This document shows positions 1 to 64,000 of a stretch of DNA of 64,000 nt, piece by piece. Made by a program: the position numbers and the translations under genes. The stretch is from Aequorivita aurantiaca. Lineage in GTDB: Bacteria > Bacteroidota > Bacteroidia > Flavobacteriales > Flavobacteriaceae. The stretch lies in NCBI RefSeq assembly GCF_030410135.1, contig NZ_JAUGQQ010000005.1, forward strand, positions 124,001-188,000, read 5' to 3'. A model generated the notes under the pieces. The model worked only from the letters and a program-made list of their open reading frames with translations, was not told where the DNA came from and did not search any database. Within the stretch, counting starts at the first letter, position 1; every line of letters begins with the position of its first letter.

Positions 1-1523
1 TGAAGGATTGCATCGAAAAAATTCCAATTAAAAAACGAGTCCGTAGCCGATGGTTCCAATGTTTCCAATAGATAACGAATGCCCGGCTGTTGCGTTTTTA
101 TTATAATGTCGCCAGGCTTTAGTGAAACTTGTTCAATGCCTTTTGAAACTTCGGTTCTATAATGCAAATAATGACCTTCAAATGGATTTTTGACCGTTTC
201 AAAACTTTTTATGTGATACACTTCTGCGGAAATAGTTGAATCGTTTTTGATTTCGGAGAATTCAATATTGTTCAATTTTAAAAGGTCAATAACATTCCAG
301 TACCCGTTCGGAACAATGTATGCCGAAGGAATTTTCACGGAATCCATCGGTTTGAAATAGTTGTAGTAAACAACATCTTTTACAAAAGGTTTGTCCAGAA
401 AATATTTTAAGCGGTCTGAACCTGTTATTTTGCTCGGCACCATTTTTCCCTCAAAACCCTTGAAATTTAAAGTGGAAGTTTTGGTGGAATCCACCTCCCA
501 TGAAAGCGGATAATAGCTGCCAACTTTATATTTTTCTACAGCATTTGTCCGTAGGCGTTTAATTTTTGAAGCGTCCTTTTCAGCTATTGAAATAAAACTT
601 TTCATCAATGCGTAAGTGCCTTCAACTCTTTGTTTATACGGTTTTAGCATATGAGTTTCAACCGTAAGTCCGAATGTGTTGAATAGGGTAGTATAGCCCG
701 AGGCATACCGGGGAGAATCTAAAAACTGTGTAAACCCGAGTTCAGGCACTTGGTTGAAAACATTCACATAGGGAGTAATGTCCCATTTTTTTTGCTGAAG
801 CGAATCTTCCAATTGCGGCATTAATGAAGTGTGTAAATAATGCCCCATTTCTCCACCAAGTTTATTATGCTGCGTAAAAAGATGGGTGAGCACATATTGG
901 TAGTCGGCACCATTGCTCACGTGGTTGTCAATAAACAAATCTGGGTTTAACCAATGAAAAATTTCGGCAAAGGCGCGGGCATTTTTGGTGTCATTTTTTA
1001 TAAAATCCCGGTTTAAATCATAGTTTCGCGCATTGCCGCGAAAGCCGTATTCGTCGGGGCCATTTTGGTTGGTTCGGCTTGTGCTGTTTCTGTTTAAAGC
1101 GCCGCCAATATTGTAAATTGGGATGGTAGCGATAATTGTGTTCTTCGGAAAAGGGATTTTATTTTCAGCAAAGTCCCGTAAAAGCAACATTGTGGCATCA
1201 ATTCCGTCGGGCTCCCCGGGATGGATTCCGTTGTTTATTAGCAGAAGGTTTTTGCCGTTTTTTGAAAAGCTTTCCTTTGAATTTTTTTGGGGTGTATTTT
1301 CAGGATCAAATATCACAACGTGCAGCTGGAAGCCGCTATCGGTTTGACCCATTTCATAAACCTTTATTGGTGGAAATTTCTTTTCCAAAGCCAAATAGAA
1401 AGCAATTGTTTCTTGATAGGTGGCGGTTTGGTTTCCTCCAGAGTTCTCAAAAATTGTTTTTATGGGCTGGGCTATAGAATAGTTGAAAACTATAAAAATA
1501 ACGAAGAATATTGTTTTTTGCAT
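1..1523 (-). CDS. M14-family zinc carboxypeptidase, secreted (C-terminus beyond window edge)
   Basis: The reading frame is open from the ATG at 1523 to the left edge, so the C-terminus is missing (about 507 codons present). The N-terminus is a Sec signal peptide (MQKTIFFVIF..., hydrophobic to about residue 18, ending SIAQ). The M14 zinc-binding motif HPGE is at residues 101-104, the conserved Asn-Arg pair at about 171-172 (DLNRDF), and a DNH near residue 200 fits the third zinc ligand. These identify a metallocarboxypeptidase-like enzyme, probably periplasmic or exported, that trims peptides. The C-terminal catalytic Glu cannot be checked. A -7-like box (1528-1535) lies only 5 nt before the ATG, so the message may be leaderless. 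Substrate unknown. Confidence 0.85.
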   Translation of the reverse strand, partial: MQKTIFFVIFIVFNYSIAQPIKTIFENSGGNQTATYQETIAFYLALEKKFPPIKVYEMGQTDSGFQLHVVIFDPENTPQKNSKESFSKNGKNLLLINNGIHPGEPDGIDATMLLLRDFAENKIPFPKNTIIATIPIYNIGGALNRNSTSRTNQNGPDEYGFRGNARNYDLNRDFIKNDTKNARAFAEIFHWLNPDLFIDNHVSNGADYQYVLTHLFTQHNKLGGEMGHYLHTSLMPQLEDSLQQKKWDITPYVNVFNQVPELGFTQFLDSPRYASGYTTLFNTFGLTVETHMLKPYKQRVEGTYALMKSFISIAEKDASKIKRLRTNAVEKYKVGSYYPLSWEVDSTKTSTLNFKGFEGKMVPSKITGSDRLKYFLDKPFVKDVVYYNYFKPMDSVKIPSAYIVPNGYWNVIDLLKLNNIEFSEIKNDSTISAEVYHIKSFETVKNPFEGHYLHYRTEVSKGIEQVSLKPGDIIIKTQQPGIRYLLETLEPSATDSFFNWNFFDAIL

Positions 1524-1527
1524 ACCA

Positions 1528-1535
1528 CAAAAATA
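1528..1535 (-). promoter_or_regulatory. Bacteroidota -7 box for the M14 peptidase
   Basis: TATTTTTG on the minus strand matches TAnnTTTG. It sits 5 nt upstream of the ATG, which would give a leader of almost zero length if used. Confidence 0.4.
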
Positions 1536-1652
1536 AAAGCTTATTACTTTCTTTATCAAGAAACTTCTCAAAAGTTGTAACCACGTCAGGTACGATTATC
1601 CAAAAAATAGTAAAACAATATATTAATTATAGAAAACCTGAAAGCGGTAAAT

Positions 1653-1684
1653 GAAAACGCCCCACAATTTCTTGCAGGGCGATT
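1653..1684 (-). terminator. Rho-independent terminator after rho
   Basis: On the minus strand a stem CGCCCTGCAA / TTGTGGGGCG is followed by TTTTC, 17 nt past the rho stop codon. Confidence 0.7.
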
Positions 1685-1700
1685 TTTCAATATTTATATT

Positions 1701-3401
1701 TTATCCATTCATCGAAATCAAAAACTCTTCGTTGTTCTTGGTCTGTTTGATTCGATCATTAATGAATTCCATTGCTTCCACGGGGTTCATGTCTGCAAGA
1801 TATTTGCGCAATACCCACATACGTTGAATCACGTTTTCATCCAGCAACAAATCATCACGACGCGTGCTGGAAGAAGTTAAATCTATTGCAGGGAAAATTC
1901 TTCGGTTGGAAATTTTTCTGTCCAATTGCAGCTCCATATTTCCGGTTCCTTTGAATTCCTCAAAAATAACCTCGTCCATTTTTGAACCGGTTTCGGTTAA
2001 AGCCGTTGCGATTATGCTGAGCGATCCACCATTTTCAATATTCCTTGCAGCACCAAAAAAGCGCTTTGGTTTGTGAAGTGCATTGGCATCAACCCCACCG
2101 CTCAAAATCTTTCCACTGGCGGGTTGTACGGTATTGTAAGCCCTCGCCAAACGAGTAATGGAATCTAAAAGTATCACCACGTCATGCCCACATTCTACCA
2201 ATCTTTTGGCTTTATCAATAACCAGATTTGCTACACGAACGTGCTCGCTGGCCTCTTTATCAAAGGTGGAAGCTACAACCTCGCCACGAACATTTCGCTG
2301 CATATCCGTAACTTCTTCGGGACGTTCGTCAATCAACAAAACAATTTGGTAAACCTCTGGATGATTTGCAGCAATTGCGTTTGCAATATCTTTCAGAAGC
2401 ATAGTCTTACCTGTTTTTGGCTGCGAAACAATCATGCCACGTTGACCTTTTCCAATGGGTGCAAATAGATCTATAATTCTGGTTGAAATAGTACTTTGTT
2501 TATCGGCAAGATTGAACTTTTCCTGCGGAAAAAGTGGCGTTAAATGTTCAAAGGAAACACGGTCGCGAACCACATTTGGATTTAGCCCATTAATTTTATT
2601 CACTTTTATTAAAGGAAAATATTTCTCACCTTCCTTTGGCGGGCGCACTTCTCCCAAAACGGTATCTCCGGTCTTTAATCCGAAAAGTCTAATTTGTGAC
2701 TGGGAAACATAAATATCATCGGGTGATGAAAGGTAATTGTAATCACTTGAGCGTAGAAAGCCGTAACCATCCTGCATAATATCCAGGACTCCTTCGCTTT
2801 CAATTATGCCATCAAACTCATAATCGGGTTCGCGATAACGGTTGCGGGAATCTTTATTGCCATTGGTTTTGTTATCGTGAACGTTGCCATCTTTTTGTTT
2901 ATGGCCTTGATGTTTTTGACGATTGTCTTGGTTGTTGTTATCGTTGCGTGGGTTTTTTTGGCGGTTGTCACTGCTGTTGGGGTTAGACTTTTGGTGATGA
3001 GGTTTTTTATCGCCTTCGCTTTTTTCAGTTCTCTCATTCCGCTCATTGTTGGAGCGTTTATCCTCAGCCGGTTTTTTGTTGTCATCACTTTTTTTATCGT
3101 GATGTTTCTTTTGGTGCTGCGGTTTTTTGTTCCTGTTTTCGTTTTTTGGAGCCTGTGGTTTCTGTTCCTGTTCAGGATTGTCAACGACTGTGGGGGCATT
3201 TGCCTCTTTCTTTATTTCTGGGGCTGCTTCTTCCGTTTTTTGAACTGCTTTAACCGCCTTAGGATTTGCGGCCTGGTAATCAAGAATTTGATATACCAAA
3301 TCCATTTTTTTTTGAGTGCGATATTTTGGCACATTAAGGTCTTTCGCTATTTCCTGAAGTTCGGGTAGCTTTTTATCTTTTAATTCTGAAATTTCAAACA
3401 T
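1701..3401 (-). CDS. rho: Transcription termination factor Rho
   Basis: 566 aa, against about 420 in E. coli. The ATP-dependent RNA helicase ends transcription at C-rich rut sites. Layout: Rho_N SAP-like domain (about 1-45), a very polar K/N/Q/H-rich low-complexity insert (about 60-195), the cold-shock-type RNA-binding domain (about 200-270), and the RecA-type ATPase with P-loop PKTGKT (about 327-332), Walker [11 protein letters not shown] and the Q/R-loop region. The insert explains the extra length and is common in Bacteroidota Rho proteins. Single-gene unit with its own terminator. The start is supported by the [16 protein letters not shown] opening typical of the family. Confidence 0.97.
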
Positions 3402-3570
3402 GTAGAATATACTGTTGTTAATGTTGATACAAATGTTCCTTTTGAGAAGGTAAGTACGTTGAAAAGTTTTACGAAGACTAAGTAACCTTGATTGAACTGG
3501 TTACGAATTGTTCCTGCAATAATACAACAATAAATTAAAAAGTACTGTTATTTTTTTTAAAAAGAAAGAG

Positions 3571-3578
3571 TATTTTTG
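3571..3578 (+). promoter_or_regulatory. -7 box upstream of DUF4293 gene
   Basis: TATTTTTG (TAnnTTTG) ends 22 nt before the ATG at 3601; no clear TTTG about 19 nt further upstream. Confidence 0.5.
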
Positions 3579-3600
3579 CTGCTCATTACAGCTAATTAGA

Positions 3601-4011
3601 ATGATACAACGCGTTCAAACCATTTATTTAATTGTGTCCGCAATAATTATGGGGGCCTTGTTTTTGTGGTTTCCCGTGGTGTTGGGAAAAGATGGTTCTG
3701 TTATTATGGATCGCGATGAACCAGTATTATTCGGACTAATTTTTGTTAGTCTTGCATTGGCGGTTATTTCAATATTAAGTTTTAAAAAACGGCAGCTACA
3801 GTTTGTGCTAAACCGTTTAAATATAATATCAAATTTTGTATTACTAGGAGTTTTCGTTTATCGATTGCTTACATTATCCGGAGAAGCTATTGTTTCAGAG
3901 AAGGGTATTGGGGTGCTGCTTCCCATCATTTCTATCGTATTTTTAGTGCTGGCCAATAAGGCCATAAAAAGGGATGAGGACCTCGTAAAATCTGTTGATC
4001 GTTTACGATAA
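3601..4011 (+). CDS. DUF4293 family membrane protein
   Basis: 136 aa with four predicted membrane segments (about 8-28, 42-60, 72-92, 100-118). The start MIQRVQTIYL is the hallmark opening of DUF4293, a family found in Bacteroidota and of unknown function. Often encoded near rho, as here where the two genes are divergent. No catalytic motif is visible. Followed by a terminator at 4037-4070. Confidence 0.85.
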   Translation: MIQRVQTIYLIVSAIIMGALFLWFPVVLGKDGSVIMDRDEPVLFGLIFVSLALAVISILSFKKRQLQFVLNRLNIISNFVLLGVFVYRLLTLSGEAIVSEKGIGVLLPIISIVFLVLANKAIKRDEDLVKSVDRLR

Positions 4012-4036
4012 ACCAATCTTGGTATATTAGTGCAAG

Positions 4037-4070
4037 AACCCCTGAAGGATGCCACCTTTGGGGGTTTTTT
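4037..4070 (+). terminator. Terminator after DUF4293 gene
   Basis: Nested stem AACCCC...AAGG / CCTT...GGGGTT followed by TTTT. Confidence 0.75.
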
Positions 4071-4175
4071 ATTGAATAATTGAAAAGTAAAAGTTGAGTA
4101 CTATTATTAGAATTTTATTAATTTCCCAAATTCAAAATCCCTATTCGCATAATGATAATGATATTTCGCTCGGAA

Positions 4176-4667
4176 TTATTTATCAAACTCAATTACCTCC
4201 AAATTCTGGATTTTTTCTCCGTCAATTTCAAAACGTAACATAGTGCGTACTTTTTGAAATCCGTGCCTGCCTACCGCGCCGGGGTTCATATGGAGCAAAC
4301 CCGTCGTTTTGTCTGGCATTACTTTCAGTATGTGGGAATGGCCACAAATGAAAATCTTCGGGGGATTGGAATAAATTTCCTGACGAATAGATGGATTGTA
4401 CCGTCCGGGATAACCGCCAATGTGCGTAATCCAAACATCAATTTTTTCGCACATAAACCGGTCGTGAAGCGGAAACTCCATCCGTGCCTCGGTGCTGTCA
4501 ATATTGCCGTACACCGCCCTCAAAGGTTTCAGTTCTTTGATGGCATCAGTAACGGAAAGGTCGCCGATATCGCCCGCGTGCCAAACTTCATCAGCGTTTT
4601 TTACATGCTTCAAAATTTTATCGTCAATGTAACTGTGGGTGTCGCTTAGCAGCAGGATTTTTTTCAA
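4176..4667 (-). CDS. YfcE/MJ0936-type metallophosphoesterase
   Basis: 163 aa, the usual size for this phosphodiesterase family. Calcineurin-like metal motifs in order: SDTH (8-11, DxH), HAGDIGD (about 31-37), YGNID (about 54-58, GN[HD]) and ICGHSH near residue 107 (GHxH). The start MKKILLLSDTHSY is typical. Predicted cytosolic, binding two metal ions (Mn or Ni in characterised relatives); the natural substrate is uncertain. It is divergent from truA. Confidence 0.9.
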   Translation of the reverse strand: MKKILLLSDTHSYIDDKILKHVKNADEVWHAGDIGDLSVTDAIKELKPLRAVYGNIDSTEARMEFPLHDRFMCEKIDVWITHIGGYPGRYNPSIRQEIYSNPPKIFICGHSHILKVMPDKTTGLLHMNPGAVGRHGFQKVRTMLRFEIDGEKIQNLEVIEFDK

Positions 4668-4810
4668 ACCAGATAATTAGATTATTGGAATTTTGGATAG
4701 TTAGATCGCAAAGTTATTATTATTTTGGTTCATTGCCATTTAAAAATAAGTTCCCGATAAACACTAAAACTTTTTAAACAGTTAAACCCATCAACTCCTA
4801 AACTATATCG

Positions 4811-4818
4811 TAATTTTG
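4811..4818 (+). promoter_or_regulatory. -7 box upstream of truA
   Basis: TAATTTTG (TAnnTTTG) ends 23 nt before the TTG start codon at 4842. Confidence 0.5.
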
Positions 4819-4841
4819 TCAATTCTGAAAAAAAAATTCGC

Positions 4842-5588
4842 TTGCGTTATTTTATAGAAATAGCCTATAATGGCAAAAACTACTTTGGATGGCAGCGACA
4901 GCCCAAACAGGTTAGCGTGCAGCAGGTTTTGGAGGAAACGCTTTCAACTATGCTTCGCCGAGAAATAAAGATAACCGGCGCCGGAAGGACCGATGCCGGC
5001 GTGCACGCAAAACAATTATTTGCACATTTTGATATTGGGAAAATTGAAAATAGCGAAGAATTTCTTTTTAGGGCGAATTCGTTTCTTCCGAAGGACATTT
5101 CAATAAAAAATATTCGTGAGGTAAGAAAAGATGCACACGCTCGTTTTGACGCTCTGCAAAGGGAATACGAATATATAATTTCGTTGGGAAAGGATCCTTT
5201 TTCAAATGATTTTGCTTACCAAATTCACAACATGCCCAATGTGGAATTGATGAATCAAGCCGCCAAATTGCTATTGAAGCATAAAGATTTTCAATGCTTT
5301 TCCCGCTCAAAAACCGATGTGAAAACGTACAATTGCACAATTGTGAAGGCGAATTGGGAAGCAAAAAATAATAAACTTATTTTTACAATCGCAGCCGACC
5401 GGTTTTTGCGGAATATGGTTCGCGCAATAGTGGGAACACTTCTGGAAGTTGGTTTTGGAAAAACATCGTTGAAAGAATTTCAGAAAATATTGGATAGTAA
5501 AAGTAGGGAAGCGGCGGGCGCATCGGCTCCAGCGCACGGGTTATATTTAACGAAAGTGGAGTATCCGGAAAATATATTTCTAACATAA
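4842..5588 (+). CDS. truA: tRNA pseudouridine(38-40) synthase TruA
   Basis: 248 aa. Isomerises uridines at positions 38-40 of the tRNA anticodon arm. The catalytic Asp lies in GAGRTDAGVHA (about 46-56), and the family opening RYFIEIAYNGKNYFGWQ is present. TTG is the start codon: no in-frame ATG lies upstream, the -7 box is correctly placed, and residue 2 onward matches the family N-terminus. Standalone gene, 106 nt before the ABC exporter. Confidence 0.95.
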   Translation: MRYFIEIAYNGKNYFGWQRQPKQVSVQQVLEETLSTMLRREIKITGAGRTDAGVHAKQLFAHFDIGKIENSEEFLFRANSFLPKDISIKNIREVRKDAHARFDALQREYEYIISLGKDPFSNDFAYQIHNMPNVELMNQAAKLLLKHKDFQCFSRSKTDVKTYNCTIVKANWEAKNNKLIFTIAADRFLRNMVRAIVGTLLEVGFGKTSLKEFQKILDSKSREAAGASAPAHGLYLTKVEYPENIFLT

Positions 5589-5694
5589 AATATTCAGAGC
5601 TTTTTCAATGAACCTGCAAGAACTATAGGTTAAAATAAAAGAGAAAAAATTACAAATTGATTGATAAATCAGTCACGAACTAAAGAAAATAAAA

Positions 5695-7461
5695 GTGTCA
5701 GAATCCACAGGAAATGCGTTTGATTTTAAGCTTTTTAAGCGATTATTAGCTTTCACTAAGCCCTATCGTGCCGTTTTTTATTTTGTGGCTTTTGCGGCAA
5801 TCATCATGTCGGCACTCGCGGTGCTGCGTCCCTATCTTTTAAAACTGGCCATTGACAATTCCATGGTTCCGAAAGATGGTGATGAGTTTATGAAATACAT
5901 CATATTAATGGTAGTTGTACTGCTGTTGGAGGTCATTTTTCAATTCGCCTTTATTTTTTATACCAATTGGCTGGGGCAAAGTGTAATTAGAGATATGCGC
6001 CAGAAACTCTTCAAGTTGATGATGAGTTTTAAAATGAAATATTTCGATAAAAGCGCCGTCGGAAGATTGACAACTCGCGCCGTGAACGATGTTGAAACCA
6101 TTTCCAGCATTTTCAGCGAGGGTTTGTTTATGATTATTAGTGATCTTTTAAAAATGATAGTTATTGCCGGATTTATGCTTTATCAAAGCTGGCGACTGTC
6201 CTTAATAGTCTTTGTAGTTTTACCTTTTATACTCTATGCAACTAGGATTTTCCAAAAGGCGATGAAGGTTGCTTTCGAAGACGTTCGGAATCAAGTGGCC
6301 AATTTAAATACCTTTGTTCAGGAACGCATCACCGGAATGAAAATAGTGCAGATTTTCACGCGGGAGAAAACCGAATATGATCGTTTTCAGGAAATAAATA
6401 AAGACCATCGAAAAGCGTGGATAAAAACAGTGTGGTACAACTCTATTTTTTTTCCCATTGCTGAAACCGCGGGGGCTGTGGCCACAGGGTTGGTGGTTTG
6501 GTACGGCGGTTTGAATGTTATTGGAGGCGGCCTGGTAACCCTCGGTATTATCACTGCCTTTATACAGTATGCGGAAATGCTTTTTAGACCCCTGCGCCAA
6601 ATTGCCGATAAATTCAACACCTTACAAATGGGAATGGTTGCCGCAAACCGGGTTTTCGGAATTTTGGACACTAAGTCGCATATTGCTGATACTGGCACGG
6701 TGGAATATACAGCTACAAATGGCGAAATTGAATTTAAGGAAGTCCATTTTGGATATAATGAGGATGAAGAGGTTATAAAAGGCATTTCCTTTAGGGCAAA
6801 TCCGGGCGAAACCGTTGCAATTGTGGGAGCCACGGGAGCGGGAAAAAGTACAATTATCAATTTATTGAATCGTTTTTACGAAATAAATAGCGGCGAAATC
6901 TTAATAGACGGAATTTCTATAAAAAATTATAAACTCGCTTCCCTGCGAAGCCAAATTGCGGTGGTTTTGCAGGATGTCTTTCTTTTTGCCGATTCCATTT
7001 TGAACAATATTACCCTTGGCAATCCAGCCATTTCTGAAGCTGAGGTAATTGCCGCAGCCAAGGAAATAGGGGTGCATAAATTTATTGAATCGCTGCCGGG
7101 TGGTTATCATTACAATGTAAAGGAACGCGGAAGCATGCTCTCATCAGGGCAGCGGCAATTAATTTCATTCCTGCGGGCATATGTTAGCAAGCCCAGTATT
7201 TTAATTTTGGATGAAGCCACTTCATCCGTAGATACTTATTCTGAAGAATTGATTCAAACGGCTACGGATAAAATTACCGAAGACCGCACTTCAATAGTCA
7301 TAGCCCACCGACTGGCGACAATTAAAAAAGCCGATAAAATTATTGTAATGGACGCGGGCAAAATTGTGGAAGTGGGCACACACCAGCAACTATTGCAGCT
7401 TGAAAAGGGTTTCTACAGAAATCTTTACGAAGTGCAGTTTATGGCTGAGGAATCCATTTAA
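5695..7461 (+). CDS. MsbA-like ABC exporter (fused permease and ATPase)
   Basis: 588 aa half-transporter, expected to act as a homodimer in the inner membrane. Residues 1-315 form the six-helix ABC exporter domain. The nucleotide-binding domain has Walker A GATGAGKST (about 378-386), the signature as LSSGQRQ (the usual second G is S), Walker B ILILDEATS and an H-loop IAHRLAT. Start codon is GTG. The family exports lipids, lipid A precursors or drugs; sequence alone does not choose. Ends 2 nt from the convergent cdaA stop, with no terminator hairpin between them. Confidence 0.92.
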   Translation: MSESTGNAFDFKLFKRLLAFTKPYRAVFYFVAFAAIIMSALAVLRPYLLKLAIDNSMVPKDGDEFMKYIILMVVVLLLEVIFQFAFIFYTNWLGQSVIRDMRQKLFKLMMSFKMKYFDKSAVGRLTTRAVNDVETISSIFSEGLFMIISDLLKMIVIAGFMLYQSWRLSLIVFVVLPFILYATRIFQKAMKVAFEDVRNQVANLNTFVQERITGMKIVQIFTREKTEYDRFQEINKDHRKAWIKTVWYNSIFFPIAETAGAVATGLVVWYGGLNVIGGGLVTLGIITAFIQYAEMLFRPLRQIADKFNTLQMGMVAANRVFGILDTKSHIADTGTVEYTATNGEIEFKEVHFGYNEDEEVIKGISFRANPGETVAIVGATGAGKSTIINLLNRFYEINSGEILIDGISIKNYKLASLRSQIAVVLQDVFLFADSILNNITLGNPAISEAEVIAAAKEIGVHKFIESLPGGYHYNVKERGSMLSSGQRQLISFLRAYVSKPSILILDEATSSVDTYSEELIQTATDKITEDRTSIVIAHRLATIKKADKIIVMDAGKIVEVGTHQQLLQLEKGFYRNLYEVQFMAEESI

Positions 7462-7463
7462 TT

Positions 7464-8237
7464 TCAACTTAAATCCTTCTTTAAAATTTTGAACAGCTCA
7501 TCCGTATTTTCGAATAATACGAAATCCCCATCCTTTAAATAGGAAATCTGTCCGTTTTCCTCGGAAACAACCAAGCATACGGCATCTGTTTTTTCAGAAA
7601 TTCCAACTGCTGCCCTATGCCTAAGTCCGAAGCGCAAAGGAATTTTTTTATCGTTGGAAACAGGTAGTATAACACGGGTTGCGGTAATTCTATTTTCTTC
7701 AATAATCATTGCCCCGTCGTGCAAGGGACTGTTTTTAAAAAAAATACTCTCAATAATTGGCTGATTAACTTCTAAGTTCATTTCGTCACCCGTGTTTTTA
7801 ACAAAATCCAGGCTATTGTTTCGCTGAAGTACAATCAAGGCTCCGGTATGTGAAGCGGACATTTTTTTGCAGGCAGCCATAATTCCTTCTAAATTTGTCC
7901 TAAGGCCGGAATCGTTGCCGGAAAATCGAAATTGTTTTAAAAAGCGCCTTCGGGCGTTGAAATTTGTTGAACCCAGCATTAGCAAAAACTTTCGAATTTC
8001 CGGCTGAAACACTACTACCAATGCAAACATTCCGACGCCAAGAAAACCACCCAAAATCTTGCTAAGCAGTTCCATTTCTAAAAGTTGGGTAACTACGAAA
8101 ATGGCGTACACAATGATAATTCCCACCAAAATGTTGATGGCCACAGTGCCCTTCACTAAGTTATAGAGGTAGTACAGCAGGAATGCAACCAGCACTATGT
8201 CCACAATGTCTATAATTCGTATGTCGAGAAAGTCCAA
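7464..8237 (-). CDS. cdaA: Diadenylate cyclase CdaA (membrane-bound)
   Basis: 257 aa. Makes the second messenger c-di-AMP from two ATP. Three N-terminal membrane helices (about 10-30, 35-52, 60-80) precede the DAC domain, which has both catalytic motifs: DGA in SPLHDGAMI (about 171-173) and RHR in GLRHRAAVG (about 205-207). The start is TTG; the next residues DFLDIRIIDIVDI match the family opening. It lies 50 nt downstream of folP on the same strand, a common flavobacterial arrangement, so co-transcription is likely. Confidence 0.93.
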   Translation of the reverse strand: MDFLDIRIIDIVDIVLVAFLLYYLYNLVKGTVAINILVGIIIVYAIFVVTQLLEMELLSKILGGFLGVGMFALVVVFQPEIRKFLLMLGSTNFNARRRFLKQFRFSGNDSGLRTNLEGIMAACKKMSASHTGALIVLQRNNSLDFVKNTGDEMNLEVNQPIIESIFFKNSPLHDGAMIIEENRITATRVILPVSNDKKIPLRFGLRHRAAVGISEKTDAVCLVVSEENGQISYLKDGDFVLFENTDELFKILKKDLS

Positions 8238-8287
8238 AAGGGTGCGATTTTTTGTAAAAGTACTTTAAAAATTTAAATGGTTCGTCT

Positions 8288-9115
8288 TCACGATTTCAGG
8301 TTTTCAAACAATTTTACGCATTCTACAGCTTCCTTTACATCGTGAACACGAATAATGGCGGCGCCTTTTAAAAGCGCTATTGTATTTAGAGAAGTCGTTC
8401 CGTTCAAAGCAAATTCTGCGGATGTTTCAAGCGTTTTGTAAATCAGCGATTTTCGGGAAATTCCGGCTAAAATCGGAACGTCCAAATTTTGAAATAATTC
8501 CAAATTATTTAAAAGCTGAAAACTTTGTTGGCGGGTTTTTGCAAAGCCAAAACCCGGATCGGCTATAATGTCGTTAATGCCTTCTTTCCGGGCGAGTGCT
8601 ATTTTTTCAGATAAATCCTTTAAAACTTCCTTGGTCACGTTGTTGTAATCCGTAAGTTTCGCCATGGTTTGTGGGGTGCCCCGCATGTGCATCAAAATAT
8701 ACGGCACTTTCAATTTTGCAACTGTTTTATACATTTCTGCATCTAAGGTTCCGCCAGAAACATCGTTTACAATTGCGGCTCCGGCTTCAATCGCACTTTG
8801 TGCAACGGCACTACGGAAGGTGTCAATGGAAATAATGGTTTCGGGAAATTTTTGCAGGACACTTTCAATGGCTGCAACCACTCTATAAGTTTCTTCCTTT
8901 TCAGAAATCTCCGCAGCGCCGGGACGGGTGCTGTAACCGCCAATATCCAAAAATGTGGCTCCTTCCGAAAGCATTGTTTCGGCTTGCTTTAAAACTTCAT
9001 TTTCTGAAAATGTTTTTCCGCCGTCATAAAATGAATCGGGCGTAACATTTATGATGCCCATCACTTTGGGCACGGAAAGGTCTATGAGTTTGCCGCGGCA
9101 ATTAAGGGTCTGCAA
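8288..9115 (-). CDS. folP: Dihydropteroate synthase
   Basis: 275 aa from the TTG at 9115. Condenses dihydropterin pyrophosphate with p-aminobenzoate in folate synthesis; the target of sulfonamides. Signatures: MGIINVTPDSFYDGG near the N-terminus, DIGGYSTRPGA, NDVSGG, and the C-terminal LAGISRKS and RVHDV. The frame extends to 9262, but that part looks non-coding (F/N/K-rich), would overlap the divergent DUF1599 gene, and lacks the family's usual start; TTG followed by QTLNCRGKLIDLS fits DHPS N-termini. The start is inferred. Lies upstream of cdaA. Confidence 0.93.
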   Translation of the reverse strand: MQTLNCRGKLIDLSVPKVMGIINVTPDSFYDGGKTFSENEVLKQAETMLSEGATFLDIGGYSTRPGAAEISEKEETYRVVAAIESVLQKFPETIISIDTFRSAVAQSAIEAGAAIVNDVSGGTLDAEMYKTVAKLKVPYILMHMRGTPQTMAKLTDYNNVTKEVLKDLSEKIALARKEGINDIIADPGFGFAKTRQQSFQLLNNLELFQNLDVPILAGISRKSLIYKTLETSAEFALNGTTSLNTIALLKGAAIIRVHDVKEAVECVKLFENLKS

Positions 9116-9246
9116 TTTCTTTGAATTTGGATTTTCAAAATTCGACTTTTTTACGGTAATGTGCCAATTCCACAATAACTTTGAGACTTCAACTTTGAAC
9201 TTTGAACTATTTAAGCGAAATTTACGCAAAATCTTACACATCATTA

Positions 9247-9801
9247 ATGGCGGATACTTCAAACCAATACAACGAACAAATTGAAAAATGCAGGGAGTTG
9301 TTTATCAAGAAAATGCACGATTACGGAAGTGCGTGGCGCATTCTTCGGCTTCCTTCCCTCACGGACCAGATTTTTATAAAAGCACAGCGAATCCGCGGTT
9401 TGCAACAAAATTCCGAAAGAAAAATTGAAGAAGATGAAACCAGTGAGTTTATCGGCGTGGTAAATTACGCCATCATGGCGCTCATTCAACTAGACAAAGG
9501 AATAGTGGAGCAACCTGATTTTTCTTTGGAAGAAGCAACCCAGCTTTATGATGAGCAGGTTGCAAAAACCAAGCAGTTGATGATGGACAAAAACCACGAT
9601 TATGGCGAGGCGTGGCGCGATATGCGGGTAAGTTCGCTCACGGATTTAATTCTTCAAAAATTATTGCGCGTAAAACAAATTGAAAACAACCGCGGAAAAA
9701 CCTTGGTATCGGAAGGGATTGATGCCAATTATCAGGATATGATTAATTATGCGATTTTTGCGTTGATTCATTTGGAAAAGGGAAAAGAGAATAAACAATA
9801 A
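9247..9801 (+). CDS. DUF1599 protein with two tandem domains
   Basis: 184 aa from the ATG at 9247 (the frame opens at 9202, within the folP intergenic region). DUF1599 is predicted to be nucleotide-modification associated. Two copies of one module are visible: MHDYGSAWRILRLPSLTD (about 23-40) and KNHDYGEAWRDMRVSSLTD (about 115-133), each followed by a helix starting QK/KL and a conserved NYAIMALIQL / NYAIFALIHL segment. The duplication is internal and full-length. In flavobacteria it commonly neighbours folP and the DoxX/BT_3928 gene, as here. Biochemical role unknown. Confidence 0.85.
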   Translation: MADTSNQYNEQIEKCRELFIKKMHDYGSAWRILRLPSLTDQIFIKAQRIRGLQQNSERKIEEDETSEFIGVVNYAIMALIQLDKGIVEQPDFSLEEATQLYDEQVAKTKQLMMDKNHDYGEAWRDMRVSSLTDLILQKLLRVKQIENNRGKTLVSEGIDANYQDMINYAIFALIHLEKGKENKQ

Positions 9802-9811
9802 AATATAGAGA

Positions 9812-11524
9812 ATGAAAATATTAGTTGTAATATCAAGAATACTCGTAGGCGTACTTTTCATCATCAGTGGATTAATAAAATTGAATGATCCCGTTGGATT
9901 TTCATTCAAGTTAAAAGATTATTTCGCGCCCGAAGTTTTGGATCTTGGGTTTTTGGTGCCTTACGCTTTACTGCTTGCAATATTCGTAGTCATTTTTGAA
10001 GTACTGCTGGGCGTGGCGCTGCTTCTGGGCTACCTCAAAAAGTTTACGTTGTGGGCGCTGCTGCTTATGATTGTATTCTTCACATTTCTTACTTTTTACT
10101 CGGCCTATTTCAATAAAGTAACGGATTGCGGTTGTTTTGGCGACGCTATAAAACTAACGCCGTGGGAATCTTTCATTAAAGATATTGTGCTCTTGGTTTT
10201 GATTTTGATCCTTTTTATAGGGCAAAAATATATACTGCCATTCTTCACAAAAGGTACACGGAGCATTCTCATATTTGCATCGTTCGTTTTCTGTCTTGGA
10301 ATTACCTATTATGTATTGCTCCACTTGCCAATAATAGATTTCCGTCCCTATAAAATCGGCGCGAATATAAAGGACGGAATGACCGTACCCGAAGATGCCC
10401 CAGGCCCTATTTATGAGTACAAATGGAAATTCAAAATAAATGGCGAGGAAAAAATTATTACCACAAATGGTGATTATCCGCAGGTTGACGGAGAATTGAT
10501 CAGTACAGAAACTGAAATGATTCAGGAAGGCTACAGCCCACCAATCCACGATTTCACAATGGAAAGGGATGGCGAAGATTATACCGAACAATTTTTAAAT
10601 GAAGAAAACCTGCTTGTCATTATAGCCTACAGTTTGGGCAATACCGAAAAAGACGGTTTCATACCAGTAAAGGAAATTACCGATAGAGCATTGAAAAATG
10701 GCTACAACGTTATTGGACTTTCGGCTTCCTCACAAGAAATGACCGAAGCTTTGACTGAAGAATATAAGTTGAATTTTAAGTTTTATTTCTGTGATGAAAC
10801 TACGCTTAAAACCATCGTACGAAGCAATCCGGGAATTTTGGAACTGGATAATGGAACCATAAAACAAAAACTGCATTGGAACGACGCCCATAAACTGCAA
10901 CTGCCCATAGTTGAAAATGCAAAACCTAAATTGGATTTATCTTTAAAACAGCGCTTGGATAGCATTGCGGTGCTCGACCAAAAATATCGTACGTTGATGC
11001 GTACCAAGTCTTTGGAAGAGCGAAAGAAATTGGGTGAAAAAATGGGTCTCTCCGAGGCTGAATATAGTGGTGATTTGGCTGTGATTCAAGGCGTTTTGGA
11101 TAGCGTAAATATGGTTTTTGTCGAAAAATATTTTATTGAAAAAGGGTACCCCGGGATATCTGTAGTTGGCGAAGAATCAAGCCTTGTAGCTTGGAATGTA
11201 CTTCAGCACAACCCAGATAAAATTCCGGTTTATTTACCTTTGGTGAAAAAAGCTGCCGAAACTGGAGAAATTCCAAAAACCTCAGCAGCAATTATGGAAG
11301 ACCGTTATTTAATGATGGAAGGCAAACCGCAAATTTTTGGCTCACAGGGAATGACATATGACGATGCCCGCGGATCAATGATCTGGCCCATTGAAAATCC
11401 TGAAACCGTAAACAAAAGAAGAGCCGATGCGGGGTTTGATGAGACCATTGAAGCATATGCCAAAAGACTTTTCGGAGAAGATTTTGAATATAAAGCGGTG
11501 ACCATGGAACAGATAAAGCAATAG
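9812..11524 (+). CDS. DoxX/MauE-like membrane protein (BT_3928 type) fused to a DUF6624-like domain
   Basis: 570 aa, much longer than the roughly 360-370 aa usual for BT_3928-like proteins. Four to five N-terminal membrane helices (to about residue 165) carry a DCGCFGD motif after the third helix, as in MauE/DoxX redox-associated proteins. A soluble region (about 170-365) is probably periplasmic and thioredoxin-like in topology, but no CxxC is present. From about 375 on, LDSIAVLDQKYR...ME DRYLMMEGKPQ and YGSQ-like segments resemble DUF6624, which usually occurs as a separate secreted protein. Starts 10 nt after the DUF1599 gene, so the two are co-transcribed. Confidence 0.75.
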   Translation: MKILVVISRILVGVLFIISGLIKLNDPVGFSFKLKDYFAPEVLDLGFLVPYALLLAIFVVIFEVLLGVALLLGYLKKFTLWALLLMIVFFTFLTFYSAYFNKVTDCGCFGDAIKLTPWESFIKDIVLLVLILILFIGQKYILPFFTKGTRSILIFASFVFCLGITYYVLLHLPIIDFRPYKIGANIKDGMTVPEDAPGPIYEYKWKFKINGEEKIITTNGDYPQVDGELISTETEMIQEGYSPPIHDFTMERDGEDYTEQFLNEENLLVIIAYSLGNTEKDGFIPVKEITDRALKNGYNVIGLSASSQEMTEALTEEYKLNFKFYFCDETTLKTIVRSNPGILELDNGTIKQKLHWNDAHKLQLPIVENAKPKLDLSLKQRLDSIAVLDQKYRTLMRTKSLEERKKLGEKMGLSEAEYSGDLAVIQGVLDSVNMVFVEKYFIEKGYPGISVVGEESSLVAWNVLQHNPDKIPVYLPLVKKAAETGEIPKTSAAIMEDRYLMMEGKPQIFGSQGMTYDDARGSMIWPIENPETVNKRRADAGFDETIEAYAKRLFGEDFEYKAVTMEQIKQ

Positions 11525-11570
11525 CCAAATAAGAAATAAAAATTCCCATAAACAATAAACAATAAAATAG

Positions 11571-12647
11571 GTGGCGGGTTACATACTTCAAAAAATTGGT
11601 TACGCATTGCTCACCTTGTTTGGGGTTGTAACGGTGATTTTTCTACTTTTTACAATCCTTCCCGGCGATCCCGCGCGGATGATGCTGGGCCAAAACGAAA
11701 CCGCGGAACAACTTGCCGTTGTTAAAAAGAAATATGGGTTTGACCAGCCGATTTCGGTACAATATCTTCGGTATTTAAATGATTTGTCGCCCATTTCCTT
11801 CCACAGTAAAAATTCTGGTGATTACACATTTCTTTCCGAAGGGAAATACAATGCCGTCAAATTATTTGCTGTTGGAAATACCAATGTAGTTCTAAAAACG
11901 CCCTATTTGCGGGAATCCTTTCAAAAGAACGGCAAAGAGGTAAGCGAGGTAATAGCCGAAACCCTTCCGAATACTTTCATATTGGCGGTTTCGGCAATCT
12001 TTATTGCAATGCTGATTGGGGTTTTTCTCGGAATAATTTCCGTGCTTTTTAAAGATGGATTTGTGGATAAAGCCATCCAATTGGTCAGCACTCTAGGAAT
12101 GAGCGTCCCCTCATTTTTCAGTGCTATAATTTTTGCCTGGATTTTTGGTTTTTTGCTTCACGACTACACAAATTTGAATATGACCGGAAGCCTTTACGAA
12201 GTTGACGATTTCGGCAATGGAAAATATATTCAATGGAAAAACCTCATCCTTCCCGCTATCGTTTTGGGAATCCGTCCGCTGGCGGTTGTAAGCCAATTAA
12301 TGCGAAATTCATTATTGGAAGTTTTGAACCAGGATTACATTCGAACTGCAAAAGCCAAAGGGCTTTCATTTTATCAAATTATTAAAAGACATGCGCTCAA
12401 AAATTCACTAAATCCGGTGGTTACGGCCATCTCCGGCTGGTTTGCGAGTATGCTAGCGGGAGCGGTTTTTGTGGAGTATATTTTCGGTTGGAATGGCTTA
12501 GGCAAGGAAATTGTGAACGCTCTGAACACATTGGATTTGCCCATAATTATGGGAGCAGTGCTTGTAATTGCCACTTTGTTCATTTTAATCAATATTTTTG
12601 TAGATATAATTTACGGATGGCTCGATCCAAAGATCAGTCGGCAGTAA
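11571..12647 (+). CDS. OppB/DppB-type ABC transporter permease
   Basis: 358 aa, GTG start (MAGYILQKIGYALLTLFG). Six membrane helices; the conserved N-terminal PGDPARMM and the EAA loop (about 262-305: DYIRTAKAKGLS, AGAVFVEYIFGWNGLG) identify the dipeptide/oligopeptide/nickel permease family. A large periplasmic loop (about 55-125) is longer than in the E. coli proteins. No partner permease, ATPase or binding protein lies nearby, so it must work with genes elsewhere. 54 nt before tpiA. Confidence 0.88.
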   Translation: MAGYILQKIGYALLTLFGVVTVIFLLFTILPGDPARMMLGQNETAEQLAVVKKKYGFDQPISVQYLRYLNDLSPISFHSKNSGDYTFLSEGKYNAVKLFAVGNTNVVLKTPYLRESFQKNGKEVSEVIAETLPNTFILAVSAIFIAMLIGVFLGIISVLFKDGFVDKAIQLVSTLGMSVPSFFSAIIFAWIFGFLLHDYTNLNMTGSLYEVDDFGNGKYIQWKNLILPAIVLGIRPLAVVSQLMRNSLLEVLNQDYIRTAKAKGLSFYQIIKRHALKNSLNPVVTAISGWFASMLAGAVFVEYIFGWNGLGKEIVNALNTLDLPIIMGAVLVIATLFILINIFVDIIYGWLDPKISRQ

Positions 12648-12701
12648 GCATTGCGGAGAATATTCATCCCTTAATACACAATATCAATAAATTCCATAGA
12701 A

Positions 12702-13457
12702 ATGAGAAGAAAAATAATAGTTGGAAATTGGAAAATGAATCATGATTTGGCCGAGACCGAAATGTTTTTGGTAGACTTGAAAAAACAAGTGTTTCCCGAA
12801 AATGTGGAAGTAATGATTGCCCCTCCTTTCACGAGTTTAAATCATACCTTTCGATCATTGCGAGAGCACCCGGTAACGATAGTTGCACAAAACATGCATC
12901 AAAGCATTGAAGGAGCCTTCACGGGTGAAATTTCTGCAAAAATGCTGAAAAGTGTGGGGGCAACTACAGTAATTATCGGCCATAGCGAACGGCGCACCTA
13001 TTTCAACGAGAACAGCGCAGTGCTCGCGGAAAAAGTTAACACAGCGCTTGAAAATGAGATGAATGTTATTTTTTGCATTGGGGAAGAGTTGGATGACCGA
13101 AAAAAAGATAACCATTTCCAGCAGATCAAATCACAAATTTTAGAAGGACTTTTCCATCTTCCAAACGATGCTTGGGATAATGTAACAATAGCCTACGAAC
13201 CCGTATGGGCAATAGGCACAGGTGAAACAGCCAGCGCGGAACAAGCGCAGGAAATGCATCAATATATCCGAAAAATTATTGCCGAAAATTATTCCGATAA
13301 AATTGCCGATTCCATTCTAATTCTTTACGGTGGAAGCGTAAAACCCGAGAATGCCGCTGAAATTTTTGGACAGCCCGATGTTGATGGTGGTCTTATTGGC
13401 GGTGCTTCCCTTCAAGTAGAAGATTTCATGAAAATAGTGAATGCCTTCGAGAAATAA
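12702..13457 (+). CDS. tpiA: Triosephosphate isomerase
   Basis: 251 aa, standard length. Interconverts dihydroxyacetone phosphate and glyceraldehyde 3-phosphate. Substrate-binding Asn/Lys in GNWKMN (about 8-13), catalytic His in IIGHSERR (about 95), catalytic Glu in AYEPVWAIGTG (about 166-176, also loop 6), and phosphate-binding YGGSV and GGLIGGASL near the C-terminus. The tpiA-prmA-clpS order is common in flavobacteria. Confidence 0.97.
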   Translation: MRRKIIVGNWKMNHDLAETEMFLVDLKKQVFPENVEVMIAPPFTSLNHTFRSLREHPVTIVAQNMHQSIEGAFTGEISAKMLKSVGATTVIIGHSERRTYFNENSAVLAEKVNTALENEMNVIFCIGEELDDRKKDNHFQQIKSQILEGLFHLPNDAWDNVTIAYEPVWAIGTGETASAEQAQEMHQYIRKIIAENYSDKIADSILILYGGSVKPENAAEIFGQPDVDGGLIGGASLQVEDFMKIVNAFEK

Positions 13458-13527
13458 AATTTTCGTTTATAAAAGTTTTTTTGCAGAAGGAACAGTATAA
13501 AAGAACAACCGTAAGTAATATTATAAA

Positions 13528-14358
13528 ATGAACTACATTGAATACAAATTTACTGTGAATCCACTTCAGCCGGGAACTGAAATTCTTATTGCCGAACTTG
13601 GTCACGCAGGTTTTGAAAGCTTCGTGGAAACCGAGGCAGGGGTCATGGCATATATTCAATTATCGGAATGGACTGATCGTATTTTGGAGGATATCCATAT
13701 TCTTGTTTCGGATGAATTTAAAATAGATTATACTTTTTCGGAAATAGAACAGGTAAACTGGAATTCGGAATGGGAAAAAAATTTTAGCCCTATTGAAGTG
13801 AACGGGAAATGTATTGTTCGCGCGCCATTTCATCCCCGTAAAAATTTTGAGTACGATATAGTGATTGAGCCCAAAATGTCCTTCGGAACTGGCCATCACG
13901 AAACCACCTTTATGATGCTCCAGTTTATATTGGAGAATGATTTTAAGGATAAATCGATACTTGACATGGGCTGCGGCACTGCAGTTTTGGCAATTTTGGC
14001 GGCAATGCGAGGGGCTTCAAAACTTGATGCCATAGATATTGACGAGTGGTGTTTTGAAAATTCCATGGAAAATATCCAGAGAAATAACTGTGAAAATATT
14101 TCCGTGTTTTTGGGTGATGCTTCCCTACTACACAAAAAAAAATATGATGTGATTATAGCCAACATCAACAGAAATATTCTACTGGCCGATATGGAGAGCT
14201 ATCAAAAAAGTTTGAATGCTGGCGGAATTATTTATTTGAGTGGTTTTTATATAGACGATTTGTCAATAATTAGGGAATGTTGCAATAATTTAGGCCTCGT
14301 CTTCGTTGAAAATAAGGAAAAAAATAAATGGGTTGCGGCAAAGTTCAAAATTACTTAA
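13528..14358 (+). CDS. prmA: Ribosomal protein L11 methyltransferase
   Basis: 276 aa. Trimethylates L11 on the 50S subunit using SAM. The SAM-binding motif I is DMGCGTAVLAILAA (about 147-160), preceded by the family signature MSFGTGHHETT (about 118-128); NINRNIL carries the NxN-type motif IV. The N-terminal about 90 residues form the substrate-recognition domain. Lies between tpiA and clpS. Confidence 0.95.
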   Translation: MNYIEYKFTVNPLQPGTEILIAELGHAGFESFVETEAGVMAYIQLSEWTDRILEDIHILVSDEFKIDYTFSEIEQVNWNSEWEKNFSPIEVNGKCIVRAPFHPRKNFEYDIVIEPKMSFGTGHHETTFMMLQFILENDFKDKSILDMGCGTAVLAILAAMRGASKLDAIDIDEWCFENSMENIQRNNCENISVFLGDASLLHKKKYDVIIANINRNILLADMESYQKSLNAGGIIYLSGFYIDDLSIIRECCNNLGLVFVENKEKNKWVAAKFKIT

Positions 14359-14388
14359 CTTCCCAGTATTGCTATTATTGAAAAGATT

Positions 14389-14664
14389 ATGAGTACCAAG
14401 GAAAAAATTCAGGAAGATGTATCGGTGGTTGAAAAAGAGAGTCGCCAGAATGAAATCGTGCTTTACAATGACGATGTAAACACATTTGATCACGTTATCA
14501 ACACCCTTATTTTTGCCTGTGAGCACACACCGGAACAGGCTGAACAATGTTCTATTATTGTGCACTATAAAGGGAAGTGCACAGTAAAAACAGGAGAATT
14601 CAGCGAATTAAAACCGCGCTGCTCCATGCTTTTGGAAGCCGGTTTAAGTGCCGAAATTATTTAA
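14389..14664 (+). CDS. clpS: ATP-dependent Clp protease adaptor ClpS
   Basis: 91 aa. Delivers N-degron substrates to ClpA/ClpC-ClpP. The core IVLYNDDVNTFDHVI (about 30-44) is the ClpS signature, followed by the AEQCSIIVHYKGKC region that binds the Clp ATPase N-domain. 30 nt after prmA. Its stop overlaps the stop of a convergent small membrane-protein gene. Confidence 0.95.
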   Translation: MSTKEKIQEDVSVVEKESRQNEIVLYNDDVNTFDHVINTLIFACEHTPEQAEQCSIIVHYKGKCTVKTGEFSELKPRCSMLLEAGLSAEII

Positions 14665-14819
14665 AACCATTCAAAAAAGAATCCAGAAATAATAACTCCG
14701 ATTATTAAGATTATTAAAACAGTTATAATAAAACCTGCCCCGAAGCGGGTTTTTTTGTTGTCTTGAAAAATATAATCTCTTTCTTGTTTGTTGTCTGAGT
14801 CCTTTACAATTTTGGTCAT
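14661..14819 (-). CDS. Small single-pass membrane protein, hypothetical
   Basis: 52 aa from the ATG at 14819 (MTKIVKDSDNKQERDY...). A short charged N-terminus precedes one strong membrane helix (about 28-48), ending GFFFEWF. The open frame continues upstream into the tRNA-Arg gene; that extension is rejected because its sequence is tRNA. Orientation and compactness suggest a real small gene convergent with clpS. Function unknown. Confidence 0.5.
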   Translation of the reverse strand: MTKIVKDSDNKQERDYIFQDNKKTRFGAGFIITVLIILIIGVIISGFFFEWF

Positions 14820-14882
14820 TTCTGAAGTTTTTAGTATGTCCAAAGTAATAAAAAATAGGAGATATTCTAAAAATAAATCCAT

Positions 14883-14912
14883 AAAAAAAACCACGTTTAT
14901 CCAACGTGGTTT
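14883..14912 (-). terminator. Terminator after tRNA-Arg
   Basis: Minus-strand stem CCACGTT / AACGTGG with a 5-nt loop followed by a run of eight T residues, 8 nt beyond the tRNA 3' end. Confidence 0.8.
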
Positions 14913-14919
14913 CCACTTG

Positions 14920-14993
14920 TGACCTTGCCAGGATTCAAACCTGGAACCTCCTGAGCCGTAATCAGGTGCGCTATTCAGTTGCGCCACAAGGCC
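14920..14993 (-). tRNA. tRNA-Arg (anticodon ACG)
   Basis: 74 nt cloverleaf: acceptor arms GGCCTTG / CAAGGTC (one G-U), D-arm GCGC/GCGC, anticodon stem CCTGA / TCAGG around loop TTACGGC (anticodon ACG, read as ICG after deamination), T-arm CCAGG / CCTGG with TTTGAATC loop. No CCA is encoded, as usual in this phylum. A canonical promoter lies upstream and a terminator downstream, so it is a one-gene unit. Confidence 0.95.
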
Positions 14994-15018
14994 AAATTAA
15001 TTTCGGTTTAAGCGGGTG

Positions 15019-15050
15019 CAAATATATTTCTTTTTAAATTGCAAGACAAA
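15019..15050 (-). promoter_or_regulatory. Promoter of tRNA-Arg (-33 TTTG and -7 TATATTTG)
   Basis: On the minus strand TTTG (15050-15047), a 20-nt spacer, then TATATTTG (15026-15019): the best full Bacteroidota promoter match in the window, 25 nt before the tRNA 5' end. Confidence 0.75.
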
Positions 15051-15066
15051 TTAATACTTGTAAAAA

Positions 15067-15579
15067 ATGAATTTTTATGATTACGTTCGGAACATTCAGA
15101 ATTTTCCAAAAGCAGGGATAAATTTCAAAGATATAAGCCCACTACTTGCAGACAAACATGCGTTGGCAAATTGTTTGTCAGAATTGGTAGTCCTTGTGGG
15201 CAGCCAAAAAATTGATAAAGTTGCTGCCATTGAATCTCGAGGCTTTTATTTTGGAACCCTTCTGGCCCATAAACTGGAGGCCGGTTTCGTGCCGATTAGA
15301 AAACCTGGAAAACTTCCATTTAAAACAATTAAGGAGCCTTATGAATTGGAATATGGGATTGATGTACTGGAAATTCACGAAGACGCAATAGAGGAAGGAG
15401 ACCGAATATTATTGCATGATGATGTTTTGGCAACCGGCGGAACAGCGAGAGCAGCTTGTAATTTAATTGAACGATTGGGCGGGAAAATTGTTCAATGTAA
15501 TTTTATTCTGGAACTTGAGTTTTTGTATGGAATAAAAAAATTGCAGGACCATTCCGTATGTTCCTTTTTGAAGTTTTAG
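15067..15579 (+). CDS. apt: Adenine phosphoribosyltransferase
   Basis: 170 aa, family length. Purine salvage: adenine + PRPP to AMP. PRPP-binding loop LLHDDVLATGGTARAA (about 115-130), the family-typical FPKAGINFKDISPLL near the N-terminus, and ESRGFYFG and RKPGKLP. Start ATG at 15067. Its stop codon overlaps that of a convergent 50-codon gene by 4 nt. Confidence 0.96.
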   Translation: MNFYDYVRNIQNFPKAGINFKDISPLLADKHALANCLSELVVLVGSQKIDKVAAIESRGFYFGTLLAHKLEAGFVPIRKPGKLPFKTIKEPYELEYGIDVLEIHEDAIEEGDRILLHDDVLATGGTARAACNLIERLGGKIVQCNFILELEFLYGIKKLQDHSVCSFLKF

Positions 15580-15728
15580 TCCAGAGCATTTTTAGCTACC
15601 CACACTTTATAGGCAAATATGGCCATTTGAAATTTAGAGGCTTTTGCCAAATCCACTTCATTCTTGGTGAAACTTGGTAATATTTTCTTATTTACCTTCG
15701 CCAAGAGTTTAAAAAAATTCTTTTTCAT
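15576..15728 (-). CDS. Small basic protein (50 aa), conserved-looking
   Basis: 50 aa from the ATG at 15728 (MKKNFFKLLAKVNKKILPS...) to the stop at 15576. Lysine-rich amphipathic N-terminus, then a hydrophobic C-terminal stretch (FQMAIFAYKVWVAKNALD). I recall very similar short proteins in other Flavobacteriaceae, sometimes labelled SsrA-binding protein without real SmpB similarity; no such function is supported here. It overlaps the apt stop by 4 nt. Too short for long-ORF gene finders. Confidence 0.7.
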   Translation of the reverse strand: MKKNFFKLLAKVNKKILPSFTKNEVDLAKASKFQMAIFAYKVWVAKNALD

Positions 15729-15789
15729 TGCGCGTTTATTTCAAATGATTTAAGTAAAGTGGCCTACTATTTTAAATAATATTGGAACA

Positions 15790-16683
15790 CTATTCTCCGT
15801 TGGCCATAATTGTGTTTTGTTTGTCGACAGCTAAAGTTATATTTTTAATTGGTTCCATTCCGTTACCAAAATTTGAAGTCGAAACAGACCCATTTCGATT
15901 ATCTACAGTAATATAAATCTTGGTTATTTGATTGTTTTTGTTTCGCTCTAAGCTCTTATAATGAACGGAAATATCTTTTTCATTATAAAATTCTTGAATT
16001 TTAAGCAACTCGCTATCTGTGGTGTTGCACGTTATCAGTTTTGAACCTGCCGGTTTTTTGGCACTATGAACGGCGGGTTGGCCAACGGAGCGGATGTCGT
16101 CGCTCTGTTTTTTCATTCGTCTTTCCATTTCTGCTTGTCGTTTTTCCATCTCCTTCATTTGGGTCTCCATCTCCATTTCCATTTGAGCTCTTTTTTTATT
16201 CATTGCTTCCCTCATATCGTTTTCGGCTTTTTGGGAGTTCTGGGAAACTTGATCATTATTGCCTTGTTGGATAATAGCTTGATTGGAATTCCCAACACTT
16301 CGAACCGAAATCCTTGTTCCCTCAGATGCTATTGTGATGTTGTTAATGGGGTTTTCGCTGCTAACACTGTAGTTTCCGGAATTATTGTTGGCGTCTTTAT
16401 ACCAAATGTTTATAGCTGTTATTTCATTTTGTTTGTTATAAACAACATTTGAATAGTCAAATCCAAATCCTTCATCCGTCATTTGCTTTTTTATTTTTTG
16501 AAGCTCTTCCAAGGTGGTTTCTTTTGTTATCACAATAGTAATTTGTTTTTCATGGATAATTTTGGTCGCTGTAAATGAAGGACAAACATTATTAGTGCCG
16601 AACAATAGGAACGGCAAGCCACAGAAGACCAAACTTAAATAAAATGAAAAATTTTGTAATAAATTTTTAATGGTGGTTTTCAT
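15790..16683 (-). CDS. Secreted protein with duplicated BlaR1-tail-like domain and one curlin-like segment
   Basis: 297 aa. Hydrophobic N-terminus (about 12-30) acts as signal or anchor. Two copies of one module are visible, about 45-120 (ITIVITKETTLEELQKIKK...) and about 214-295 (KLITCNTTDSELLKIQ...), each ending in NNIT/KNITLA. This module resembles the C-terminal repeats of Bacteroidota M56/BlaR1-type proteins, but no protease domain is present. Between them lie a curlin-like segment (about 126-151, NSNQAIIQQGNNDQV) and a charged coiled coil rich in M, E, K and R (about 152-195). A -7 box at 16762-16769 would give a 79-nt leader. Function unknown. Confidence 0.7.
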   Translation of the reverse strand: MKTTIKNLLQNFSFYLSLVFCGLPFLLFGTNNVCPSFTATKIIHEKQITIVITKETTLEELQKIKKQMTDEGFGFDYSNVVYNKQNEITAINIWYKDANNNSGNYSVSSENPINNITIASEGTRISVRSVGNSNQAIIQQGNNDQVSQNSQKAENDMREAMNKKRAQMEMEMETQMKEMEKRQAEMERRMKKQSDDIRSVGQPAVHSAKKPAGSKLITCNTTDSELLKIQEFYNEKDISVHYKSLERNKNNQITKIYITVDNRNGSVSTSNFGNGMEPIKNITLAVDKQNTIMANGE

Positions 16684-16808
16684 AATTTTTCCAATTAAAT
16701 GATGGGTAACGCTTGTTGCGTTGGCAGCTAATGGTAAGAATTAAGTTTGCGGGGCTTAAAACAAATATACAATTAATTCTTTTTTGGTTTTAGTATCTTC
16801 GCAGGCAT

Positions 16809-17771
16809 TTGCAAATTATGGACTATCTATTTATTTTTTTCGGATTCGTATTGTTAGTTGTTGGAGGAGAGTTTTTAGTTCGGTCCTCTGTGGCGCTTTC
16901 GTTCAAACTTCATCTTTCCAAAATGGTTATTGGACTCACCGTGGTTTCGTTTGCCACCTCAGCCCCTGAACTTCTTGTAAGTTTGCAAGCTGCATTAAAT
17001 GGTTTTTCGGATATTTCTTTGGGAAATGTATTGGGATCGAACATTGCAAACATTGGGTTGATTCTTGGAGTAACTACCGTTATAGCGCCCCTCACTGTCG
17101 ACAAAGACTTTTATAGGTTTAATTGGCCTGTAATGATGATTTTTTCCGTAGCGCTTTACTTTATTTTAATTAGCGGCGGCCAAATATCTTTTTCGGAAGG
17201 AGTGGCTTTAATCCTGATGCTCATTTGCTATTTATGGATTTTAATCAAACGCGCCCGAAATGAGAAAAGTTCCAATCCCACCGAGGAAAGTATAGATGAC
17301 GGCTTATCGAAAGCATCCAATTTTAAGATAACAATCTGGCTACTAATTGGTGCGGGAGCCCTTTTTGCCGGAAGTGAGTTTTTGATAAGCGGTGCGGTTT
17401 CCGTGGCGGAGAACTTTGGGATTAGTGAGCGTGTGATTGCGGTAACAATGATTGCCGTAGGAACTAGCATTCCAGAATTGGCAGCCTCGTTAATTGCAGC
17501 ATTGAAAAAGGAAAAATCCATCTCATTGGGAAATCTTGTTGGGTCTAATATTTTTAATATTTCTGCAGTTTTGGGCATAACAGCTATAATTCAGCCAATT
17601 GCCGTAAATAGTCAGGAAATAATTAATAAGGATATTTTTTGGATGATTGGCTTTGCAGCCATTATACTTCCGTTGGCATTGCTTCCAAAATCATTGCAAT
17701 TAGGTCGTAAAAGAGGATTGGTTCTTGTGGGGGCTTATGCAGTTTTTATTTCAATGATCTTTATTTCTTAA
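16809..17771 (+). CDS. Calcium/sodium antiporter (CaCA family, YrbG-like)
   Basis: 320 aa, about ten membrane helices. Both alpha repeats are clear: GLTVVSFATSAPELLVS...GNVLGSNIANIGLILG (about 38-80) and AVGTSIPELAASL...GNLVGSNIFNISAVLG (about 216-260); the acidic residue in each PEL is a cation ligand. The inverted duplication and length match the bacterial K+-independent exchangers such as YrbG. Acts in the inner membrane. Standalone gene. Confidence 0.93.
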   Translation: MQIMDYLFIFFGFVLLVVGGEFLVRSSVALSFKLHLSKMVIGLTVVSFATSAPELLVSLQAALNGFSDISLGNVLGSNIANIGLILGVTTVIAPLTVDKDFYRFNWPVMMIFSVALYFILISGGQISFSEGVALILMLICYLWILIKRARNEKSSNPTEESIDDGLSKASNFKITIWLLIGAGALFAGSEFLISGAVSVAENFGISERVIAVTMIAVGTSIPELAASLIAALKKEKSISLGNLVGSNIFNISAVLGITAIIQPIAVNSQEIINKDIFWMIGFAAIILPLALLPKSLQLGRKRGLVLVGAYAVFISMIFIS

Positions 17772-18224
17772 TCCCTAAATAAAACCATTTCATTTATTCA
17801 CGAAGCGGTGCATTGGTGCGAACAGGTTTCTCCTATGCCTAAAAATTTGGTATCATTTAAATTAATTTTTAGCAAAAAAGAGCAGTTATGTTACCAATTA
17901 ATAGCTTCGTATTGGATTTGCCGTGGCTTTAATATTTCTTAAATATTTTTGATTGGGGGATGCCCATTCCGAAGGAACTATTCGGATTAAAAGAATAAAT
18001 TCATCCAATAATCCTATAATTTACTCTGGAAGAAGACTAATGAATTTAAAATTCCTGCATAGCGCAAAAAATATCTTTACAAAAATTTATATTGTTGCTT
18101 AAGCCCCTAAACTTTGAGGGTGTCAATAATTAAAATGTCATTAATTTATAAATAAACATTGAAATTATGGGGGTGTAAAAGTGTTTTTTATATTTTTGTG
18201 CTATCAAACCCTAAAAACAGTTGT
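17772..18224 (+). other. Intergenic region before glnA
   Basis: 453 nt, AT-rich. I see no credible ORF, RNA gene or long repeat. The only supported element is the glnA -7 box near its right end. Confidence 0.6.
18191..18198 (+). promoter_or_regulatory. -7 box of glnA; fixes the start codon
   Basis: TATTTTTG ends 26 nt before the ATG at 18225. Because it lies inside the longer open frame (from 18159), it argues against the upstream start. Confidence 0.55.
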
Positions 18225-20411
18225 ATGCCCACCTTGCGATTTTATGCCTTAAAAGAAACTTTTAATAGAGTTCCGGTGCCAGTTACAGAGCCAGAAAGAC
18301 GTTCTGAAATTTTCGGAAAAAATGTTTTTAACGAAACTGCAATGCGGCAGTATTTAACGAAAGATTCGTTTAAAAGTGTTATGGATGCGATAGAAAACGG
18401 ATCTAAAATAGAACGACACATTGCCGATCATATTTCAACGGGAATGAAAGAGTGGGCTATAGCGAAAGGTGCTACCCATTATACCCATTGGTTTCAACCA
18501 TTAACTGGTGCCACGGCAGAGAAGCACGATGCCTTCTTTGAGACGATGGATAACGGCCAGGCCATAGAGAAATTTGGCGGTGGGCAATTGGTACAACAGG
18601 AGCCGGATGCATCCAGTTTTCCCAATGGCGGAATTAGAAATACCTTCGAAGCTCGTGGGTATACTGCGTGGGATCCCACCTCGCCAGCGTTTATATATGG
18701 TACGACTCTTTGTATTCCTACGGTTTTCGTTTCATACACCGGTGAAGCGTTGGATTATAAAACCCCGCTACTTCGTGCATTGCAGGCCGTCGATAATGCT
18801 GCAACGGCCGTTGCTAAATATTTTGACAAGAATGTAACCAAGGTAAATGCCACTTTGGGATGGGAACAGGAATATTTTTTGGTGGATAGTGCATTGGCTC
18901 TGAGCCGTCCGGATATTTCCTTGGCTGGAAGAACTTTATTGGGACATTCCTCAGCAAAAGGGCAACAATTGGATGACCATTATTTTGGATCTATTCCTGC
19001 GCGAGTTTTAAATTTTATGCGCCATTTGGAAACCGAATGCATGTTTTTAGGTATTCCAGTAAAAACGAGGCACAATGAGGTTGCTCCCAACCAGTTTGAA
19101 TTGGCCCCAATATTTGAGGAAACCAATTTGGCGGTGGACCACAATTCCTTATTGATGGACCTGATGCACAAAATTGCCAACAAGCATAATTTCAAAGTTC
19201 TATTTCATGAAAAACCCTTCGCAAATGTGAATGGAAGCGGGAAGCACAATAATTGGTCATTGGCAACCAATACAGGTATAAATCTTCTGGGTCCCGGCAG
19301 CACGCCAATGAAAAATTTACAGTTTCTAACTTTTTTCATTAACACCTTAAAAGCTGTAAACGAGCATGAGGAACTGCTTAGGGCTTCAATCGCAAGTGCA
19401 AGTAATGATCACAGATTGGGTGCGAATGAGGCTCCTCCGGCAATTATTTCCGCATTTATTGGTTCACAACTAACAGAAGTGCTGGATGAACTTGAAAAAG
19501 TTACCAGTGGTAAACTTTCTCCACAGGAAAAAACAGATCTTAAGCTAAATGTGGTTGGAAAAATCCCAGAAATATTATTGGATAATACAGATCGGAACAG
19601 AACCTCCCCATTTGCTTTTACAGGTAATAAATTTGAATTCCGTGCAGTAGGCTCTACGGCCAACTGTGCAAATCCCATGACCGTTCTAAACGCAATTGTT
19701 GCCAAACAATTGATTGACTTTAAGGTTGAAGTAGACGCACTGATCAAGAACAAAAAAATGAAGAAGGATGATGCCATCTTCAATGTATTGAAGGAATATA
19801 TTAAAGATTCCAAAAGAATACGTTTTGAGGGTGACGGATATGGGGATGCTTGGGAAAAGGAAGCAAAGAAGCGAGGATTGAGCAACCATAAAACAACGCC
19901 TGAAGCCCTAAAGGCAAAGATTTCAAAAAAAACTATTTCTCTTTTTGAAGATTTAGGAATTATGAGTAAAGTGGAATTGGAGGCCCGTTATGAAATTGAA
20001 ATGGAAGATTATGCGATGCGTATTCAAATTGAAGGTCGCATTTTGGGTGATATAGCCCGCAATCATGTTATTCCAACCGCGATTCGCTACCAAAATATAT
20101 TGATTGAAAATGTTCAAGGACTAAAAAATATTTATGGAACTGATTTCAAGTTATTCGCTGTTGAACAAATGCAGCTTATTGAACAAATTAGTGAGCATAT
20201 TGCGAAAATCAATAAGGGAATAACTGATATGATTGAAGAAAGAAAGAAGGCCAACAAGATTGAGAATATTGAAAGAAAGGCTTACGCATACTGTGAGGAA
20301 GTGAAGCCATATTTTGAAATTATTCGTTATCACTGTGATAAATTGGAATTGTTGGTGGATGATGAAATTTGGCCACTAACGAAATATAGGGAGTTGTTAT
20401 TCACCAAATAA
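18225..20411 (+). CDS. glnA: Glutamine synthetase type III
   Basis: 728 aa from the ATG at 18225 (MPTLRFYALKETFNR); GSIII enzymes are about 725-730 aa, twice the core of GSI. ATP-dependent amidation of glutamate with ammonia. Motifs: TAWDPTSPAF and PTVFVSYTGEALD near 150-185, GWEQEYFLVD (metal ligands, about 207-216), NEVAPNQFELAPIFEE, the ATP-site NVNGSGKHNNWS (about 340-350) and NRTSPFAFTGNKFEFRAVGS. Dodecameric in characterised relatives. Followed by a terminator; no adenylylation gene nearby. Confidence 0.97.
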   Translation: MPTLRFYALKETFNRVPVPVTEPERRSEIFGKNVFNETAMRQYLTKDSFKSVMDAIENGSKIERHIADHISTGMKEWAIAKGATHYTHWFQPLTGATAEKHDAFFETMDNGQAIEKFGGGQLVQQEPDASSFPNGGIRNTFEARGYTAWDPTSPAFIYGTTLCIPTVFVSYTGEALDYKTPLLRALQAVDNAATAVAKYFDKNVTKVNATLGWEQEYFLVDSALALSRPDISLAGRTLLGHSSAKGQQLDDHYFGSIPARVLNFMRHLETECMFLGIPVKTRHNEVAPNQFELAPIFEETNLAVDHNSLLMDLMHKIANKHNFKVLFHEKPFANVNGSGKHNNWSLATNTGINLLGPGSTPMKNLQFLTFFINTLKAVNEHEELLRASIASASNDHRLGANEAPPAIISAFIGSQLTEVLDELEKVTSGKLSPQEKTDLKLNVVGKIPEILLDNTDRNRTSPFAFTGNKFEFRAVGSTANCANPMTVLNAIVAKQLIDFKVEVDALIKNKKMKKDDAIFNVLKEYIKDSKRIRFEGDGYGDAWEKEAKKRGLSNHKTTPEALKAKISKKTISLFEDLGIMSKVELEARYEIEMEDYAMRIQIEGRILGDIARNHVIPTAIRYQNILIENVQGLKNIYGTDFKLFAVEQMQLIEQISEHIAKINKGITDMIEERKKANKIENIERKAYAYCEEVKPYFEIIRYHCDKLELLVDDEIWPLTKYRELLFTK

Positions 20412-20430
20412 CTTATACTATTTAATAATT

Positions 20431-20469
20431 AAAAGCACCTAATTTAAAAAATCAGGTGCTTTATTTTTT
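20431..20469 (+). terminator. Terminator after glnA
   Basis: Stem AAGCACCT / AGGTGCTT (14-nt loop) followed by TATTTTTTT. Confidence 0.85.
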
Positions 20470-20750
20470 TGAAACGAGGTGAGAAAAAATGTGTTTTGTA
20501 TTCTATTCTTCTTTTGATAATGAAGCGGAATTTTTATTGAATTTTATATAGTTAAAAATGAAGAACTTAAATAAAATGGTTCCTATAATTCTTCGCCAAT
20601 CTATCATAGAAAACCGATAAACGACACAAATATTTTTCGAAATACGTGAACAACTATTTTAGAGGATAAATTTTTAACATAAAATTAACTTTTGTATAAA
20701 ATGTTAAAAAAGGATTCTGTATATCGGAAGAAATTATTCTTTAAACATTT

Positions 20751-20800
20751 TATCGATGAATAATGGTTCGGGTAATTCCTACATACATTATTCATCGATA
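20751..20800. repeat. Perfect 15-bp inverted repeat upstream of curlin gene 1
   Basis: Arms TATCGATGAATAATG (20751-20765) and CATTATTCATCGATA (20786-20800) are exact reverse complements around a 20-nt spacer. No T-run follows, so it does not look like a terminator; a dimeric-regulator site is possible. Confidence 0.8.
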
Positions 20801-20903
20801 CGATCCATCCCTTAATCGGATTGGAACTTAAGTTAAAATATTGCAGTTTTGGAAACTGAAATTTCAAAATGTTACTTCTCATTAAAAGGAAGTAAAAACA
20901 AAC

Positions 20904-20920
20904 CTATCCCCCTTAGTTAT
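20904..20920 (+). promoter_or_regulatory. TATCCCC motif, copy 1 (curlin promoter region)
   Basis: CTATCCCCCTTAGTTAT; 13 of 17 positions match copy 2 at 22382-22398. Located 205 nt before the start of curlin gene 1. Confidence 0.5.
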
Positions 20921-21124
20921 ACGTCCTTAATTTTTAGGAAATCAAAGAATTAGAATTTTTATAAGTTTTTCAATTTTTTTTAGAGAGGGAGTCTTCTTTA
21001 AGTATTTGAAAATCATTTTTAAATTCTTCTCAATGGTTTCCAGTTGAATTCTTTGGTAGCAAATAAGCTAACACGGAAAAATCAAACAATATTAAATAGA
21101 TAATAACCTTTAAACCTTTAAATT

Positions 21125-21982
21125 ATGAAAAAAGTTTTTTTAAGCACTTTAGCCTTAACATTCGGAGCAATTGGTTTTGCTCAAATCGGTAATATAGGAA
21201 CTGTAACGCAAACAGGAAATGAAAATGCGGGCATTGTAAATCAATCAGGGGATGCTAATACAGCTACAATAACTTCCGAGGGTAATAGATTTAAAAATAA
21301 TATTACTAAATATGGTAATTGGAGAACTGCAGGTGCGTCTGGCACAATGATGGCAAAAGGTGTGACCCAAACTGGGGACGGTAACACAGGGACTATATCT
21401 CAAGTAGGTTATAGTGGTGTTACTTCAGGCACTGGTAGTGCAGGTGTTGGACAATTAGGAAACTCCAATAAAGCGATCATTACTCAAACAAATGTCTTAG
21501 CGCACGCTTGGAGCAGTCAAAATCAAGCCTTTGTTGATCAAATTGGCGATTTAAATGAAAGCGTTCAATATCAAACTGGTCGTGCAGGTACAAGTTATTT
21601 TAGACAAGCCGGGAATGATAACTATGCAGAATCCCAACAAGCGAGCCAATCCAGTGCCAAATTAGAACAAGAAGGTAACAGAAATAATTCCGTTCAAATC
21701 CAGGGAGCAGAGAATGGCCAAAAATCAGATACCTATCAACTAGGGAATGACAACTTAGCAACGAGTAACCAATCTGGTGGTTTAAGCAATGAATCCACAA
21801 TTTTACAAGATGGTGATACCAATATCGCAGGAGTGACTCAATTTGGTGCTACCAATAAAGGATATGTAACTCAAACTGGAGATTATAACACTGGAACAAT
21901 TTCATCTAATGGCACTAATCATTTAGGCACAATAACCCAAATTGGTGGTTTAAATGAGGCCATTATTACTCAAAATCAATAA
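21125..21982 (+). CDS. Curlin-repeat amyloid subunit (CsgA-like) 1
   Basis: 285 aa. Signal peptide MKKVFLSTLALTFGAIGFAQ, then about ten to twelve degenerate curlin repeats of the form (V/I)xQxGxxNxaxixQ spaced roughly 20-24 residues, for example VTQTGDGNTGTISQVG, VGQLGNSNKAIITQTN and ITQIGGLNEAIITQNQ at the very C-terminus. Strongly Q/N/G/T-rich, no cysteine. Such repeats stack into a beta-solenoid amyloid outside the cell. Larger than E. coli CsgA (151 aa), as in other Bacteroidota. Own promoter region and terminator, so its dose is set separately from the export operon downstream. Confidence 0.9.
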   Translation: MKKVFLSTLALTFGAIGFAQIGNIGTVTQTGNENAGIVNQSGDANTATITSEGNRFKNNITKYGNWRTAGASGTMMAKGVTQTGDGNTGTISQVGYSGVTSGTGSAGVGQLGNSNKAIITQTNVLAHAWSSQNQAFVDQIGDLNESVQYQTGRAGTSYFRQAGNDNYAESQQASQSSAKLEQEGNRNNSVQIQGAENGQKSDTYQLGNDNLATSNQSGGLSNESTILQDGDTNIAGVTQFGATNKGYVTQTGDYNTGTISSNGTNHLGTITQIGGLNEAIITQNQ

Positions 21983-22006
21983 GTGGTAATTCAATGAGAT
22001 TATATT

Positions 22007-22036
22007 AAAAAAGGGGAGAAACTCCCCTTTTTTGTT
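22007..22036 (+). terminator. Terminator after curlin gene 1
   Basis: Stem AAAGGGGAG / CTCCCCTTT with a 3-nt loop followed by TTTTG. Confidence 0.85.
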
Positions 22037-22582
22037 TCTATATGTTGATGCCTATTCTAACCAAAACATACTATCATTAATTCTAACAGGTGAGAGGTAA
22101 ACATTTTACTTCAAATAGTTTATAAAATCATAATTATACCTATTCATTACTATTTAACAAAAATTTAACAAATTTATTTATTTTGATTATTTAGGTATTT
22201 TACCGAACAAAAGTTTCAATACATCATCTTTTCCCAAAATTGTTAATAAGATATTTCTTACATTTAAATTTAACTAGTTTCACACTTCAGTTTTAAAGTT
22301 TGGTTATTAGAAAATTATTTGGATATTTGGCTTGTAGTTAAAACGAAAAATTTTGACTGCGTACTCCTCAAAATAACAAATCTATCCCCTTTTACTATCA
22401 GATTCTCTTTCGAGAAAATTTGAAATCTTTATCCCCTAATATACATTTAGCATTTTTGAATGCAATGTTATCCCCACACTTATTTTGACAAATCCATTGA
22501 TTTGTTGAATGCCAAGGAAAAAACCTTGTTTAAGAACAGAATATTTTTTTAACCAAATATTAATCTTTTAAACTATTTAATT
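22037..22582 (+). other. Long upstream region of the second curlin gene
   Basis: 546 nt with no credible gene. Holds three TATCCCC motifs at 22383-22389, 22430-22436 and 22469-22475. No TAnnTTTG box close to the start. Confidence 0.6.
22382..22475 (+). promoter_or_regulatory. TATCCCC motif cluster, copies 2-4
   Basis: TATCCCC occurs at 22383, 22430 and 22469 (same strand, spacing 47 and 39 nt) in otherwise AT-rich DNA 108-200 nt before curlin gene 2; copy 2 aligns with copy 1 upstream of curlin gene 1 over 17 nt. Confidence 0.5.
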
Positions 22583-24055
22583 ATGAAAAAAGTAATTTTA
22601 AGCGCTGCGGCGCTAATGATTTGTGGGTTTGCCTTTGCTCAAAGGGGAGGAGTTGAAACTCCTACAGCACCTACAGGAGCGGAACAGATAGCAAATTTAT
22701 CTGCTGATCCTACGGCGAATACGGGACAGTCCACACAGACGGGTAATGATAATCGTGTTCAGGTTTTGCAAATTGGAACAAGCCAATCAGCATCAACTTA
22801 TCAAGGTGATGGAAGTGGTAGTGGTGGTAACTTAGCATCAATTAGGCAGGTTGGTGCAATTCAAGCTGGTATAAGTGGTGAGAGAAATGATGCTGAAGTG
22901 CATCAGTTCGGTACTGAAAACAAGTCTATTACTAATCAGGAGGGAGATTTGAATGAAGCTCTTACTAACCAGGGAATGAATGATGACGGTAGCACAAATA
23001 ACTTTGCCTGGATTCGTCAAGGTACCAATGAGCAGGCACAGGAAAATATGTCGGAAGTTAATCAGGATGGTGACAACAACGTAGCAAAAACCTTGCAAAC
23101 ATTTGATGGAAGTTCCGCTCTTATTAACCAAGTAGGTGATGACAACAAGGCTTTCAGCAAACAAAATGCGGGTGCTAATTTAACCGGAGGGCATCAATCA
23201 GAGATTTGGCAAGAAGGAGACGATAACAAAGCCTTCCAGGATCAAAAACAAGGAAATGATGGGAATAATTCTGCGTTAATTGCTCAAATAGGCGATGGCA
23301 ACGAAGCTCAGCAAACACAAGAAAATATGGGTGGATCGGGTGCTGCACAAAACACGGCATTTATTTCACAGGGTGATGGAACTATTGCAAGTGACTTAAC
23401 CACTTCAATTTACTATGGCCGTCTTACTTTATTAGATGATATTCAGAATGGATCCTATAATGCTGGTTCCACAAATGGTAGAGCTTTCCAAGATCAAGTT
23501 GGTGTAGGGAATAATGTTGAGTTGTATCAAAATGGGGATGCTACTAATGGTAGTAACTATTCTGAGCAAAATCAGGATGGTACTGACAATGATGGTTACG
23601 TAATACAAAACCTATTTGGAAATCCTAATGGAAGTGGTAACGCTGCATGGCAAGATCAAACAGGGTCTGGTAACCAAGCTGGTATAGCCCAAAACGGAAA
23701 TACTCACAAAGCATATCAGTTCCAAAATGGTAATGACAACATTGCAATGTCAACTCAAAGGGGAGAGTGTAACCAACTAAATACTCATCAACTTGGCGAT
23801 GACAACTATGCTCAAACTGCTCAAAGAGGACATGATAACGGTATCCTAATTGTTCAAGATGGTGGTCACAGTTATTCAGTACAACAGAATCTTCTTGATG
23901 GAATGCCCAACGGTGGCAATTCTGTAAATGTGCTTCAATTAAATCCTAATGGTGTGGATCCAAATATCGTTTGTGATTTCCCAACAATGGATACGCACGA
24001 TGGCGGTTATGGTACTCCAGGCTTAACTATAGATGATGTGTGCCCAGGTTGCTAA
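22583..24055 (+). CDS. Curlin-repeat amyloid subunit (CsgA-like) 2, large
   Basis: 490 aa. Signal peptide MKKVILSAAALMICGFAFAQ, a 50-residue linker, then about fifteen curlin-type repeats (TQTGNDNRVQVLQIG, INQVGDDNKAFSKQ, WQEGDDNKAFQDQ, HQLGDDNYAQTAQRG and others), many with an acidic GDDN/GDxN turn. The last about 60 residues leave the repeat pattern and hold three cysteines, two of them in CPGC at the terminus; one more Cys is in GECNQ. Unusually large for a curlin. Acidic turns and a Cys-bearing tail distinguish it from subunit 1. Own upstream region and terminator. Confidence 0.88.
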   Translation: MKKVILSAAALMICGFAFAQRGGVETPTAPTGAEQIANLSADPTANTGQSTQTGNDNRVQVLQIGTSQSASTYQGDGSGSGGNLASIRQVGAIQAGISGERNDAEVHQFGTENKSITNQEGDLNEALTNQGMNDDGSTNNFAWIRQGTNEQAQENMSEVNQDGDNNVAKTLQTFDGSSALINQVGDDNKAFSKQNAGANLTGGHQSEIWQEGDDNKAFQDQKQGNDGNNSALIAQIGDGNEAQQTQENMGGSGAAQNTAFISQGDGTIASDLTTSIYYGRLTLLDDIQNGSYNAGSTNGRAFQDQVGVGNNVELYQNGDATNGSNYSEQNQDGTDNDGYVIQNLFGNPNGSGNAAWQDQTGSGNQAGIAQNGNTHKAYQFQNGNDNIAMSTQRGECNQLNTHQLGDDNYAQTAQRGHDNGILIVQDGGHSYSVQQNLLDGMPNGGNSVNVLQLNPNGVDPNIVCDFPTMDTHDGGYGTPGLTIDDVCPGC

Positions 24056-24089
24056 TCTTTTATAAGTTAGAATTTGTAAGAAAAAATAA

Positions 24090-24117
24090 TAGGAGGGCAA
24101 TTCATTGTCCTCCTTTT
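24090..24117 (+). terminator. Terminator after curlin gene 2
   Basis: Stem AGGAGGGCAAT / ATTGTCCTCCT (one G-U) followed by TTTT. Confidence 0.75.
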
Positions 24118-24232
24118 ACAATAAAAATTGATACCTTGAAGCTTAATTAAATAGGTGTATATTTGTAAATGATATAAATTCATTCAAAAAATACTACGGT
24201 CTATTTAAAGTATTACAACTGTAAAATTATTC

Positions 24233-24775
24233 ATGATGATCAGATTATCTAAAGTTTATCTTTTCTTTCTTAGTATGGTGGTTTTTACCCCATCACTTAC
24301 TGGGCAAACTTATAAAGAAGAAAATAAAAAAATTGATGGGAACAATGTGGTGCTGAAAGGGGAAAATGTTAATCCTGAAGTTTTATCCAATTTTGGAATA
24401 TTTGCCACGCCCAACCCCAAAAACGCTACGGTTCAAGGAAATTCTGTTTTTGTGAGACAGATTGGTGATTTTAATACTGCAAGTGTACAGACTAAGACCA
24501 ACGCAAGTGAAATTAATCTGTTGCAAAATGGCAATAGTAACCATACGCAACTGGACTATACTGCTAATACAGCTATAGCTGATTTGGTCCAAAATGGGGA
24601 TTATAACCAAATCACTGACTTTGTAAATGACCCGAATGCCGATATTTCTTTAGATCTCGTACAGGAAGGAAGCAACTTGAACTTTGAACGAAACGGTGTT
24701 AATGAATTGACCAAATCAATAAAGTTTAAACAAACGGAAGCCTCTCCGACCATTATAGTTCGAAGTTATTTTTAA
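24233..24775 (+). CDS. Small curlin-repeat protein, probable CsgB-like nucleator
   Basis: 180 aa. Signal peptide ending SLTGQ (about residue 24), a 50-residue linker and about three to four degenerate curlin repeats (FVRQIGDFNTASVQ, INLLQNGNSNHTQLD, LVQNGDYNQITD, LVQEGSNLNFERNG), then a non-repeat tail ending IIVRSYF with several basic residues. Fewer, poorer repeats and first place in the export operon suggest the minor nucleating subunit; in E. coli CsgB also has a basic C-terminal repeat. That assignment is inference. Two ATGs are adjacent; the first is used here. 15 nt before the csgE-like gene. Confidence 0.75.
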   Translation: MMIRLSKVYLFFLSMVVFTPSLTGQTYKEENKKIDGNNVVLKGENVNPEVLSNFGIFATPNPKNATVQGNSVFVRQIGDFNTASVQTKTNASEINLLQNGNSNHTQLDYTANTAIADLVQNGDYNQITDFVNDPNADISLDLVQEGSNLNFERNGVNELTKSIKFKQTEASPTIIVRSYF

Positions 24776-24790
24776 GAAAAATACTTCACT

Positions 24791-25567
24791 TTGAAAGAAA
24801 AAAAAACATTTGAACACGTAGTGACTTTTCTAATTCTGCTAATTAGTGCTGTCATTAATGCCCAGTTCTACAATAAAGATTATGTGGGTAAAATTTATGT
24901 AAAACAGGATAGTGAATTCTTCACCTTTACGGCAACAGCAGAGAACCTTACTCCAGTAGATGTAAATTTGAAATATGATTTTATTATTTATAAAGTAGAT
25001 ACCGCAAAAAATACATCAAAAAATAATCAGGAAAATCTCTTTTTTTTAAAAGGGAATGATAAAGTAGCGTTAGCCTCAACAACTATAAGTTATAATGAAC
25101 AAGGAAAAATAACCTTGGTTTTAATAATATATGATAATGATGGAAAACCTGTAGGTCAGGACAGAATTGAATTAAATTCTGATGGAAATAATCAATCGGT
25201 TCCAAGAGACAATCAAGTGGAAGCTGAAAATTCAGATCAGGCCTTACCTCAGGATGGGATTATTTTGGATGGACTGGTTTTGGAAAAAACCATTACTAAA
25301 GCCGGACGTGATTTTTATAAATATTTTTACGCAGAATATTATAACAGACAAATAAGAACGAAAAAAAATATATTCATTGAAGAAGTTCCAGGCAGATTTC
25401 GAAACACGAGAATTTCGGTGTCAATCGACGGCCAATTACTTTGGCAATTTTTTTCGCAGCCTAATAAATCTTTTCTACAAAGTATGGCAACTACAGCATT
25501 AGATAAATGTATTTTGTATCTTCAACAACTACAACAACAAAAGACAAATTCAATAACACACTATTGA
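24791..25567 (+). CDS. csgE: CsgE with an extra CsgH-like N-terminal domain
   Basis: 258 aa, about twice E. coli CsgE (129 aa). TTG start; signal peptide to about residue 24 (AVINAQ). Residues 25-125 form a beta-rich domain (TFTATAENLTPVDVNLKYDFIIYK ... VALASTTISYNEQGKITLVLIIYD) with the strand pattern of CsgH, a periplasmic curlin chaperone/inhibitor known from alphaproteobacteria. A charged linker (about 126-155) leads to a CsgE domain (about 156-250: LDGLVLEKTITKAGRDFYKYF, NIFIEEVPGRFRNTRISV, LLWQFF). CsgE caps the CsgG channel from the periplasm and selects subunits. The CsgE call is firm; CsgH likeness rests on pattern only. Confidence 0.8.
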   Translation: MKEKKTFEHVVTFLILLISAVINAQFYNKDYVGKIYVKQDSEFFTFTATAENLTPVDVNLKYDFIIYKVDTAKNTSKNNQENLFFLKGNDKVALASTTISYNEQGKITLVLIIYDNDGKPVGQDRIELNSDGNNQSVPRDNQVEAENSDQALPQDGIILDGLVLEKTITKAGRDFYKYFYAEYYNRQIRTKKNIFIEEVPGRFRNTRISVSIDGQLLWQFFSQPNKSFLQSMATTALDKCILYLQQLQQQKTNSITHY

Positions 25568-25568
25568 A

Positions 25569-25985
25569 ATGAAAATATTTAAAGTTCCCTTTTTAGCCCT
25601 TGCTCTATTTTTTTGGAGTTCTATAAGTTTTGCGCAACAATTTTCATACACACCGTTAAACCCTGCATTTGGAGGAGACACTTTTAATTATAATTGGCTG
25701 CTAAGTTCTGCAACTTCGCAAAATAAACTTACAGCACCTGTTAATCCTAGAGACCAACTATCTGAATTGGAACAATTCGGCTCAAACTTAAATCGACAAT
25801 TACTTAGTCAGATTTCACGTATTCTTTTACAACAGCAGTTAGGTGGCTTAGGAAATTTTGATCAAGAAGGCACCTTTACCTACGGTACTTTGAATGTTGA
25901 GATTTATCAATCCGATGAAGGATTGGTCATAAATATTTTGGATACATCCAATGGCGAAGAAACCCAGGTTATTGTCCCAAATTAA
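25569..25985 (+). CDS. csgF: CsgF curli assembly factor
   Basis: 138 aa, E. coli length. Signal peptide MKIFKVPFLALALFFWSSISFAQ. The mature N-terminus has the CsgF plug signature FSYTPLNPAFGGDTFNYNWL, which inserts into the CsgG pore from outside; the C-terminal half (YGTLNVEIYQSDEGLVINILD) is the conserved beta region. Its ATG follows the csgE stop by 1 nt. Predicted to hold the nucleator at the cell surface. Confidence 0.95.
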   Translation: MKIFKVPFLALALFFWSSISFAQQFSYTPLNPAFGGDTFNYNWLLSSATSQNKLTAPVNPRDQLSELEQFGSNLNRQLLSQISRILLQQQLGGLGNFDQEGTFTYGTLNVEIYQSDEGLVINILDTSNGEETQVIVPN

Positions 25986-25994
25986 ATATATTTC

Positions 25995-27377
25995 ATGAAA
26001 ATAATTTACAAAGCTATACCATTTCTGGTAACTTTATTTTTATCCTCTTGCTCGGCATATTTTAATCAACCGATGTTCCAGGAACCTTCCAGGACCGGCG
26101 AATTGTCTAAATCTACAAACAAACTTTTGGATTTACCACCTGCTGCACAACCTGTTGAAGTTGCTGTCTATAATTTTAGCGATCAGACCGGTCAATATAA
26201 GGCAGTAGAGTTGGGAAGTACATTTAGTACTGCAGTTTCACAAGGAGGAACTACAATGTTGATAAAAGCTTTAGAGGATTCGGGCTGGTTCATTCCAATT
26301 GAGAGAGAGAATTTAAATAATTTATCCACGGAAAGAAATATTATCCGAAATACGAAACAGGAATATGTTAAAAACCTAAATCCAAACGAACCGCCGTTGC
26401 CACCATTATTATATGCTGGTTTATTGTTGGAAGGGGGGGTGATTTCTTACGATACCAATATTATAACTGGGGGAATAGGAGCGAGATATTTTGGCTTGGG
26501 CGGTTCCGCAAAATATAGACAGGACCGAATTACCGTCTACTTAAGGGCAGTTTCCACCAGTAATGGCGAAATCTTAAAAACGGTTTACGTTTCAAAAACT
26601 ATCCTTTCGCAGGCTATCGACGCTAGCTTTTTCCGCTTCGTTAAATTTCAACGATTATTGGAAGCAGAGACAGGGGTAACTCAGAACGAACCCGTGCAAT
26701 TGGCCATGAAGGATGCCATTGAGAAGGCCGTTCATGACCTGATTATTGAAGGTATTCAAAAACAATTCTGGAGCTCACAAGGTGGAAAGGAAGTAAATGA
26801 TCAACTAGTTGCTGAATATATAGCTGAAAAGGAAACGGATGAATCAACACTGCTGTTTGATAGATTACAAGTGGGAAGGGATGCACAAAATACTTTAGGA
26901 ATTTCATTAGGGGGCAATTTACCTGATAATGATTATTCAACCCAAGAGCTGGGATTTTTGGGAAGTTTGGAGTATGGAAGGCATTTTGGACGATTTTTTA
27001 ACGTGAATTTAAAAACATCGGTTTTTAGAATTGATAATGGTAGACAGTATAGAAATGTTTTTGCAAGTGCAGACATTAATGGGCAATTCGCATTACTTCC
27101 AAATGATAAGCTCACGCCTTTTGTTTATGCAGGTTCTGGTGTAATTATTAGTTTGTTGGATCCGAAAAATGACAATGCCTTTGATACCGGTGAACCATTT
27201 TTTAAGGTTCAGTACGGAGTGGGCCTAGAATATTTTATTTCGAAAAAAGTAGGAGTAAAATTATTCGGTGAACATAACCTTGTTTTTACCGATAAGTTAG
27301 AGAAAGCCGTCCAAGGTAAGAGGAACGATTTTTATTTTAATTTTGGGGTGGGCGTAAATTATTATTTTAAACTATAA
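25995..27377 (+). CDS. csgG: CsgG secretion channel with C-terminal beta-barrel-like extension
   Basis: 460 aa, against about 277 in E. coli. Lipobox LSSC near residue 20 marks an outer-membrane lipoprotein. Residues 50-270 are the CsgG domain (VAVYNFSDQTGQYK, STAVSQGGTTMLIKAL, ARYFGLGGSAKYRQDRITVYLRAV). After a short linker, residues 295-460 form about eight alternating amphipathic strands ending VGVNYYFKL, with an aromatic C-terminal strand as in small outer-membrane barrels (OmpA transmembrane type). The extension is in one frame with no sign of error. Role of the second barrel is unknown; anchoring or surface contact is possible. Confidence 0.88.
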   Translation: MKIIYKAIPFLVTLFLSSCSAYFNQPMFQEPSRTGELSKSTNKLLDLPPAAQPVEVAVYNFSDQTGQYKAVELGSTFSTAVSQGGTTMLIKALEDSGWFIPIERENLNNLSTERNIIRNTKQEYVKNLNPNEPPLPPLLYAGLLLEGGVISYDTNIITGGIGARYFGLGGSAKYRQDRITVYLRAVSTSNGEILKTVYVSKTILSQAIDASFFRFVKFQRLLEAETGVTQNEPVQLAMKDAIEKAVHDLIIEGIQKQFWSSQGGKEVNDQLVAEYIAEKETDESTLLFDRLQVGRDAQNTLGISLGGNLPDNDYSTQELGFLGSLEYGRHFGRFFNVNLKTSVFRIDNGRQYRNVFASADINGQFALLPNDKLTPFVYAGSGVIISLLDPKNDNAFDTGEPFFKVQYGVGLEYFISKKVGVKLFGEHNLVFTDKLEKAVQGKRNDFYFNFGVGVNYYFKL

Positions 27378-27398
27378 AAAATTTAATAATATAAGACA

Positions 27399-28922
27399 AT
27401 GAAAAAATTGATAACCTTATTTTCTGTATGTCTATTTCTTTTACATATCAGTTGTAGTGAAGACACGATAGATGTTGTGTTGATGGGAAATCTTTCCGGA
27501 AAGGTTACAGACAAATTAACAGGGGTACCGTTGGAAAATGTGAAAATAACAACAAATCCAGCATCTACGACCGTTTTCACGGATTCAATAGGGAGGTTTA
27601 GAATTAATAATATACCAGTAGATGATTATTCCGTCCAAGCTGAATTGAGTGGTTATGCCGCAGGTTTTGAAGCTACGGCCGTTACTGAAGGCCAGACTGC
27701 CGCAGTTTCTTTTGAGCTCTCCTTAGCTAATTCTGATAACAATCCACCCACTATTCCAATTTTGATATCACCCGAAGATGGCGCGGTAGATTTGCCTCTG
27801 GAAGTACAATTCATTTGGGAAGCCTCCGATCCAGAAGATGATGAGCTTTCTTATACGCTAGATTTGCGAAATGGAAGCACTGATGAAGTTCAAGTTTTTG
27901 AAGTAGGCCAGGATACTACCTTTACGGTAAGCAATCTTCAATTGGCCACGAAATATTTTTGGCAAGTTACGGTCACCGATGAAACAAATGATCCTGTGAG
28001 TTCGCTTATTAGTGAATTTAAAACGCTTACATTGCCTGACAATCCATATATTTTTGTAAAGGAAAAAAATGGAAGTCTTGTTATATTTTCAGGGGCACAG
28101 GATACGGTAACTGGAGGAAATACCACACCGGATTTCAATGTTCTGCAGCTAACCAGTGATAACACAAATAGTTTTAGACCTCGAAAAAGCAACATTCTTA
28201 AAAGAATTGCCTTTTTGCGCAATTCCGGGGGGAATACGAATATTTTTACAATGAATTATGACGGAACAGATGTTAGACAAATAACCAGTCAAAGACCTTT
28301 AGCTGGGTTCAGAACTGAAGAATTAGATTTTACTTGGGCTAAAAATGATAGTAAACTATATTATCCATATTTTGATAAATTATATTCTGTAAATTCGGAT
28401 GGGAGCGGATTTATGTTAGAATACACCACAAGTGATGGTGCCTTTATTTCAGAAGTCGCCGTTCCGGAATTTGATGACAATTTAGTGTTGTTAAAAACGA
28501 ATAACCCAAGCGGATATGACGTACGTATTTATACGGCAAGAATTGATACGGATACAGAGGAAACCATTATTCTGGAAAATGTAAGTGGCGCGGCCGGAGG
28601 AATTGACATTACGTCAAATGCCGATAGTGTTGTATACACCTGGGATAAAAGTGGAAATCAAAATTCCTCCTATAAAATTTCTGAAAGCAGAATATTTCTT
28701 TTTACAATAGGAAGCGGAAATCCTCCCATGGAATTGGACACAAACGCCATTCCTGGCGAAAATGATTTGGATGTCAAATATTCCCCCTCCGAAGGTGGCG
28801 TAATATTTACACGGGTCAAAAGTAACTTTGGAGCGGATCCAGCTATCTATTCATTTTCATTTGACCAAAATCAGGAGGATCAATTATTATTTACTAAAGC
28901 ATTTATGCCCGACTGGCAATAA
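27399..28922 (+). CDS. Lipoprotein with CarboxypepD_reg, Fn3 and beta-propeller regions, in the curli operon
   Basis: 507 aa. Lipobox HISC near residue 20. About 28-110: CarboxypepD_reg-like domain (GNLSGKVTDKLTGVPLENV). About 118-210: fibronectin type III-like domain (PPTIPILISPEDGA ... TKYFWQVTVTDE). About 215-507: TolB/PD40-like propeller repeats (NTNIFTMNYDGTDVRQIT, DSKLYYPYFDKLYSVNSDGSG). Starts 21 nt after csgG and ends at the operon terminator, so it is very probably co-transcribed with csgE-F-G. No enzyme motif. A surface-binding or fibre-anchoring role is a guess from the domain types. Confidence 0.75.
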   Translation: MKKLITLFSVCLFLLHISCSEDTIDVVLMGNLSGKVTDKLTGVPLENVKITTNPASTTVFTDSIGRFRINNIPVDDYSVQAELSGYAAGFEATAVTEGQTAAVSFELSLANSDNNPPTIPILISPEDGAVDLPLEVQFIWEASDPEDDELSYTLDLRNGSTDEVQVFEVGQDTTFTVSNLQLATKYFWQVTVTDETNDPVSSLISEFKTLTLPDNPYIFVKEKNGSLVIFSGAQDTVTGGNTTPDFNVLQLTSDNTNSFRPRKSNILKRIAFLRNSGGNTNIFTMNYDGTDVRQITSQRPLAGFRTEELDFTWAKNDSKLYYPYFDKLYSVNSDGSGFMLEYTTSDGAFISEVAVPEFDDNLVLLKTNNPSGYDVRIYTARIDTDTEETIILENVSGAAGGIDITSNADSVVYTWDKSGNQNSSYKISESRIFLFTIGSGNPPMELDTNAIPGENDLDVKYSPSEGGVIFTRVKSNFGADPAIYSFSFDQNQEDQLLFTKAFMPDWQ

Positions 28923-28945
28923 TTCGCTAAAAAATTCAAATCACT

Positions 28946-28972
28946 AAAGCCCACCTTTGTGGGCTTTTTTTT
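28946..28972 (+). terminator. Terminator of the curli export operon
   Basis: Stem AAAGCCCAC / GTGGGCTTT with a 4-nt loop and a run of T residues, 24 nt after the lipoprotein stop. Confidence 0.9.
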
Positions 28973-28978
28973 AATCCG

Positions 28979-28986
28979 TACTTTTG
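28979..28986 (+). promoter_or_regulatory. -7 box of purM
   Basis: TACTTTTG ends 17 nt before the ATG at 29004, directly after the curli operon terminator. Confidence 0.55.
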
Positions 28987-29003
28987 CAACTTAATCAATT
29001 TCA

Positions 29004-30182
29004 ATGAGCAAAGAAATTTCAAAAAGGTATGCCCAACGTGGCGTTTCTGCAGGAAAGGAAGACGTACACAATGCTATTAAAAATGTGGACAAAGGTCTTT
29101 TCCCAAAAGCATTTTGCAAAATTGTTCCGGATTTTTTGACGGGTGATGAAAAGCATTGCCTTATCATGCACGCTGATGGAGCCGGTACAAAATCTTCACT
29201 TGCTTATACTTATTGGAAGGAAACAGGTGATATTTCGGTTTGGAAAGGTATTGCTCAAGATGCCCTAATAATGAATATCGATGATTTGCTATGCGTCGGT
29301 GCTGTCGATAATATTATGCTATCATCAACTATTGGCAGGAACAAAAACTTAATTTCCGGAGAAGTCATCTCGGAAATAATAAATGGTACGGAGGAATTGA
29401 TTTCGGAAATGAAACAATTTGGCGTAACCATTCATTCCACAGGAGGGGAAACGGCAGATGTTGGTGACCTGGTTAGAACCATTATAGTAGATTCCACGGT
29501 TACTGCCCGTATGAAACGTTCAGATGTTATTGATAACCGAAATATTAAACCAGGTGATGTTATTGTGGGTTTAGCCTCTTTCGGACAGGCTTCTTATGAA
29601 AGGGAATTTAATGGGGGCATGGGCAGCAATGGCCTCACTTCAGCAAGACATGATGTTTTCCAAAAATATTTGGCCGAAAAATATCCCGAAAGCTTTGACG
29701 CTTCCATGAATAATGATTTGGTTTATTCGGGATCAAAAATGCTCACGGATACTGTGGAAAATAGTCCGTTGAATGCTGGAAAATTAGTGCTTTCGCCAAC
29801 AAGAACTTACGCACCAATTATTAAGGAAGTGCTTTCCATATTTTCTAATAAGGATATTCATGGAATGGTTCACTGCAGTGGTGGGGCGCAGACAAAGATT
29901 CTTCATTTTATTGAAAACCTGCATATCATAAAAAATAATCTGTTTCAAATTCCACCACTTTTTAAGCTAATTCAATCAGAGAGCGGAACAGATTGGAAGG
30001 AAATGTACCAAGTTTTCAATATGGGCCATCGAATGGAACTTTATGTACCCGAAGAGATTGCACAAACTATTATCAATATTTCGAAATCCTTCAATGTTGA
30101 AGCAAAAATTATAGGCAGGGTAGAAGCTTCAGAAACTAAAAAATTGACCATCACTACGGAAATGGGAAGTTTTGAATATTAA
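29004..30182 (+). CDS. purM: Phosphoribosylformylglycinamidine cyclo-ligase (AIR synthase)
   Basis: 392 aa, longer than the about 345 aa of E. coli PurM but normal for Bacteroidota. ATP-dependent ring closure giving aminoimidazole ribonucleotide in purine synthesis. N-terminal AIRS domain: RYAQRGVSAGKEDVHNAI, HADGAGTKSSLAY, MNIDDLLCVGA and HSTGGETADVGDLV; C-terminal AIRS_C domain with the glycine-rich MVHCSGGAQTKIL and VFNMGHRMEL. These replace the classical ITGGG motif, so the enzyme is a divergent PurM; the gene might also be called AIR synthase-related protein. Confidence 0.85.
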   Translation: MSKEISKRYAQRGVSAGKEDVHNAIKNVDKGLFPKAFCKIVPDFLTGDEKHCLIMHADGAGTKSSLAYTYWKETGDISVWKGIAQDALIMNIDDLLCVGAVDNIMLSSTIGRNKNLISGEVISEIINGTEELISEMKQFGVTIHSTGGETADVGDLVRTIIVDSTVTARMKRSDVIDNRNIKPGDVIVGLASFGQASYEREFNGGMGSNGLTSARHDVFQKYLAEKYPESFDASMNNDLVYSGSKMLTDTVENSPLNAGKLVLSPTRTYAPIIKEVLSIFSNKDIHGMVHCSGGAQTKILHFIENLHIIKNNLFQIPPLFKLIQSESGTDWKEMYQVFNMGHRMELYVPEEIAQTIINISKSFNVEAKIIGRVEASETKKLTITTEMGSFEY

Positions 30183-30294
30183 ATGTGGTAAGCAATATAT
30201 AACTCGATTTTAACCTATCTGAATGCCTTGCACTTGGCTTTATAAAAAGGGAAAATTTCCATATTTACCACAGTTTTCATTCTTTAAAAAAGTG

Positions 30295-30302
30295 TAAATT
30301 TG
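30295..30302 (+). promoter_or_regulatory. -7 box of prfA
   Basis: TAAATTTG (TAnnTTTG) ends 19 nt before the ATG at 30322. Confidence 0.55.
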
Positions 30303-30321
30303 CACCCATTACAAAAACAAT

Positions 30322-31398
30322 ATGTTAGACAGGCTTCAAATTATAAAACAACGTTTTGACGAGGTAAGTGACCTAATTATTCAACCAGATATTATCAGTG
30401 ACCAAAAACGGTATATCCAGTTAAATAAAGAATATAAAGACCTTCGAATTTTGATGGAAAAGCGCTCGGAATTTATGGAGCTTACCGATAATATAAACGA
30501 AGCTGAAGAAATTATTGCAGACGGAAGCGACGTTGAAATGATTGAAATGGCGAAATTGCAATTGGAAGAGGCCAAAGTACGTTTGCCAAAATTAGAAGAA
30601 GAAATTAAATTCCTGTTGGTACCTAAAGATCCCGAGGATGCGAAAAATGCGGTAATGGAAATTAGGGCGGGAACCGGTGGTGACGAAGCCAGTATCTTTG
30701 CTGGCGATCTTTTCCGAATGTACACTAAATATTGCGAGAGCAAAGGTTGGAAAACTAATGTGATTGATTTTAATGAAGGAACTAGTGGCGGCTTTAAAGA
30801 AGTGCAAATTGAGATAGAAGGCGAAGATGTTTATGGCACACTTAAGTTTGAGGCAGGCGTACACCGCGTACAGCGAGTTCCGCAGACCGAAACCCAGGGC
30901 CGCGTTCATACCAGTGCCGCAACGGTAATGGTGTTTCCGGAAGCTGAAGAATTTGATATTGAAGTGAATCCAAAGGATGTAAGAGTAGATTTTTTCTGTT
31001 CATCGGGTCCAGGTGGTCAATCGGTAAACACTACTTACTCAGCGGTGCGTTTAACCCATATTCCCACGGGAATTGTGGCACAGTGCCAAGATCAAAAGTC
31101 ACAACACAAAAATAAGGAGAAAGCATTTAGAGTACTTCGATCCCGATTGTATGATCTTGAACTTGCCAAAAAGCAGGCAGAAGATGCTCTTAAGCGGGGA
31201 TCGATGGTGACGAGTGGAGATAGGAGCGCAAAAATTAGAACCTATAATTATCCGCAGGGCCGGGTGACGGATCATCGAATTAACCTTACGCTCTACAATT
31301 TGGGGAATATTATGAACGGTGACGTTCAAGAAATAATAAATGAACTTCAATTAGTGAGCAACACCGAAAAATTAAAGGAAACGGGCGAAACTTTTTAA
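30322..31398 (+). CDS. prfA: Peptide chain release factor 1
   Basis: 358 aa. Reads UAA/UAG and triggers peptidyl-tRNA hydrolysis. The stop-codon-reading motif is PQT in [10 protein letters not shown] (PxT class, type RF1, not the SPF of RF2), and the catalytic GGQ is in [18 protein letters not shown] (about 232-249). Start and length are standard. Followed 28 nt later by pyrF. Confidence 0.97.
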
Positions 31399-31426
31399 TC
31401 TCAATTCCTTCTGAAACAATCTTATC

Positions 31427-32248
31427 ATGACTATTGAAAATTTAATTTCAGAAATTAGGAAAAAAAACTCCTTTCTCTGCGTTGGTCTCGATGTTGATCT
31501 CGATAAAATTCCTCCCTTTCTGTTAATGGAAGATGATCCAATTTTTTCATTCAACAAAGCAATAATTGATGCGACGCATACTTTCACGGTTGCTTATAAA
31601 CCTAATACGGCTTTTTATGAGGCATATGGCATAAAAGGCTGGAAGGCATTGGAAAAAACAATAAAATATTTAAACACAGCCTATCCCGAAATTTTCACAA
31701 TAGCCGATGCAAAACGAGGCGATATCGGCAACACGTCCACTAGATATGCTAAAGCTTTTTTTGATGATTTGGGATTCGATTCCGTAACCGTCGCACCTTA
31801 TATGGGAAGAGACTCTGTGGAACCTTTTCTCGCTTTTGAAAATAAACATACTATTTTATTGGCACTTACCTCAAATGAAGGTGCTGCAGATTTCCAAACC
31901 TTAAAAAACGGGAAAGAAGATTTCTATAAACAAGTTTTACGGATTTCCAAAACTTGGAAAAATTCGGAAAATCTTATGTATGTGGCTGGTGCCACTAAGG
32001 CTGAATATCTTGCGGAAATTCGGGAGTTGGTCCCCCACAATTTTTTATTGGTTCCAGGTATTGGCGCCCAAGGCGGAAATTTGAAAGAAGTGTGCAAATA
32101 TGGTCTGACGGAAAATGTTGGTCTCTTAATAAATTCTTCTCGGTCTATTATTTATGCTTCAAATAATTCTGATTTTGCGGAAGCAGCTGCTAACGAAGCA
32201 GCCAAAATGCAACTTGAAATGAAAGCTATTCTCAATGGAATTCATTGA
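31427..32248 (+). CDS. pyrF: Orotidine 5'-phosphate decarboxylase (type 2)
   Basis: 273 aa, the longer group-2 form. Last step of UMP synthesis. LCVGLDVDLDKIP at the N-terminus binds the substrate, the catalytic lysine loop is TIADAKRGDIGNTS (about 89-102), and LVPGIGAQGG is the phosphate-binding region. The last 14 nt overlap the next gene. Confidence 0.95.
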   Translation: MTIENLISEIRKKNSFLCVGLDVDLDKIPPFLLMEDDPIFSFNKAIIDATHTFTVAYKPNTAFYEAYGIKGWKALEKTIKYLNTAYPEIFTIADAKRGDIGNTSTRYAKAFFDDLGFDSVTVAPYMGRDSVEPFLAFENKHTILLALTSNEGAADFQTLKNGKEDFYKQVLRISKTWKNSENLMYVAGATKAEYLAEIRELVPHNFLLVPGIGAQGGNLKEVCKYGLTENVGLLINSSRSIIYASNNSDFAEAAANEAAKMQLEMKAILNGIH

Positions 32249-33014
32249 TCAAATAGGTAGACGGATTGATTTAAATAAAACGCCTTCAAGAATTGTTTCC
32301 TTAGTTCCCTCACAAACCGAGTTAATAGTAACTCTTGGTTTGGAAACCCAACTTGTGGGAATCACGAAATTCTGCGTACACCCCTCGCACTTACGAGCTG
32401 AGAAAACGATTGTTGGAGGTACAAAAAAAGTTAATTATGAGAAAATAAAAGCGCTACAGCCGGATGTGATTATATGTAACAAGGAGGAGAATACCCGCGA
32501 AATGGTACTTCGTTTAGAAACCATTGCTCCTGTTTGGGTTAGCGATATTTCTTCCATTTCCCAGAGTAATGAGATGATTGAAAAGCTTGGGACACTTTTT
32601 GGAAAAAAGAGACAGGCATTAAATTTAATTTCAAAGATTGAAACGGAATTAAATGATTTTCAAATTTATATGAAATTGGTTCCAAGGAAAAAGGTGATTT
32701 ATACAATCTGGAAAGATCCCTTTATGGCCGCTGGTAGAAATACTTTTATAAACACTCTTCTCGAATTGAATAATTTCGAAAATTGCATAATTGAGGAAAA
32801 CTCCCGCTATCCCATCATCTCATTGAATGAAATGGACCGTGCCGAATTGGTTCTTCTCTCCACAGAACCTTATCCTTTTAATAAGCACCATGTTGTAGCT
32901 TTGCAAAATGAAATCAGAAGAAAAGTACGGTTAGTAAATGGCGAGTACTTTAGTTGGTATGGCAGCAGACTGTTATTCGCTTTTGATTATTTCAGAAGCC
33001 TTCACCAAGTTTAG
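32235..33014 (+). CDS. BtuF-like helical-backbone substrate-binding protein
   Basis: 259 aa with the metal/cobalamin receptor fold pattern (PSRIVSLVPSQTELIVTLGLETQLVGIT, ALQPDVIICNKEENT, VSDISSISQ). There is no signal peptide or lipobox: the protein starts MEFIDQIGRRIDL. The start overlaps pyrF by 14 nt in another frame, and the next in-frame codon choices give no leader either. Similar leaderless relatives occur next to flavobacterial housekeeping genes. Could be cytosolic or miscalled; ligand unknown, cobalamin or another metal chelate possible. Confidence 0.8.
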   Translation: MEFIDQIGRRIDLNKTPSRIVSLVPSQTELIVTLGLETQLVGITKFCVHPSHLRAEKTIVGGTKKVNYEKIKALQPDVIICNKEENTREMVLRLETIAPVWVSDISSISQSNEMIEKLGTLFGKKRQALNLISKIETELNDFQIYMKLVPRKKVIYTIWKDPFMAAGRNTFINTLLELNNFENCIIEENSRYPIISLNEMDRAELVLLSTEPYPFNKHHVVALQNEIRRKVRLVNGEYFSWYGSRLLFAFDYFRSLHQV

Positions 33015-33016
33015 GA

Positions 33017-33199
33017 TTATTTATCGCCTCGCCGAAGTGTTAAATATTTAATTTCCTGATAAAGTTTATCTGCCTGATTATGAATTTTATCGCTTTGTTC
33101 CGTATCCCTTAAAGCTATTTCGAAAGATCTCCTCATTAAAAAGGTGTATCTCTCTTTCAATTTTTCTATTCTACTTTTCTTTCTGAACCAGTGCATCAT
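33017..33199 (-). CDS. Lacal_2735 family small protein
   Basis: 60 aa, charged and helical (WFRKKSRIEKLKERYTFLMRRSFEIA...). The FRKKS..EKLKERY opening and length fit the Lacal_2735/DUF6435 family of small Bacteroidota proteins of unknown function. A -7 box lies at 33220-33227. Convergent with the BtuF-like gene, 2 nt apart. Confidence 0.75.
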   Translation of the reverse strand: MMHWFRKKSRIEKLKERYTFLMRRSFEIALRDTEQSDKIHNQADKLYQEIKYLTLRRGDK

Positions 33200-33219
33200 T
33201 TCTCTTTCGCTTGTAATAA

Positions 33220-33227
33220 CAAATATA
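33220..33227 (-). promoter_or_regulatory. -7 box of the Lacal_2735 gene
   Basis: Minus-strand TATATTTG, 20 nt before the ATG at 33199. Confidence 0.55.
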
Positions 33228-33316
33228 CTTTTGAAATACCGAAGTAATTATTAACGTCAGGTTAATGGAGTCTTAAAACTATAAAAAATGCTTTCTACCA
33301 AAGTGAAATTTAATTG

Positions 33317-34030
33317 CTAATCCTGAAGAGCGAAAACTTGTTTTAATAGCGGAGTGGTCCGGGCAGATATATTATTCCGAATTTGTTTTTCCTCTATGCT
33401 TATCATTTTATATACACCTTTGAGTGCTTCATTGGTTACGTAATCCGTAAGATCTGGATTTACTCTTGTTACAAAGGGTACAGAATTGTATTTTGTAATA
33501 ATGTTGCTCCAAATTTGGTCCGCACCCACTTTTGAGAATGAAGTTTTAATAACGGGATTAAATTTAGAGTATAGAGCATTCGTAGTTCGCTGCTCTAAAT
33601 ATTGTGTAGCAGCATTGTCTGCTCCTAAAAGTATATTTTTTGCATCTGTAAATGTTATTTCTTTAACCGCATTCACAAATATTGGGGTTGCCTCTCTCAC
33701 GGCATCTTCCGCCGCACGGTTCAAAACTTTCAAACCTTCATCGGCTAAACTTCCTAAGCCAATATCACGCAGAGTTTGATCTACTTTCTGTAATTCTTGG
33801 GGCAGTGTTATTTTAACTAATTGGTTTTTGTAAAAACCATCCTTCTGGGTGAGCTTTGTCACTTGCTTATCAATTCCCAAATCTAACGCTTGCCTTAAAC
33901 CTTTTGCAATGGTATTGGTATCAATTCCAATTCCTGATTGATTGGGAAGTGTGTCTACCACATGTTGCAATTCGGCACAGGAAATAAGCGCAAATGTGGT
34001 GCAAAGAAGTAATATTTTTTTAAACCGCAT
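33317..34030 (-). CDS. DUF4197 lipoprotein
   Basis: 237 aa from the ATG at 34030 (MRFKKILLLCTTFALISC). The frame opens 6 codons earlier, but the -7 box at 34053-34060 places transcription start too close for that codon. Lipobox LISC. DUF4197 features: IAKGLRQALDLGIDKQVTKLTQKDGFYKN and VTRVNPDLTDYVTNEALKGVY. Helical periplasmic protein of unknown function, common in Bacteroidota and some Proteobacteria. Confidence 0.87.
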   Translation of the reverse strand: MRFKKILLLCTTFALISCAELQHVVDTLPNQSGIGIDTNTIAKGLRQALDLGIDKQVTKLTQKDGFYKNQLVKITLPQELQKVDQTLRDIGLGSLADEGLKVLNRAAEDAVREATPIFVNAVKEITFTDAKNILLGADNAATQYLEQRTTNALYSKFNPVIKTSFSKVGADQIWSNIITKYNSVPFVTRVNPDLTDYVTNEALKGVYKMISIEEKQIRNNISARTTPLLKQVFALQD

Positions 34031-34052
34031 ATATTTTATGTTTATCATTTTT

Positions 34053-34060
34053 CAAATATA
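34053..34060 (-). promoter_or_regulatory. -7 box of the DUF4197 gene
   Basis: Minus-strand TATATTTG, 22 nt before the ATG at 34030; fixes the start. Confidence 0.55.
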
Positions 34061-34092
34061 AAAAAGGCCCTACGATATCGAAGGGCCTTTTC
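34060..34092 (-). terminator. Terminator after T9SS protein A
   Basis: Stem AAGGCCCT / AGGGCCTT followed on the minus strand by TTTTTATA; 21 nt beyond the stop at 34114. Confidence 0.8.
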
Positions 34093-34113
34093 TGTAAAAA
34101 TATTTTTGGCTAT

Positions 34114-35067
34114 TTATTTAAGCACTTTAACCGTCTTTGAAGAATCTCCGATAGTTACTTTAACTAGATAAGATCCAGAAGCTAGGTTCCCCATGTTGAT
34201 TGCTGGTGAAATTTTTCCAGGGTTTTCTTGAAGAACAACTTTTCCTAATAAATCATAAACAGTAACATTGTCAACAGCAGTACTTGACTTAATGTTCAAC
34301 ATATCCTTTACTGGGTTCGGATAAACTGAGAATTTAGCTGCCGAGAATTCATCAACACCTACAGTTGTAATGTCACCATTATAAAGGGTTACGTCATCTA
34401 TGTACATTTCATTATGGGCAGTTGCTGAATAGAAGTCCAAACCTGCCAATTCAATAAACACTTGCGTGTTAAATGCAAATGGATGTGCAAAAAAGAATTG
34501 AACATCATCAATGTACATATCCCAAGTTTCATTGTCAAGATCATAAACGCAATCCACTTTAAACCATTGATCCTCTGGATATGTAAAAGAAGCTGCTGAT
34601 AGTGTACATTCCTGACCTGCTGGACTTTGGTCAATGGTACCGATACCGCCAGATGCACCGTCACAGTTAAAGAATATATTACCACCCATTAAGGCTTGTA
34701 CCCACGCGGAACCTTCAGGAGTTAACGCAGCTTGCATGTTGAAATATCCTCCCTTTCCGGCAGGAATATATGCGTGAAATTGAATTGAATAGATGCCACT
34801 TGTTGGGGCTGAAGGCACCAAAAGCATTAAATCGGTGGCGAGGTTTCCAGGAATTAGAATAGATTGTAAACCGGAAAGAGCTTCATCATCTACAACGTTT
34901 GCCTCATCGGCACCGCCATCAACACCACTCCATGTTCTCCAATGTGGAGATTGAGCTGAAATACCTCCTAAATTATATGATTCAATGTCATCATATAGCT
35001 CCTGTTGAGCATTTGATGTAAAACTAAATGCTCCTAAAAGAAGCGCTACTAGGTAAACTTTTTTCAT
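34114..35067 (-). CDS. T9SS-secreted LamG/ConA-like protein A
   Basis: 317 aa. Signal peptide MKKVYLVALLLGAFSFTSNAQ, a beta-sandwich region of concanavalin-A/LamG character (about 22-240: DDIESYNLGGISAQSPHWRTWSG, WFKVDCVYDLDNETWDMYIDD, EMYIDDVTLY) and a type A type IX secretion sorting tail (about 248-317: SVYPNPVKDMLNI ... SSKTVKVLK). Such proteins pass through the T9SS and are usually attached to the cell surface. Probably binds carbohydrate or other ligand; no enzyme motif. Tandem paralogue of the next gene. Confidence 0.88.
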   Translation of the reverse strand: MKKVYLVALLLGAFSFTSNAQQELYDDIESYNLGGISAQSPHWRTWSGVDGGADEANVVDDEALSGLQSILIPGNLATDLMLLVPSAPTSGIYSIQFHAYIPAGKGGYFNMQAALTPEGSAWVQALMGGNIFFNCDGASGGIGTIDQSPAGQECTLSAASFTYPEDQWFKVDCVYDLDNETWDMYIDDVQFFFAHPFAFNTQVFIELAGLDFYSATAHNEMYIDDVTLYNGDITTVGVDEFSAAKFSVYPNPVKDMLNIKSSTAVDNVTVYDLLGKVVLQENPGKISPAINMGNLASGSYLVKVTIGDSSKTVKVLK

Positions 35068-35115
35068 AATTTTAATTTTATAATGTTTAATATTAAAGAA
35101 TCTACTATTTTAAAG

Positions 35116-35147
35116 AAAAAAGGCTCTTCGACCGAAGAGCCTTTTAT
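35116..35147 (-). terminator. Terminator after T9SS protein B
   Basis: Perfect stem GGCTCTTCG / CGAAGAGCC flanked by A and T runs; lies between the two paralogues. Confidence 0.8.
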
Positions 35148-35166
35148 CAAAAGCTTTATGAAATTT

Positions 35167-36117
35167 TTATTTCAATACTTTAACTGTTTTTGAAGAATCT
35201 CCGATGGTCACTTTAACTAAGTAAGATCCAGAAGCCAGATTGCTCATGTTGATTGCTGGAGAAATTTTTCCAGGGTTCTCTTGAAGAACTACTTTTCCTA
35301 ATATATCGTAAACAGTTACATTGTCAACAGCAGTGCTAGACTTAATGTTCAACATATCTTTCACTGGGTTTGGATATACGGAAAATTTGTCAGCTGAAAA
35401 ATCATTCACGCCTGCAGTCGTGATATCACCACTATAAAAAGTAACGTTATCTATAAACATTTCATTCGCAGCACTTGCAGAATAGAAATCTAATCCGGCT
35501 AATTCAATAAATACTTGAGGGCCAAATGCGAATGGGTAATCAAATACAAATTGAATATCGTCAATATACATATCCCATGCCTGACCATCGATGTCATACA
35601 CACAAGTAACTTTGAACCACTGATCTTCAGGATAGGTAAAGGCTGCATCACCGGCTACAGGCACACAATCAATTGCGCCAGAAACGCTTCCAATTCCCCC
35701 AGAGTTACCATCGCAGTTAAAATAAACGTTACCACCCATTAATGCTTGAACCCAAGCACTTCCTTCAGGAGTAACTGCGGCCTGCATATTAAAATACCCA
35801 GCTTTCCCAGCAGGAATATAAGAATAAAATTCAATGGAGTAGACTCCGCTAGTTGGTGCAGAAGGTACCAAGGCAATTAAATCTGTTAATGTGTTTCCTG
35901 GAATAAGAAGTGATTGTAATCCAGAAAAAGATTCGTCATCAACAACGTTTCCATCGTCAGACCCACCGTCAACCCCACTCCAAGTTCTCCACTGCGGAGA
36001 CTGGGCAGATATTGGGCCTAGGTTATAAGATTCGAAATCATCTACAAGCTCAACTTGAGCATTAGATGAAAAACTAAATGCACCTAAAACTAGTGCTAAA
36101 ATGTAAATTTTTTTCAT
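35167..36117 (-). CDS. T9SS-secreted LamG/ConA-like protein B
   Basis: 316 aa, tandem paralogue of protein A with the same layout: signal peptide (MKKIYILALVLGAFSFSSNAQ), beta-sandwich region and type A sorting tail. The last 68 residues differ from protein A at only two positions, while the central region is more diverged (around residues 145-160 the insert differs in length and sequence). Each copy has its own terminator. The promoter-like TATTTTTG lies at 36160-36167, giving a 43-nt leader. Ligand unknown. Confidence 0.88.
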   Translation of the reverse strand: MKKIYILALVLGAFSFSSNAQVELVDDFESYNLGPISAQSPQWRTWSGVDGGSDDGNVVDDESFSGLQSLLIPGNTLTDLIALVPSAPTSGVYSIEFYSYIPAGKAGYFNMQAAVTPEGSAWVQALMGGNVYFNCDGNSGGIGSVSGAIDCVPVAGDAAFTYPEDQWFKVTCVYDIDGQAWDMYIDDIQFVFDYPFAFGPQVFIELAGLDFYSASAANEMFIDNVTFYSGDITTAGVNDFSADKFSVYPNPVKDMLNIKSSTAVDNVTVYDILGKVVLQENPGKISPAINMSNLASGSYLVKVTIGDSSKTVKVLK

Positions 36118-36159
36118 AATGTTAAAATTTTAATTGTTTAATATTGATGACGCAAGATA

Positions 36160-36167
36160 CAAAAATA
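36160..36167 (-). promoter_or_regulatory. -7 box of T9SS protein B
   Basis: Minus-strand TATTTTTG, 42 nt before the ATG at 36117, in the divergent region shared with icmF. Confidence 0.5.
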
Positions 36168-36174
36168 TTGAATG

Positions 36175-36240
36175 AACGCAACACTTTTCTAAATTTTTTG
36201 TGATATCAATATTCACCGAAAGTGTTATGTTCGTTGCGTT
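36175..36240. repeat. Interrupted inverted repeat in the divergent icmF promoter region
   Basis: AACGCAAC (36175-36182) pairs with GTTGCGTT (36233-36240), and the overlapping AACACTTT (36180-36187) pairs with AAAGTGTT (36219-36226). The right arm has 6 extra bases between its two halves. Confidence 0.5.
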
Positions 36241-36245
36241 TTAAC

Positions 36246-36253
36246 TAAATTTG
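36246..36253 (+). promoter_or_regulatory. -7 box of icmF; fixes the start codon
   Basis: TAAATTTG overlaps the TTG that opens the longer frame (36251), so translation must begin at the ATG at 36281. Confidence 0.55.
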
Positions 36254-36280
36254 CAATTAATAAAATTAAGCATAACAATC

Positions 36281-39200
36281 ATGCAACAGATAAATCCCTA
36301 CAAACCAAAACATAAAGTACGCATTGTTACTGCCGCCTCTCTTTTTGATGGCCACGACGCTGCCATCAATATTATGCGAAGAATTATTCAATCCACTGGT
36401 GTTGAAGTTATTCACTTAGGTCATGATAGAAGTGTGGAGGAGGTTGTAAATACTGCCATTCAGGAAGATGCCAATGCCATTGCCCTCACCTCATATCAAG
36501 GTGGGCATAATGAATATTTTAAGTATATGTATGATCTTTTGAAGGAAAGAGGTGCGGGACATATTAAGATTTTTGGCGGCGGCGGCGGAGTAATTCTTCC
36601 TTCAGAAATAGAAGAATTAATGGCATATGGCATAACAAGAATATACGCTCCCGATGATGGAAGGGAAATGGGCCTGCAAGGAATGATCAATGACTTGGTG
36701 GAACAGTCCGATTTTGCTATTGGAAATTCCCTTAATGGAGAACTAGAAAATCTATCGCAAAGAAGTAGTGGTGCAATTGCTCGGATAATTTCTTCAGCTG
36801 AAAATTTTCCTGAGGTTGCTAAGGATACCCTTGAGAAAATTCACATTAAAAACAAAAAAAACAAGACACCGATTCTTGGAATAACCGGCACCGGAGGGGC
36901 AGGAAAATCCTCATTGGTTGATGAATTGGTGCGCAGATTTCTAATTGATTTCCCGCAAAAAACAATAGGCATAATTTCAGTAGATCCTTCTAAAAGAAAA
37001 ACTGGGGGCGCATTGTTGGGCGATCGCATTCGAATGAACGCTATAAACTCCCCAAGGGTATATATGCGCAGTTTGGCCACCAGACAAAGCAATCTTGCAC
37101 TTTCAAAATATGTTTCTGAGGCCATACAAGTTCTCAAGGCGGCGGAATTTGATCTTATAATATTGGAAACTTCCGGAATAGGCCAAAGTGATACGGAGAT
37201 ATTAGAGCACAGTGACATTTCCTTATACGTAATGACTCCAGAATTTGGCGCAGCTACCCAACTTGAAAAAATTGATATGCTAGATTTCGCGGATTTGGTG
37301 GCTATCAACAAATTTGATAAACGTGGTTCTTTGGATGCTTTGCGCGACGTAAAAAAACAATATGTAAGAAACCATTTGCTTTGGGACACGCCACAAGACC
37401 AACTGCCCGTTTACGGTACCATTGCTTCTCAGTTCAATGATCCCGGGATGAACAAACTCTATAAGGCGGTAATGGAAAAAATTGTTGAAAAAACCCGGGC
37501 TGATCTAAGCAGTGATCTTCACATTCCAGAAGAAATGGGTGAAAAGGTTTTTGTTATTCCACCATCACGCACGCGTTATCTTTCTGAAATTGCAGAGAAT
37601 AATCGTAATTATGATAAAGATACTTTAGATCAAGCGGAAGTAGCCCAAAAATTATACGGTATCTTTAAAACAATAGAATCCGTATCCGGCAAAAAAATTA
37701 ATATTGATAAAGGCGGAATTGTATCAGAATCCATCGCCAATTCTGAAAAAAATGAGGATTTGTTAAAATTGCTGCTAGCTGAATTTGATCGCGAAAAGCT
37801 TAATTTGAATCCCTATAACTGGGAGGTTATAATTGGCTGGGAAGAAAAAGTAGCAAAATATAAAAATCCAATTTATACCTTTAAGGTTCGGGCAAAGGAA
37901 ATAAATATACAAACCCACACGGAATCGCTCTCACATACACAAATCCCGAAAGTTTCATTGCCAAAATACAAGGCTTGGGGTGATATTTTATGGTGGTGTT
38001 TGCAGGAAAATGTACCGGGAGAATTTCCGTATACTTCCGGACTTTATCCTTTCAAAAGAACTGGCGAGGACCCTGCGCGAATGTTTGCGGGGGAAGGTGG
38101 TCCGGAACGCACTAACCGTCGTTTTCATTACGTAAGTTTAGGATTGCCGGCAAAAAGACTTTCCACCGCATTTGACAGTGTTACTTTATATGGCAATGAT
38201 CCCGATGTTCGGCCTGATATTTATGGTAAAATCGGAAATGCAGGTGTTTCAATCTGCTGCTTGGATGATGCCAAAAAATTATATTCCGGTTTTGATTTAA
38301 GTCATCCCATGACCTCTGTGAGTATGACCATTAATGGCCCTGCGCCTATGCTGCTCGGCTTTTTTATGAATGCAGCTATTGACCAAAATTGTGAGAAATA
38401 TATAATTGAGCATAACCTCGAAAAGGAAGTTGAAGAAAAAATTAGTAATATTTACAAGAAGAAAGGTATTGAACGTCCTAAATATTTTGGCGATTTACCG
38501 CAGAGCAATAATGGCTTGGGGCTAATGTTGCTTGGAGTGACGGGCGATCAAGTTTTGGACGAATCTATTTATAATACCATAAAATTTGAAACCCTACAGC
38601 AAGTTCGTGGCACTGTTCAAGCAGATATTCTGAAGGAAGACCAGGCCCAAAATACTTGCATATTTTCTACTGAATTTGCGCTACGTTTGATGGGTGATGT
38701 ACAGGAATATTTTATTCAAAACAAGATTCGGAATTTTTATTCTGTTTCCATCAGCGGTTACCACATTGCTGAAGCCGGCGCAAATCCTATAACTCAACTT
38801 GCGTTTACGCTGGCCAATGGTTTCACATATGTGGAATATTATTTGAGCCGCGGGATGGATATTAATGAGTTTGGACCAAATTTATCCTTTTTCTTCAGTA
38901 ACGGAATAGATCCGGAATATGCAGTAATTGGTCGGGTAGCTAGGAAAATATGGGCAAAGGCCTTAAAAAATAAGTATGGCGCAAATTCTCGGGCGCAAAT
39001 GTTGAAGTACCATATCCAAACTTCTGGACGGTCACTCCATGCCCAAGAAATTGATTTTAATGATATTCGAACAACGCTCCAGGCCTTGTATGCTATATAT
39101 GATAATTGCAACTCTTTGCATACCAATGCTTATGATGAAGCCATAACTACACCCACGGAGGAAAGTGTTCGTCGGGCAATGGCTATCCAATTAATTATCA

Positions 39201-39706
39201 ATAAGGAACTCGGTCTGGCTAAAAATGAAAATCCCATCCAAGGTTCTTTTATTATCGAGGAATTAACGGACTTGGTGGAAGAGGCGGTATTGAAGGAGTT
39301 TGATAATATTACGGAACGCGGCGGAGTATTAGGAGCAATGGAAACCATGTATCAACGCAGTAAAATCCAGGAGGAGAGTCTTTACTATGAAACTTTAAAA
39401 CACAATGGAGATTTTCCTATTATTGGTGTAAATACTTTTTTAAGCAGTAAAGGATCCCCCACTGTACTTCCCGCTCAAGTTATTCGTGCAACGGAAGAAG
39501 AAAAAAAGGTTCAGATCCGAACTCTGAATAACCTTCAGAAAATGTATGGAGAGGAGGCAGTAGCTTCCCTTAGTAAAGTTAAAGATGCAGCGGTGCATAA
39601 TGAAAATATTTTCGAAGTGCTCATGGAGGCTACAAAAGTTTGCTCATTGGGACAAATCACGGAAGGTTTATTTGAAGTTGGTGGACAATACAGACGAAAT
39701 ATGTAA
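36281..39706 (+). CDS. icmF: Fused adenosylcobalamin-dependent acyl-CoA mutase IcmF
   Basis: 1141 aa from the ATG at 36281. Three fused parts: B12-binding domain (about 10-140, [13 protein letters not shown] carrying the base-off His), a G-protein chaperone domain of the MeaI/MMAA type (P-loop GTGGAGKSS near 203, with NKFD as the G4 motif), and the mutase barrel (about 550-1130: [40 protein letters not shown]). IcmF isomerises isobutyryl- and n-butyryl-CoA. The residue matching Arg207 of methylmalonyl-CoA mutase is Gln (790, in AQNT), as in isobutyryl-CoA mutases; the residue matching Tyr89 is Tyr (589), where isobutyryl mutases have Phe. Confidence 0.93.
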
Positions 39707-39729
39707 AAAGTAGAAAAACAATTTTCAAA

Positions 39730-39766
39730 CACGACAAAAATTCGTATATTTGTGTCAAATGTCGTG
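39730..39766. promoter_or_regulatory. Promoter and inverted-repeat operator of the Xre-RES pair
   Basis: Half-sites CACGACA (39730-39736) and TGTCGTG (39760-39766) are perfect inverted repeats flanking the -7 box TATATTTG (39745-39752). This layout is typical of autorepression by an Xre antitoxin. Confidence 0.65.
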
Positions 39767-39769
39767 ATT

Positions 39770-40270
39770 ATGAAAAATTTTTCCTCACATACCGAAGTTA
39801 ATTTATCAAAAGAGCCCGAGGTTTTTTATCTTATCGACAATCCGTTTGATAGAATTGTAAGTGTGCTTGGAGGTACAAGTCAGGTGGGTCAAGTGGTAAA
39901 TAGTGATATAGATTTAATTACGGTAACCCGAAAAGGGTTGCCAAAAAGTGTTGTATATTCCCTTTGTGAGGTGTTGGGTATTTCCATGGAAAAACTGAGC
40001 GATCTTCTTCATATTTCTCACCGGACCTTGCAGCGTAAGGCAGATGATGATTTGTTATCCGTATCCAGCACGGAACAGGTTTTTGAAATTGCGGATGTAG
40101 TATCAAAAGGTATTGAAGCGTTCGATACACTTGAAACTTTTAGAAGTTGGCTACACTCTACGCCTTATATTTTTAATGGCCAAAAGCCATTGGATTTTCT
40201 AGACACTAGATTTGGTATTCAATATGTCAAAAATATTATCGGGCGTATAGCGCACGGAATTCCTTCTTAA
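39770..40270 (+). CDS. Xre/MbcA/ParS-type antitoxin
   Basis: 166 aa from the ATG at 39770 (a GTG at 39752 lies inside the -7 box and is rejected). Central Xre-like HTH (about 60-95: LPKSVVYSLCEVLGISMEKLSDLLHISHRTLQR) and C-terminal toxin-binding DUF2384-like region (VVSKGIEAFDTLETFRSWLHSTPYIFNGQKPLDFL). Neutralises the RES toxin next to it and probably represses its own promoter. Ends 2 nt before the toxin start. The N-terminal 45 residues are of unknown role. Confidence 0.9.
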   Translation: MKNFSSHTEVNLSKEPEVFYLIDNPFDRIVSVLGGTSQVGQVVNSDIDLITVTRKGLPKSVVYSLCEVLGISMEKLSDLLHISHRTLQRKADDDLLSVSSTEQVFEIADVVSKGIEAFDTLETFRSWLHSTPYIFNGQKPLDFLDTRFGIQYVKNIIGRIAHGIPS

Positions 40271-40272
40271 TT

Positions 40273-40734
40273 GTGCGCATTTATCGGATTTCCAAAAATC
40301 AGTATATCAATGACTTGTCGGGAGAAGGTTCCCGGTTGTACGGGGGTCGCTGGAATCATATTGGGGAGGCGATGCTGTATTTTTCCCAGAATCTTTCCTT
40401 GAGTTTGCTTGAAATATTAGTGCATGTGGATTATCCTAGGCTACCCTTGGACTATTCTTTTTTAGAGGTTGAGATTCCCGATAATTCAATTAAAAATATT
40501 CAATCAATAGAATTCATTGAACCCAAATGGAGTACTGAAGCTGCTGTTAACCAACTTCAATTATTGGGATCCAATTGGCTTAAAAAAAATGAAAGCTTAG
40601 CAATGAAAATACCATCGGCGGTATTGCAGCCTGAAAATAATTTCTTGATCAACCCTATGCACAAGGATTTCCAAAAATTAAAGGTTATTAAATCTGGTAA
40701 ATTGGATTTGGACCCTCGTTTATTTCGAAAATAA
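40273..40734 (+). CDS. RES-domain toxin (NAD+-consuming family)
   Basis: 153 aa, GTG start. RES motifs: MRIYRI, GEGSRLYGGRWNHIG (about 17-31), LLEILVHVDY with the conserved Glu, and IPSAVLQPENNFLINPMH (about 112-129). Characterised RES toxins of Xre-RES pairs degrade NAD+ or ADP-ribosylate a target; which applies here is not visible. Intact, with all the family's conserved blocks. Confidence 0.9.
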   Translation: MRIYRISKNQYINDLSGEGSRLYGGRWNHIGEAMLYFSQNLSLSLLEILVHVDYPRLPLDYSFLEVEIPDNSIKNIQSIEFIEPKWSTEAAVNQLQLLGSNWLKKNESLAMKIPSAVLQPENNFLINPMHKDFQKLKVIKSGKLDLDPRLFRK

Positions 40735-40808
40735 AAGAAGAGATGGCTATCCGTATTAAAATTTTTGATAAAATTTTATAGAAATTCACTTAAAATTCTG
40801 GACAAAAC

Positions 40809-41204
40809 CTAAAGTGTTAACCCCCAAGTATGTTGCAATTTTCTAAACTTTTTCAATTCTTTTCTGAGCAAGGGTAAAAAATCCTTTCCATTGCTATTTA
40901 CCCGTTCCAACCGTTCGCAATTTTTGTAGAGCAAGTTTGACAGCCGTTGGACCGAAGCAATGTATTTATGCTTTTCTTCCGAATAATGCTGATTTTCTGC
41001 CTTAAGAATCTGTGGGCCCAAAGATATGGATTGCTGCACCAAATCACCTGTGAAATAAATATTGGGATCTTCTTTCCCATTTTTTTGAAGTGATGCAATA
41101 TCATGGCTAATATAATGAGCAATATGCCTGGCCAATGAAAATATTTCTAAGGATTTGTTATAAACAGCGGAATGTTGATGGTTTCCGAACGAGCGGGATG
41201 ACAT
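40809..41204 (-). CDS. Hypothetical helical protein
   Basis: 131 aa from the ATG at 41204 (MSSRSFGNHQHSAVYNK); a TTG start at 41228 is also in frame. Predicted all-helical (four-helix-bundle-like) with no membrane segment or signal: SLEIFSLARHIAHYISHDI, KYIASVQRLSNLLYKNCERLE, LRKELKKFRKLQ. I do not recognise the family. It lies divergent from the Lrp/AsnC regulator gene with 118 nt between them. Confidence 0.6.
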   Translation of the reverse strand: MSSRSFGNHQHSAVYNKSLEIFSLARHIAHYISHDIASLQKNGKEDPNIYFTGDLVQQSISLGPQILKAENQHYSEEKHKYIASVQRLSNLLYKNCERLERVNSNGKDFLPLLRKELKKFRKLQHTWGLTL

Positions 41205-41277
41205 TTTATTTTTTTTTAAGCGTATCAAATTTAACTACAACATGGATTTATTCACAATTGATATTAAGGTTATATCA

Positions 41278-41285
41278 TATATTTG
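41278..41285 (+). promoter_or_regulatory. -7 box of the Lrp/AsnC regulator
   Basis: TATATTTG ends 37 nt before the ATG at 41323. Confidence 0.55.
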
Positions 41286-41322
41286 CTTTAAATATTAATC
41301 AATATCTTATTAAATCTTTAAT

Positions 41323-41766
41323 ATGAGCATAGATTCCCTCAACTGGAAAATTCTCCATTGTCTCCAAAAAAATGCCCGGCAACCCAATACGGAAATAGGA
41401 AGAGAGGTGGGTATGAGCTCTCCCGCCGTTTCGGAAAGAATAAAAAAAATGGAAGATTCGGGTGTCATCAATGGTTATTTTACAGCTGTTTCGCCTTTTG
41501 AGGCGGGCTATCAGTTTAAAGCCATTATTACACTTCGGGCCTTTATGGGAAAATTAAAACCCTTTTTGGAAATTGTAAAAACCTATGACGAAGTGTTAAA
41601 CTGTTATCGAATAACGGGAAATGAAAATATTGTAATGGAGGTAGTCCTTAAAAATCAGAAGCATCTAGAAGCATTCATAGATCAGTTGATTATTTATGGC
41701 GAAACAAAAACGCAAATTGTCCTTTCACACGTGGTAAAAAATAATGCATTGAAGCCGCTGAAATAA
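41323..41766 (+). CDS. Lrp/AsnC-family transcriptional regulator
   Basis: 147 aa. N-terminal winged HTH (about 3-55: LNWKILHCLQKNARQPNTEIGREVGMSSPAVSERIKKME) and C-terminal RAM/AsnC ligand-binding domain (YRITGNENIVMEVVLKNQKHLEAFIDQL). Regulators of this type form octamers and respond to amino acids. It stands between a divergent hypothetical gene and a small membrane protein; its targets cannot be read from context. Confidence 0.93.
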   Translation: MSIDSLNWKILHCLQKNARQPNTEIGREVGMSSPAVSERIKKMEDSGVINGYFTAVSPFEAGYQFKAIITLRAFMGKLKPFLEIVKTYDEVLNCYRITGNENIVMEVVLKNQKHLEAFIDQLIIYGETKTQIVLSHVVKNNALKPLK

Positions 41767-41866
41767 TAAATTCATCTTGTTAAAACTGTAATAATTGGAT
41801 TTGTTTTAAGACTAGTCTTTTCCTTTCAGCCTATTTTTGGAGAAAATTTTTAAATAATATATCCAA

Positions 41867-42070
41867 ATGAAAAAATATACTTTCCATTTTCTAATTGTCA
41901 CGCTTCTCTCAGCATTATTAGGTTTTACCGGTTTGGAATTTCCCGGAGATACGGCCGTTAGGCTTCTGTGTCTCTTCGCAGGAATAGGTTTAATGATTTC
42001 TTGTTTGGATGCTATAATCATTAGTCGCAAACAAAGAAAAATCAAAAAGAAATCAGAATTTGAGGGGTGA
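41867..42070 (+). CDS. Small two-helix membrane protein, hypothetical
   Basis: 67 aa. Two hydrophobic segments (about 7-22 and 30-52) with SALLGFTGL between them, loosely reminiscent of DUF1328-type small membrane proteins, and a basic tail (SRKQRKIKKK). The stop lies 2 nt from the convergent MFS stop. Supported by its hydrophobic pattern and position, not by family recognition. Confidence 0.5.
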   Translation: MKKYTFHFLIVTLLSALLGFTGLEFPGDTAVRLLCLFAGIGLMISCLDAIIISRKQRKIKKKSEFEG

Positions 42071-42071
42071 T

Positions 42072-43292
42072 TTAAATATTCTTAGTTTCAGATTTTTTCA
42101 AAAGATAATAAAGCCAAATGGTTAAGACCGCTACTAACAATAGGAAAAAGGACATAACCGTCCAAGTATGGAAATAACCGAAACTGTCCACTAAATTCAT
42201 TCCCCCGTTGTGGCCAATCAAATGTGCAATACTGAAGCTCATACTATAAAAAGCCATATAACTACCTTTTCTTCCTTTGGGAGCCATTTCTAAAGCTAGC
42301 GCGTTCGAAAATGGAAATCCTATCATTTCGCCAAGTGTCATCAAAAGCATTCCGATTACTAATACGCCGGTCCAACTGGTAAAATTCAACACCAAAAAGC
42401 TAAGGCCCAAAAAGAAAATTCCCCAAAATGTGGCCATGGTTTTGGAAATTTTCTTGCGGTCGAGCCAGCCTATAAGTGGCATTTCAAAAATTACAATAGT
42501 TGCCCCATTTAGAAATAATAGCCATCCAATAATATCTTCCGAAAGAAAATGAGCTTTTTCATAATAAACCGGCAAAACCGAAAAATATTGAACGAAAGCC
42601 AAACTATTGGCTACCATTATAATGAAGAAAAGAATAAAAAGTTTATTCAAATAGGGTGGAATTCCTTCTTTAATGGCTATGGTTTTTTCACCCATTTCTT
42701 TTTGAGGCTTTGGTCTTAAGAGTATAAAAACGCCAATGGAGGCAAGGATACATGTTATGCCATCAATCCAAAACAGGGATGTATAATTAATGTGTGCAAT
42801 AATCAATCCTCCAACTAACGGTCCAACCGAAAATCCGAGGTTTATAGCCAAACGGATTAGGGTTATGCTCCTTGTTGTGTTTCCCGGTTTACTATAAGTA
42901 TCGGCGGCCACAAAAATTGCGGGTCTACCCGCATCGGCCATCATTGTTAATATAAAAATCCCGATGCAGAACCCATAAAATGAATTTATGAATTGAAGCA
43001 GGATAAAACCAATTCCCCCTAAAAACAAACTGCCGAGTATGACTTTATAAAAGCCAATGGTATCGGTAAGTTTTCCTCCAATAAAAGTTCCGAACAAGGA
43101 GCCCAAACCGAAACAGGACATAATCCAGCCCACTTGGGGCAGGGTGAATCCTTCAACATTAATTAAATACAGGGAAAGAAACGGAATTACCATTGCTCCG
43201 GCCCGATTGATAAAGGTAACTAGGGCCAATAGCCAGATTTCTCGGGACAGCCCGCGGAAATTTGCAAGATAGGAAGTATAGATTTTTCGCAT
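42072..43292 (-). CDS. MFS transporter
   Basis: 406 aa, twelve membrane helices. MFS motif-like GGKLTDTIGFYKV after helix 2 (DxxG..R/K) and GRPAIFVAADTYSKPGNTTRSITLI in helix 4-5; a second half begins near 210. Resembles YdeE/MdtH-type drug or metabolite exporters; the substrate is unknown. The start codon lies 22 nt downstream of a strong terminator-like hairpin (43315-43344) that follows a tiny upstream ORF, suggesting attenuation control. Confidence 0.9.
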   Translation of the reverse strand: MRKIYTSYLANFRGLSREIWLLALVTFINRAGAMVIPFLSLYLINVEGFTLPQVGWIMSCFGLGSLFGTFIGGKLTDTIGFYKVILGSLFLGGIGFILLQFINSFYGFCIGIFILTMMADAGRPAIFVAADTYSKPGNTTRSITLIRLAINLGFSVGPLVGGLIIAHINYTSLFWIDGITCILASIGVFILLRPKPQKEMGEKTIAIKEGIPPYLNKLFILFFIIMVANSLAFVQYFSVLPVYYEKAHFLSEDIIGWLLFLNGATIVIFEMPLIGWLDRKKISKTMATFWGIFFLGLSFLVLNFTSWTGVLVIGMLLMTLGEMIGFPFSNALALEMAPKGRKGSYMAFYSMSFSIAHLIGHNGGMNLVDSFGYFHTWTVMSFFLLLVAVLTIWLYYLLKKSETKNI

Positions 43293-43314
43293 TTTTGGTT
43301 GGCACCCTAAAAGT

Positions 43315-43344
43315 AAAACGTCCCGGTTACAGCCGGGACGTTTT
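43315..43344 (-). terminator. Strong terminator/attenuator hairpin upstream of the MFS gene
   Basis: Perfect 12-bp stem AAAACGTCCCGG / CCGGGACGTTTT with a 6-nt loop. On the minus strand it is followed by ACTTTTAGGG and, 22 nt after the stem, the MFS ATG. No -7 box lies between it and the ATG. Confidence 0.75.
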
Positions 43345-43369
43345 TATATTGAATAAATTTATTGCTATA

Positions 43370-43444
43370 TCAATACATACATCGCCGACATTTCTTCTTC
43401 GAAATGACTTGATAATTTGGGCAGGTGTATGTGTTGTTGCGCAT
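43370..43444 (-). CDS. Putative 24-residue Cys-rich leader peptide
   Basis: ATG at 43444, stop at 43370: 24 aa. The sequence begins MRNNTYTCPNYQ and ends KKKCRRCMY, with cysteines at positions 8, 19 and 22. A -7 box (43464-43471) and A-rich region precede it, and the hairpin at 43315-43344 follows its stop by 25 nt. The arrangement is that of a leader peptide and attenuator for the MFS gene, or of an independent tiny gene. Inferred only. Confidence 0.45.
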   Translation of the reverse strand: MRNNTYTCPNYQVISKKKCRRCMY

Positions 43445-43463
43445 TTTTTTCTTTTTGCAAAAT

Positions 43464-43471
43464 CAAATGTA
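43464..43471 (-). promoter_or_regulatory. -7 box upstream of the leader peptide
   Basis: Minus-strand TACATTTG (TAnnTTTG), 19 nt before the 24-codon ORF and 171 nt before the MFS start. Confidence 0.5.
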
Positions 43472-43498
43472 ATGAAAAAATCTTTTCACCATAAAATT

Positions 43499-44212
43499 TT
43501 AATCCAAAACTCTTTTTAAGGTCATGCCAAAGCGGGCTGCGGCCTTATCGTACATATTTCCCATTCTGATAAGGCTGGGGCGAGGGTAATCATTATTGGC
43601 AATTAAAAATTCATCAAGCCAATTGGTGGCGGTAATTCCACTTGCTCCCAATGGAACAGTAGGGGTAAAGGAAAAATTTCCGATAACATCGAAGCCTTCA
43701 GCGCGATCAACTTCAATGGTTGATAGTACATTTTGCGGGTTAGATGTTTCATAAAATGAAACCTTTAAATTTGCCTTGGCCGGTTGTTTCGCGATTCCTG
43801 CATCATAGCCAAAATACATCCAATCAGTCTGCACTTTCATGGTATATTTCGTGGAAGCATCATTCACCACAAATTCTATGGGATGGTCATAATTTTTAAT
43901 GCGGTTAGTTAGCGAGGTGGCAAATATTTTCGGATACACGGAATCCTTCGCATGAAAATATCGCTGTTCCCAATCCAACGCCTCTTCTGTATTTAGTTTA
44001 GTTTCTATTTTTTCTTTTATATAATCCAAAAATTCTTGTTCGGAAAGATTGTCTGCATTAAAACGAAGTCGTTCATAAGTAAAAATCACATTCACTGTTT
44101 TCTCTGCTGCCAAAAAGGCCATTTCTTTTTTGTCCAATCGAATATGTTGGGCACACAAGATGTGAGTGCCAAAAAAAAGCAGGACCAAAACTAGTATTGA
44201 TTTAATTTTCAT
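43499..44212 (-). CDS. Secreted hypothetical protein
   Basis: 237 aa. Signal peptide MKIKSILVLVLLFFGTHILCAQ. The mature protein mixes helices (EQEFLDYIKEKIETKLNTEEALDWEQRYF) with beta regions (YTMKVQTDWMYFGYDAGIAKQPAKANLKVSFYE) and ends in a helical RMGNMYDKAAARFGMTLKRVLD. I do not recognise the family. A -7 box at 44229-44236 supports the start. Possibly periplasmic; no catalytic motif seen. Confidence 0.7.
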   Translation of the reverse strand: MKIKSILVLVLLFFGTHILCAQHIRLDKKEMAFLAAEKTVNVIFTYERLRFNADNLSEQEFLDYIKEKIETKLNTEEALDWEQRYFHAKDSVYPKIFATSLTNRIKNYDHPIEFVVNDASTKYTMKVQTDWMYFGYDAGIAKQPAKANLKVSFYETSNPQNVLSTIEVDRAEGFDVIGNFSFTPTVPLGASGITATNWLDEFLIANNDYPRPSLIRMGNMYDKAAARFGMTLKRVLD

Positions 44213-44228
44213 ATATTTTTATTTCGGT

Positions 44229-44236
44229 CAAAAATA
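44229..44236 (-). promoter_or_regulatory. -7 box of the 237-aa secreted protein
   Basis: Minus-strand TATTTTTG, 16 nt before the ATG at 44212. Confidence 0.5.
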
Positions 44237-44287
44237 GAAATAATAATATAGTTGCAAATTGTTTTCTATTTTTACTGAAAACAGAGT

Positions 44288-44893
44288 ATGAAGAATTTAT
44301 TGCTTCTTTCCTTTTTAATCCTCGCTACCATGGTTGGTGCACAGAATACCGAGGATATTTCTGATAGTAGATTGGCTCAAATTGAATTAAACGCAGAATT
44401 CAGCAATCCGGAAACAACAATTTTGGAGCCGGAGGATTATAAGGAATTCACGGGGCTGGAATTTTATCCAATAAATAAGAAATTCATTGTGGAAGCCAAA
44501 TTCATCCGCACTCCCAATGAAAAACCTTTTCTAATGCCAACAACTACCAGTCGTTTGCCGGAATATGTGAAATATGGCGAAGCACATTTTACCATTGACG
44601 AAAAGGATTTTGTGTTGAACCTTTTCAAAAGTGTGGAGCCTTATGATGAGCCCGGTTATGAAGACTATTTGTTCTTGCCATTTACGGATTTAACCAGCGG
44701 AGACGGTTCATACGGAGGCGGCAGATTTTTAGATCAACGCATTCCGGAAGGAAATACAATTGTTATTGATTTCAACAAGGCATATAATCCTTATTGCGCA
44801 TACAGCCCTCGTTTTTCCTGTCCAATTCCTCCAAAGGAAAATGATTTAACCATTCGCATTGAGGCTGGGGTAAAGGCTTTCGGAAAGCATTAG
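44288..44893 (+). CDS. DUF1684 secreted protein
   Basis: 201 aa. Signal peptide MKNLLLLSFLILATMVGAQ. DUF1684 signatures: EFTGLEFYPINKKFIVEAKF, GEAHFTIDEKDFVLNLF, LFLPFTDLTSGDGSYGGGRFLD and the C-terminal FNKAYNPYCAYSPRFSCPIPPKEN. Function unknown; widespread in Bacteroidota and Actinobacteria. Convergent with crcB, 2 nt apart. Confidence 0.92.
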   Translation: MKNLLLLSFLILATMVGAQNTEDISDSRLAQIELNAEFSNPETTILEPEDYKEFTGLEFYPINKKFIVEAKFIRTPNEKPFLMPTTTSRLPEYVKYGEAHFTIDEKDFVLNLFKSVEPYDEPGYEDYLFLPFTDLTSGDGSYGGGRFLDQRIPEGNTIVIDFNKAYNPYCAYSPRFSCPIPPKENDLTIRIEAGVKAFGKH

Positions 44894-44895
44894 GA

Positions 44896-45261
44896 TTACT
44901 TAACCAGCCACAATCCAAGAAAGACCATTGCCAAGCCAACTGCAAAACTCGCAATGGTATAAAGGGCAAAAATTAGAAAATCACCATTTTTCAAAAAGAG
45001 ATTACTTTCTAAGGCAAAAGTGGAAAAAGTAGTAAATCCGCCACAAAAACCCGTTGCCAATAATAAAACGGCGTTTGGGGAAAAGGTTATATTTTTTGCG
45101 GCAGCACCAAGGATCAATCCTACTAAAAAACACCCAATAATATTAGAAGCAAAAGTGCCAATTGGGAAGGAAGTTTCCGATGTATTTAACCAATTGGAAA
45201 GCAAATACCGAAGAACACTCCCAAATCCTCCCCCGATAAAAACCAATGCCAGTTGTTTCAT
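44896..45261 (-). CDS. crcB: Fluoride channel CrcB/FluC
   Basis: 121 aa with four membrane helices. Exports toxic fluoride as a dual-topology dimer. GGGFGSVLRYLLSNWL at the N-terminus and the fluoride-pore signature TGFCGGFTTFSTF (about 71-83, with the Phe box and the central Na+-site region) are present. Overlaps the stop of the upstream gene by 1 nt (TAATG), so the two are translationally coupled. Confidence 0.95.
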   Translation of the reverse strand: MKQLALVFIGGGFGSVLRYLLSNWLNTSETSFPIGTFASNIIGCFLVGLILGAAAKNITFSPNAVLLLATGFCGGFTTFSTFALESNLFLKNGDFLIFALYTIASFAVGLAMVFLGLWLVK

Positions 45262-46316
45262 TAATAGCCAGTTTCAACAGTCGCGGGTATAGTAATGATC
45301 GGTATATAAATTTCGGTTAGCCAATTGGCGGGGTTAGGCGTTTCTTCCGGGTCCGTTATATAAACCTCAAACATTTTCCCCGCGGAATCTATTTGAAGGT
45401 TATTTTTTTCAGCATATTGGTGCCCATTATTATAGGCTTCGGGTAGATGATCATAATTTCCTTTCAACGAAACCTTCACGGCCGATACGGGCTCCATAAA
45501 ACCGCATACCACCGGGCTTCCGTCGGGAGTTATAACTTGTTCCTTCACGGGAATTCCTGTAGAGAAAATAACTGTGTTATTCGCATTATCTATTTCATTG
45601 TAAATTGTGAAGGGCTCTCCAGCCATATTCAAATTATTTTTTGCAATGAAACTCTTGACCACTTCCATCAATGATTTCATTTTTTCACCTATTTCACTTT
45701 GTTTGGCCACGGAAGTAGTGTACATATAAAAGCCGCCACCATATTGGGTTACGCCATCAACATTTATGGAATATTGTTTCATATCATTAGCCACTTCTAG
45801 CGCGATACTTTCCAAGCCAGCTTTGTTCATTTGGTGCATGGCAGCATCAAAATTGAATCCGCTAATGGAATAATAAGCCTTATCCATTAAGGTGTGTTCA
45901 CCTTTCATTCCCCATGTTACCTTGGTTCCGCCTTCCACTTCTTCAAAAGTCCATACTACTTTTGGATGTCTTTCGCCACCCGGAGTGTTCAATGTCAAAT
46001 CCTGTTCAATCGCTTTGTTTGGAATAACCTTGGTGGTTGTCATTGACCCACTCATTTCGCCTTCCCACGAATAGGAAGCGCCCTCACCTGAGGTTTTTTC
46101 GGCATAGGTAATGGTTATCGTGGAATCCTGCTTTTTCCATTGCCCCCAACTTTCCCAGGTTTTATAGTCATTCACTTTATTGAATACTACCTCTGGCGGA
46201 GCATTGATTACCATTGAATCCATAAGATTATAAGTTCCGTCCTTAGTTCCAAAATATATGGCGCTGCCAATAATAATCAATAGAATTAGAAAAAGTAAGT
46301 ATTTAAGTATTTTCAT
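45261..46316 (-). CDS. SRPBCC plus GyrI-like ligand-binding protein, membrane-anchored
   Basis: 351 aa. One N-terminal membrane helix (about 5-23), then a SRPBCC/polyketide-cyclase-like domain (about 35-165: INAPPEVVFNKVNDYKTWESWGQW, VWTFEEVEGGTKVTWGMKG) and a GyrI-like effector-binding domain (about 195-350: GGFYMYTTSVAKQ, VKVSLKGNYDHLPEAYN, WLTEIYIPI). Both domains bind small hydrophobic ligands; the ligand here is unknown. Its stop overlaps the crcB start by 1 nt. Confidence 0.85.
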   Translation of the reverse strand: MKILKYLLFLILLIIIGSAIYFGTKDGTYNLMDSMVINAPPEVVFNKVNDYKTWESWGQWKKQDSTITITYAEKTSGEGASYSWEGEMSGSMTTTKVIPNKAIEQDLTLNTPGGERHPKVVWTFEEVEGGTKVTWGMKGEHTLMDKAYYSISGFNFDAAMHQMNKAGLESIALEVANDMKQYSINVDGVTQYGGGFYMYTTSVAKQSEIGEKMKSLMEVVKSFIAKNNLNMAGEPFTIYNEIDNANNTVIFSTGIPVKEQVITPDGSPVVCGFMEPVSAVKVSLKGNYDHLPEAYNNGHQYAEKNNLQIDSAGKMFEVYITDPEETPNPANWLTEIYIPIITIPATVETGY

Positions 46317-46435
46317 CCGATAGCGAAGTGTTGATTGTAGTTGCTAAGATAATGAAATTTCAGTGATAGCGGGGAATGCCAATTATTCTGAACGGCAGCA
46401 GTTATATGGTTCGGTTTTCACCCGTAATATTTTAG

Positions 46436-46443
46436 TACATTTG
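46436..46443 (+). promoter_or_regulatory. -7 box of dipeptidyl peptidase III
   Basis: TACATTTG ends 22 nt before the ATG at 46466. Confidence 0.55.
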
Positions 46444-46465
46444 CGGAAATTAAAAATTTTTTAAA

Positions 46466-48505
46466 ATGAAAAACACCTTTTTTATTGCCATGGCTACGTG
46501 TGGAATATTGCTTTTTTCCTGCAAAGAAAAAGAGAAACCTAATAACCTGGCAAAAGTGGAGACCGAAACATCTACCGACTTTGATTATAATGTGGAGTCA
46601 TTTGGCGACGTAAAAGTTTTACGTTACCAGATTCCGGGATGGGAAAAGTTGACTCTTAAGGAACAAAAACTAGCCTATTATCTTACTCAGGCAGGGTTGG
46701 CTGGAAGGGATATTATTTGGGACCAAAACTACCGTCATAATCTTACCATTAGAAAAGCTTTGGAGAATGTTTACACAAATTTCAATGGAGATAAAACTTC
46801 GGAAGATTGGAAAAATTTTGAAACCTATTTAAAAAGAGTTTGGTTTAGCAATGGTATTCACCACCATTATTCCAATGACAAATTAAAGCCAGATTTCTCA
46901 CCCGAATATCTTAAATCACTTTTAGCTGAAACCAGTACAAATCTTGAAGGCGAAGCCTTTGAAGTGATTTTCAATGATAAGGATTCTAAAAAAGTTAATC
47001 AAGCCAAAGGTGTAGATAATGTTTTGGAAAGTGCCGTGAATTTCTATGGCCCAAATGTTACAAATAAAGATGTGGAAAGTTTCTATTCAAAAATGAAATC
47101 GCCCAATCCCAACAAGCCACTCTCTTTTGGCCTGAACTCAAAACTAGTAAAAGAAAATGGTCAGCTTAAGGAATTGGTATATAAATCTGGCGGATTATAT
47201 GGCTCCGCAATTGACAAAATAGTTGAATGGCTTGAAAAAGCAAAAACCGTGGCGGAAAATAAGGCACAAGGTGATGCAATAGGTTTGTTGATACAATACT
47301 ACAAAACAGGTGACCTTCAAACTTGGGATGACTACAATGTGGCTTGGACGCAAGCCACGGCAGGAAACATTGATTACATCAACAGTTTTATTGAAGTATA
47401 TAACGATCCCTTGGGCTATCGGGGTTCCTATGAAACAATAGTGCAGATAAATGATTTTGATATGTCAGAAAAAATGGCGGTACTTTCAGAAAACGCCCAG
47501 TGGTTTGAGGACAATTCACCTTTAATGGATGAGCACAAAAAGAAAAACGTTGTGGGTGTAACCTACAAAGTAGTTAATGTTGCCGGTGAAGCGGGCGATG
47601 CTTCGCCAAGTACGCCCATTGGCGTAAATCTCCCCAACGCCAACTGGATCCGTGCTGCAGTGGGAAGCAAATCTGTTTCCTTGGGAAATATTATTGATGC
47701 TTATAACAATGCCGGAAGTACGGGTAGATTACAGGAATTTGTAAATGATTCCACCGAACTTGAATTGGAAGAAAAATACGGGCAGCTTGCCGATAAATTG
47801 CACACCGCACTTCACGAAGTTATTGGTCACGCCTCTGGCCAATTGAATCCAGGAGTGGGCGAAACCAAAGAAACCTTAAAAACCTATGCGTCCACTTTGG
47901 AAGAAGGCCGCGCGGATTTGGTAGGTCTCTATTACCTCTACAATCCGAAATTGCAAGAACTTGGTTTAGTTGACGATTGGAAAAAAGTTGGAATGGCAGC
48001 TTATGACGGTTACATTCGCAATGGGTTGATGACTCAGCTAATCCGTCTGAATTTGGGCGATGATGTTGAAGAAGCACACATGCGTAATAGACAATGGGTT
48101 TCCGCTTGGGTGTATGAAAAAGGCAAAGCAGATAATGTTATCGAAAAAATAAACCGCGACGGTAAAACCTATTATAACATCACCGACTATGACAAATTAC
48201 ACGATCTTTTCGGGCAATTGCTTCGCGAAACACAAAGAATAAAAAGTGAAGGCGACTATGCAGCCGTTGAAAAACTGGTTGAAGATTATGGCGTAAAGGT
48301 TGACCAAACCATCCATGCCGAAATATTGGAGCGCAACAAGCAATTTACATCCGCACCCTATAGCGGATTTGTTAATCCAGTAATAATTCCGAAAATGGAT
48401 GATAATGGCGAGATTGAAAGCTTCAATATAGAGCAGCCAAAAACCTTCGCCGATCAAATGTTATTTTACTCAGATAACTATAGCAATCTGCCGGCAATCA
48501 ACTAA
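46466..48505 (+). CDS. Dipeptidyl peptidase III (M49), lipoprotein
   Basis: 679 aa, the usual bacterial DPP III size. Lipobox LLFSC near residue 18 suggests a periplasmic-facing lipoprotein. Zinc motif HEVIGH (about 449-454, the HExxGH form unique to M49) and EEGRADLVGLYY (about 479-490, EExRAD) give the metal ligands and catalytic Glu. Removes dipeptides from the N-terminus of oligopeptides. Close homologues are sometimes mislabelled dihydrofolate reductase; no DHFR motif is present. Followed by a terminator. Confidence 0.94.
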   Translation: MKNTFFIAMATCGILLFSCKEKEKPNNLAKVETETSTDFDYNVESFGDVKVLRYQIPGWEKLTLKEQKLAYYLTQAGLAGRDIIWDQNYRHNLTIRKALENVYTNFNGDKTSEDWKNFETYLKRVWFSNGIHHHYSNDKLKPDFSPEYLKSLLAETSTNLEGEAFEVIFNDKDSKKVNQAKGVDNVLESAVNFYGPNVTNKDVESFYSKMKSPNPNKPLSFGLNSKLVKENGQLKELVYKSGGLYGSAIDKIVEWLEKAKTVAENKAQGDAIGLLIQYYKTGDLQTWDDYNVAWTQATAGNIDYINSFIEVYNDPLGYRGSYETIVQINDFDMSEKMAVLSENAQWFEDNSPLMDEHKKKNVVGVTYKVVNVAGEAGDASPSTPIGVNLPNANWIRAAVGSKSVSLGNIIDAYNNAGSTGRLQEFVNDSTELELEEKYGQLADKLHTALHEVIGHASGQLNPGVGETKETLKTYASTLEEGRADLVGLYYLYNPKLQELGLVDDWKKVGMAAYDGYIRNGLMTQLIRLNLGDDVEEAHMRNRQWVSAWVYEKGKADNVIEKINRDGKTYYNITDYDKLHDLFGQLLRETQRIKSEGDYAAVEKLVEDYGVKVDQTIHAEILERNKQFTSAPYSGFVNPVIIPKMDDNGEIESFNIEQPKTFADQMLFYSDNYSNLPAIN

Positions 48506-48527
48506 AATTTAGCAATGCGTTAAAATG

Positions 48528-48562
48528 GAAAAGCTCCTCAAAATTTTTTGAGGAGCTTTTTT
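48528..48562 (+). terminator. Terminator after dipeptidyl peptidase III
   Basis: Stem AAAAGCTCCTCAAAA / TTTTGAGGAGCTTTT followed by T residues; 22 nt past the stop. May also serve the convergent lipoprotein gene. Confidence 0.85.
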
Positions 48563-48584
48563 ATTTCGAATGATTTTCAAAAAT

Positions 48585-49370
48585 TTAAAGTGTCAACTGA
48601 AATCGCAAACAATTGTCCTCGGTAATATTCACTGTGCCGTTCCAAGTATAATCCTGGCAGCTGGCGGTATAATTGTAAGTGCCCACTGTTAGATAGTTAA
48701 AATTTCCGCCAAAACCATCTTGATCGCAATTAGGACTTACACCGTAATAACCGGTAATAGTGCTGGAACCAACTCCAGTTAGATTTACAGTAATGGGGCC
48801 ACAACCATAATCTTGGTTGGTCCAAAATTTAACATCGCCTTTTCCACTTCCGCCGTTGCCGCCACCGTTGCCGCCAGAAGCATCGGTACAATCAACTCCG
48901 TAGCCACCAACAATCACGTCAATTGCGCCATTGGCATCAAGGTTTGCCTCAAGAATAAACTCCACTCCATTAATTGAAATGGTACAAGTGTTTGGCGAAA
49001 TGCTCCCAAGATTGTGGGCATAAAGAGTTACATAGTTGAAACCATTGTAACCGAAATCATAATCAACACTAATCGGATTTGACGGGCCGTCAAGCGTTCT
49101 TTCGTCAATAATGGTATTGCCGTTGGCAATGATGGAAACTATATCTCCATCAACTGTTCCATGGTCCCAAACACTAATTGTGGTAATTCGGCTGGAAATT
49201 TCAATGCAACCCAGATAGTTGTTTTCCCTTCCCAATTGTGATGTTGGAATAATTGAAGTAGTGTTCACCACAATTTCTTGTTCAGGTTCAGAGTCGTCTT
49301 CTTCCTCACAACTAATCAGCAAGAGCGAAAAAATAAAAATAAATGGTACTAGATACTTGATTTTTTTCAT
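48585..49370 (-). CDS. Surface lipoprotein, hypothetical
   Basis: 261 aa. Lipobox LLISC near residue 20 followed by an acidic EEEDDSEPEQE tail, the kind of sequence reported to export lipoproteins to the surface in Bacteroidota. All-beta mature protein with a Gly-rich linker (ASGGNGGGNGGSGKG, about 165-180) separating two beta domains; six or so cysteines follow in the region. No enzyme motif; family not recognised. Confidence 0.75.
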   Translation of the reverse strand: MKKIKYLVPFIFIFSLLLISCEEEDDSEPEQEIVVNTTSIIPTSQLGRENNYLGCIEISSRITTISVWDHGTVDGDIVSIIANGNTIIDERTLDGPSNPISVDYDFGYNGFNYVTLYAHNLGSISPNTCTISINGVEFILEANLDANGAIDVIVGGYGVDCTDASGGNGGGNGGSGKGDVKFWTNQDYGCGPITVNLTGVGSSTITGYYGVSPNCDQDGFGGNFNYLTVGTYNYTASCQDYTWNGTVNITEDNCLRFQLTL

Positions 49371-49463
49371 TGGTAAAATTTGGTTTTAGTTAATTATTTT
49401 TCAGAATAAAGCGGCTAAAATAATTTTTTTTTTGATTTCTCATTGAATTTTTTCATTGCCGAA

Positions 49464-49511
49464 AGAAATTTATTTCAATAGAAATTTATTTCAATAGAAA
49501 TCTTTCAATAG
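49464..49511. repeat. Short tandem repeat, 16-bp unit
   Basis: AGAAATTTATTTCAAT occurs twice exactly (49464-49479, 49480-49495), followed by a 14-bp degenerate third copy. Each unit contains the near-palindrome GAAATTTATTTC. Confidence 0.8.
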
Positions 49512-49630
49512 ACACTTGATGCTTATCGAATTGTAGAACCGGAAATTTGAAAAAATAAAGAAAAATAGGGTTATCAATCCTTTGGTGGAATAGGGGAGTC
49601 GGTTATAAAAAAGAAAGAAGTAATTGCGTT

Positions 49631-49819
49631 TTAATGCTTAAAATAAGCTTTCATTGCCATCAAAAGGAGCACGAAAATAATAAACCCCATTAAAACCCAA
49701 ATACTCCCTTTGTAATATTTTTTGTGAAGTTTTTTATCGCCTCTATAACTGTAGACCATAAGAATTACGAATGCAATAAAAACGATAACAGCGAAAACCA
49801 ATTGACCGGTACTGAACAT
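49631..49819 (-). CDS. Small two-helix membrane protein, hypothetical
   Basis: 62 aa: helices at about 6-24 and 40-57 joined by a basic loop (YRGDKKLHKKYYKGS). A -7 box (49840-49847) lies 20 nt upstream, and the hydrophobic pattern plus promoter support a real gene. Divergent from the pyrophosphohydrolase gene. Function unknown. Confidence 0.65.
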   Translation of the reverse strand: MFSTGQLVFAVIVFIAFVILMVYSYRGDKKLHKKYYKGSIWVLMGFIIFVLLLMAMKAYFKH

Positions 49820-49839
49820 AAATGTGTAGCTTTACGCAA

Positions 49840-49847
49840 CAAATTTA
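49840..49847 (-). promoter_or_regulatory. -7 box of the 62-aa membrane protein
   Basis: Minus-strand TAAATTTG, 20 nt before the ATG at 49819. Confidence 0.5.
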
Positions 49848-49864
49848 CGCCTTAAGTTAACAAT

Positions 49865-50251
49865 ATGAAAAACAAAATTGCCGCAGTTTCCGAATTTCAC
49901 AGAGCCTTTGGTCTAGGTATGAATGAAGCCCCAAAAGCCAATTTGGGAATCAAAAAAAACCTGTTGCGTTATGAGCTTATGCGCGAAGAAAATGAGGAAT
50001 ATCTTGAAGCTGCAAATAATGACGATATGGTTGAGGTTGCTGACGCGCTTGGCGATATGCTCTACATTCTTTGCGGAACTATCATTGAACACGGAATGCA
50101 ATATAAAATAGAAGCTGTTTTTGATGAAATCCAACGTAGCAATATGAGCAAATTGGGAGCCGATGGAAAACCAATTTATCGTGAGGACGGAAAAGTTTTA
50201 AAGGGTCCAGACTACTTCAAACCTAAGATTAAGGAAATTCTCGCAAAATAA
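49865..50251 (+). CDS. MazG-like / phosphoribosyl-ATP pyrophosphohydrolase-like protein
   Basis: 128 aa. All-alpha NTP pyrophosphohydrolase fold: EFHRAFGL near the N-terminus, the metal-binding ExxE..ExxD pattern as MREENEEYLEA (about 39-49) and EVADALGDMLYILCG (about 57-71). Probably hydrolyses a (modified) nucleoside triphosphate to the monophosphate; not the HisE of histidine synthesis by context. Ends before a bidirectional terminator. Confidence 0.87.
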   Translation: MKNKIAAVSEFHRAFGLGMNEAPKANLGIKKNLLRYELMREENEEYLEAANNDDMVEVADALGDMLYILCGTIIEHGMQYKIEAVFDEIQRSNMSKLGADGKPIYREDGKVLKGPDYFKPKIKEILAK

Positions 50252-50286
50252 TTTCCTATTTTCGGCAATCCTTTGATAGAGAATAA

Positions 50287-50336
50287 AAAAATTCCAAAAT
50301 CCGAGGCAACTGTTTTCCGGATCTTGGAATTTTTGA
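50287..50336. terminator. Bidirectional terminator between pyrophosphohydrolase and ilvE
   Basis: Long imperfect stem AAATTCCAAAATCCG / CGGATCTTGGAATTT with A and T runs at its two ends. Confidence 0.75.
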
Positions 50337-50356
50337 TAGTTATTTTATAACTGGCT

Positions 50357-51427
50357 TTACACTACCTCATATCTCCATCCAAAAGGATCTTCGCTGCGGT
50401 TATATTGTATGTCCATTAATTCTTTTTTAAACCGAGTAGCGAATCCGTCTTCCTGTTTTTCAAGTTCATAAATGGTTTCCTGATAGCTAAAGGCACTTAC
50501 TGGACTAATGACGGCCGCCGTGCCGGCACCAAAAATTTCCTTTAAACTTCCATTTTTGGCTGCTTCCACAATTTCGGCAACCGAAACTGGCCTTTCTTCA
50601 ACGGCAATATTGTCGTTTTTTGCGAGAGCAATTACACTTTTTCTGGTAACGCCGTCCAAAATCCGATCGCTTATTGGTGCCGTAAGCAAAGTGTCATTAA
50701 CCCGAAAGAAAACGTTCATTGTACCGGCTTCTTCTAAATATTCATGTTTACTGGCGTCGGTCCAAATAACTTGCTGAAATCCTTTTTCACGTGCCAAATT
50801 GGTAGGGAAAAATTGTGCGCCATAATTTCCCGCAGCCTTTGCAGCCCCAACGCCACCGTTCGCTGAACGGCTGTAATGGTCCGCAATAACCACTTTCACA
50901 TCGCCAGTGTAATATGCCTGTGCGGGCGACATTAAAATCATAAATTTATACTCCGAGGATGGAGATGCCGAAACCCCAACTTGCGTCGCAATCACAAATG
51001 GACGGATGTACAGTGAATTGCCTTGGCCCGGTTTAACCCATTCTTTATCCAATTTCACCAACGTAGTCAGGGCCTCAAAAAAAACGTCTCTCGGAAATTC
51101 CGGAATGGCGAGCCGTACGGAAGATTTATTGATTCTTAAATAATTTTGTTCCGGTCTAAAAAGCCATACTTTTCCGTTGTCATCCTTAAAAGCTTTCATA
51201 CCTTCAAACACTGCTTGGCCATAGTGAAAAACCTTAGCCGCCGGCGAAATCGTTAAGGGACCATAAGGTTTTATTGTAGGGTTTTGCCATTCCCCATCTT
51301 TATAGTCACACTCAAACATGTGGTCCGTAAAAGCACTCCCGAAAGTAAGGTTATTAAAATCTACTTCTGCTATACGTGAAGACTCAACTTTTTGTATTTC
51401 TAGTTTTTGGTTGGTGGAAGAATTCAT
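50357..51427 (-). CDS. ilvE: Branched-chain amino acid aminotransferase
   Basis: 356 aa, the longer class IV PLP enzyme (BCAT2/eukaryote-like). Interconverts Leu/Ile/Val and their 2-oxo acids. Motifs: FEGMKAFKDDNGKVWLFRPEQN, GAAKAAGNYGAQFFPTN with the PLP lysine in the KAAGNY segment, EYLEEAGTMNVFF (class IV signature region) and GTAAVISPVSAF. Single gene, terminator downstream. Confidence 0.96.
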   Translation of the reverse strand: MNSSTNQKLEIQKVESSRIAEVDFNNLTFGSAFTDHMFECDYKDGEWQNPTIKPYGPLTISPAAKVFHYGQAVFEGMKAFKDDNGKVWLFRPEQNYLRINKSSVRLAIPEFPRDVFFEALTTLVKLDKEWVKPGQGNSLYIRPFVIATQVGVSASPSSEYKFMILMSPAQAYYTGDVKVVIADHYSRSANGGVGAAKAAGNYGAQFFPTNLAREKGFQQVIWTDASKHEYLEEAGTMNVFFRVNDTLLTAPISDRILDGVTRKSVIALAKNDNIAVEERPVSVAEIVEAAKNGSLKEIFGAGTAAVISPVSAFSYQETIYELEKQEDGFATRFKKELMDIQYNRSEDPFGWRYEVV

Positions 51428-51539
51428 CAGAAGAAATGTTTATTTGGTAAAAATAGGTAAAATTTAGGCCATATTAAATTCAAAAAATCATTAAAATTGC
51501 AACGTCGTATCAATCAATTAATTATTAAATCCATTTAAG

Positions 51540-52052
51540 ATGAAGAAAATCATATTTCTATTCGCCATTTCATTTGCAATAATCGGCTGTAAAAACGAAA
51601 AAACTGAAGAATTGCCGATGGAGGCTGAAGAAACCGCAATAAATTATCAGTCATTTGGTAATGAAATTACTGACGAAAATGTGCTTACAACAACAGAAAT
51701 GATGGAGAAAAGCCAAAACCTCAAACCCGGAGATACCATAGATGTAAAATTTGCGGCAACCGTGAAGGATGTGTGTCAAAAAAAAGGATGTTGGATGAAT
51801 ATTGAAACAGGTGCGGAACCAGTTATGGTAAGGTTTAAGGATTATGCCTTTTTCATGCCAAAGGATATTGCCGGCCAAGAAATAATTGTAAACGGAAAGG
51901 CGTATGTGGAAGAAATGAGCGTGGATGACCAACGCCATTATGCCGAGGATGGCGGAAAAACTCCCGAAGAAATCGCCGCCATTACTGAGCCAAAATTGTC
52001 CTTGGCCTTTGAGGCCGACGGTGTACTTATTCCCGAAGTGCAGAACAACTAA
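51540..52052 (+). CDS. DUF4920 lipoprotein
   Basis: 170 aa. Lipobox IIGC near residue 17. DUF4920 features: KFAATVKDVCQKKGCWMNIE (about 77-96, with a CxxxxGC pair that could bind metal) and MVRFKDYAFFMPKDIAGQE, VNGKAYVEEMSVDDQRHYAEDGGK. Periplasmic-facing, function unknown. 3 nt before mnmD, so co-transcribed. Confidence 0.9.
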   Translation: MKKIIFLFAISFAIIGCKNEKTEELPMEAEETAINYQSFGNEITDENVLTTTEMMEKSQNLKPGDTIDVKFAATVKDVCQKKGCWMNIETGAEPVMVRFKDYAFFMPKDIAGQEIIVNGKAYVEEMSVDDQRHYAEDGGKTPEEIAAITEPKLSLAFEADGVLIPEVQNN

Positions 52053-52055
52053 TTT

Positions 52056-52724
52056 TTGAAGAGAACTCTTTTAAGAACAGGCGATGGTTCGTACACCCTC
52101 CACATTCCAGAATGGAACGAGCAGTACCATTCCAAACACGGAGCCATAGCCGAAGCCAACCATGTTTTTATAAAATCCGGGCTTAGTCATTGGTTTGCAA
52201 ACAATGAACCCAATGAAATTTCAATAATGGAAATAGGTTTCGGCACAGGTTTGAACGCATTGCTCACCTTATTGGAATCTGAAAGAGAAAATTTCATTAT
52301 TGATTACACTGGCGTGGAAGCCTTCCCTTTAACGTGGGAAGAAATACAGCAACTCAATTATTCCTCAATGTTGAACATTTCGGATGAAAAATTCTTAGCC
52401 ATCCACAAGATTCCGTGGGCAGAAAGGACTGCCATTTCTGAAAGATTCAAACTGATAAAAATGCAACAACTCTTTTCTGAAATAAATATTGAGAATGCCT
52501 ACAATCTAATATATTTTGATGCTTTTGGAATTAGAGTGCAACCCGAACTTTGGACAGAAGAAATATTTCAGAAAATGTACAATTCCTTAAAAACTTCTGG
52601 AATCTTAGTTACCTATGCCGCAAGTGGCAACGCGCGTCGAGCCATGCAATCCGTAGGATTTAATGTAGAGCGACTACCCGGGCCGCCTGGGAAGAAAGAA
52701 ATGCTCAGAGCCTCAAAATACTGA
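52056..52724 (+). CDS. mnmD: tRNA (mnm5s2U34)-methyltransferase MnmD
   Basis: 222 aa, TTG start. Stand-alone version of the methyltransferase half of E. coli MnmC, finishing the wobble-uridine modification of tRNA. SAM-binding GFGTGLNALL (about 67-76), FDAFGIRVQPELWT (about 146-159) and the C-terminal GRRAMQSVGF-like RRAMQSVGFNVERLPGPPGKKEMLRA. No fused oxidase half, as usual in Bacteroidota. Confidence 0.93.
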   Translation: MKRTLLRTGDGSYTLHIPEWNEQYHSKHGAIAEANHVFIKSGLSHWFANNEPNEISIMEIGFGTGLNALLTLLESERENFIIDYTGVEAFPLTWEEIQQLNYSSMLNISDEKFLAIHKIPWAERTAISERFKLIKMQQLFSEINIENAYNLIYFDAFGIRVQPELWTEEIFQKMYNSLKTSGILVTYAASGNARRAMQSVGFNVERLPGPPGKKEMLRASKY

Positions 52725-52807
52725 CTTTTCCACGCCCTCAGCGACCAATTCACAATCTTCCGTTAACGTGCTTTGCTGTTTATAGTTGAATTTCTAAATT
52801 TAGAAAT

Positions 52808-53716
52808 ATGATTAAAAGAGTATTAATTACAGGGGCAACGGGACTTATTGGCAGTGAACTGGTGCGGCAGTGCCATCTTGATGGAATTGCGGTTAATTAC
52901 TTGACAACCAGTAGGGAAAAAATAGAAAATACGACAAATTATAAGGGATTTTATTGGAATCCAATAAAAAATGAAATGGACGTTGAAGCCTTTAATGGGG
53001 TAACCGCTATTGTGAATTTAGTTGGCGCCCCTGTTTCAAAAAGATGGACCAATAACTATAAAAAGAAAATTTTGGATAGTCGTGTTCAATCGCTAAATCT
53101 TCTGCACGCCACACTTCAAAAAACAGATCATTCCATTGTTCATTTTATTACTGCGAGTGGCGTGAGCATTTATCCAAACTCCAAAACAAAATTATATACT
53201 GAAGAAGATAATGATGTGGATAATACTTTTTTGGCAAGAGTAGTATCCCAATGGGAGGCAACGGCAGCAAAATTCAAGAATCTGGGAATGGAAGTGAGCA
53301 AGGTTAGGACTGGCGTAGTTCTGGCTAGTGATGAGGGGGCGCTGCCCAAATTGGTCCAGCCAATTAAACTTGGCGTGGGTGCGCCTTTGGGTGATGGAGA
53401 GCAATGGTTGTCATGGATTCATATTCGCGATATTGCCGGCATCTATCTTTTTCTGCTAAAAAATCAGTTGGAAGGGAAGTACAACGCCGTGGCGCCCAAC
53501 CCTGTACAAAATAAAAAAATGACACGGATGATTGCTGCAAAATTTGACAGTCCGCTATGGCTACCCAATATCCCTGCATTTGTACTGAAATTGATTCTGG
53601 GCGAAATGTCCGTAATGGTTTTGGAAGGACAATTGGTCAGCTCAAAAAAAATCGAACAATTGGGTTATAAGTTCAAATTCTATAATCTGGACAATGCCTT
53701 GGAAGATTTGCTATAA
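52808..53716 (+). CDS. TIGR01777 family epimerase (SDR39U1-like)
   Basis: 302 aa. Extended short-chain dehydrogenase fold: NAD(P)-binding GATGLIGSELV (about 8-18), VNLVGAPVSKRWT (about 60-72), ITASGVSIYP, RTGVVLASDEGALPKL and SWIHIRDIAG. The C-terminal DUF1731-like region (ALEDLL end) is present. Homologous to E. coli YfcH and plant sulE; substrate unknown. Ends at a terminator. Confidence 0.92.
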   Translation: MIKRVLITGATGLIGSELVRQCHLDGIAVNYLTTSREKIENTTNYKGFYWNPIKNEMDVEAFNGVTAIVNLVGAPVSKRWTNNYKKKILDSRVQSLNLLHATLQKTDHSIVHFITASGVSIYPNSKTKLYTEEDNDVDNTFLARVVSQWEATAAKFKNLGMEVSKVRTGVVLASDEGALPKLVQPIKLGVGAPLGDGEQWLSWIHIRDIAGIYLFLLKNQLEGKYNAVAPNPVQNKKMTRMIAAKFDSPLWLPNIPAFVLKLILGEMSVMVLEGQLVSSKKIEQLGYKFKFYNLDNALEDLL

Positions 53717-53752
53717 AAAAAGAGAGGGACGAAATTCGCCCCTCTTTTTTTC
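53715..53752 (+). terminator. Terminator after the TIGR01777 epimerase
   Basis: Stem AGAGGGACGAA / TTCGCCCCTCT (one mismatch) with A and T runs on either side; could also act for the convergent YceI gene. Confidence 0.8.
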
Positions 53753-53779
53753 CAATTTTAAAATGCTAATACTTTTTAA

Positions 53780-54433
53780 TTACGATTTTGTAGCCACTAG
53801 GGATACAGTAATTTTTACTTGGTCATTTATAAACTTGTCACCCAGGCTTGGAAAAACGGATTTTGAACCATAATTAACATCCCACTTTGTTCTGTCAATT
53901 TCAAAAGTTTCACTTTTTAGCATCAATTTTTCTCCTTCCATATTTACCGAGGCAGGAAATTCCACTGCGTGAGTTTTGTCACGAATGGTTAGATTTCCTT
54001 TAACCATGTTATTTTCAACACCCGTCATTTCAAATTTTGCAGTTGGAAATTCCTTTACGTTAAAGAAGTCGCCTTCCTTCCCTTCAGCGGTACCTTTCAA
54101 GTGGGCTTCCAAATTAGCTTTCTGATCACCTTCCAAATCAAGATCGGTTATGGTGTTCATATCAATTACAAAGTTCCCAGCCTCAATTTCGCCATTGTTC
54201 ATATGTATAGTTCCCGAGGAAAGGCTAATTGTTCCATTGTGCTTTCCCGTTGGTTTTTCCCCTTCCCATGTAATTTGTGAAGCGGCTGTATCCACGGTGT
54301 ATTCTGTAGCCATTTCAGTAGCTTCCGCCGCTTGTTCGGGCGTTACTTCTGCATCCTTTTCGGAATTTTTGCAGGAGAAAGCTCCAACTGTAACAAAAGC
54401 CATTACTGTAATTTTCAAAAATGTTGATTTCAT
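53780..54433 (-). CDS. YceI-family lipoprotein
   Basis: 217 aa. Lipobox GAFSC near residue 20. YceI lipocalin-like domain (about 45-215): YTVDTAASQITWEGEKPTGKHNG, GNFVIDMNTITDLDLEG, HLKGTAEGKEGDFFNVKEFPTAKFEM and FEIDRTKWDVNYGSKS. Family members bind isoprenoid-like hydrophobic ligands in the periplasm. A -7 box at 54461-54468 supports the start. Confidence 0.93.
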   Translation of the reverse strand: MKSTFLKITVMAFVTVGAFSCKNSEKDAEVTPEQAAEATEMATEYTVDTAASQITWEGEKPTGKHNGTISLSSGTIHMNNGEIEAGNFVIDMNTITDLDLEGDQKANLEAHLKGTAEGKEGDFFNVKEFPTAKFEMTGVENNMVKGNLTIRDKTHAVEFPASVNMEGEKLMLKSETFEIDRTKWDVNYGSKSVFPSLGDKFINDQVKITVSLVATKS

Positions 54434-54460
54434 AGGTATGAGTTTAGGTTTTTAAAGGAG

Positions 54461-54468
54461 CAAAATTA
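54461..54468 (-). promoter_or_regulatory. -7 box of the YceI gene
   Basis: Minus-strand TAATTTTG, 27 nt before the ATG at 54433. Confidence 0.5.
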
Positions 54469-54515
54469 TGATTTATGCCGAAGTATTATCTTAAAGTAAT
54501 ATTAAATAAATCCAG

Positions 54516-54554
54516 TGACATTTTGACATTTTATTACAAGTGGCAGTACTTTTG
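54516..54554 (+). promoter_or_regulatory. Promoter of grpE-dnaJ
   Basis: TTTG (54522-54525), 21-nt spacer, TACTTTTG (54547-54554). The tandem TGACATTTTGACATTT (54516-54531) overlaps the -33 region. The ATG at 54588 follows by 33 nt. Confidence 0.55.
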
Positions 54555-54587
54555 CTCCCTTTCCGAAAAATTGAAAGAACCCTAATT

Positions 54588-55139
54588 ATGAATAAAGACG
54601 ATAAAAACCCAACTGCCGAACGGGAAGACACCTCCGGAATTGAAGATATAGATTTGACCGAACAAAAACGTGCAGAGGAGAATGTTTCCCACGTACTTTC
54701 GGAATTGCAAAATGAATTTGAACGCGAAAAGGATAGATATTTACGTCTTTTTGCGGAATTTGAAAATTTCAAAAAAAGAACCGCCAGGGAACGTGTTGAA
54801 ATGTTTAGAACCGCCGGGGAAGAGATTATGCTTTCACTTTTGCCTATTTTAGATGATTTTGAGCGCGCCCTGAAGGAAATTGATAAAATTGAAGATAATA
54901 CCCATGTTAAAGGTGTGGAACTTATCAACAATAAACTCCGAGAAACCTTGCGATCAAAAGGATTGGAATTAATGGAGGTAAGCGCGGGTGATACCTTTAA
55001 TGCTGATTCACACGAAGCAATCACGCAAATTCCGGCGCCAGAAGCCAAATTAAAAGGGAAAATTATAGATGTTGTTGAAAAGGGATATACTTTGGGCGAC
55101 AAAGTTATTCGCTATCCAAAAGTTGTTATAGGTCAATAA
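54588..55139 (+). CDS. grpE: Nucleotide exchange factor GrpE
   Basis: 183 aa from the ATG at 54588; a longer frame from 54540 would start inside the promoter and adds non-family residues. Long N-terminal coiled coil (about 25-95: LQNEFEREKDRYLRLFAEFENFKKRTARE) and the C-terminal beta domain (GDTFNADSHEAI, KLKGKIIDVVEKGYTLGDKVIRYPKVVIG). Releases ADP from DnaK. dnaK is not adjacent; dnaJ follows after 3 nt. Confidence 0.96.
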   Translation: MNKDDKNPTAEREDTSGIEDIDLTEQKRAEENVSHVLSELQNEFEREKDRYLRLFAEFENFKKRTARERVEMFRTAGEEIMLSLLPILDDFERALKEIDKIEDNTHVKGVELINNKLRETLRSKGLELMEVSAGDTFNADSHEAITQIPAPEAKLKGKIIDVVEKGYTLGDKVIRYPKVVIGQ

Positions 55140-55142
55140 GAT

Positions 55143-56258
55143 ATGAAGGAAGATTATTACGAAATTCTTGAGGTATCAAAAAGCGCCTCGACGGCCGAAA
55201 TAAAAAAGGCCTACCGAAAAAAAGCTTTGCAATATCACCCAGATAAAAATCCGGGTGACCATGACGCGGAGGCTATGTTCAAGAAATCCGCTGAGGCCTA
55301 TGAAGTTCTCAGCGACCCCAATAAACGCTCTCGTTATGATCAATTTGGTCATCGCGCCTTTGACGGAAGTGGCGGTTTTGGTGGCGGAGGAATGAATATG
55401 GAAGACATTTTCAGTCAATTCGGTGATATTTTCGGAGGAGCTTTCGGAGGTGGTTTTGGTGGTGGATTCGGAGGTGGAGCAGGCCGAAGAACCGTAAAAG
55501 GCAGTAATCTGCGTATCAGGGTTCAGCTCACCTTAGAGGAAATTGCCCAAGGGGTAGAGAAAAAAATTAAGGTTAAACGTAAAAAACTTGCGCAGGGCAC
55601 CACCTATAAAACCTGTTCAACCTGTAATGGGCAGGGCCAGGTATCGCGTATCCAAAACACAATATTGGGTCGTATGCAAACCTCAACAACCTGTACGGCT
55701 TGTGGTGGTTTAGGGCAAATTGTTGACTCAAAACCCGCAAATGCCGATACCGAAGGAATGTTGGTGACGGAAGAAACCGTTTCAATAAAAATACCCGCAG
55801 GCGTTGTGGACGGTATGCAACTGAAGGTATCCGGAAAAGGTAATGATGCCCCAGGCAATGGAATTCCGGGGGATCTTTTGGTGGCCATCGAAGAAAAACC
55901 GCACGATACCCTGCAGCGTGAAGGCGACAATTTACATTATGATTTGTACATCAGTTTTTCCGAAGCTGCATTAGGAACTTCAAAAGAAATTGAAACCGTT
56001 ACAGGTAAGGTGCGCATTAAAATTGATAATGGTGCACAAAGCGGTAAAATATTGAGGCTTCGAAATAAGGGAATCCCGAGCATTAACGGTTACGGAACGG
56101 GTGATTTGTTGGTTCATATAAATGTTTGGACTCCCAAAACCCTTTCAAAGGAACAACGGGAATTTTTCGAAAAGATGAGTGATGATGCCCATTTTCAGCC
56201 CAAGCCGGAAAAGGAGGATAAATCATTTTTTGAAAAAGTGAAAGATATGTTCTCTTAA
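55143..56258 (+). CDS. dnaJ: Chaperone DnaJ with a reduced zinc domain
   Basis: 371 aa. J domain with the HPD motif (QYHPDKNP, about 33), G/F-rich linker (about 75-118) and C-terminal substrate domains. Only two CxxCxGxG motifs are present (CSTCNGQG and CTACGGLG) instead of four, so it can form one zinc site rather than two; the rest of the zinc loop is absent, not frameshifted. This reduced form appears usual in Flavobacteriaceae. Co-transcribed with grpE. Confidence 0.96.
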
Positions 56259-56293
56259 ACAAACGTTAAATTGAAAATTTTATTTATATTTGA

Positions 56294-56330
56294 ATTGTCG
56301 CTTTGTAAAAGGGGCGACAATTTTTCTTTT
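56294..56330 (+). terminator. Terminator after dnaJ
   Basis: Stem ATTGTCGC / GCGACAAT with a 12-nt loop followed by TTTTCTTTTT; 35 nt past the dnaJ stop. Confidence 0.7.
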
Positions 56331-56347
56331 TCATAGCAATTTTTTTT

Positions 56348-56387
56348 CCCACCCAAGAATTTACTTTTTGGGTGGGTTTTGTTTTTA
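56348..56387 (+). terminator. Second terminator-like hairpin after dnaJ
   Basis: Stem CCCACCCAA / TTGGGTGGG with an 11-nt loop followed by TTTTGTTTTT. Oriented for plus-strand transcripts. Confidence 0.65.
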
Positions 56388-56389
56388 GA

Positions 56390-56416
56390 CCTATCATAGC
56401 CGGCTTTTGTGATAGG
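56390..56416. repeat. Third stem-loop downstream of dnaJ
   Basis: CCTATCA (56390-56396) and TGATAGG (56410-56416) are perfect inverted repeats around a 13-nt loop; no T-run of note. Confidence 0.55.
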
Positions 56417-56540
56417 ATGGTTTTTCAAAATGCCATTCAGTTTTTTATTCTTCATTTTGCAAAAGAAATCATAAATCTCACGCATTTTAAAGGATAGGGT
56501 TGGGCCAAATCAATATATTTACAGACTTCAAATAAATTTC

Positions 56541-57467
56541 ATGGAAAAACTTTTAGTTGTCAATAATGTTTCCAAAAATTACGGCAGTTATAATGCGCTT
56601 AACAACGTTTCCATAACAGTGGAAAAAGGAAGCATCTTCGGATTGTTGGGCCCGAACGGAGCGGGAAAAACCACTCTCATTCGGATTATAAACCAAATTA
56701 CAATGCCGGACTCCGGCACTGTCATTCTCGACGGCGAGCCGCTGCAGCCCCGCCACATTCAATATATCGGTTACCTTCCCGAAGAACGCGGTCTCTATAA
56801 AACTATGAAGGTTGGGGAGCAGGCACTCTATTTGGCGCAGTTGAAAGGGCTTTCAAAACAAGAGGCAAAGGAGCGCTTAAAATATTGGTTTGACCGCTTG
56901 CAAATTGGCGACTGGTGGGATAAAAAAATTCAAGAGCTTTCCAAAGGGATGGCACAAAAAATACAGTTTGTGGTAACTGTGCTGCACAAACCGAAGTTGC
57001 TGATCTTTGATGAACCCTTCAGCGGTTTCGATCCCATAAATGCCAATTTGATAAAGGACGAAATTTTGAAACTTCGCGATGACGGAGCGACCGTAATTTT
57101 TTCTACGCACCGAATGGAATCTGTCGAGGAAATGTGTGACCATATTGCGCTCATCCACAAATCAAATAAGATCCTTGACGGGAAATTGGTAGAAATAAAA
57201 AGGCAATATAGAAGCAATACATTTGAAATTGGACTTAAAACCACAAATCATGCAGCCATTTCGGATGTTTTACGGGATAAATTTGAAATTTTTCCGGCTA
57301 CCTTCAAAAGCATTCATGACGAATTGCAATACAGAATAAAGGTGCCGGATTCCGTGGCAACCAATGACTTTGTCAGCTATTTAACATCATTGGGTCAGCT
57401 CACCCATTTCGTGGAAGTAATTCCCTCTGCAAGTGATATCTTTATTGAAACCATCAAAAAAAATTAA
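56541..57467 (+). CDS. NatA-like ABC transporter ATPase
   Basis: 308 aa. Walker A GPNGAGKTT (about 36-44), signature as LSKGMAQK (the canonical SGGQ replaced by SKGM, seen in the NatA/DrrA/CcmA group), Walker B LLIFDEPFSG and an H-loop IFSTHRME. The C-terminal about 80 residues are the DUF4162-type extension. Pairs with the permease gene that follows 6 nt later; exporter of an unknown substrate. Confidence 0.93.
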   Translation: MEKLLVVNNVSKNYGSYNALNNVSITVEKGSIFGLLGPNGAGKTTLIRIINQITMPDSGTVILDGEPLQPRHIQYIGYLPEERGLYKTMKVGEQALYLAQLKGLSKQEAKERLKYWFDRLQIGDWWDKKIQELSKGMAQKIQFVVTVLHKPKLLIFDEPFSGFDPINANLIKDEILKLRDDGATVIFSTHRMESVEEMCDHIALIHKSNKILDGKLVEIKRQYRSNTFEIGLKTTNHAAISDVLRDKFEIFPATFKSIHDELQYRIKVPDSVATNDFVSYLTSLGQLTHFVEVIPSASDIFIETIKKN

Positions 57468-57473
57468 TCAGCA

Positions 57474-58781
57474 ATGAACCATCTTTCGCTCATCATTAAA
57501 CGGGAATATCTAACCAAAGTTCGCAATAAGTCCTTCGTAATAATGACTTTTTTGAGCCCATTTATATTTGTTGGGATTTTTGCTCTGGTGGCCTACCTCT
57601 CAAGCCTGAATAGTGATACCATTCGGAGAATCTCAGTTTTGGACAACAGCGGATTGTTCATTGAGGAGTTTAATAGTTCCCCGCATAGCCAATATAAAAT
57701 CTTGCAAAATATTACATTGGATGAAGCGAAAAAGCAAGCCGAAAAGGAAGACATCAACGGGTTGTTGTACATTCCGAAAACTGAGAGATTGGAAGACCTA
57801 TCCAAAGGCATAACATTTTATTCCGAAGATTCGCCCTCACTTTCTATGATGGGCGACATCAATAATCTGTTGGAGTCAAAGGCGAATGCTTTAAAATTAA
57901 GGGAAGCCGGCATTGATGCTGAAACCATCAAAAATCTCCATATAAATATTGATGCGAACCAAGAAACCTTTCAAGGGAAGGAAACCTCCAAACTTGGTTC
58001 CGGCTTGAAATTGGCCTTTGGTGGCGCCGCGGGCTATTTGCTTTTTATGTTCATCATTATTTATGGCAACATGATAATGCGCAGTGTGATAGAGGAAAAA
58101 ACGAGCCGGATTATAGAGGTAATTATTTCGTCCGTGAAACCTCGATTGTTGCTGCTCGGAAAAATTTTCGGAACCACTTTGGCGGGCATTACACAATTTT
58201 TAATTTGGGTGGTTTTGATTGTTGTTTTGATGACGGTTGTAACTTCCGTTTTTGGAATAGATCCCGCCGCGGGCTCGCCTTCCCAACAAATTATGGAAAA
58301 TAAGGTGGAGGGAGGCGCACAGCAGGTCTTGCAGGACATCATGGTTGAAATCAACAATTTGCCGATTCTCAATTTAATATTAATGTTCATCCTTTTCTTT
58401 GTGGGAGGATATTTACTGTACGCATCATTATATGCCGCCGTTGGCGCCGCGGTTGATAGCGAAACAGACACCCAACAGTTTATGATGCCCATTTTGATGC
58501 CCCTAATCCTAGCGGTTTATGTGGGCTTTTTTACGGTAATTGACAATCCCCACGGCACGGTTTCACAGGTGTTCTCATACATCCCGTTTACCTCTCCCGT
58601 TGTTATGCTTATGCGCATTCCATTCGGTGTGCCGCTGTGGCAACAGCTCATTTCGGTAGTACTTCTCTTCGCCACTTTTATAGGAATGGTTTGGTTCGCC
58701 GCTAAAATTTATCGCGTGGGAATTTTGATGTACGGAAAAAAACCAACCTATAAAGAGATTTTTAAATGGTTAAAGTATTAA
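57474..58781 (+). CDS. NatB-like ABC-2 permease
   Basis: 435 aa. First membrane helix near 25-43, then a large extracytoplasmic region (about 45-185), then five helices from about 188 onward. MRSVIEEKTSRIIEVIISSVKPRLLLLGKIFG (about 203-233) is the ABC-2/NatB signature around the coupling region. Works with the ATPase just upstream; in Bacillus NatAB exports sodium, but other members move other substrates. Confidence 0.92.
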   Translation: MNHLSLIIKREYLTKVRNKSFVIMTFLSPFIFVGIFALVAYLSSLNSDTIRRISVLDNSGLFIEEFNSSPHSQYKILQNITLDEAKKQAEKEDINGLLYIPKTERLEDLSKGITFYSEDSPSLSMMGDINNLLESKANALKLREAGIDAETIKNLHINIDANQETFQGKETSKLGSGLKLAFGGAAGYLLFMFIIIYGNMIMRSVIEEKTSRIIEVIISSVKPRLLLLGKIFGTTLAGITQFLIWVVLIVVLMTVVTSVFGIDPAAGSPSQQIMENKVEGGAQQVLQDIMVEINNLPILNLILMFILFFVGGYLLYASLYAAVGAAVDSETDTQQFMMPILMPLILAVYVGFFTVIDNPHGTVSQVFSYIPFTSPVVMLMRIPFGVPLWQQLISVVLLFATFIGMVWFAAKIYRVGILMYGKKPTYKEIFKWLKY

Positions 58782-58823
58782 AAAACCTTAGCCTTAAACT
58801 GCCTTATTTTAGGCAATAATAAA

Positions 58824-59993
58824 ATGTCCATGTACAGAATACTTATAATTGAAGACGAAGCAGCAATAAGGAGAGTGTTGGTTAAAATTCTTTCTGAGGA
58901 AAACCAGGGGTACGAAGTTTTCGAGGCGGAAGATGGCCTTGTTGGGCTGGAAATGATCACTAAAGAAGATTTTGATTTGGTGCTCTGCGATATCAAAATG
59001 CCGAAAATGGACGGAGTTGAGGTGCTCGAGGCGGCAAAAAAAATAAAACCGGAAATCCCAATAGTAATGATTTCTGGTCACGGCGATTTGGAAACAGCCG
59101 TGAATACTATGAAAATGGGCGCGTTTGATTACATCTCCAAACCCCCAGACTTGAATAGATTGCTGAACACTGTGCGTATTGCCTTGGACAGAAAGGAATT
59201 GGTAGTTGAGAATACCCGACTAAAAAAGAAAGTTTCCAAAAACTACGAAATGGTCGGCGCGTCCCACGAAATTGAACATATAAAAGAAATGATCGAAAAA
59301 GTGGCACCCACAGAAGCCCGCGTCCTCATTACCGGCCCAAACGGAACGGGAAAGGAATTGGTGGCTCACTGGCTCCATCAAAAAAGCGAGCGCAGCAGTG
59401 GCCCCATGATTGAAGTAAATTGTGCCGCAATACCCAGTGAATTGATAGAGAGCGAACTTTTCGGGCACGTAAAAGGGGCTTTTACTTCAGCAATAAAGGA
59501 GCGCGCTGGTAAATTTGAGGCCGCCAATAGTGGCACCATTTTTTTGGATGAAGTTGGTGATATGAGCCTCCCGGCCCAAGCCAAGGTGCTTCGCGCTTTG
59601 CAGGAAAACAAGGTGCAAAGGGTGGGTAGCGATAAAGATATTAAGGTTGATGTGCGCGTAATCACCGCTACCAACAAAGATTTGAAAAAGGAAATAGAGG
59701 CGGGCCGTTTTAGGGAAGATCTCTACCACAGGCTGGCAGTAATCCTTATAAAAGTCCCGGCCTTGAATGACAGACGGAACGATATACCATTACTGGTAGA
59801 TTATTTTTCGGATAAAATTTCCATAGAGCACGGCACCGCCAAAAAGAAGTTTACCTCCAAAGCAATAAAACTTTTGCAGGAATATGATTGGACGGGTAAT
59901 GTCCGTGAACTTAGAAACGTGGTGGAAAGACTCATAATTCTCGGCGGAAACGAAATAAGTGAGGAAGATGTGAAACTTTTCGCAAGTAAATAA
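58824..59993 (+). CDS. Sigma-54-type response regulator lacking a DNA-binding domain
   Basis: 389 aa. N-terminal receiver (about 1-125) with acidic pocket EDE, phospho-acceptor Asp56 in CDIKMP, Thr/Ser in ISGHGD and Lys in SKPPD. AAA+ domain (about 150-385): Walker A GPNGTGKE, the sigma-54 contact loop GAFTSA, Walker B-like FLDEVGD, sensor NVRELRNVVERL. The protein ends about 15 residues after the C-terminal helices: no Fis-type HTH is present. Its sensor kinase is not adjacent. Lies 6 nt before ppk2 and 43 nt after the NatB gene. Confidence 0.92.
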   Translation: MSMYRILIIEDEAAIRRVLVKILSEENQGYEVFEAEDGLVGLEMITKEDFDLVLCDIKMPKMDGVEVLEAAKKIKPEIPIVMISGHGDLETAVNTMKMGAFDYISKPPDLNRLLNTVRIALDRKELVVENTRLKKKVSKNYEMVGASHEIEHIKEMIEKVAPTEARVLITGPNGTGKELVAHWLHQKSERSSGPMIEVNCAAIPSELIESELFGHVKGAFTSAIKERAGKFEAANSGTIFLDEVGDMSLPAQAKVLRALQENKVQRVGSDKDIKVDVRVITATNKDLKKEIEAGRFREDLYHRLAVILIKVPALNDRRNDIPLLVDYFSDKISIEHGTAKKKFTSKAIKLLQEYDWTGNVRELRNVVERLIILGGNEISEEDVKLFASK

Positions 59994-59999
59994 TCGCGC

Positions 60000-60878
60000 A
60001 TGAAAAAGGTTAAGATTGACGATTTTAAGGTTACGCAGCCCATAAAACTTGACGGCACTAAAAATGATTGGGATTTAAACGCTACAGAAGACGAACTGAA
60101 AGACCGTCTTAAAACAACTCGACAAAAATTGGGGAAACTTCAAGATACCTTATACGCCCACGGAAAGTATGCAGTTTTGGTCTGCCTTCAGGGTATGGAT
60201 ACTGCCGGAAAAGACAGCCTCATACGTGAAGTCTTTAAAAGTTTTAACGCCCGTGGTGTGGTGGTTCACAGCTTCAAAACGCCCACTGCACTTGAAAAAA
60301 AACACGATTTTCTTTGGCGCCATTATATTGCCCTGCCCGAACGGGGAAAGTTTGGAATTTTTAACCGCACCCATTATGAAAATGTTTTAGTCACAAGAGT
60401 ACATCCTCAATATATTCTTGGAGAAAATTTACCGGACGTCAACACTTTGGATGATATCAACACAAATTTTTGGGACAAACGATTTCAGCAAATCAATGAT
60501 TTCGAAAAAACGCTTCAAGAAAATGGAACCATTATTTTTAAATTCTTTTTGAATATTAGTAAAGAAGAACAGAAACAACGCCAACTCCGCCGCTTAGACA
60601 AGCCTAACAAAAACTGGAAATTCTCTCCCGGTGATTTGGATGAGCGTGCCCTTTGGGAGGATTATAGAAAATATTATGAAGATGCCATTAATCGCACCTC
60701 CAAACCAAAAGCTCCGTGGTACGTGATTCCGTCAAACGATAAGGATATCGCCCGTGTTATAGTTGCAGAAATACTGCTGCAGGAACTTCAAAAATATAAC
60801 GATATCAAAGAACCCGAATTGGACGATGCAATCAAGGCAAAAATTTCGGAATACCGGGAACGGCTAAAAAATGATTAA
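60000..60878 (+). CDS. ppk2: Polyphosphate kinase 2 family protein
   Basis: 292 aa, single-domain PPK2. Transfers phosphate between polyphosphate and nucleotides. Walker A GMDTAGKDS (about 64-72), lid/Walker B region GIFNRTHYENVLVTRVHP (about 119-136) and RRLDKPNKNWKFSPGDLDERALWEDY (about 199-224). The class (AMP, ADP or NDP acceptor) is not decided by these motifs. 6 nt after the sigma-54 activator, so the two are probably co-transcribed. Confidence 0.93.
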   Translation: MKKVKIDDFKVTQPIKLDGTKNDWDLNATEDELKDRLKTTRQKLGKLQDTLYAHGKYAVLVCLQGMDTAGKDSLIREVFKSFNARGVVVHSFKTPTALEKKHDFLWRHYIALPERGKFGIFNRTHYENVLVTRVHPQYILGENLPDVNTLDDINTNFWDKRFQQINDFEKTLQENGTIIFKFFLNISKEEQKQRQLRRLDKPNKNWKFSPGDLDERALWEDYRKYYEDAINRTSKPKAPWYVIPSNDKDIARVIVAEILLQELQKYNDIKEPELDDAIKAKISEYRERLKND

Positions 60879-60892
60879 TCGTACAAATATTT

Positions 60893-60900
60893 ACCTTTGC
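60893..60900 (+). promoter_or_regulatory. -7 box of the M28 peptidase; fixes the start
   Basis: TACCTTTG ends 32 nt before the ATG at 60933; the longer frame's start at 60897 would lie inside it. Confidence 0.5.
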
Positions 60901-60932
60901 GTAATCACGCTTTAACTATCAAAATTTTTATA

Positions 60933-62324
60933 ATGAAATTTCCTTCAATCCCCGTTTTACTTTTTGTTTTTAGTACGGCCGCCTCAGGTTTTTCACAAAA
61001 TGCTGTGCAGGATTCCGTAATGATGAAAAAATTATACACTGCTGCCCTAACTGAGGGGAAGGCTTATGAATGGCTGGACTATCTTTCCAATGAAATTGGC
61101 GGGCGACTTTCCGGTTCCATTGAAGCAGAAAATGCCATAAAATATACCGAAACCGAATTAAAGGAATTGGGACTGGACAAGGTTTGGCTGCAGCCTGTAA
61201 TGGTTCCCAAATGGACGCGCGGATTTAAAGAATATGCATATATTGAATCGCCAACCGGTGAAAAAAGCGTGACTGATATATGCGCGCTCGGTGGTTCCGT
61301 GCCAACTCCCAATTTGGGAATAAAGGCCGAATTGGTAGAAGTAAAGGGCATTGATGAATTGGCCACTCTCGGCAAGGAAAAAATTGCCGGAAAAATAGTT
61401 TTCTACAACAGACCCATGCAGGCAGATTTAATTCAAACATTTGAAGCATACGGTGGCTGTGTTGACCAGCGCTATTCAGGGGCCGCGGAAGCCGCAAAAT
61501 TTGGCGCAGTTGGGGTAATTGTTCGGTCTATGACGCTAAGTCAGGATGATTATCCGCATACGGGTGCTATGAGTTATGGAAACATCCCCGTGAACCAACG
61601 CATTCCCGCTGCCGCCATAAGCACAAACGGCGCCGATTATTTAAGCAGTTTGTTAAAGTTGCAACCCAATCTCTTATTTTATTTTAAACAAAATTGCAAA
61701 ACCTTTGACGACGTACAATCCTATAACGTAATTGGAGAAATAACAGGCAGTACTAAACCCAATGAATATATGGTTGTCGGTGGACATTTGGACAGTTGGG
61801 ATCTTGGTGATGGCGCTCATGATGACGGTGCCGGCTGTGTGCAAAGTATGGAAGTGCTGCGCCTGTTTAAAAAGGTGGGCTATAAACCAAAGCACACCAT
61901 TCGTGTGGTGCTTTTTATGAATGAGGAAAATGGCCTTCGCGGTGGAAATAAATATGCAGAGGAAGCAAAACGCAAAAACGAAAAGCACCGGTTTGCCCTT
62001 GAAAGTGACGCGGGCGGTTTTACGCCTCGCGGATTTTCATTGGATTGTGATGAATCGAATTTTCGCAAGGTAAAATCTTGGGAGCCATTGTTCAAACCGT
62101 ATTTAATTCATTATTTCGAAAAAGGATATAGCGGTGCAGACATTGGGCCACTAAAGGGAAATATAGATGTATTGGCCGGTTTTTTGCCGGATAGCCAGCG
62201 ATATTTTGACCTCCACCACGCAGCCAATGATACTTTTGATGCCGTAAACAAACGCGAACTCGAACTAGGAGCGGCCACTATGGCCAGTTTAGTTTATTTA
62301 TTCGACACTTATGGCACTAACTAA
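60933..62324 (+). CDS. M28-family zinc aminopeptidase, secreted
   Basis: 463 aa from the ATG at 60933. Signal peptide MKFPSIPVLLFVFSTAASGFSQ. A PA-like insert (about 130-240) precedes the M28 catalytic domain: GGHLDSWDLGDGAHDDGAG (metal-bridging His and Asp), MNEENGLRGG (catalytic Glu), LESDAGG (Asp) and the C-terminal HHAANDT (His). All five metal/catalytic residues are present. Degrades peptides in the periplasm or outside; resembles plasma glutamate carboxypeptidase-like enzymes in Bacteroidota. Confidence 0.93.
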   Translation: MKFPSIPVLLFVFSTAASGFSQNAVQDSVMMKKLYTAALTEGKAYEWLDYLSNEIGGRLSGSIEAENAIKYTETELKELGLDKVWLQPVMVPKWTRGFKEYAYIESPTGEKSVTDICALGGSVPTPNLGIKAELVEVKGIDELATLGKEKIAGKIVFYNRPMQADLIQTFEAYGGCVDQRYSGAAEAAKFGAVGVIVRSMTLSQDDYPHTGAMSYGNIPVNQRIPAAAISTNGADYLSSLLKLQPNLLFYFKQNCKTFDDVQSYNVIGEITGSTKPNEYMVVGGHLDSWDLGDGAHDDGAGCVQSMEVLRLFKKVGYKPKHTIRVVLFMNEENGLRGGNKYAEEAKRKNEKHRFALESDAGGFTPRGFSLDCDESNFRKVKSWEPLFKPYLIHYFEKGYSGADIGPLKGNIDVLAGFLPDSQRYFDLHHAANDTFDAVNKRELELGAATMASLVYLFDTYGTN

Positions 62325-62357
62325 GCCATCATTTTTCTGAGACAGAATTTTATTCTT

Positions 62358-63176
62358 TCACCACCAGACTACAAAAAACCGCTCTATTTCATGAGGCGTT
62401 TTTTGATAAATTAAGGGTGACTTGTTCATTTTCAATTGAGCCTCAAGCATACTTTTTATTTCTGAATAACCATACCAATCGGTAATTTCCTCGATGGGCA
62501 AGAGCCATTCTTTTTTACTCGGCATGGCGTAACGGGCATTTTTCACGACGGTAAAATCTTGTCGTTTAATGTAATAGCCCACAATACAATCTTGAATATA
62601 TTTGGGAAGAAAATCGGGTTTTATTTTCTTCGGAAGAAATAGAAATGCTTTCAAACATAATTTCTGTACGGTGGGTTTTTCTATATTTAACTGTTGCAAT
62701 TTTTTGATCGTTTCCGCCTCGTGGAGCAGTGGAAATTGCTTCGTTTTGATCTTTTCCAATTTATAAAAAAGACTGTCCTTCCGGTTGGGACCGATCCAAT
62801 GTTCTGCTTCGGAAGCATTTTCAATTTCATCATATAGATAAAATTTACAAGCCAATTCAATGTGTACAATTCTTTTTGCGGCGAGATCCTTTACAATATA
62901 ATCCAGTTCGCCCAACGTCTTTTTTCCGTCATTAATTTGCAGGTTGGCAGCCAATAGTTCAAAATTTTCCGATTGCTTTAGGTATGCTTCAAAGCACGCT
63001 TCTGCCTGCATTCCCATTACGGAATTGCTCGGAAATGTGAAATTGCTTGCATTCACTTGTTCATTGGAAAACTCAAATGTTTCAAAAGGATATAGTTCCG
63101 AATTAATCCTTAAATCAGGAGCGTTTACGACGGTTTTTAAAATCTTACTTTCTAATGAATCCACTGACTTTAACAA
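62358..63176 (-). CDS. DUF1853 family protein
   Basis: 272 aa. Conserved DUF1853 features: LGELDYIVKD (about 88-97), VHIELACKFYLYD (about 104-116), IGPNRKDSLFYKLEKIKTKQFPLL and the C-terminal PLIYQKTPHEIERFFVVWW. The order helix with GMQAEACFEAYL, then an acidic GELD strand, then an E...K strand, resembles a PD-(D/E)xK nuclease core, but that link is my inference. It follows the AAA ATPase gene by 15 nt, so the two are probably one operon. Function unknown. Confidence 0.87.
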   Translation of the reverse strand: MLKSVDSLESKILKTVVNAPDLRINSELYPFETFEFSNEQVNASNFTFPSNSVMGMQAEACFEAYLKQSENFELLAANLQINDGKKTLGELDYIVKDLAAKRIVHIELACKFYLYDEIENASEAEHWIGPNRKDSLFYKLEKIKTKQFPLLHEAETIKKLQQLNIEKPTVQKLCLKAFLFLPKKIKPDFLPKYIQDCIVGYYIKRQDFTVVKNARYAMPSKKEWLLPIEEITDWYGYSEIKSMLEAQLKMNKSPLIYQKTPHEIERFFVVWW

Positions 63177-63191
63177 TTTCGTTGGGGCTGA

Positions 63192-63941
63192 TCACGTAAT
63201 CGATCCATCAGTATTTTCGAAAACATTACTACTATTTTTCACCTCTTCGCTGGCAATTATGTTATTCTTCACAGCCCTCAAAGTTATGTCCTTCGCTTCC
63301 GCATAGGAAATATTATATGTCCGCTCGACGCTTCTAAATTCCTCGGGAAATGGATTTAAAAGCGAATCATAATAGGTGTCCAATTGTTTTGGGGTGGGCA
63401 ACTCAAATTTCAATTTTAGCTGAAACCTGCGCAACAGTGCGGTATCAATAACTTGGGAGTGGTTGGTAGCTGCAATCAAAAACGCATGGCTGGGCAGCTC
63501 ATCAATCAATTGGATAACTGTATTCACCAATCGCTTCATTTCAGCGGAATCCTTGGCATCGTGATCGCGAAATTTGCCAATGGAATCAAATTCATCCAAC
63601 AATAAAACTGCGTTTTCCCGGGCAGCTTTTGAAAATACCTCGGTGATATTCCGAGCTGTTTCGCCTAATCTAGAGGACACAATGTTTCCTAAGTTTAGGA
63701 TGATTATCTTTTTGTTCAATGCTTTTGCAATGGCCTTTGCGGTGGTGGTTTTTCCACATCCCGTATGGCCGAAGAGAAAAATTTTGTTGGCTACCGGAAG
63801 GTTATAATGGCTAAGAATGGCCAGGTGTTTATATTCCTTCAACAGCTGGTTTAGCGAGTTTTGGTTCTCTTCGCTTACATGTATTTGGTCCAGCCCAATA
63901 GTGGATTCGTATGAATTAATTATAAAATCTGATACAGCCAT
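63192..63941 (-). CDS. AAA-family ATPase (SpoVK/FtsH-like core)
   Basis: 249 aa from the ATG at 63941 (MAVSDFIINS); the TTG at 63965 that opens the longer frame lies inside the -7 box. Walker A GHTGCGKTTTAK (about 67-78), Walker B VLLLDEFDSIG, sensor 1 ATNHS and arginine finger region LRRFQLKL. A short N-terminal helical region precedes one ATPase core; no protease or membrane part. The SRH second-region suggests an oligomeric remodelling ATPase. Its downstream partner is the DUF1853 gene. Confidence 0.87.
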   Translation of the reverse strand: MAVSDFIINSYESTIGLDQIHVSEENQNSLNQLLKEYKHLAILSHYNLPVANKIFLFGHTGCGKTTTAKAIAKALNKKIIILNLGNIVSSRLGETARNITEVFSKAARENAVLLLDEFDSIGKFRDHDAKDSAEMKRLVNTVIQLIDELPSHAFLIAATNHSQVIDTALLRRFQLKLKFELPTPKQLDTYYDSLLNPFPEEFRSVERTYNISYAEAKDITLRAVKNNIIASEEVKNSSNVFENTDGSIT

Positions 63942-63962
63942 TTGCGTCCTAATTTGTATATG

Positions 63963-63970
63963 CAAAAATA
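63963..63970 (-). promoter_or_regulatory. -7 box of the AAA ATPase-DUF1853 operon
   Basis: Minus-strand TATTTTTG, 21 nt before the ATG at 63941. Confidence 0.55.
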
Positions 63971-64000
63971 GGAAGCTTTTTAAAATGAACTGGTTGTTTT

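What the first reader, a model, noticed from the sequence alone, without database searches (positions are those of the whole stretch)
20412..28972. Bacteroidota curli locus with two big, separately driven amyloid subunits and an export operon
Seen: two large curlin-repeat proteins (285 and 490 aa), each with a 550-650 nt upstream region and its own terminator, then a tight five-gene run (24233-28922; gaps of 15, 1, 9 and 21 nt) ending at one terminator. Known: CsgG, CsgE and CsgF form the type VIII secretion channel, cap and plug. Inferred: subunit expression is uncoupled from machinery expression, and two subunits of different composition allow mixed or conditional fibres. No csgD-like gene or csgC is in the window.
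Basis: partly seen in the sequence, partly recalled or inferred. Interest (0 to 1): 0.7.

Follow-up and report, generated by a model that had tools for sequence, protein, structure and literature searches.

The report
Curli locus with chaperone-gate fusion
This stretch of a flavobacterial genome encodes a complete machine for making curli amyloid fibres, in which an amyloid-chaperone-like domain is built into the export gate protein and the export channel carries an extra membrane barrel; in some Flavobacterium relatives the chaperone and gate halves appear to be joined by a slip in reading frame.

Summary
In detail: coordinates, repeat proteins, gaps and operon are right. (1) The csgE gene is a fusion: an N-terminal CsgC/CsgH-type domain (closest small fold match E. 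coli CsgC, TM 0.78) plus CsgE, so a CsgC-like function is probably not absent. The two domains share one frame in 122 of 159 sequences compared. (2) CsgG carries a C-terminal eight-stranded outer-membrane barrel, in 78 of 78 loci. (3) The last gene is a conserved lipoprotein with a Bacteroidota surface-export signal (61 of 75, against 0 of 77 for CsgG). (4) The operon's first gene is a third curlin-like protein. Terminator hairpins support partial uncoupling of subunits from machinery; no separate promoter signal was found. In 42 of 98 distinct Flavobacterium loci the two halves lie in different frames, joined at an exact A10 run, with both frames under coding constraint: probably programmed frameshifting or transcriptional slippage. 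The window lacks that run at the junction. Searches found neither fusion nor frameshift in print.

The parts
21125..21982 (+). CsgA-like curlin subunit 1, 285 aa
   Evidence: Pfam Curlin_rpt E 1.5e-21, 7 stretches
22583..24055 (+). CsgA-like curlin subunit 2, 490 aa, acidic (pI 4.05)
   Evidence: Pfam Curlin_rpt E 1.4e-10, 7 stretches; pI
24233..24775 (+). third, small curlin-like protein, CsgB-like (candidate nucleator), first gene of the machinery operon
   Evidence: NCBIfam CsgA 4e-5, CsgB 6.5e-4, both below cut-off, Pfam 0.011; a 130-200 aa curlin-like ORF precedes csgE in the flavobacterial loci
24791..25567 (+). CsgH-CsgE fusion protein, 258 aa
   Evidence: CsgE PF10627 residues 159-252; CsgH NF041112 residues 36-120, E 2.9e-4, below its cut-off; model and fold match
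24866..25180 (+). CsgC/CsgH-type Ig-like domain (residues 26-130)
   Evidence: seven strands, residues 31-129, ten-residue pLDDT means 90-97; CsgC 2xsk TM 0.78 over 95 columns, CsgH 2n59 TM 0.67, both normalised to the target
25265..25546 (+). CsgE gate domain (residues 159-252)
   Evidence: Pfam CsgE E 2.6e-17; 2na4 CsgE is the best sequence match in the PDB, E 0.013
25569..25985 (+). CsgF
   Evidence: Pfam CsgF E 5.4e-32
25995..27377 (+). CsgG lipoprotein secretion channel with a C-terminal extension, 460 aa
   Evidence: Pfam CsgG E 1.3e-65; Cys19 invariant in a 31-row alignment
26889..27368 (+). C-terminal eight-stranded outer-membrane barrel of CsgG (residues 299-458)
   Evidence: eight long strands; NspA 1p4t TM 0.84, OmpA 1qjp TM 0.76, normalised to the target; homologous remainder in 78 of 78 loci
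27399..28922 (+). curli-associated lipoprotein (CarboxypepD_reg; fn3-like and propeller-like matches below cut-off), surface-export signal C-S-E-D
22006..22034 (+). terminator-like hairpin after subunit 1
24091..24114 (+). terminator-like hairpin after subunit 2, short U-tract
   Evidence: z -5.0; not listed by the scanner nor by the rule
28946..28967 (+). terminator-like hairpin after the five-gene operon
20904..20914 (+). CTATCCCCYTT element upstream of subunit 1
   Evidence: 4 exact copies in the genome, 2 of them upstream of the two subunit genes; reversed control pattern 1
22382..22392 (+). CTATCCCCYTT element upstream of subunit 2, first of three TATCCCC copies

Best explanation
A Bacteroidota curli biogenesis locus. 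Shown from sequence and models: three curlin-like proteins with signal-peptide-like starts (by eye), a CsgH-CsgE fusion, CsgF, a CsgG with an added C-terminal 8-stranded barrel, and a conserved lipoprotein. Inferred: the curlins enter the periplasm by Sec; CsgC/H-type domains, tethered by a ~30-residue flexible linker to the CsgE cap beneath the CsgG pore, keep them unfolded at the gate itself instead of diffusing freely as CsgC does in E. coli. If CsgG is a nonamer as in E. coli, nine satellite barrels would surround the central pore and would probably need BAM for assembly. CsgF on the outside and the surface lipoprotein hold and nucleate the fibre. In a Flavobacterium clade the same two-domain gene is split at an A10 run, so CsgH alone and CsgH-CsgE are probably both made by frameshifting or transcriptional slippage; the lineage of the window uses the permanent fusion.
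For: Families. Fold: CsgC 2xsk TM 0.78, CsgH 2n59 TM 0.67. Of nine stand-alone ORFs of the same domain in other loci six were scanned and five pass the curated CsgH cut-off. Fusion in one frame in 122 of 159 sequences (the two halves of that set share species). CsgG barrel remainder homologous in 78 of 78 loci, 75 by the first search and 78 after profile iteration; of 52 plasmid records with a CsgG match, the only 7 that cover 80% or more of the query are Hymenobacter, Spirosoma and Salinibacter. Surface-export signal 61 of 75 lipoproteins against 0 of 77 CsgG, signal defined in PMC5080379 (passages read). Slip site: 42 of 98 distinct Flavobacterium loci, exactly A10 then G, -1 frame; differences at codon positions 1,2,3 of the E frame 2493, 1377, 8785; the E half has at most 29 open codons before its domain, so hardly room for its own signal peptide.
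Against: In the window the CsgH profile scores 20.8 bits, below its cut-off of 35. The domain has no cysteine, whereas CsgC and CsgH are described with disulphides, and its pI (5.0) is 0.3 to 1.0 above the curlins (4.70, 4.05), not about two as PMC4838910 gives on average. Ig-like domains of unrelated enzymes match as well or better by E-value. The CsgG core is modelled poorly as a monomer (mean pLDDT 70.2). A start codon lies in frame before the E domain in 11 of 43 split loci, so separate initiation of a CsgE without signal peptide is not excluded there. No expression, secretion or fibre data exist here.
Confidence: 0.8

Rival explanations
1. The N-terminal domain of the CsgE gene is a generic Ig-like spacer or docking domain, not an amyloid-inhibiting CsgC/CsgH homologue.
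For: Sub-cut-off CsgH score and no cysteines in the window protein; GH2-type Ig domains match the model at similar or better E-values; elsewhere in Bacteroidota CsgE carries a LysM domain instead (9 of 25 scanned), so the N-terminal slot accepts different modules.
Against: Iterated profile links it to stand-alone CsgH genes, five of six scanned passing the curated cut-off; the alignment shares the CsgH-type block; CsgC has the highest target-normalised TM among the 50 matches listed; it sits in a curli operon.
Confidence: 0.18
2. In Flavobacterium the A10 split is phase variation or gene decay, not programmed recoding: A10 is an OFF state for CsgE.
For: Homopolymer tracts are classic contingency loci (recalled); one locus has A12; two distinct relatives carry an 11-A run in frame.
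Against: 42 distinct loci all have exactly A10 in the same codon phase, where a switching tract should scatter in length; E remains under coding constraint; the run is concentrated in one group of 48 rows, 47 carrying it, plus three outside; A_AAA_AAG is the dnaX shift site (PMC5009743, passages).
Confidence: 0.2
3. One reading: three independently controlled transcription units with subunits fully uncoupled from machinery.
For: Hairpins after each unit, hairpins after the last csgA in 38 of 119 loci, shared upstream element at both subunit genes and only two other places in the genome.
Against: No enrichment of the Bacteroidota promoter element before csgB; the hairpin before csgB in the window has a weak U-tract; 81 of 119 loci, the window included, show no such hairpin by the rule.
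Confidence: 0.35
4. The curlin-repeat proteins are not amyloid subunits exported by this CsgG.
For: No experiment; long, repeat-rich proteins up to 490 aa differ from E. coli CsgA.
Against: Repeats match the family and the genes lie next to CsgB/E/F/G homologues in nearly all fetched loci; published surveys link repeats to curli operons (PMC10192328, PMC3521004, passages).
Confidence: 0.05

Closest known systems
E. coli curli, csgBAC and csgDEFG
   Same: curlins, CsgE, CsgF, CsgG; CsgC fold present
   Different: CsgC-type domain fused to CsgE, CsgG with an extra barrel, no csgD nearby, extra lipoprotein, much longer curlins
Bacteroidetes curli operons surveyed by Dueholm 2012 (PMC3521004, passages read)
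   Same: same kind of gene set and large multi-repeat curlins; the paper says all Bacteroidetes genera lack csgC and, except Spirosoma, csgD
   Different: the passages do not describe a CsgH domain in CsgE, a CsgG barrel, the lipoprotein or a frameshift; 'fused', 'N-terminal' and 'C-terminal' do not occur in its text
CsgH family (PMC4838910, passages read; PDB 2n59)
   Same: Ig-like fold, curli operon; the paper mentions a Bacteroidetes CsgH sub-family
   Different: here fused to CsgE, no cysteines, not clearly basic; 'fusion' and 'fused' do not occur in that paper
dnaX -1 frameshift site A_AAA_AAG (PMC5009743, passages read)
   Same: same heptamer in the same codon phase at the Flavobacterium csgH-csgE junction
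   Different: different gene; no conserved stimulator shown; absent from the window junction
Phage lambda gpG/gpGT tail chaperone frameshift (PMC5009743, passages read)
   Same: by analogy only: a chaperone alone plus the chaperone fused to a second module by a -1 shift
   Different: unrelated proteins

Membership tests
Curli / type VIII secretion system | curlin repeat subunits | tested here: met
   two proteins over cut-off; third below
Curli / type VIII secretion system | CsgG channel, CsgF and CsgE together | tested here: met
Curli / type VIII secretion system | CsgD regulator nearby | tested here: not met
   no GerE match in the window; Bacteroidetes other than Spirosoma lack csgD in PMC3521004
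Curli / type VIII secretion system | extracellular amyloid fibres | not testable with these tools
   needs microscopy and dye binding
CsgC/CsgH chaperones | seven-stranded Ig-like fold | tested here: met
CsgC/CsgH chaperones | curated CsgH profile score | tested here: inconclusive
   window 20.8 of 35 bits, not met; 5 of 6 stand-alone relatives scanned pass, L130 34.4 does not; 3 more stand-alone ORFs not scanned
CsgC/CsgH chaperones | paired cysteines | tested here: not met
   no Cys in residues 26-130
CsgC/CsgH chaperones | pI about two units above the curlin | tested here: not met
   5.01 against 4.70 and 4.05
CsgC/CsgH chaperones | inhibits amyloid formation | not testable with these tools
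   ThT assay needed
Bacteroidota surface lipoproteins | acidic export signal after the lipid-bearing Cys | tested here: met
   window C-S-E-D; 61 of 75 against 0 of 77 CsgG, signal from PMC5080379
Programmed -1 frameshifting (Flavobacterium loci only) | conserved in-phase slippery heptamer A_AAA_AAG | tested here: met
   42 of 42 distinct -1 split loci; one further split locus has A12; absent at the window junction
Programmed -1 frameshifting (Flavobacterium loci only) | coding constraint in both frames | tested here: met
Programmed -1 frameshifting (Flavobacterium loci only) | downstream structure or upstream stimulator | tested here: inconclusive
   mean z -1.39, 8 of 42 below -2; upstream stimulator not tested
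Programmed -1 frameshifting (Flavobacterium loci only) | both products detected | not testable with these tools
   needs proteomics or ribosome profiling

The most novel reading that the evidence does not exclude
Flavobacteria have built the amyloid-blocking chaperone into the curli gate (CsgH-CsgE), and one Flavobacterium clade sets the dose of free chaperone against gate-tethered chaperone by programmed slippage at a conserved A10 run; the channel itself is a ring of up to nine outer-membrane barrels around the CsgG pore.
Probability: 0.5. Interest if true: 0.78.

Novelty: new variant of a known kind. Interest (0 to 1): 0.6.

Why it matters
Curli is the model for safe amyloid production. A natural fusion of a CsgC/H-type domain to the CsgE gate suggests where the inhibitor acts, at the mouth of the channel, and gives a single protein on which to test it. 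A conserved frameshift that makes both free and tethered chaperone would be, if confirmed, the first recoding event known to me in curli assembly. A CsgG with its own OmpA-like barrel would change how the channel is inserted: the title of a paper cited in PMC12611786 (seen in its reference list only) says that assembly of CsgG does not need BamA or TamA. CsgG is also a nanopore scaffold (recalled).

Tried and rejected
Bacteroidota promoter element upstream of the machinery operon: present once in the window gap (TATATTTG, about 75 nt before csgB), but not enriched over shuffles across 119 gaps, so not claimed. Sigma-70-like sites: 35 found against 34.3 expected, uninformative. Slippage in the window itself: its A9 run lies near the start of the gene, not at the junction; outside Flavobacterium 21 of 115 fused genes have a longest A-run of 9 or 10, scattered over the gene and not at one conserved place, a few of them in the linker. 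Downstream stem-loop as a frameshift stimulator: weak. Early stop in the shifted frame of in-frame relatives: 6 of 7 within four codons after a -1 slip, but background is 42%, weak. Duplicated CsgE as the N-terminal half in other classes: not supported, it is LysM in 9 of 25 and without a Pfam match in the other 16. Further copies of the lipoprotein in the genome: only a 64-residue partial match. The shared CTATCCCCYTT element also lies at two other, unrelated-looking places, so a curli-specific regulator is not shown. Script searches stopped with errors after printing the results used; the comparison for the terminator after the lipoprotein gene was never obtained. The first count of the C-terminal barrel was not clean, because its profile matched into the CsgG core, and was replaced.
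Full report
Observation. The window lies in a 3.09-Mb genome; its CsgG is 89% identical to that of two Aequorivita records, so it is probably Aequorivita or a close relative (inference). Curlin-repeat matches over the family cut-off in the genome all lie in the first subunit gene; weaker ones lie in the other two genes of this locus, and one stray weak match elsewhere. The first gene of the five-gene run (24233-24775) is a third, weakly scoring curlin-like protein, so the locus encodes three curlin-like proteins.

The csgE gene is a fusion. Pfam CsgE covers only residues 159-252 of 258. Residues 36-120 match the NCBIfam CsgH profile at E 2.9e-4, below its cut-off. An AlphaFold2 model from 64 sequences (mean pLDDT 86.7, pTM 0.58) shows a seven-stranded domain at 31-129, a low-confidence linker, and a second domain at 163-253. 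Foldseek places CsgC (2xsk, TM 0.78 normalised to the target) and CsgH (2n59, 0.67) at ranks 5 and 7, together with Ig domains of unrelated enzymes, some with better E-values. Of nine stand-alone ORFs of the same domain found in other loci, six were scanned and five pass the curated CsgH cut-off; L130 falls just short. Against full membership: no cysteines and only a small pI difference to the curlins.

How common it is. CsgE occurs in 42 of 199 genomes drawn from the family and 41 of 395 drawn from the phylum. I fetched one locus for each of the 79 other genomes with a hit (one genome had three hits) and 79 more from mostly named genomes with a CsgG alignment (which kept the best 80 of 583 confirmed stretches); the two sets share species. 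In the 159 sequences including the window, H and E are in one frame in 122, separate in 17, no H was found in 19, and one has neither domain. The order curlin(s), csgB-like, csgHE, csgF, csgG, lipoprotein recurs in the flavobacterial loci. Of the 27 first-set loci without a one-frame fusion, 25 CsgE proteins were scanned (the two Flavobacterium split loci L130 and L131 were left out): Pfam finds LysM in 9 and nothing beside CsgE in 16. So the N-terminal slot of CsgE is a place where modules are exchanged (inference).

CsgG. The protein has 460 residues; residues 299-458 form eight long strands, 11 of the 16 ten-residue blocks from 301 on having pLDDT of 90 or more, while the CsgG core is poorly modelled as a monomer (mean pLDDT 70.2, pTM 0.56). 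Foldseek finds CsgG for the core (4uv2, E 3.9e-15) and NspA (1p4t, TM 0.84) and OmpA (1qjp, 0.76) for the extension. A homologous remainder is present in 78 of 78 loci with a called CsgG, 75 by a single search and 78 after profile iteration. In the plasmid collection 52 records match; the only 7 that cover 80% or more of the query are Hymenobacter, Spirosoma and Salinibacter, and the three proteobacterial records listed cover 54-58% (42 records not listed). That nine such barrels surround the pore follows only if the E. coli nonamer holds here.

Lipoprotein. The last gene is found in 76 of 80 sequences: about 500 aa in the flavobacterial loci, and in 22 of the 25 loci with neither one-frame fusion nor Flavobacterium split, short (134-272 aa) in 15 and long in 7. 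Of 75 with a recognised lipobox (of 77), 61 have at least two acidic residues in the four positions after the cysteine; CsgG has none in 77 (of 78). In the window the sequence is C-S-E-D. PMC5080379 (passages read) shows that a polar or basic residue followed by acidic residues exports lipoproteins to the surface in this phylum. Surface exposure and a role in holding or nucleating the fibre are inferred.

Frameshift in Flavobacterium. Eleven loci in the first comparison had CsgH and CsgE in overlapping, different frames at one A10 run. A genus-wide search found CsgE in 93 of 398 genomes, all 93 examined. Over 107 loci, 98 distinct: 55 in one frame, 42 with CsgE in the -1 frame, every one of these at exactly ten A followed by G in the phase nAA AAA AAA AAG, and one split at A12 in the other frame. 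Five in-frame loci also carry an A10 run, one of them not followed by G, and two an A11 run. Runs of at least ten A occur twice in 440,401 nt of flanking sense-strand sequence. Against this as a special signal: 21 of 115 fused genes outside Flavobacterium have a longest run of 9 or 10 A, at scattered places. Among the A10 split loci, differences between pairs under 25% diverged fall at codon positions 1, 2, 3 as 3686, 1422, 9702 in the H frame and 2493, 1377, 8785 in the E frame (pairs are not independent), so both halves are under protein constraint. The E frame is open for at most 29 codons before its domain in 43 split loci, 11 of which hold a possible start codon there, whereas 42 of 42 H halves have a hydrophobic N-terminal stretch: only a shifted product is likely to be exported as CsgE. 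On a tree of 98 rows the run is concentrated in one 48-row group (47 with a run, SH-aLRT 85), with three rows elsewhere, one of them split (quick method, 37 of 93 inner branches weak). A_AAA_AAG is more shift-prone in E. coli than the four other heptamers named beside it and is the dnaX site (PMC5009743, passages). I cannot tell ribosomal frameshifting from transcriptional slippage; the single A12 locus fits slippage better, the uniform codon phase fits ribosomal shifting. Phase variation remains possible.

Regulation. Hairpins with T-tails follow the last csgA in 38 of 119 loci and other csgA genes in 22 of 68 (shuffle means 0.3 and 0.15). The Bacteroidota -7 element is not enriched before csgB. 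Both subunit genes of the window have CTATCCCCYTT about 200-220 nt upstream; the genome has four exact copies, the reversed control pattern one. TATCCCC occurs upstream of 21 of 220 csgA-like genes in the loci, about 4 expected (loci share species). No LuxR/GerE protein is in the window.

Known or new. Bacteroidota curli, large curlins and missing csgC and csgD are known (PMC3521004, passages). PMC4838910 (passages) mentions a Bacteroidetes CsgH sub-family and does not use the words fusion or fused. Searches for csgH-csgE fusion, LysM-CsgE and recoding in curli returned no paper on them by title and abstract start (one search returned none); searches for the CsgG barrel and for Bacteroidota curli lipoproteins likewise. 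The library holds open-licence papers only.

Noticed in passing
L130, L131, L203, L213-L218, L221, L222 and 31 further distinct Flavobacterium loci: csgH and csgE halves in different frames joined at an exact A10 run, candidate programmed frameshift or slippage
   Followed up: yes
L107, L110 and 7 other loci outside the fused set: CsgE carries an N-terminal LysM (peptidoglycan-binding) domain instead of CsgH
   Followed up: partly
L179:6841-7560 and 15430-16146: two csgHE copies in one flavobacterial contig
   Followed up: no
window 15790-16683 (-): secreted-looking protein with what looks by eye like one curlin-like repeat, about 4.4 kb upstream of the curli genes; no Pfam family over cut-off
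   Followed up: partly
window 34114-35067 and 35167-36117 (-): two similar neighbouring proteins, both with a type IX secretion C-terminal sorting domain
   Followed up: partly
window 20904-20914, 22382-22392 and nearby: repeated TATCCCC elements upstream of subunit genes, also in relatives L069, L146, L147
   Followed up: partly
plasmids of Hymenobacter, Spirosoma and Salinibacter: barrel-type CsgG genes on plasmids; some loci may be mobile
   Followed up: no
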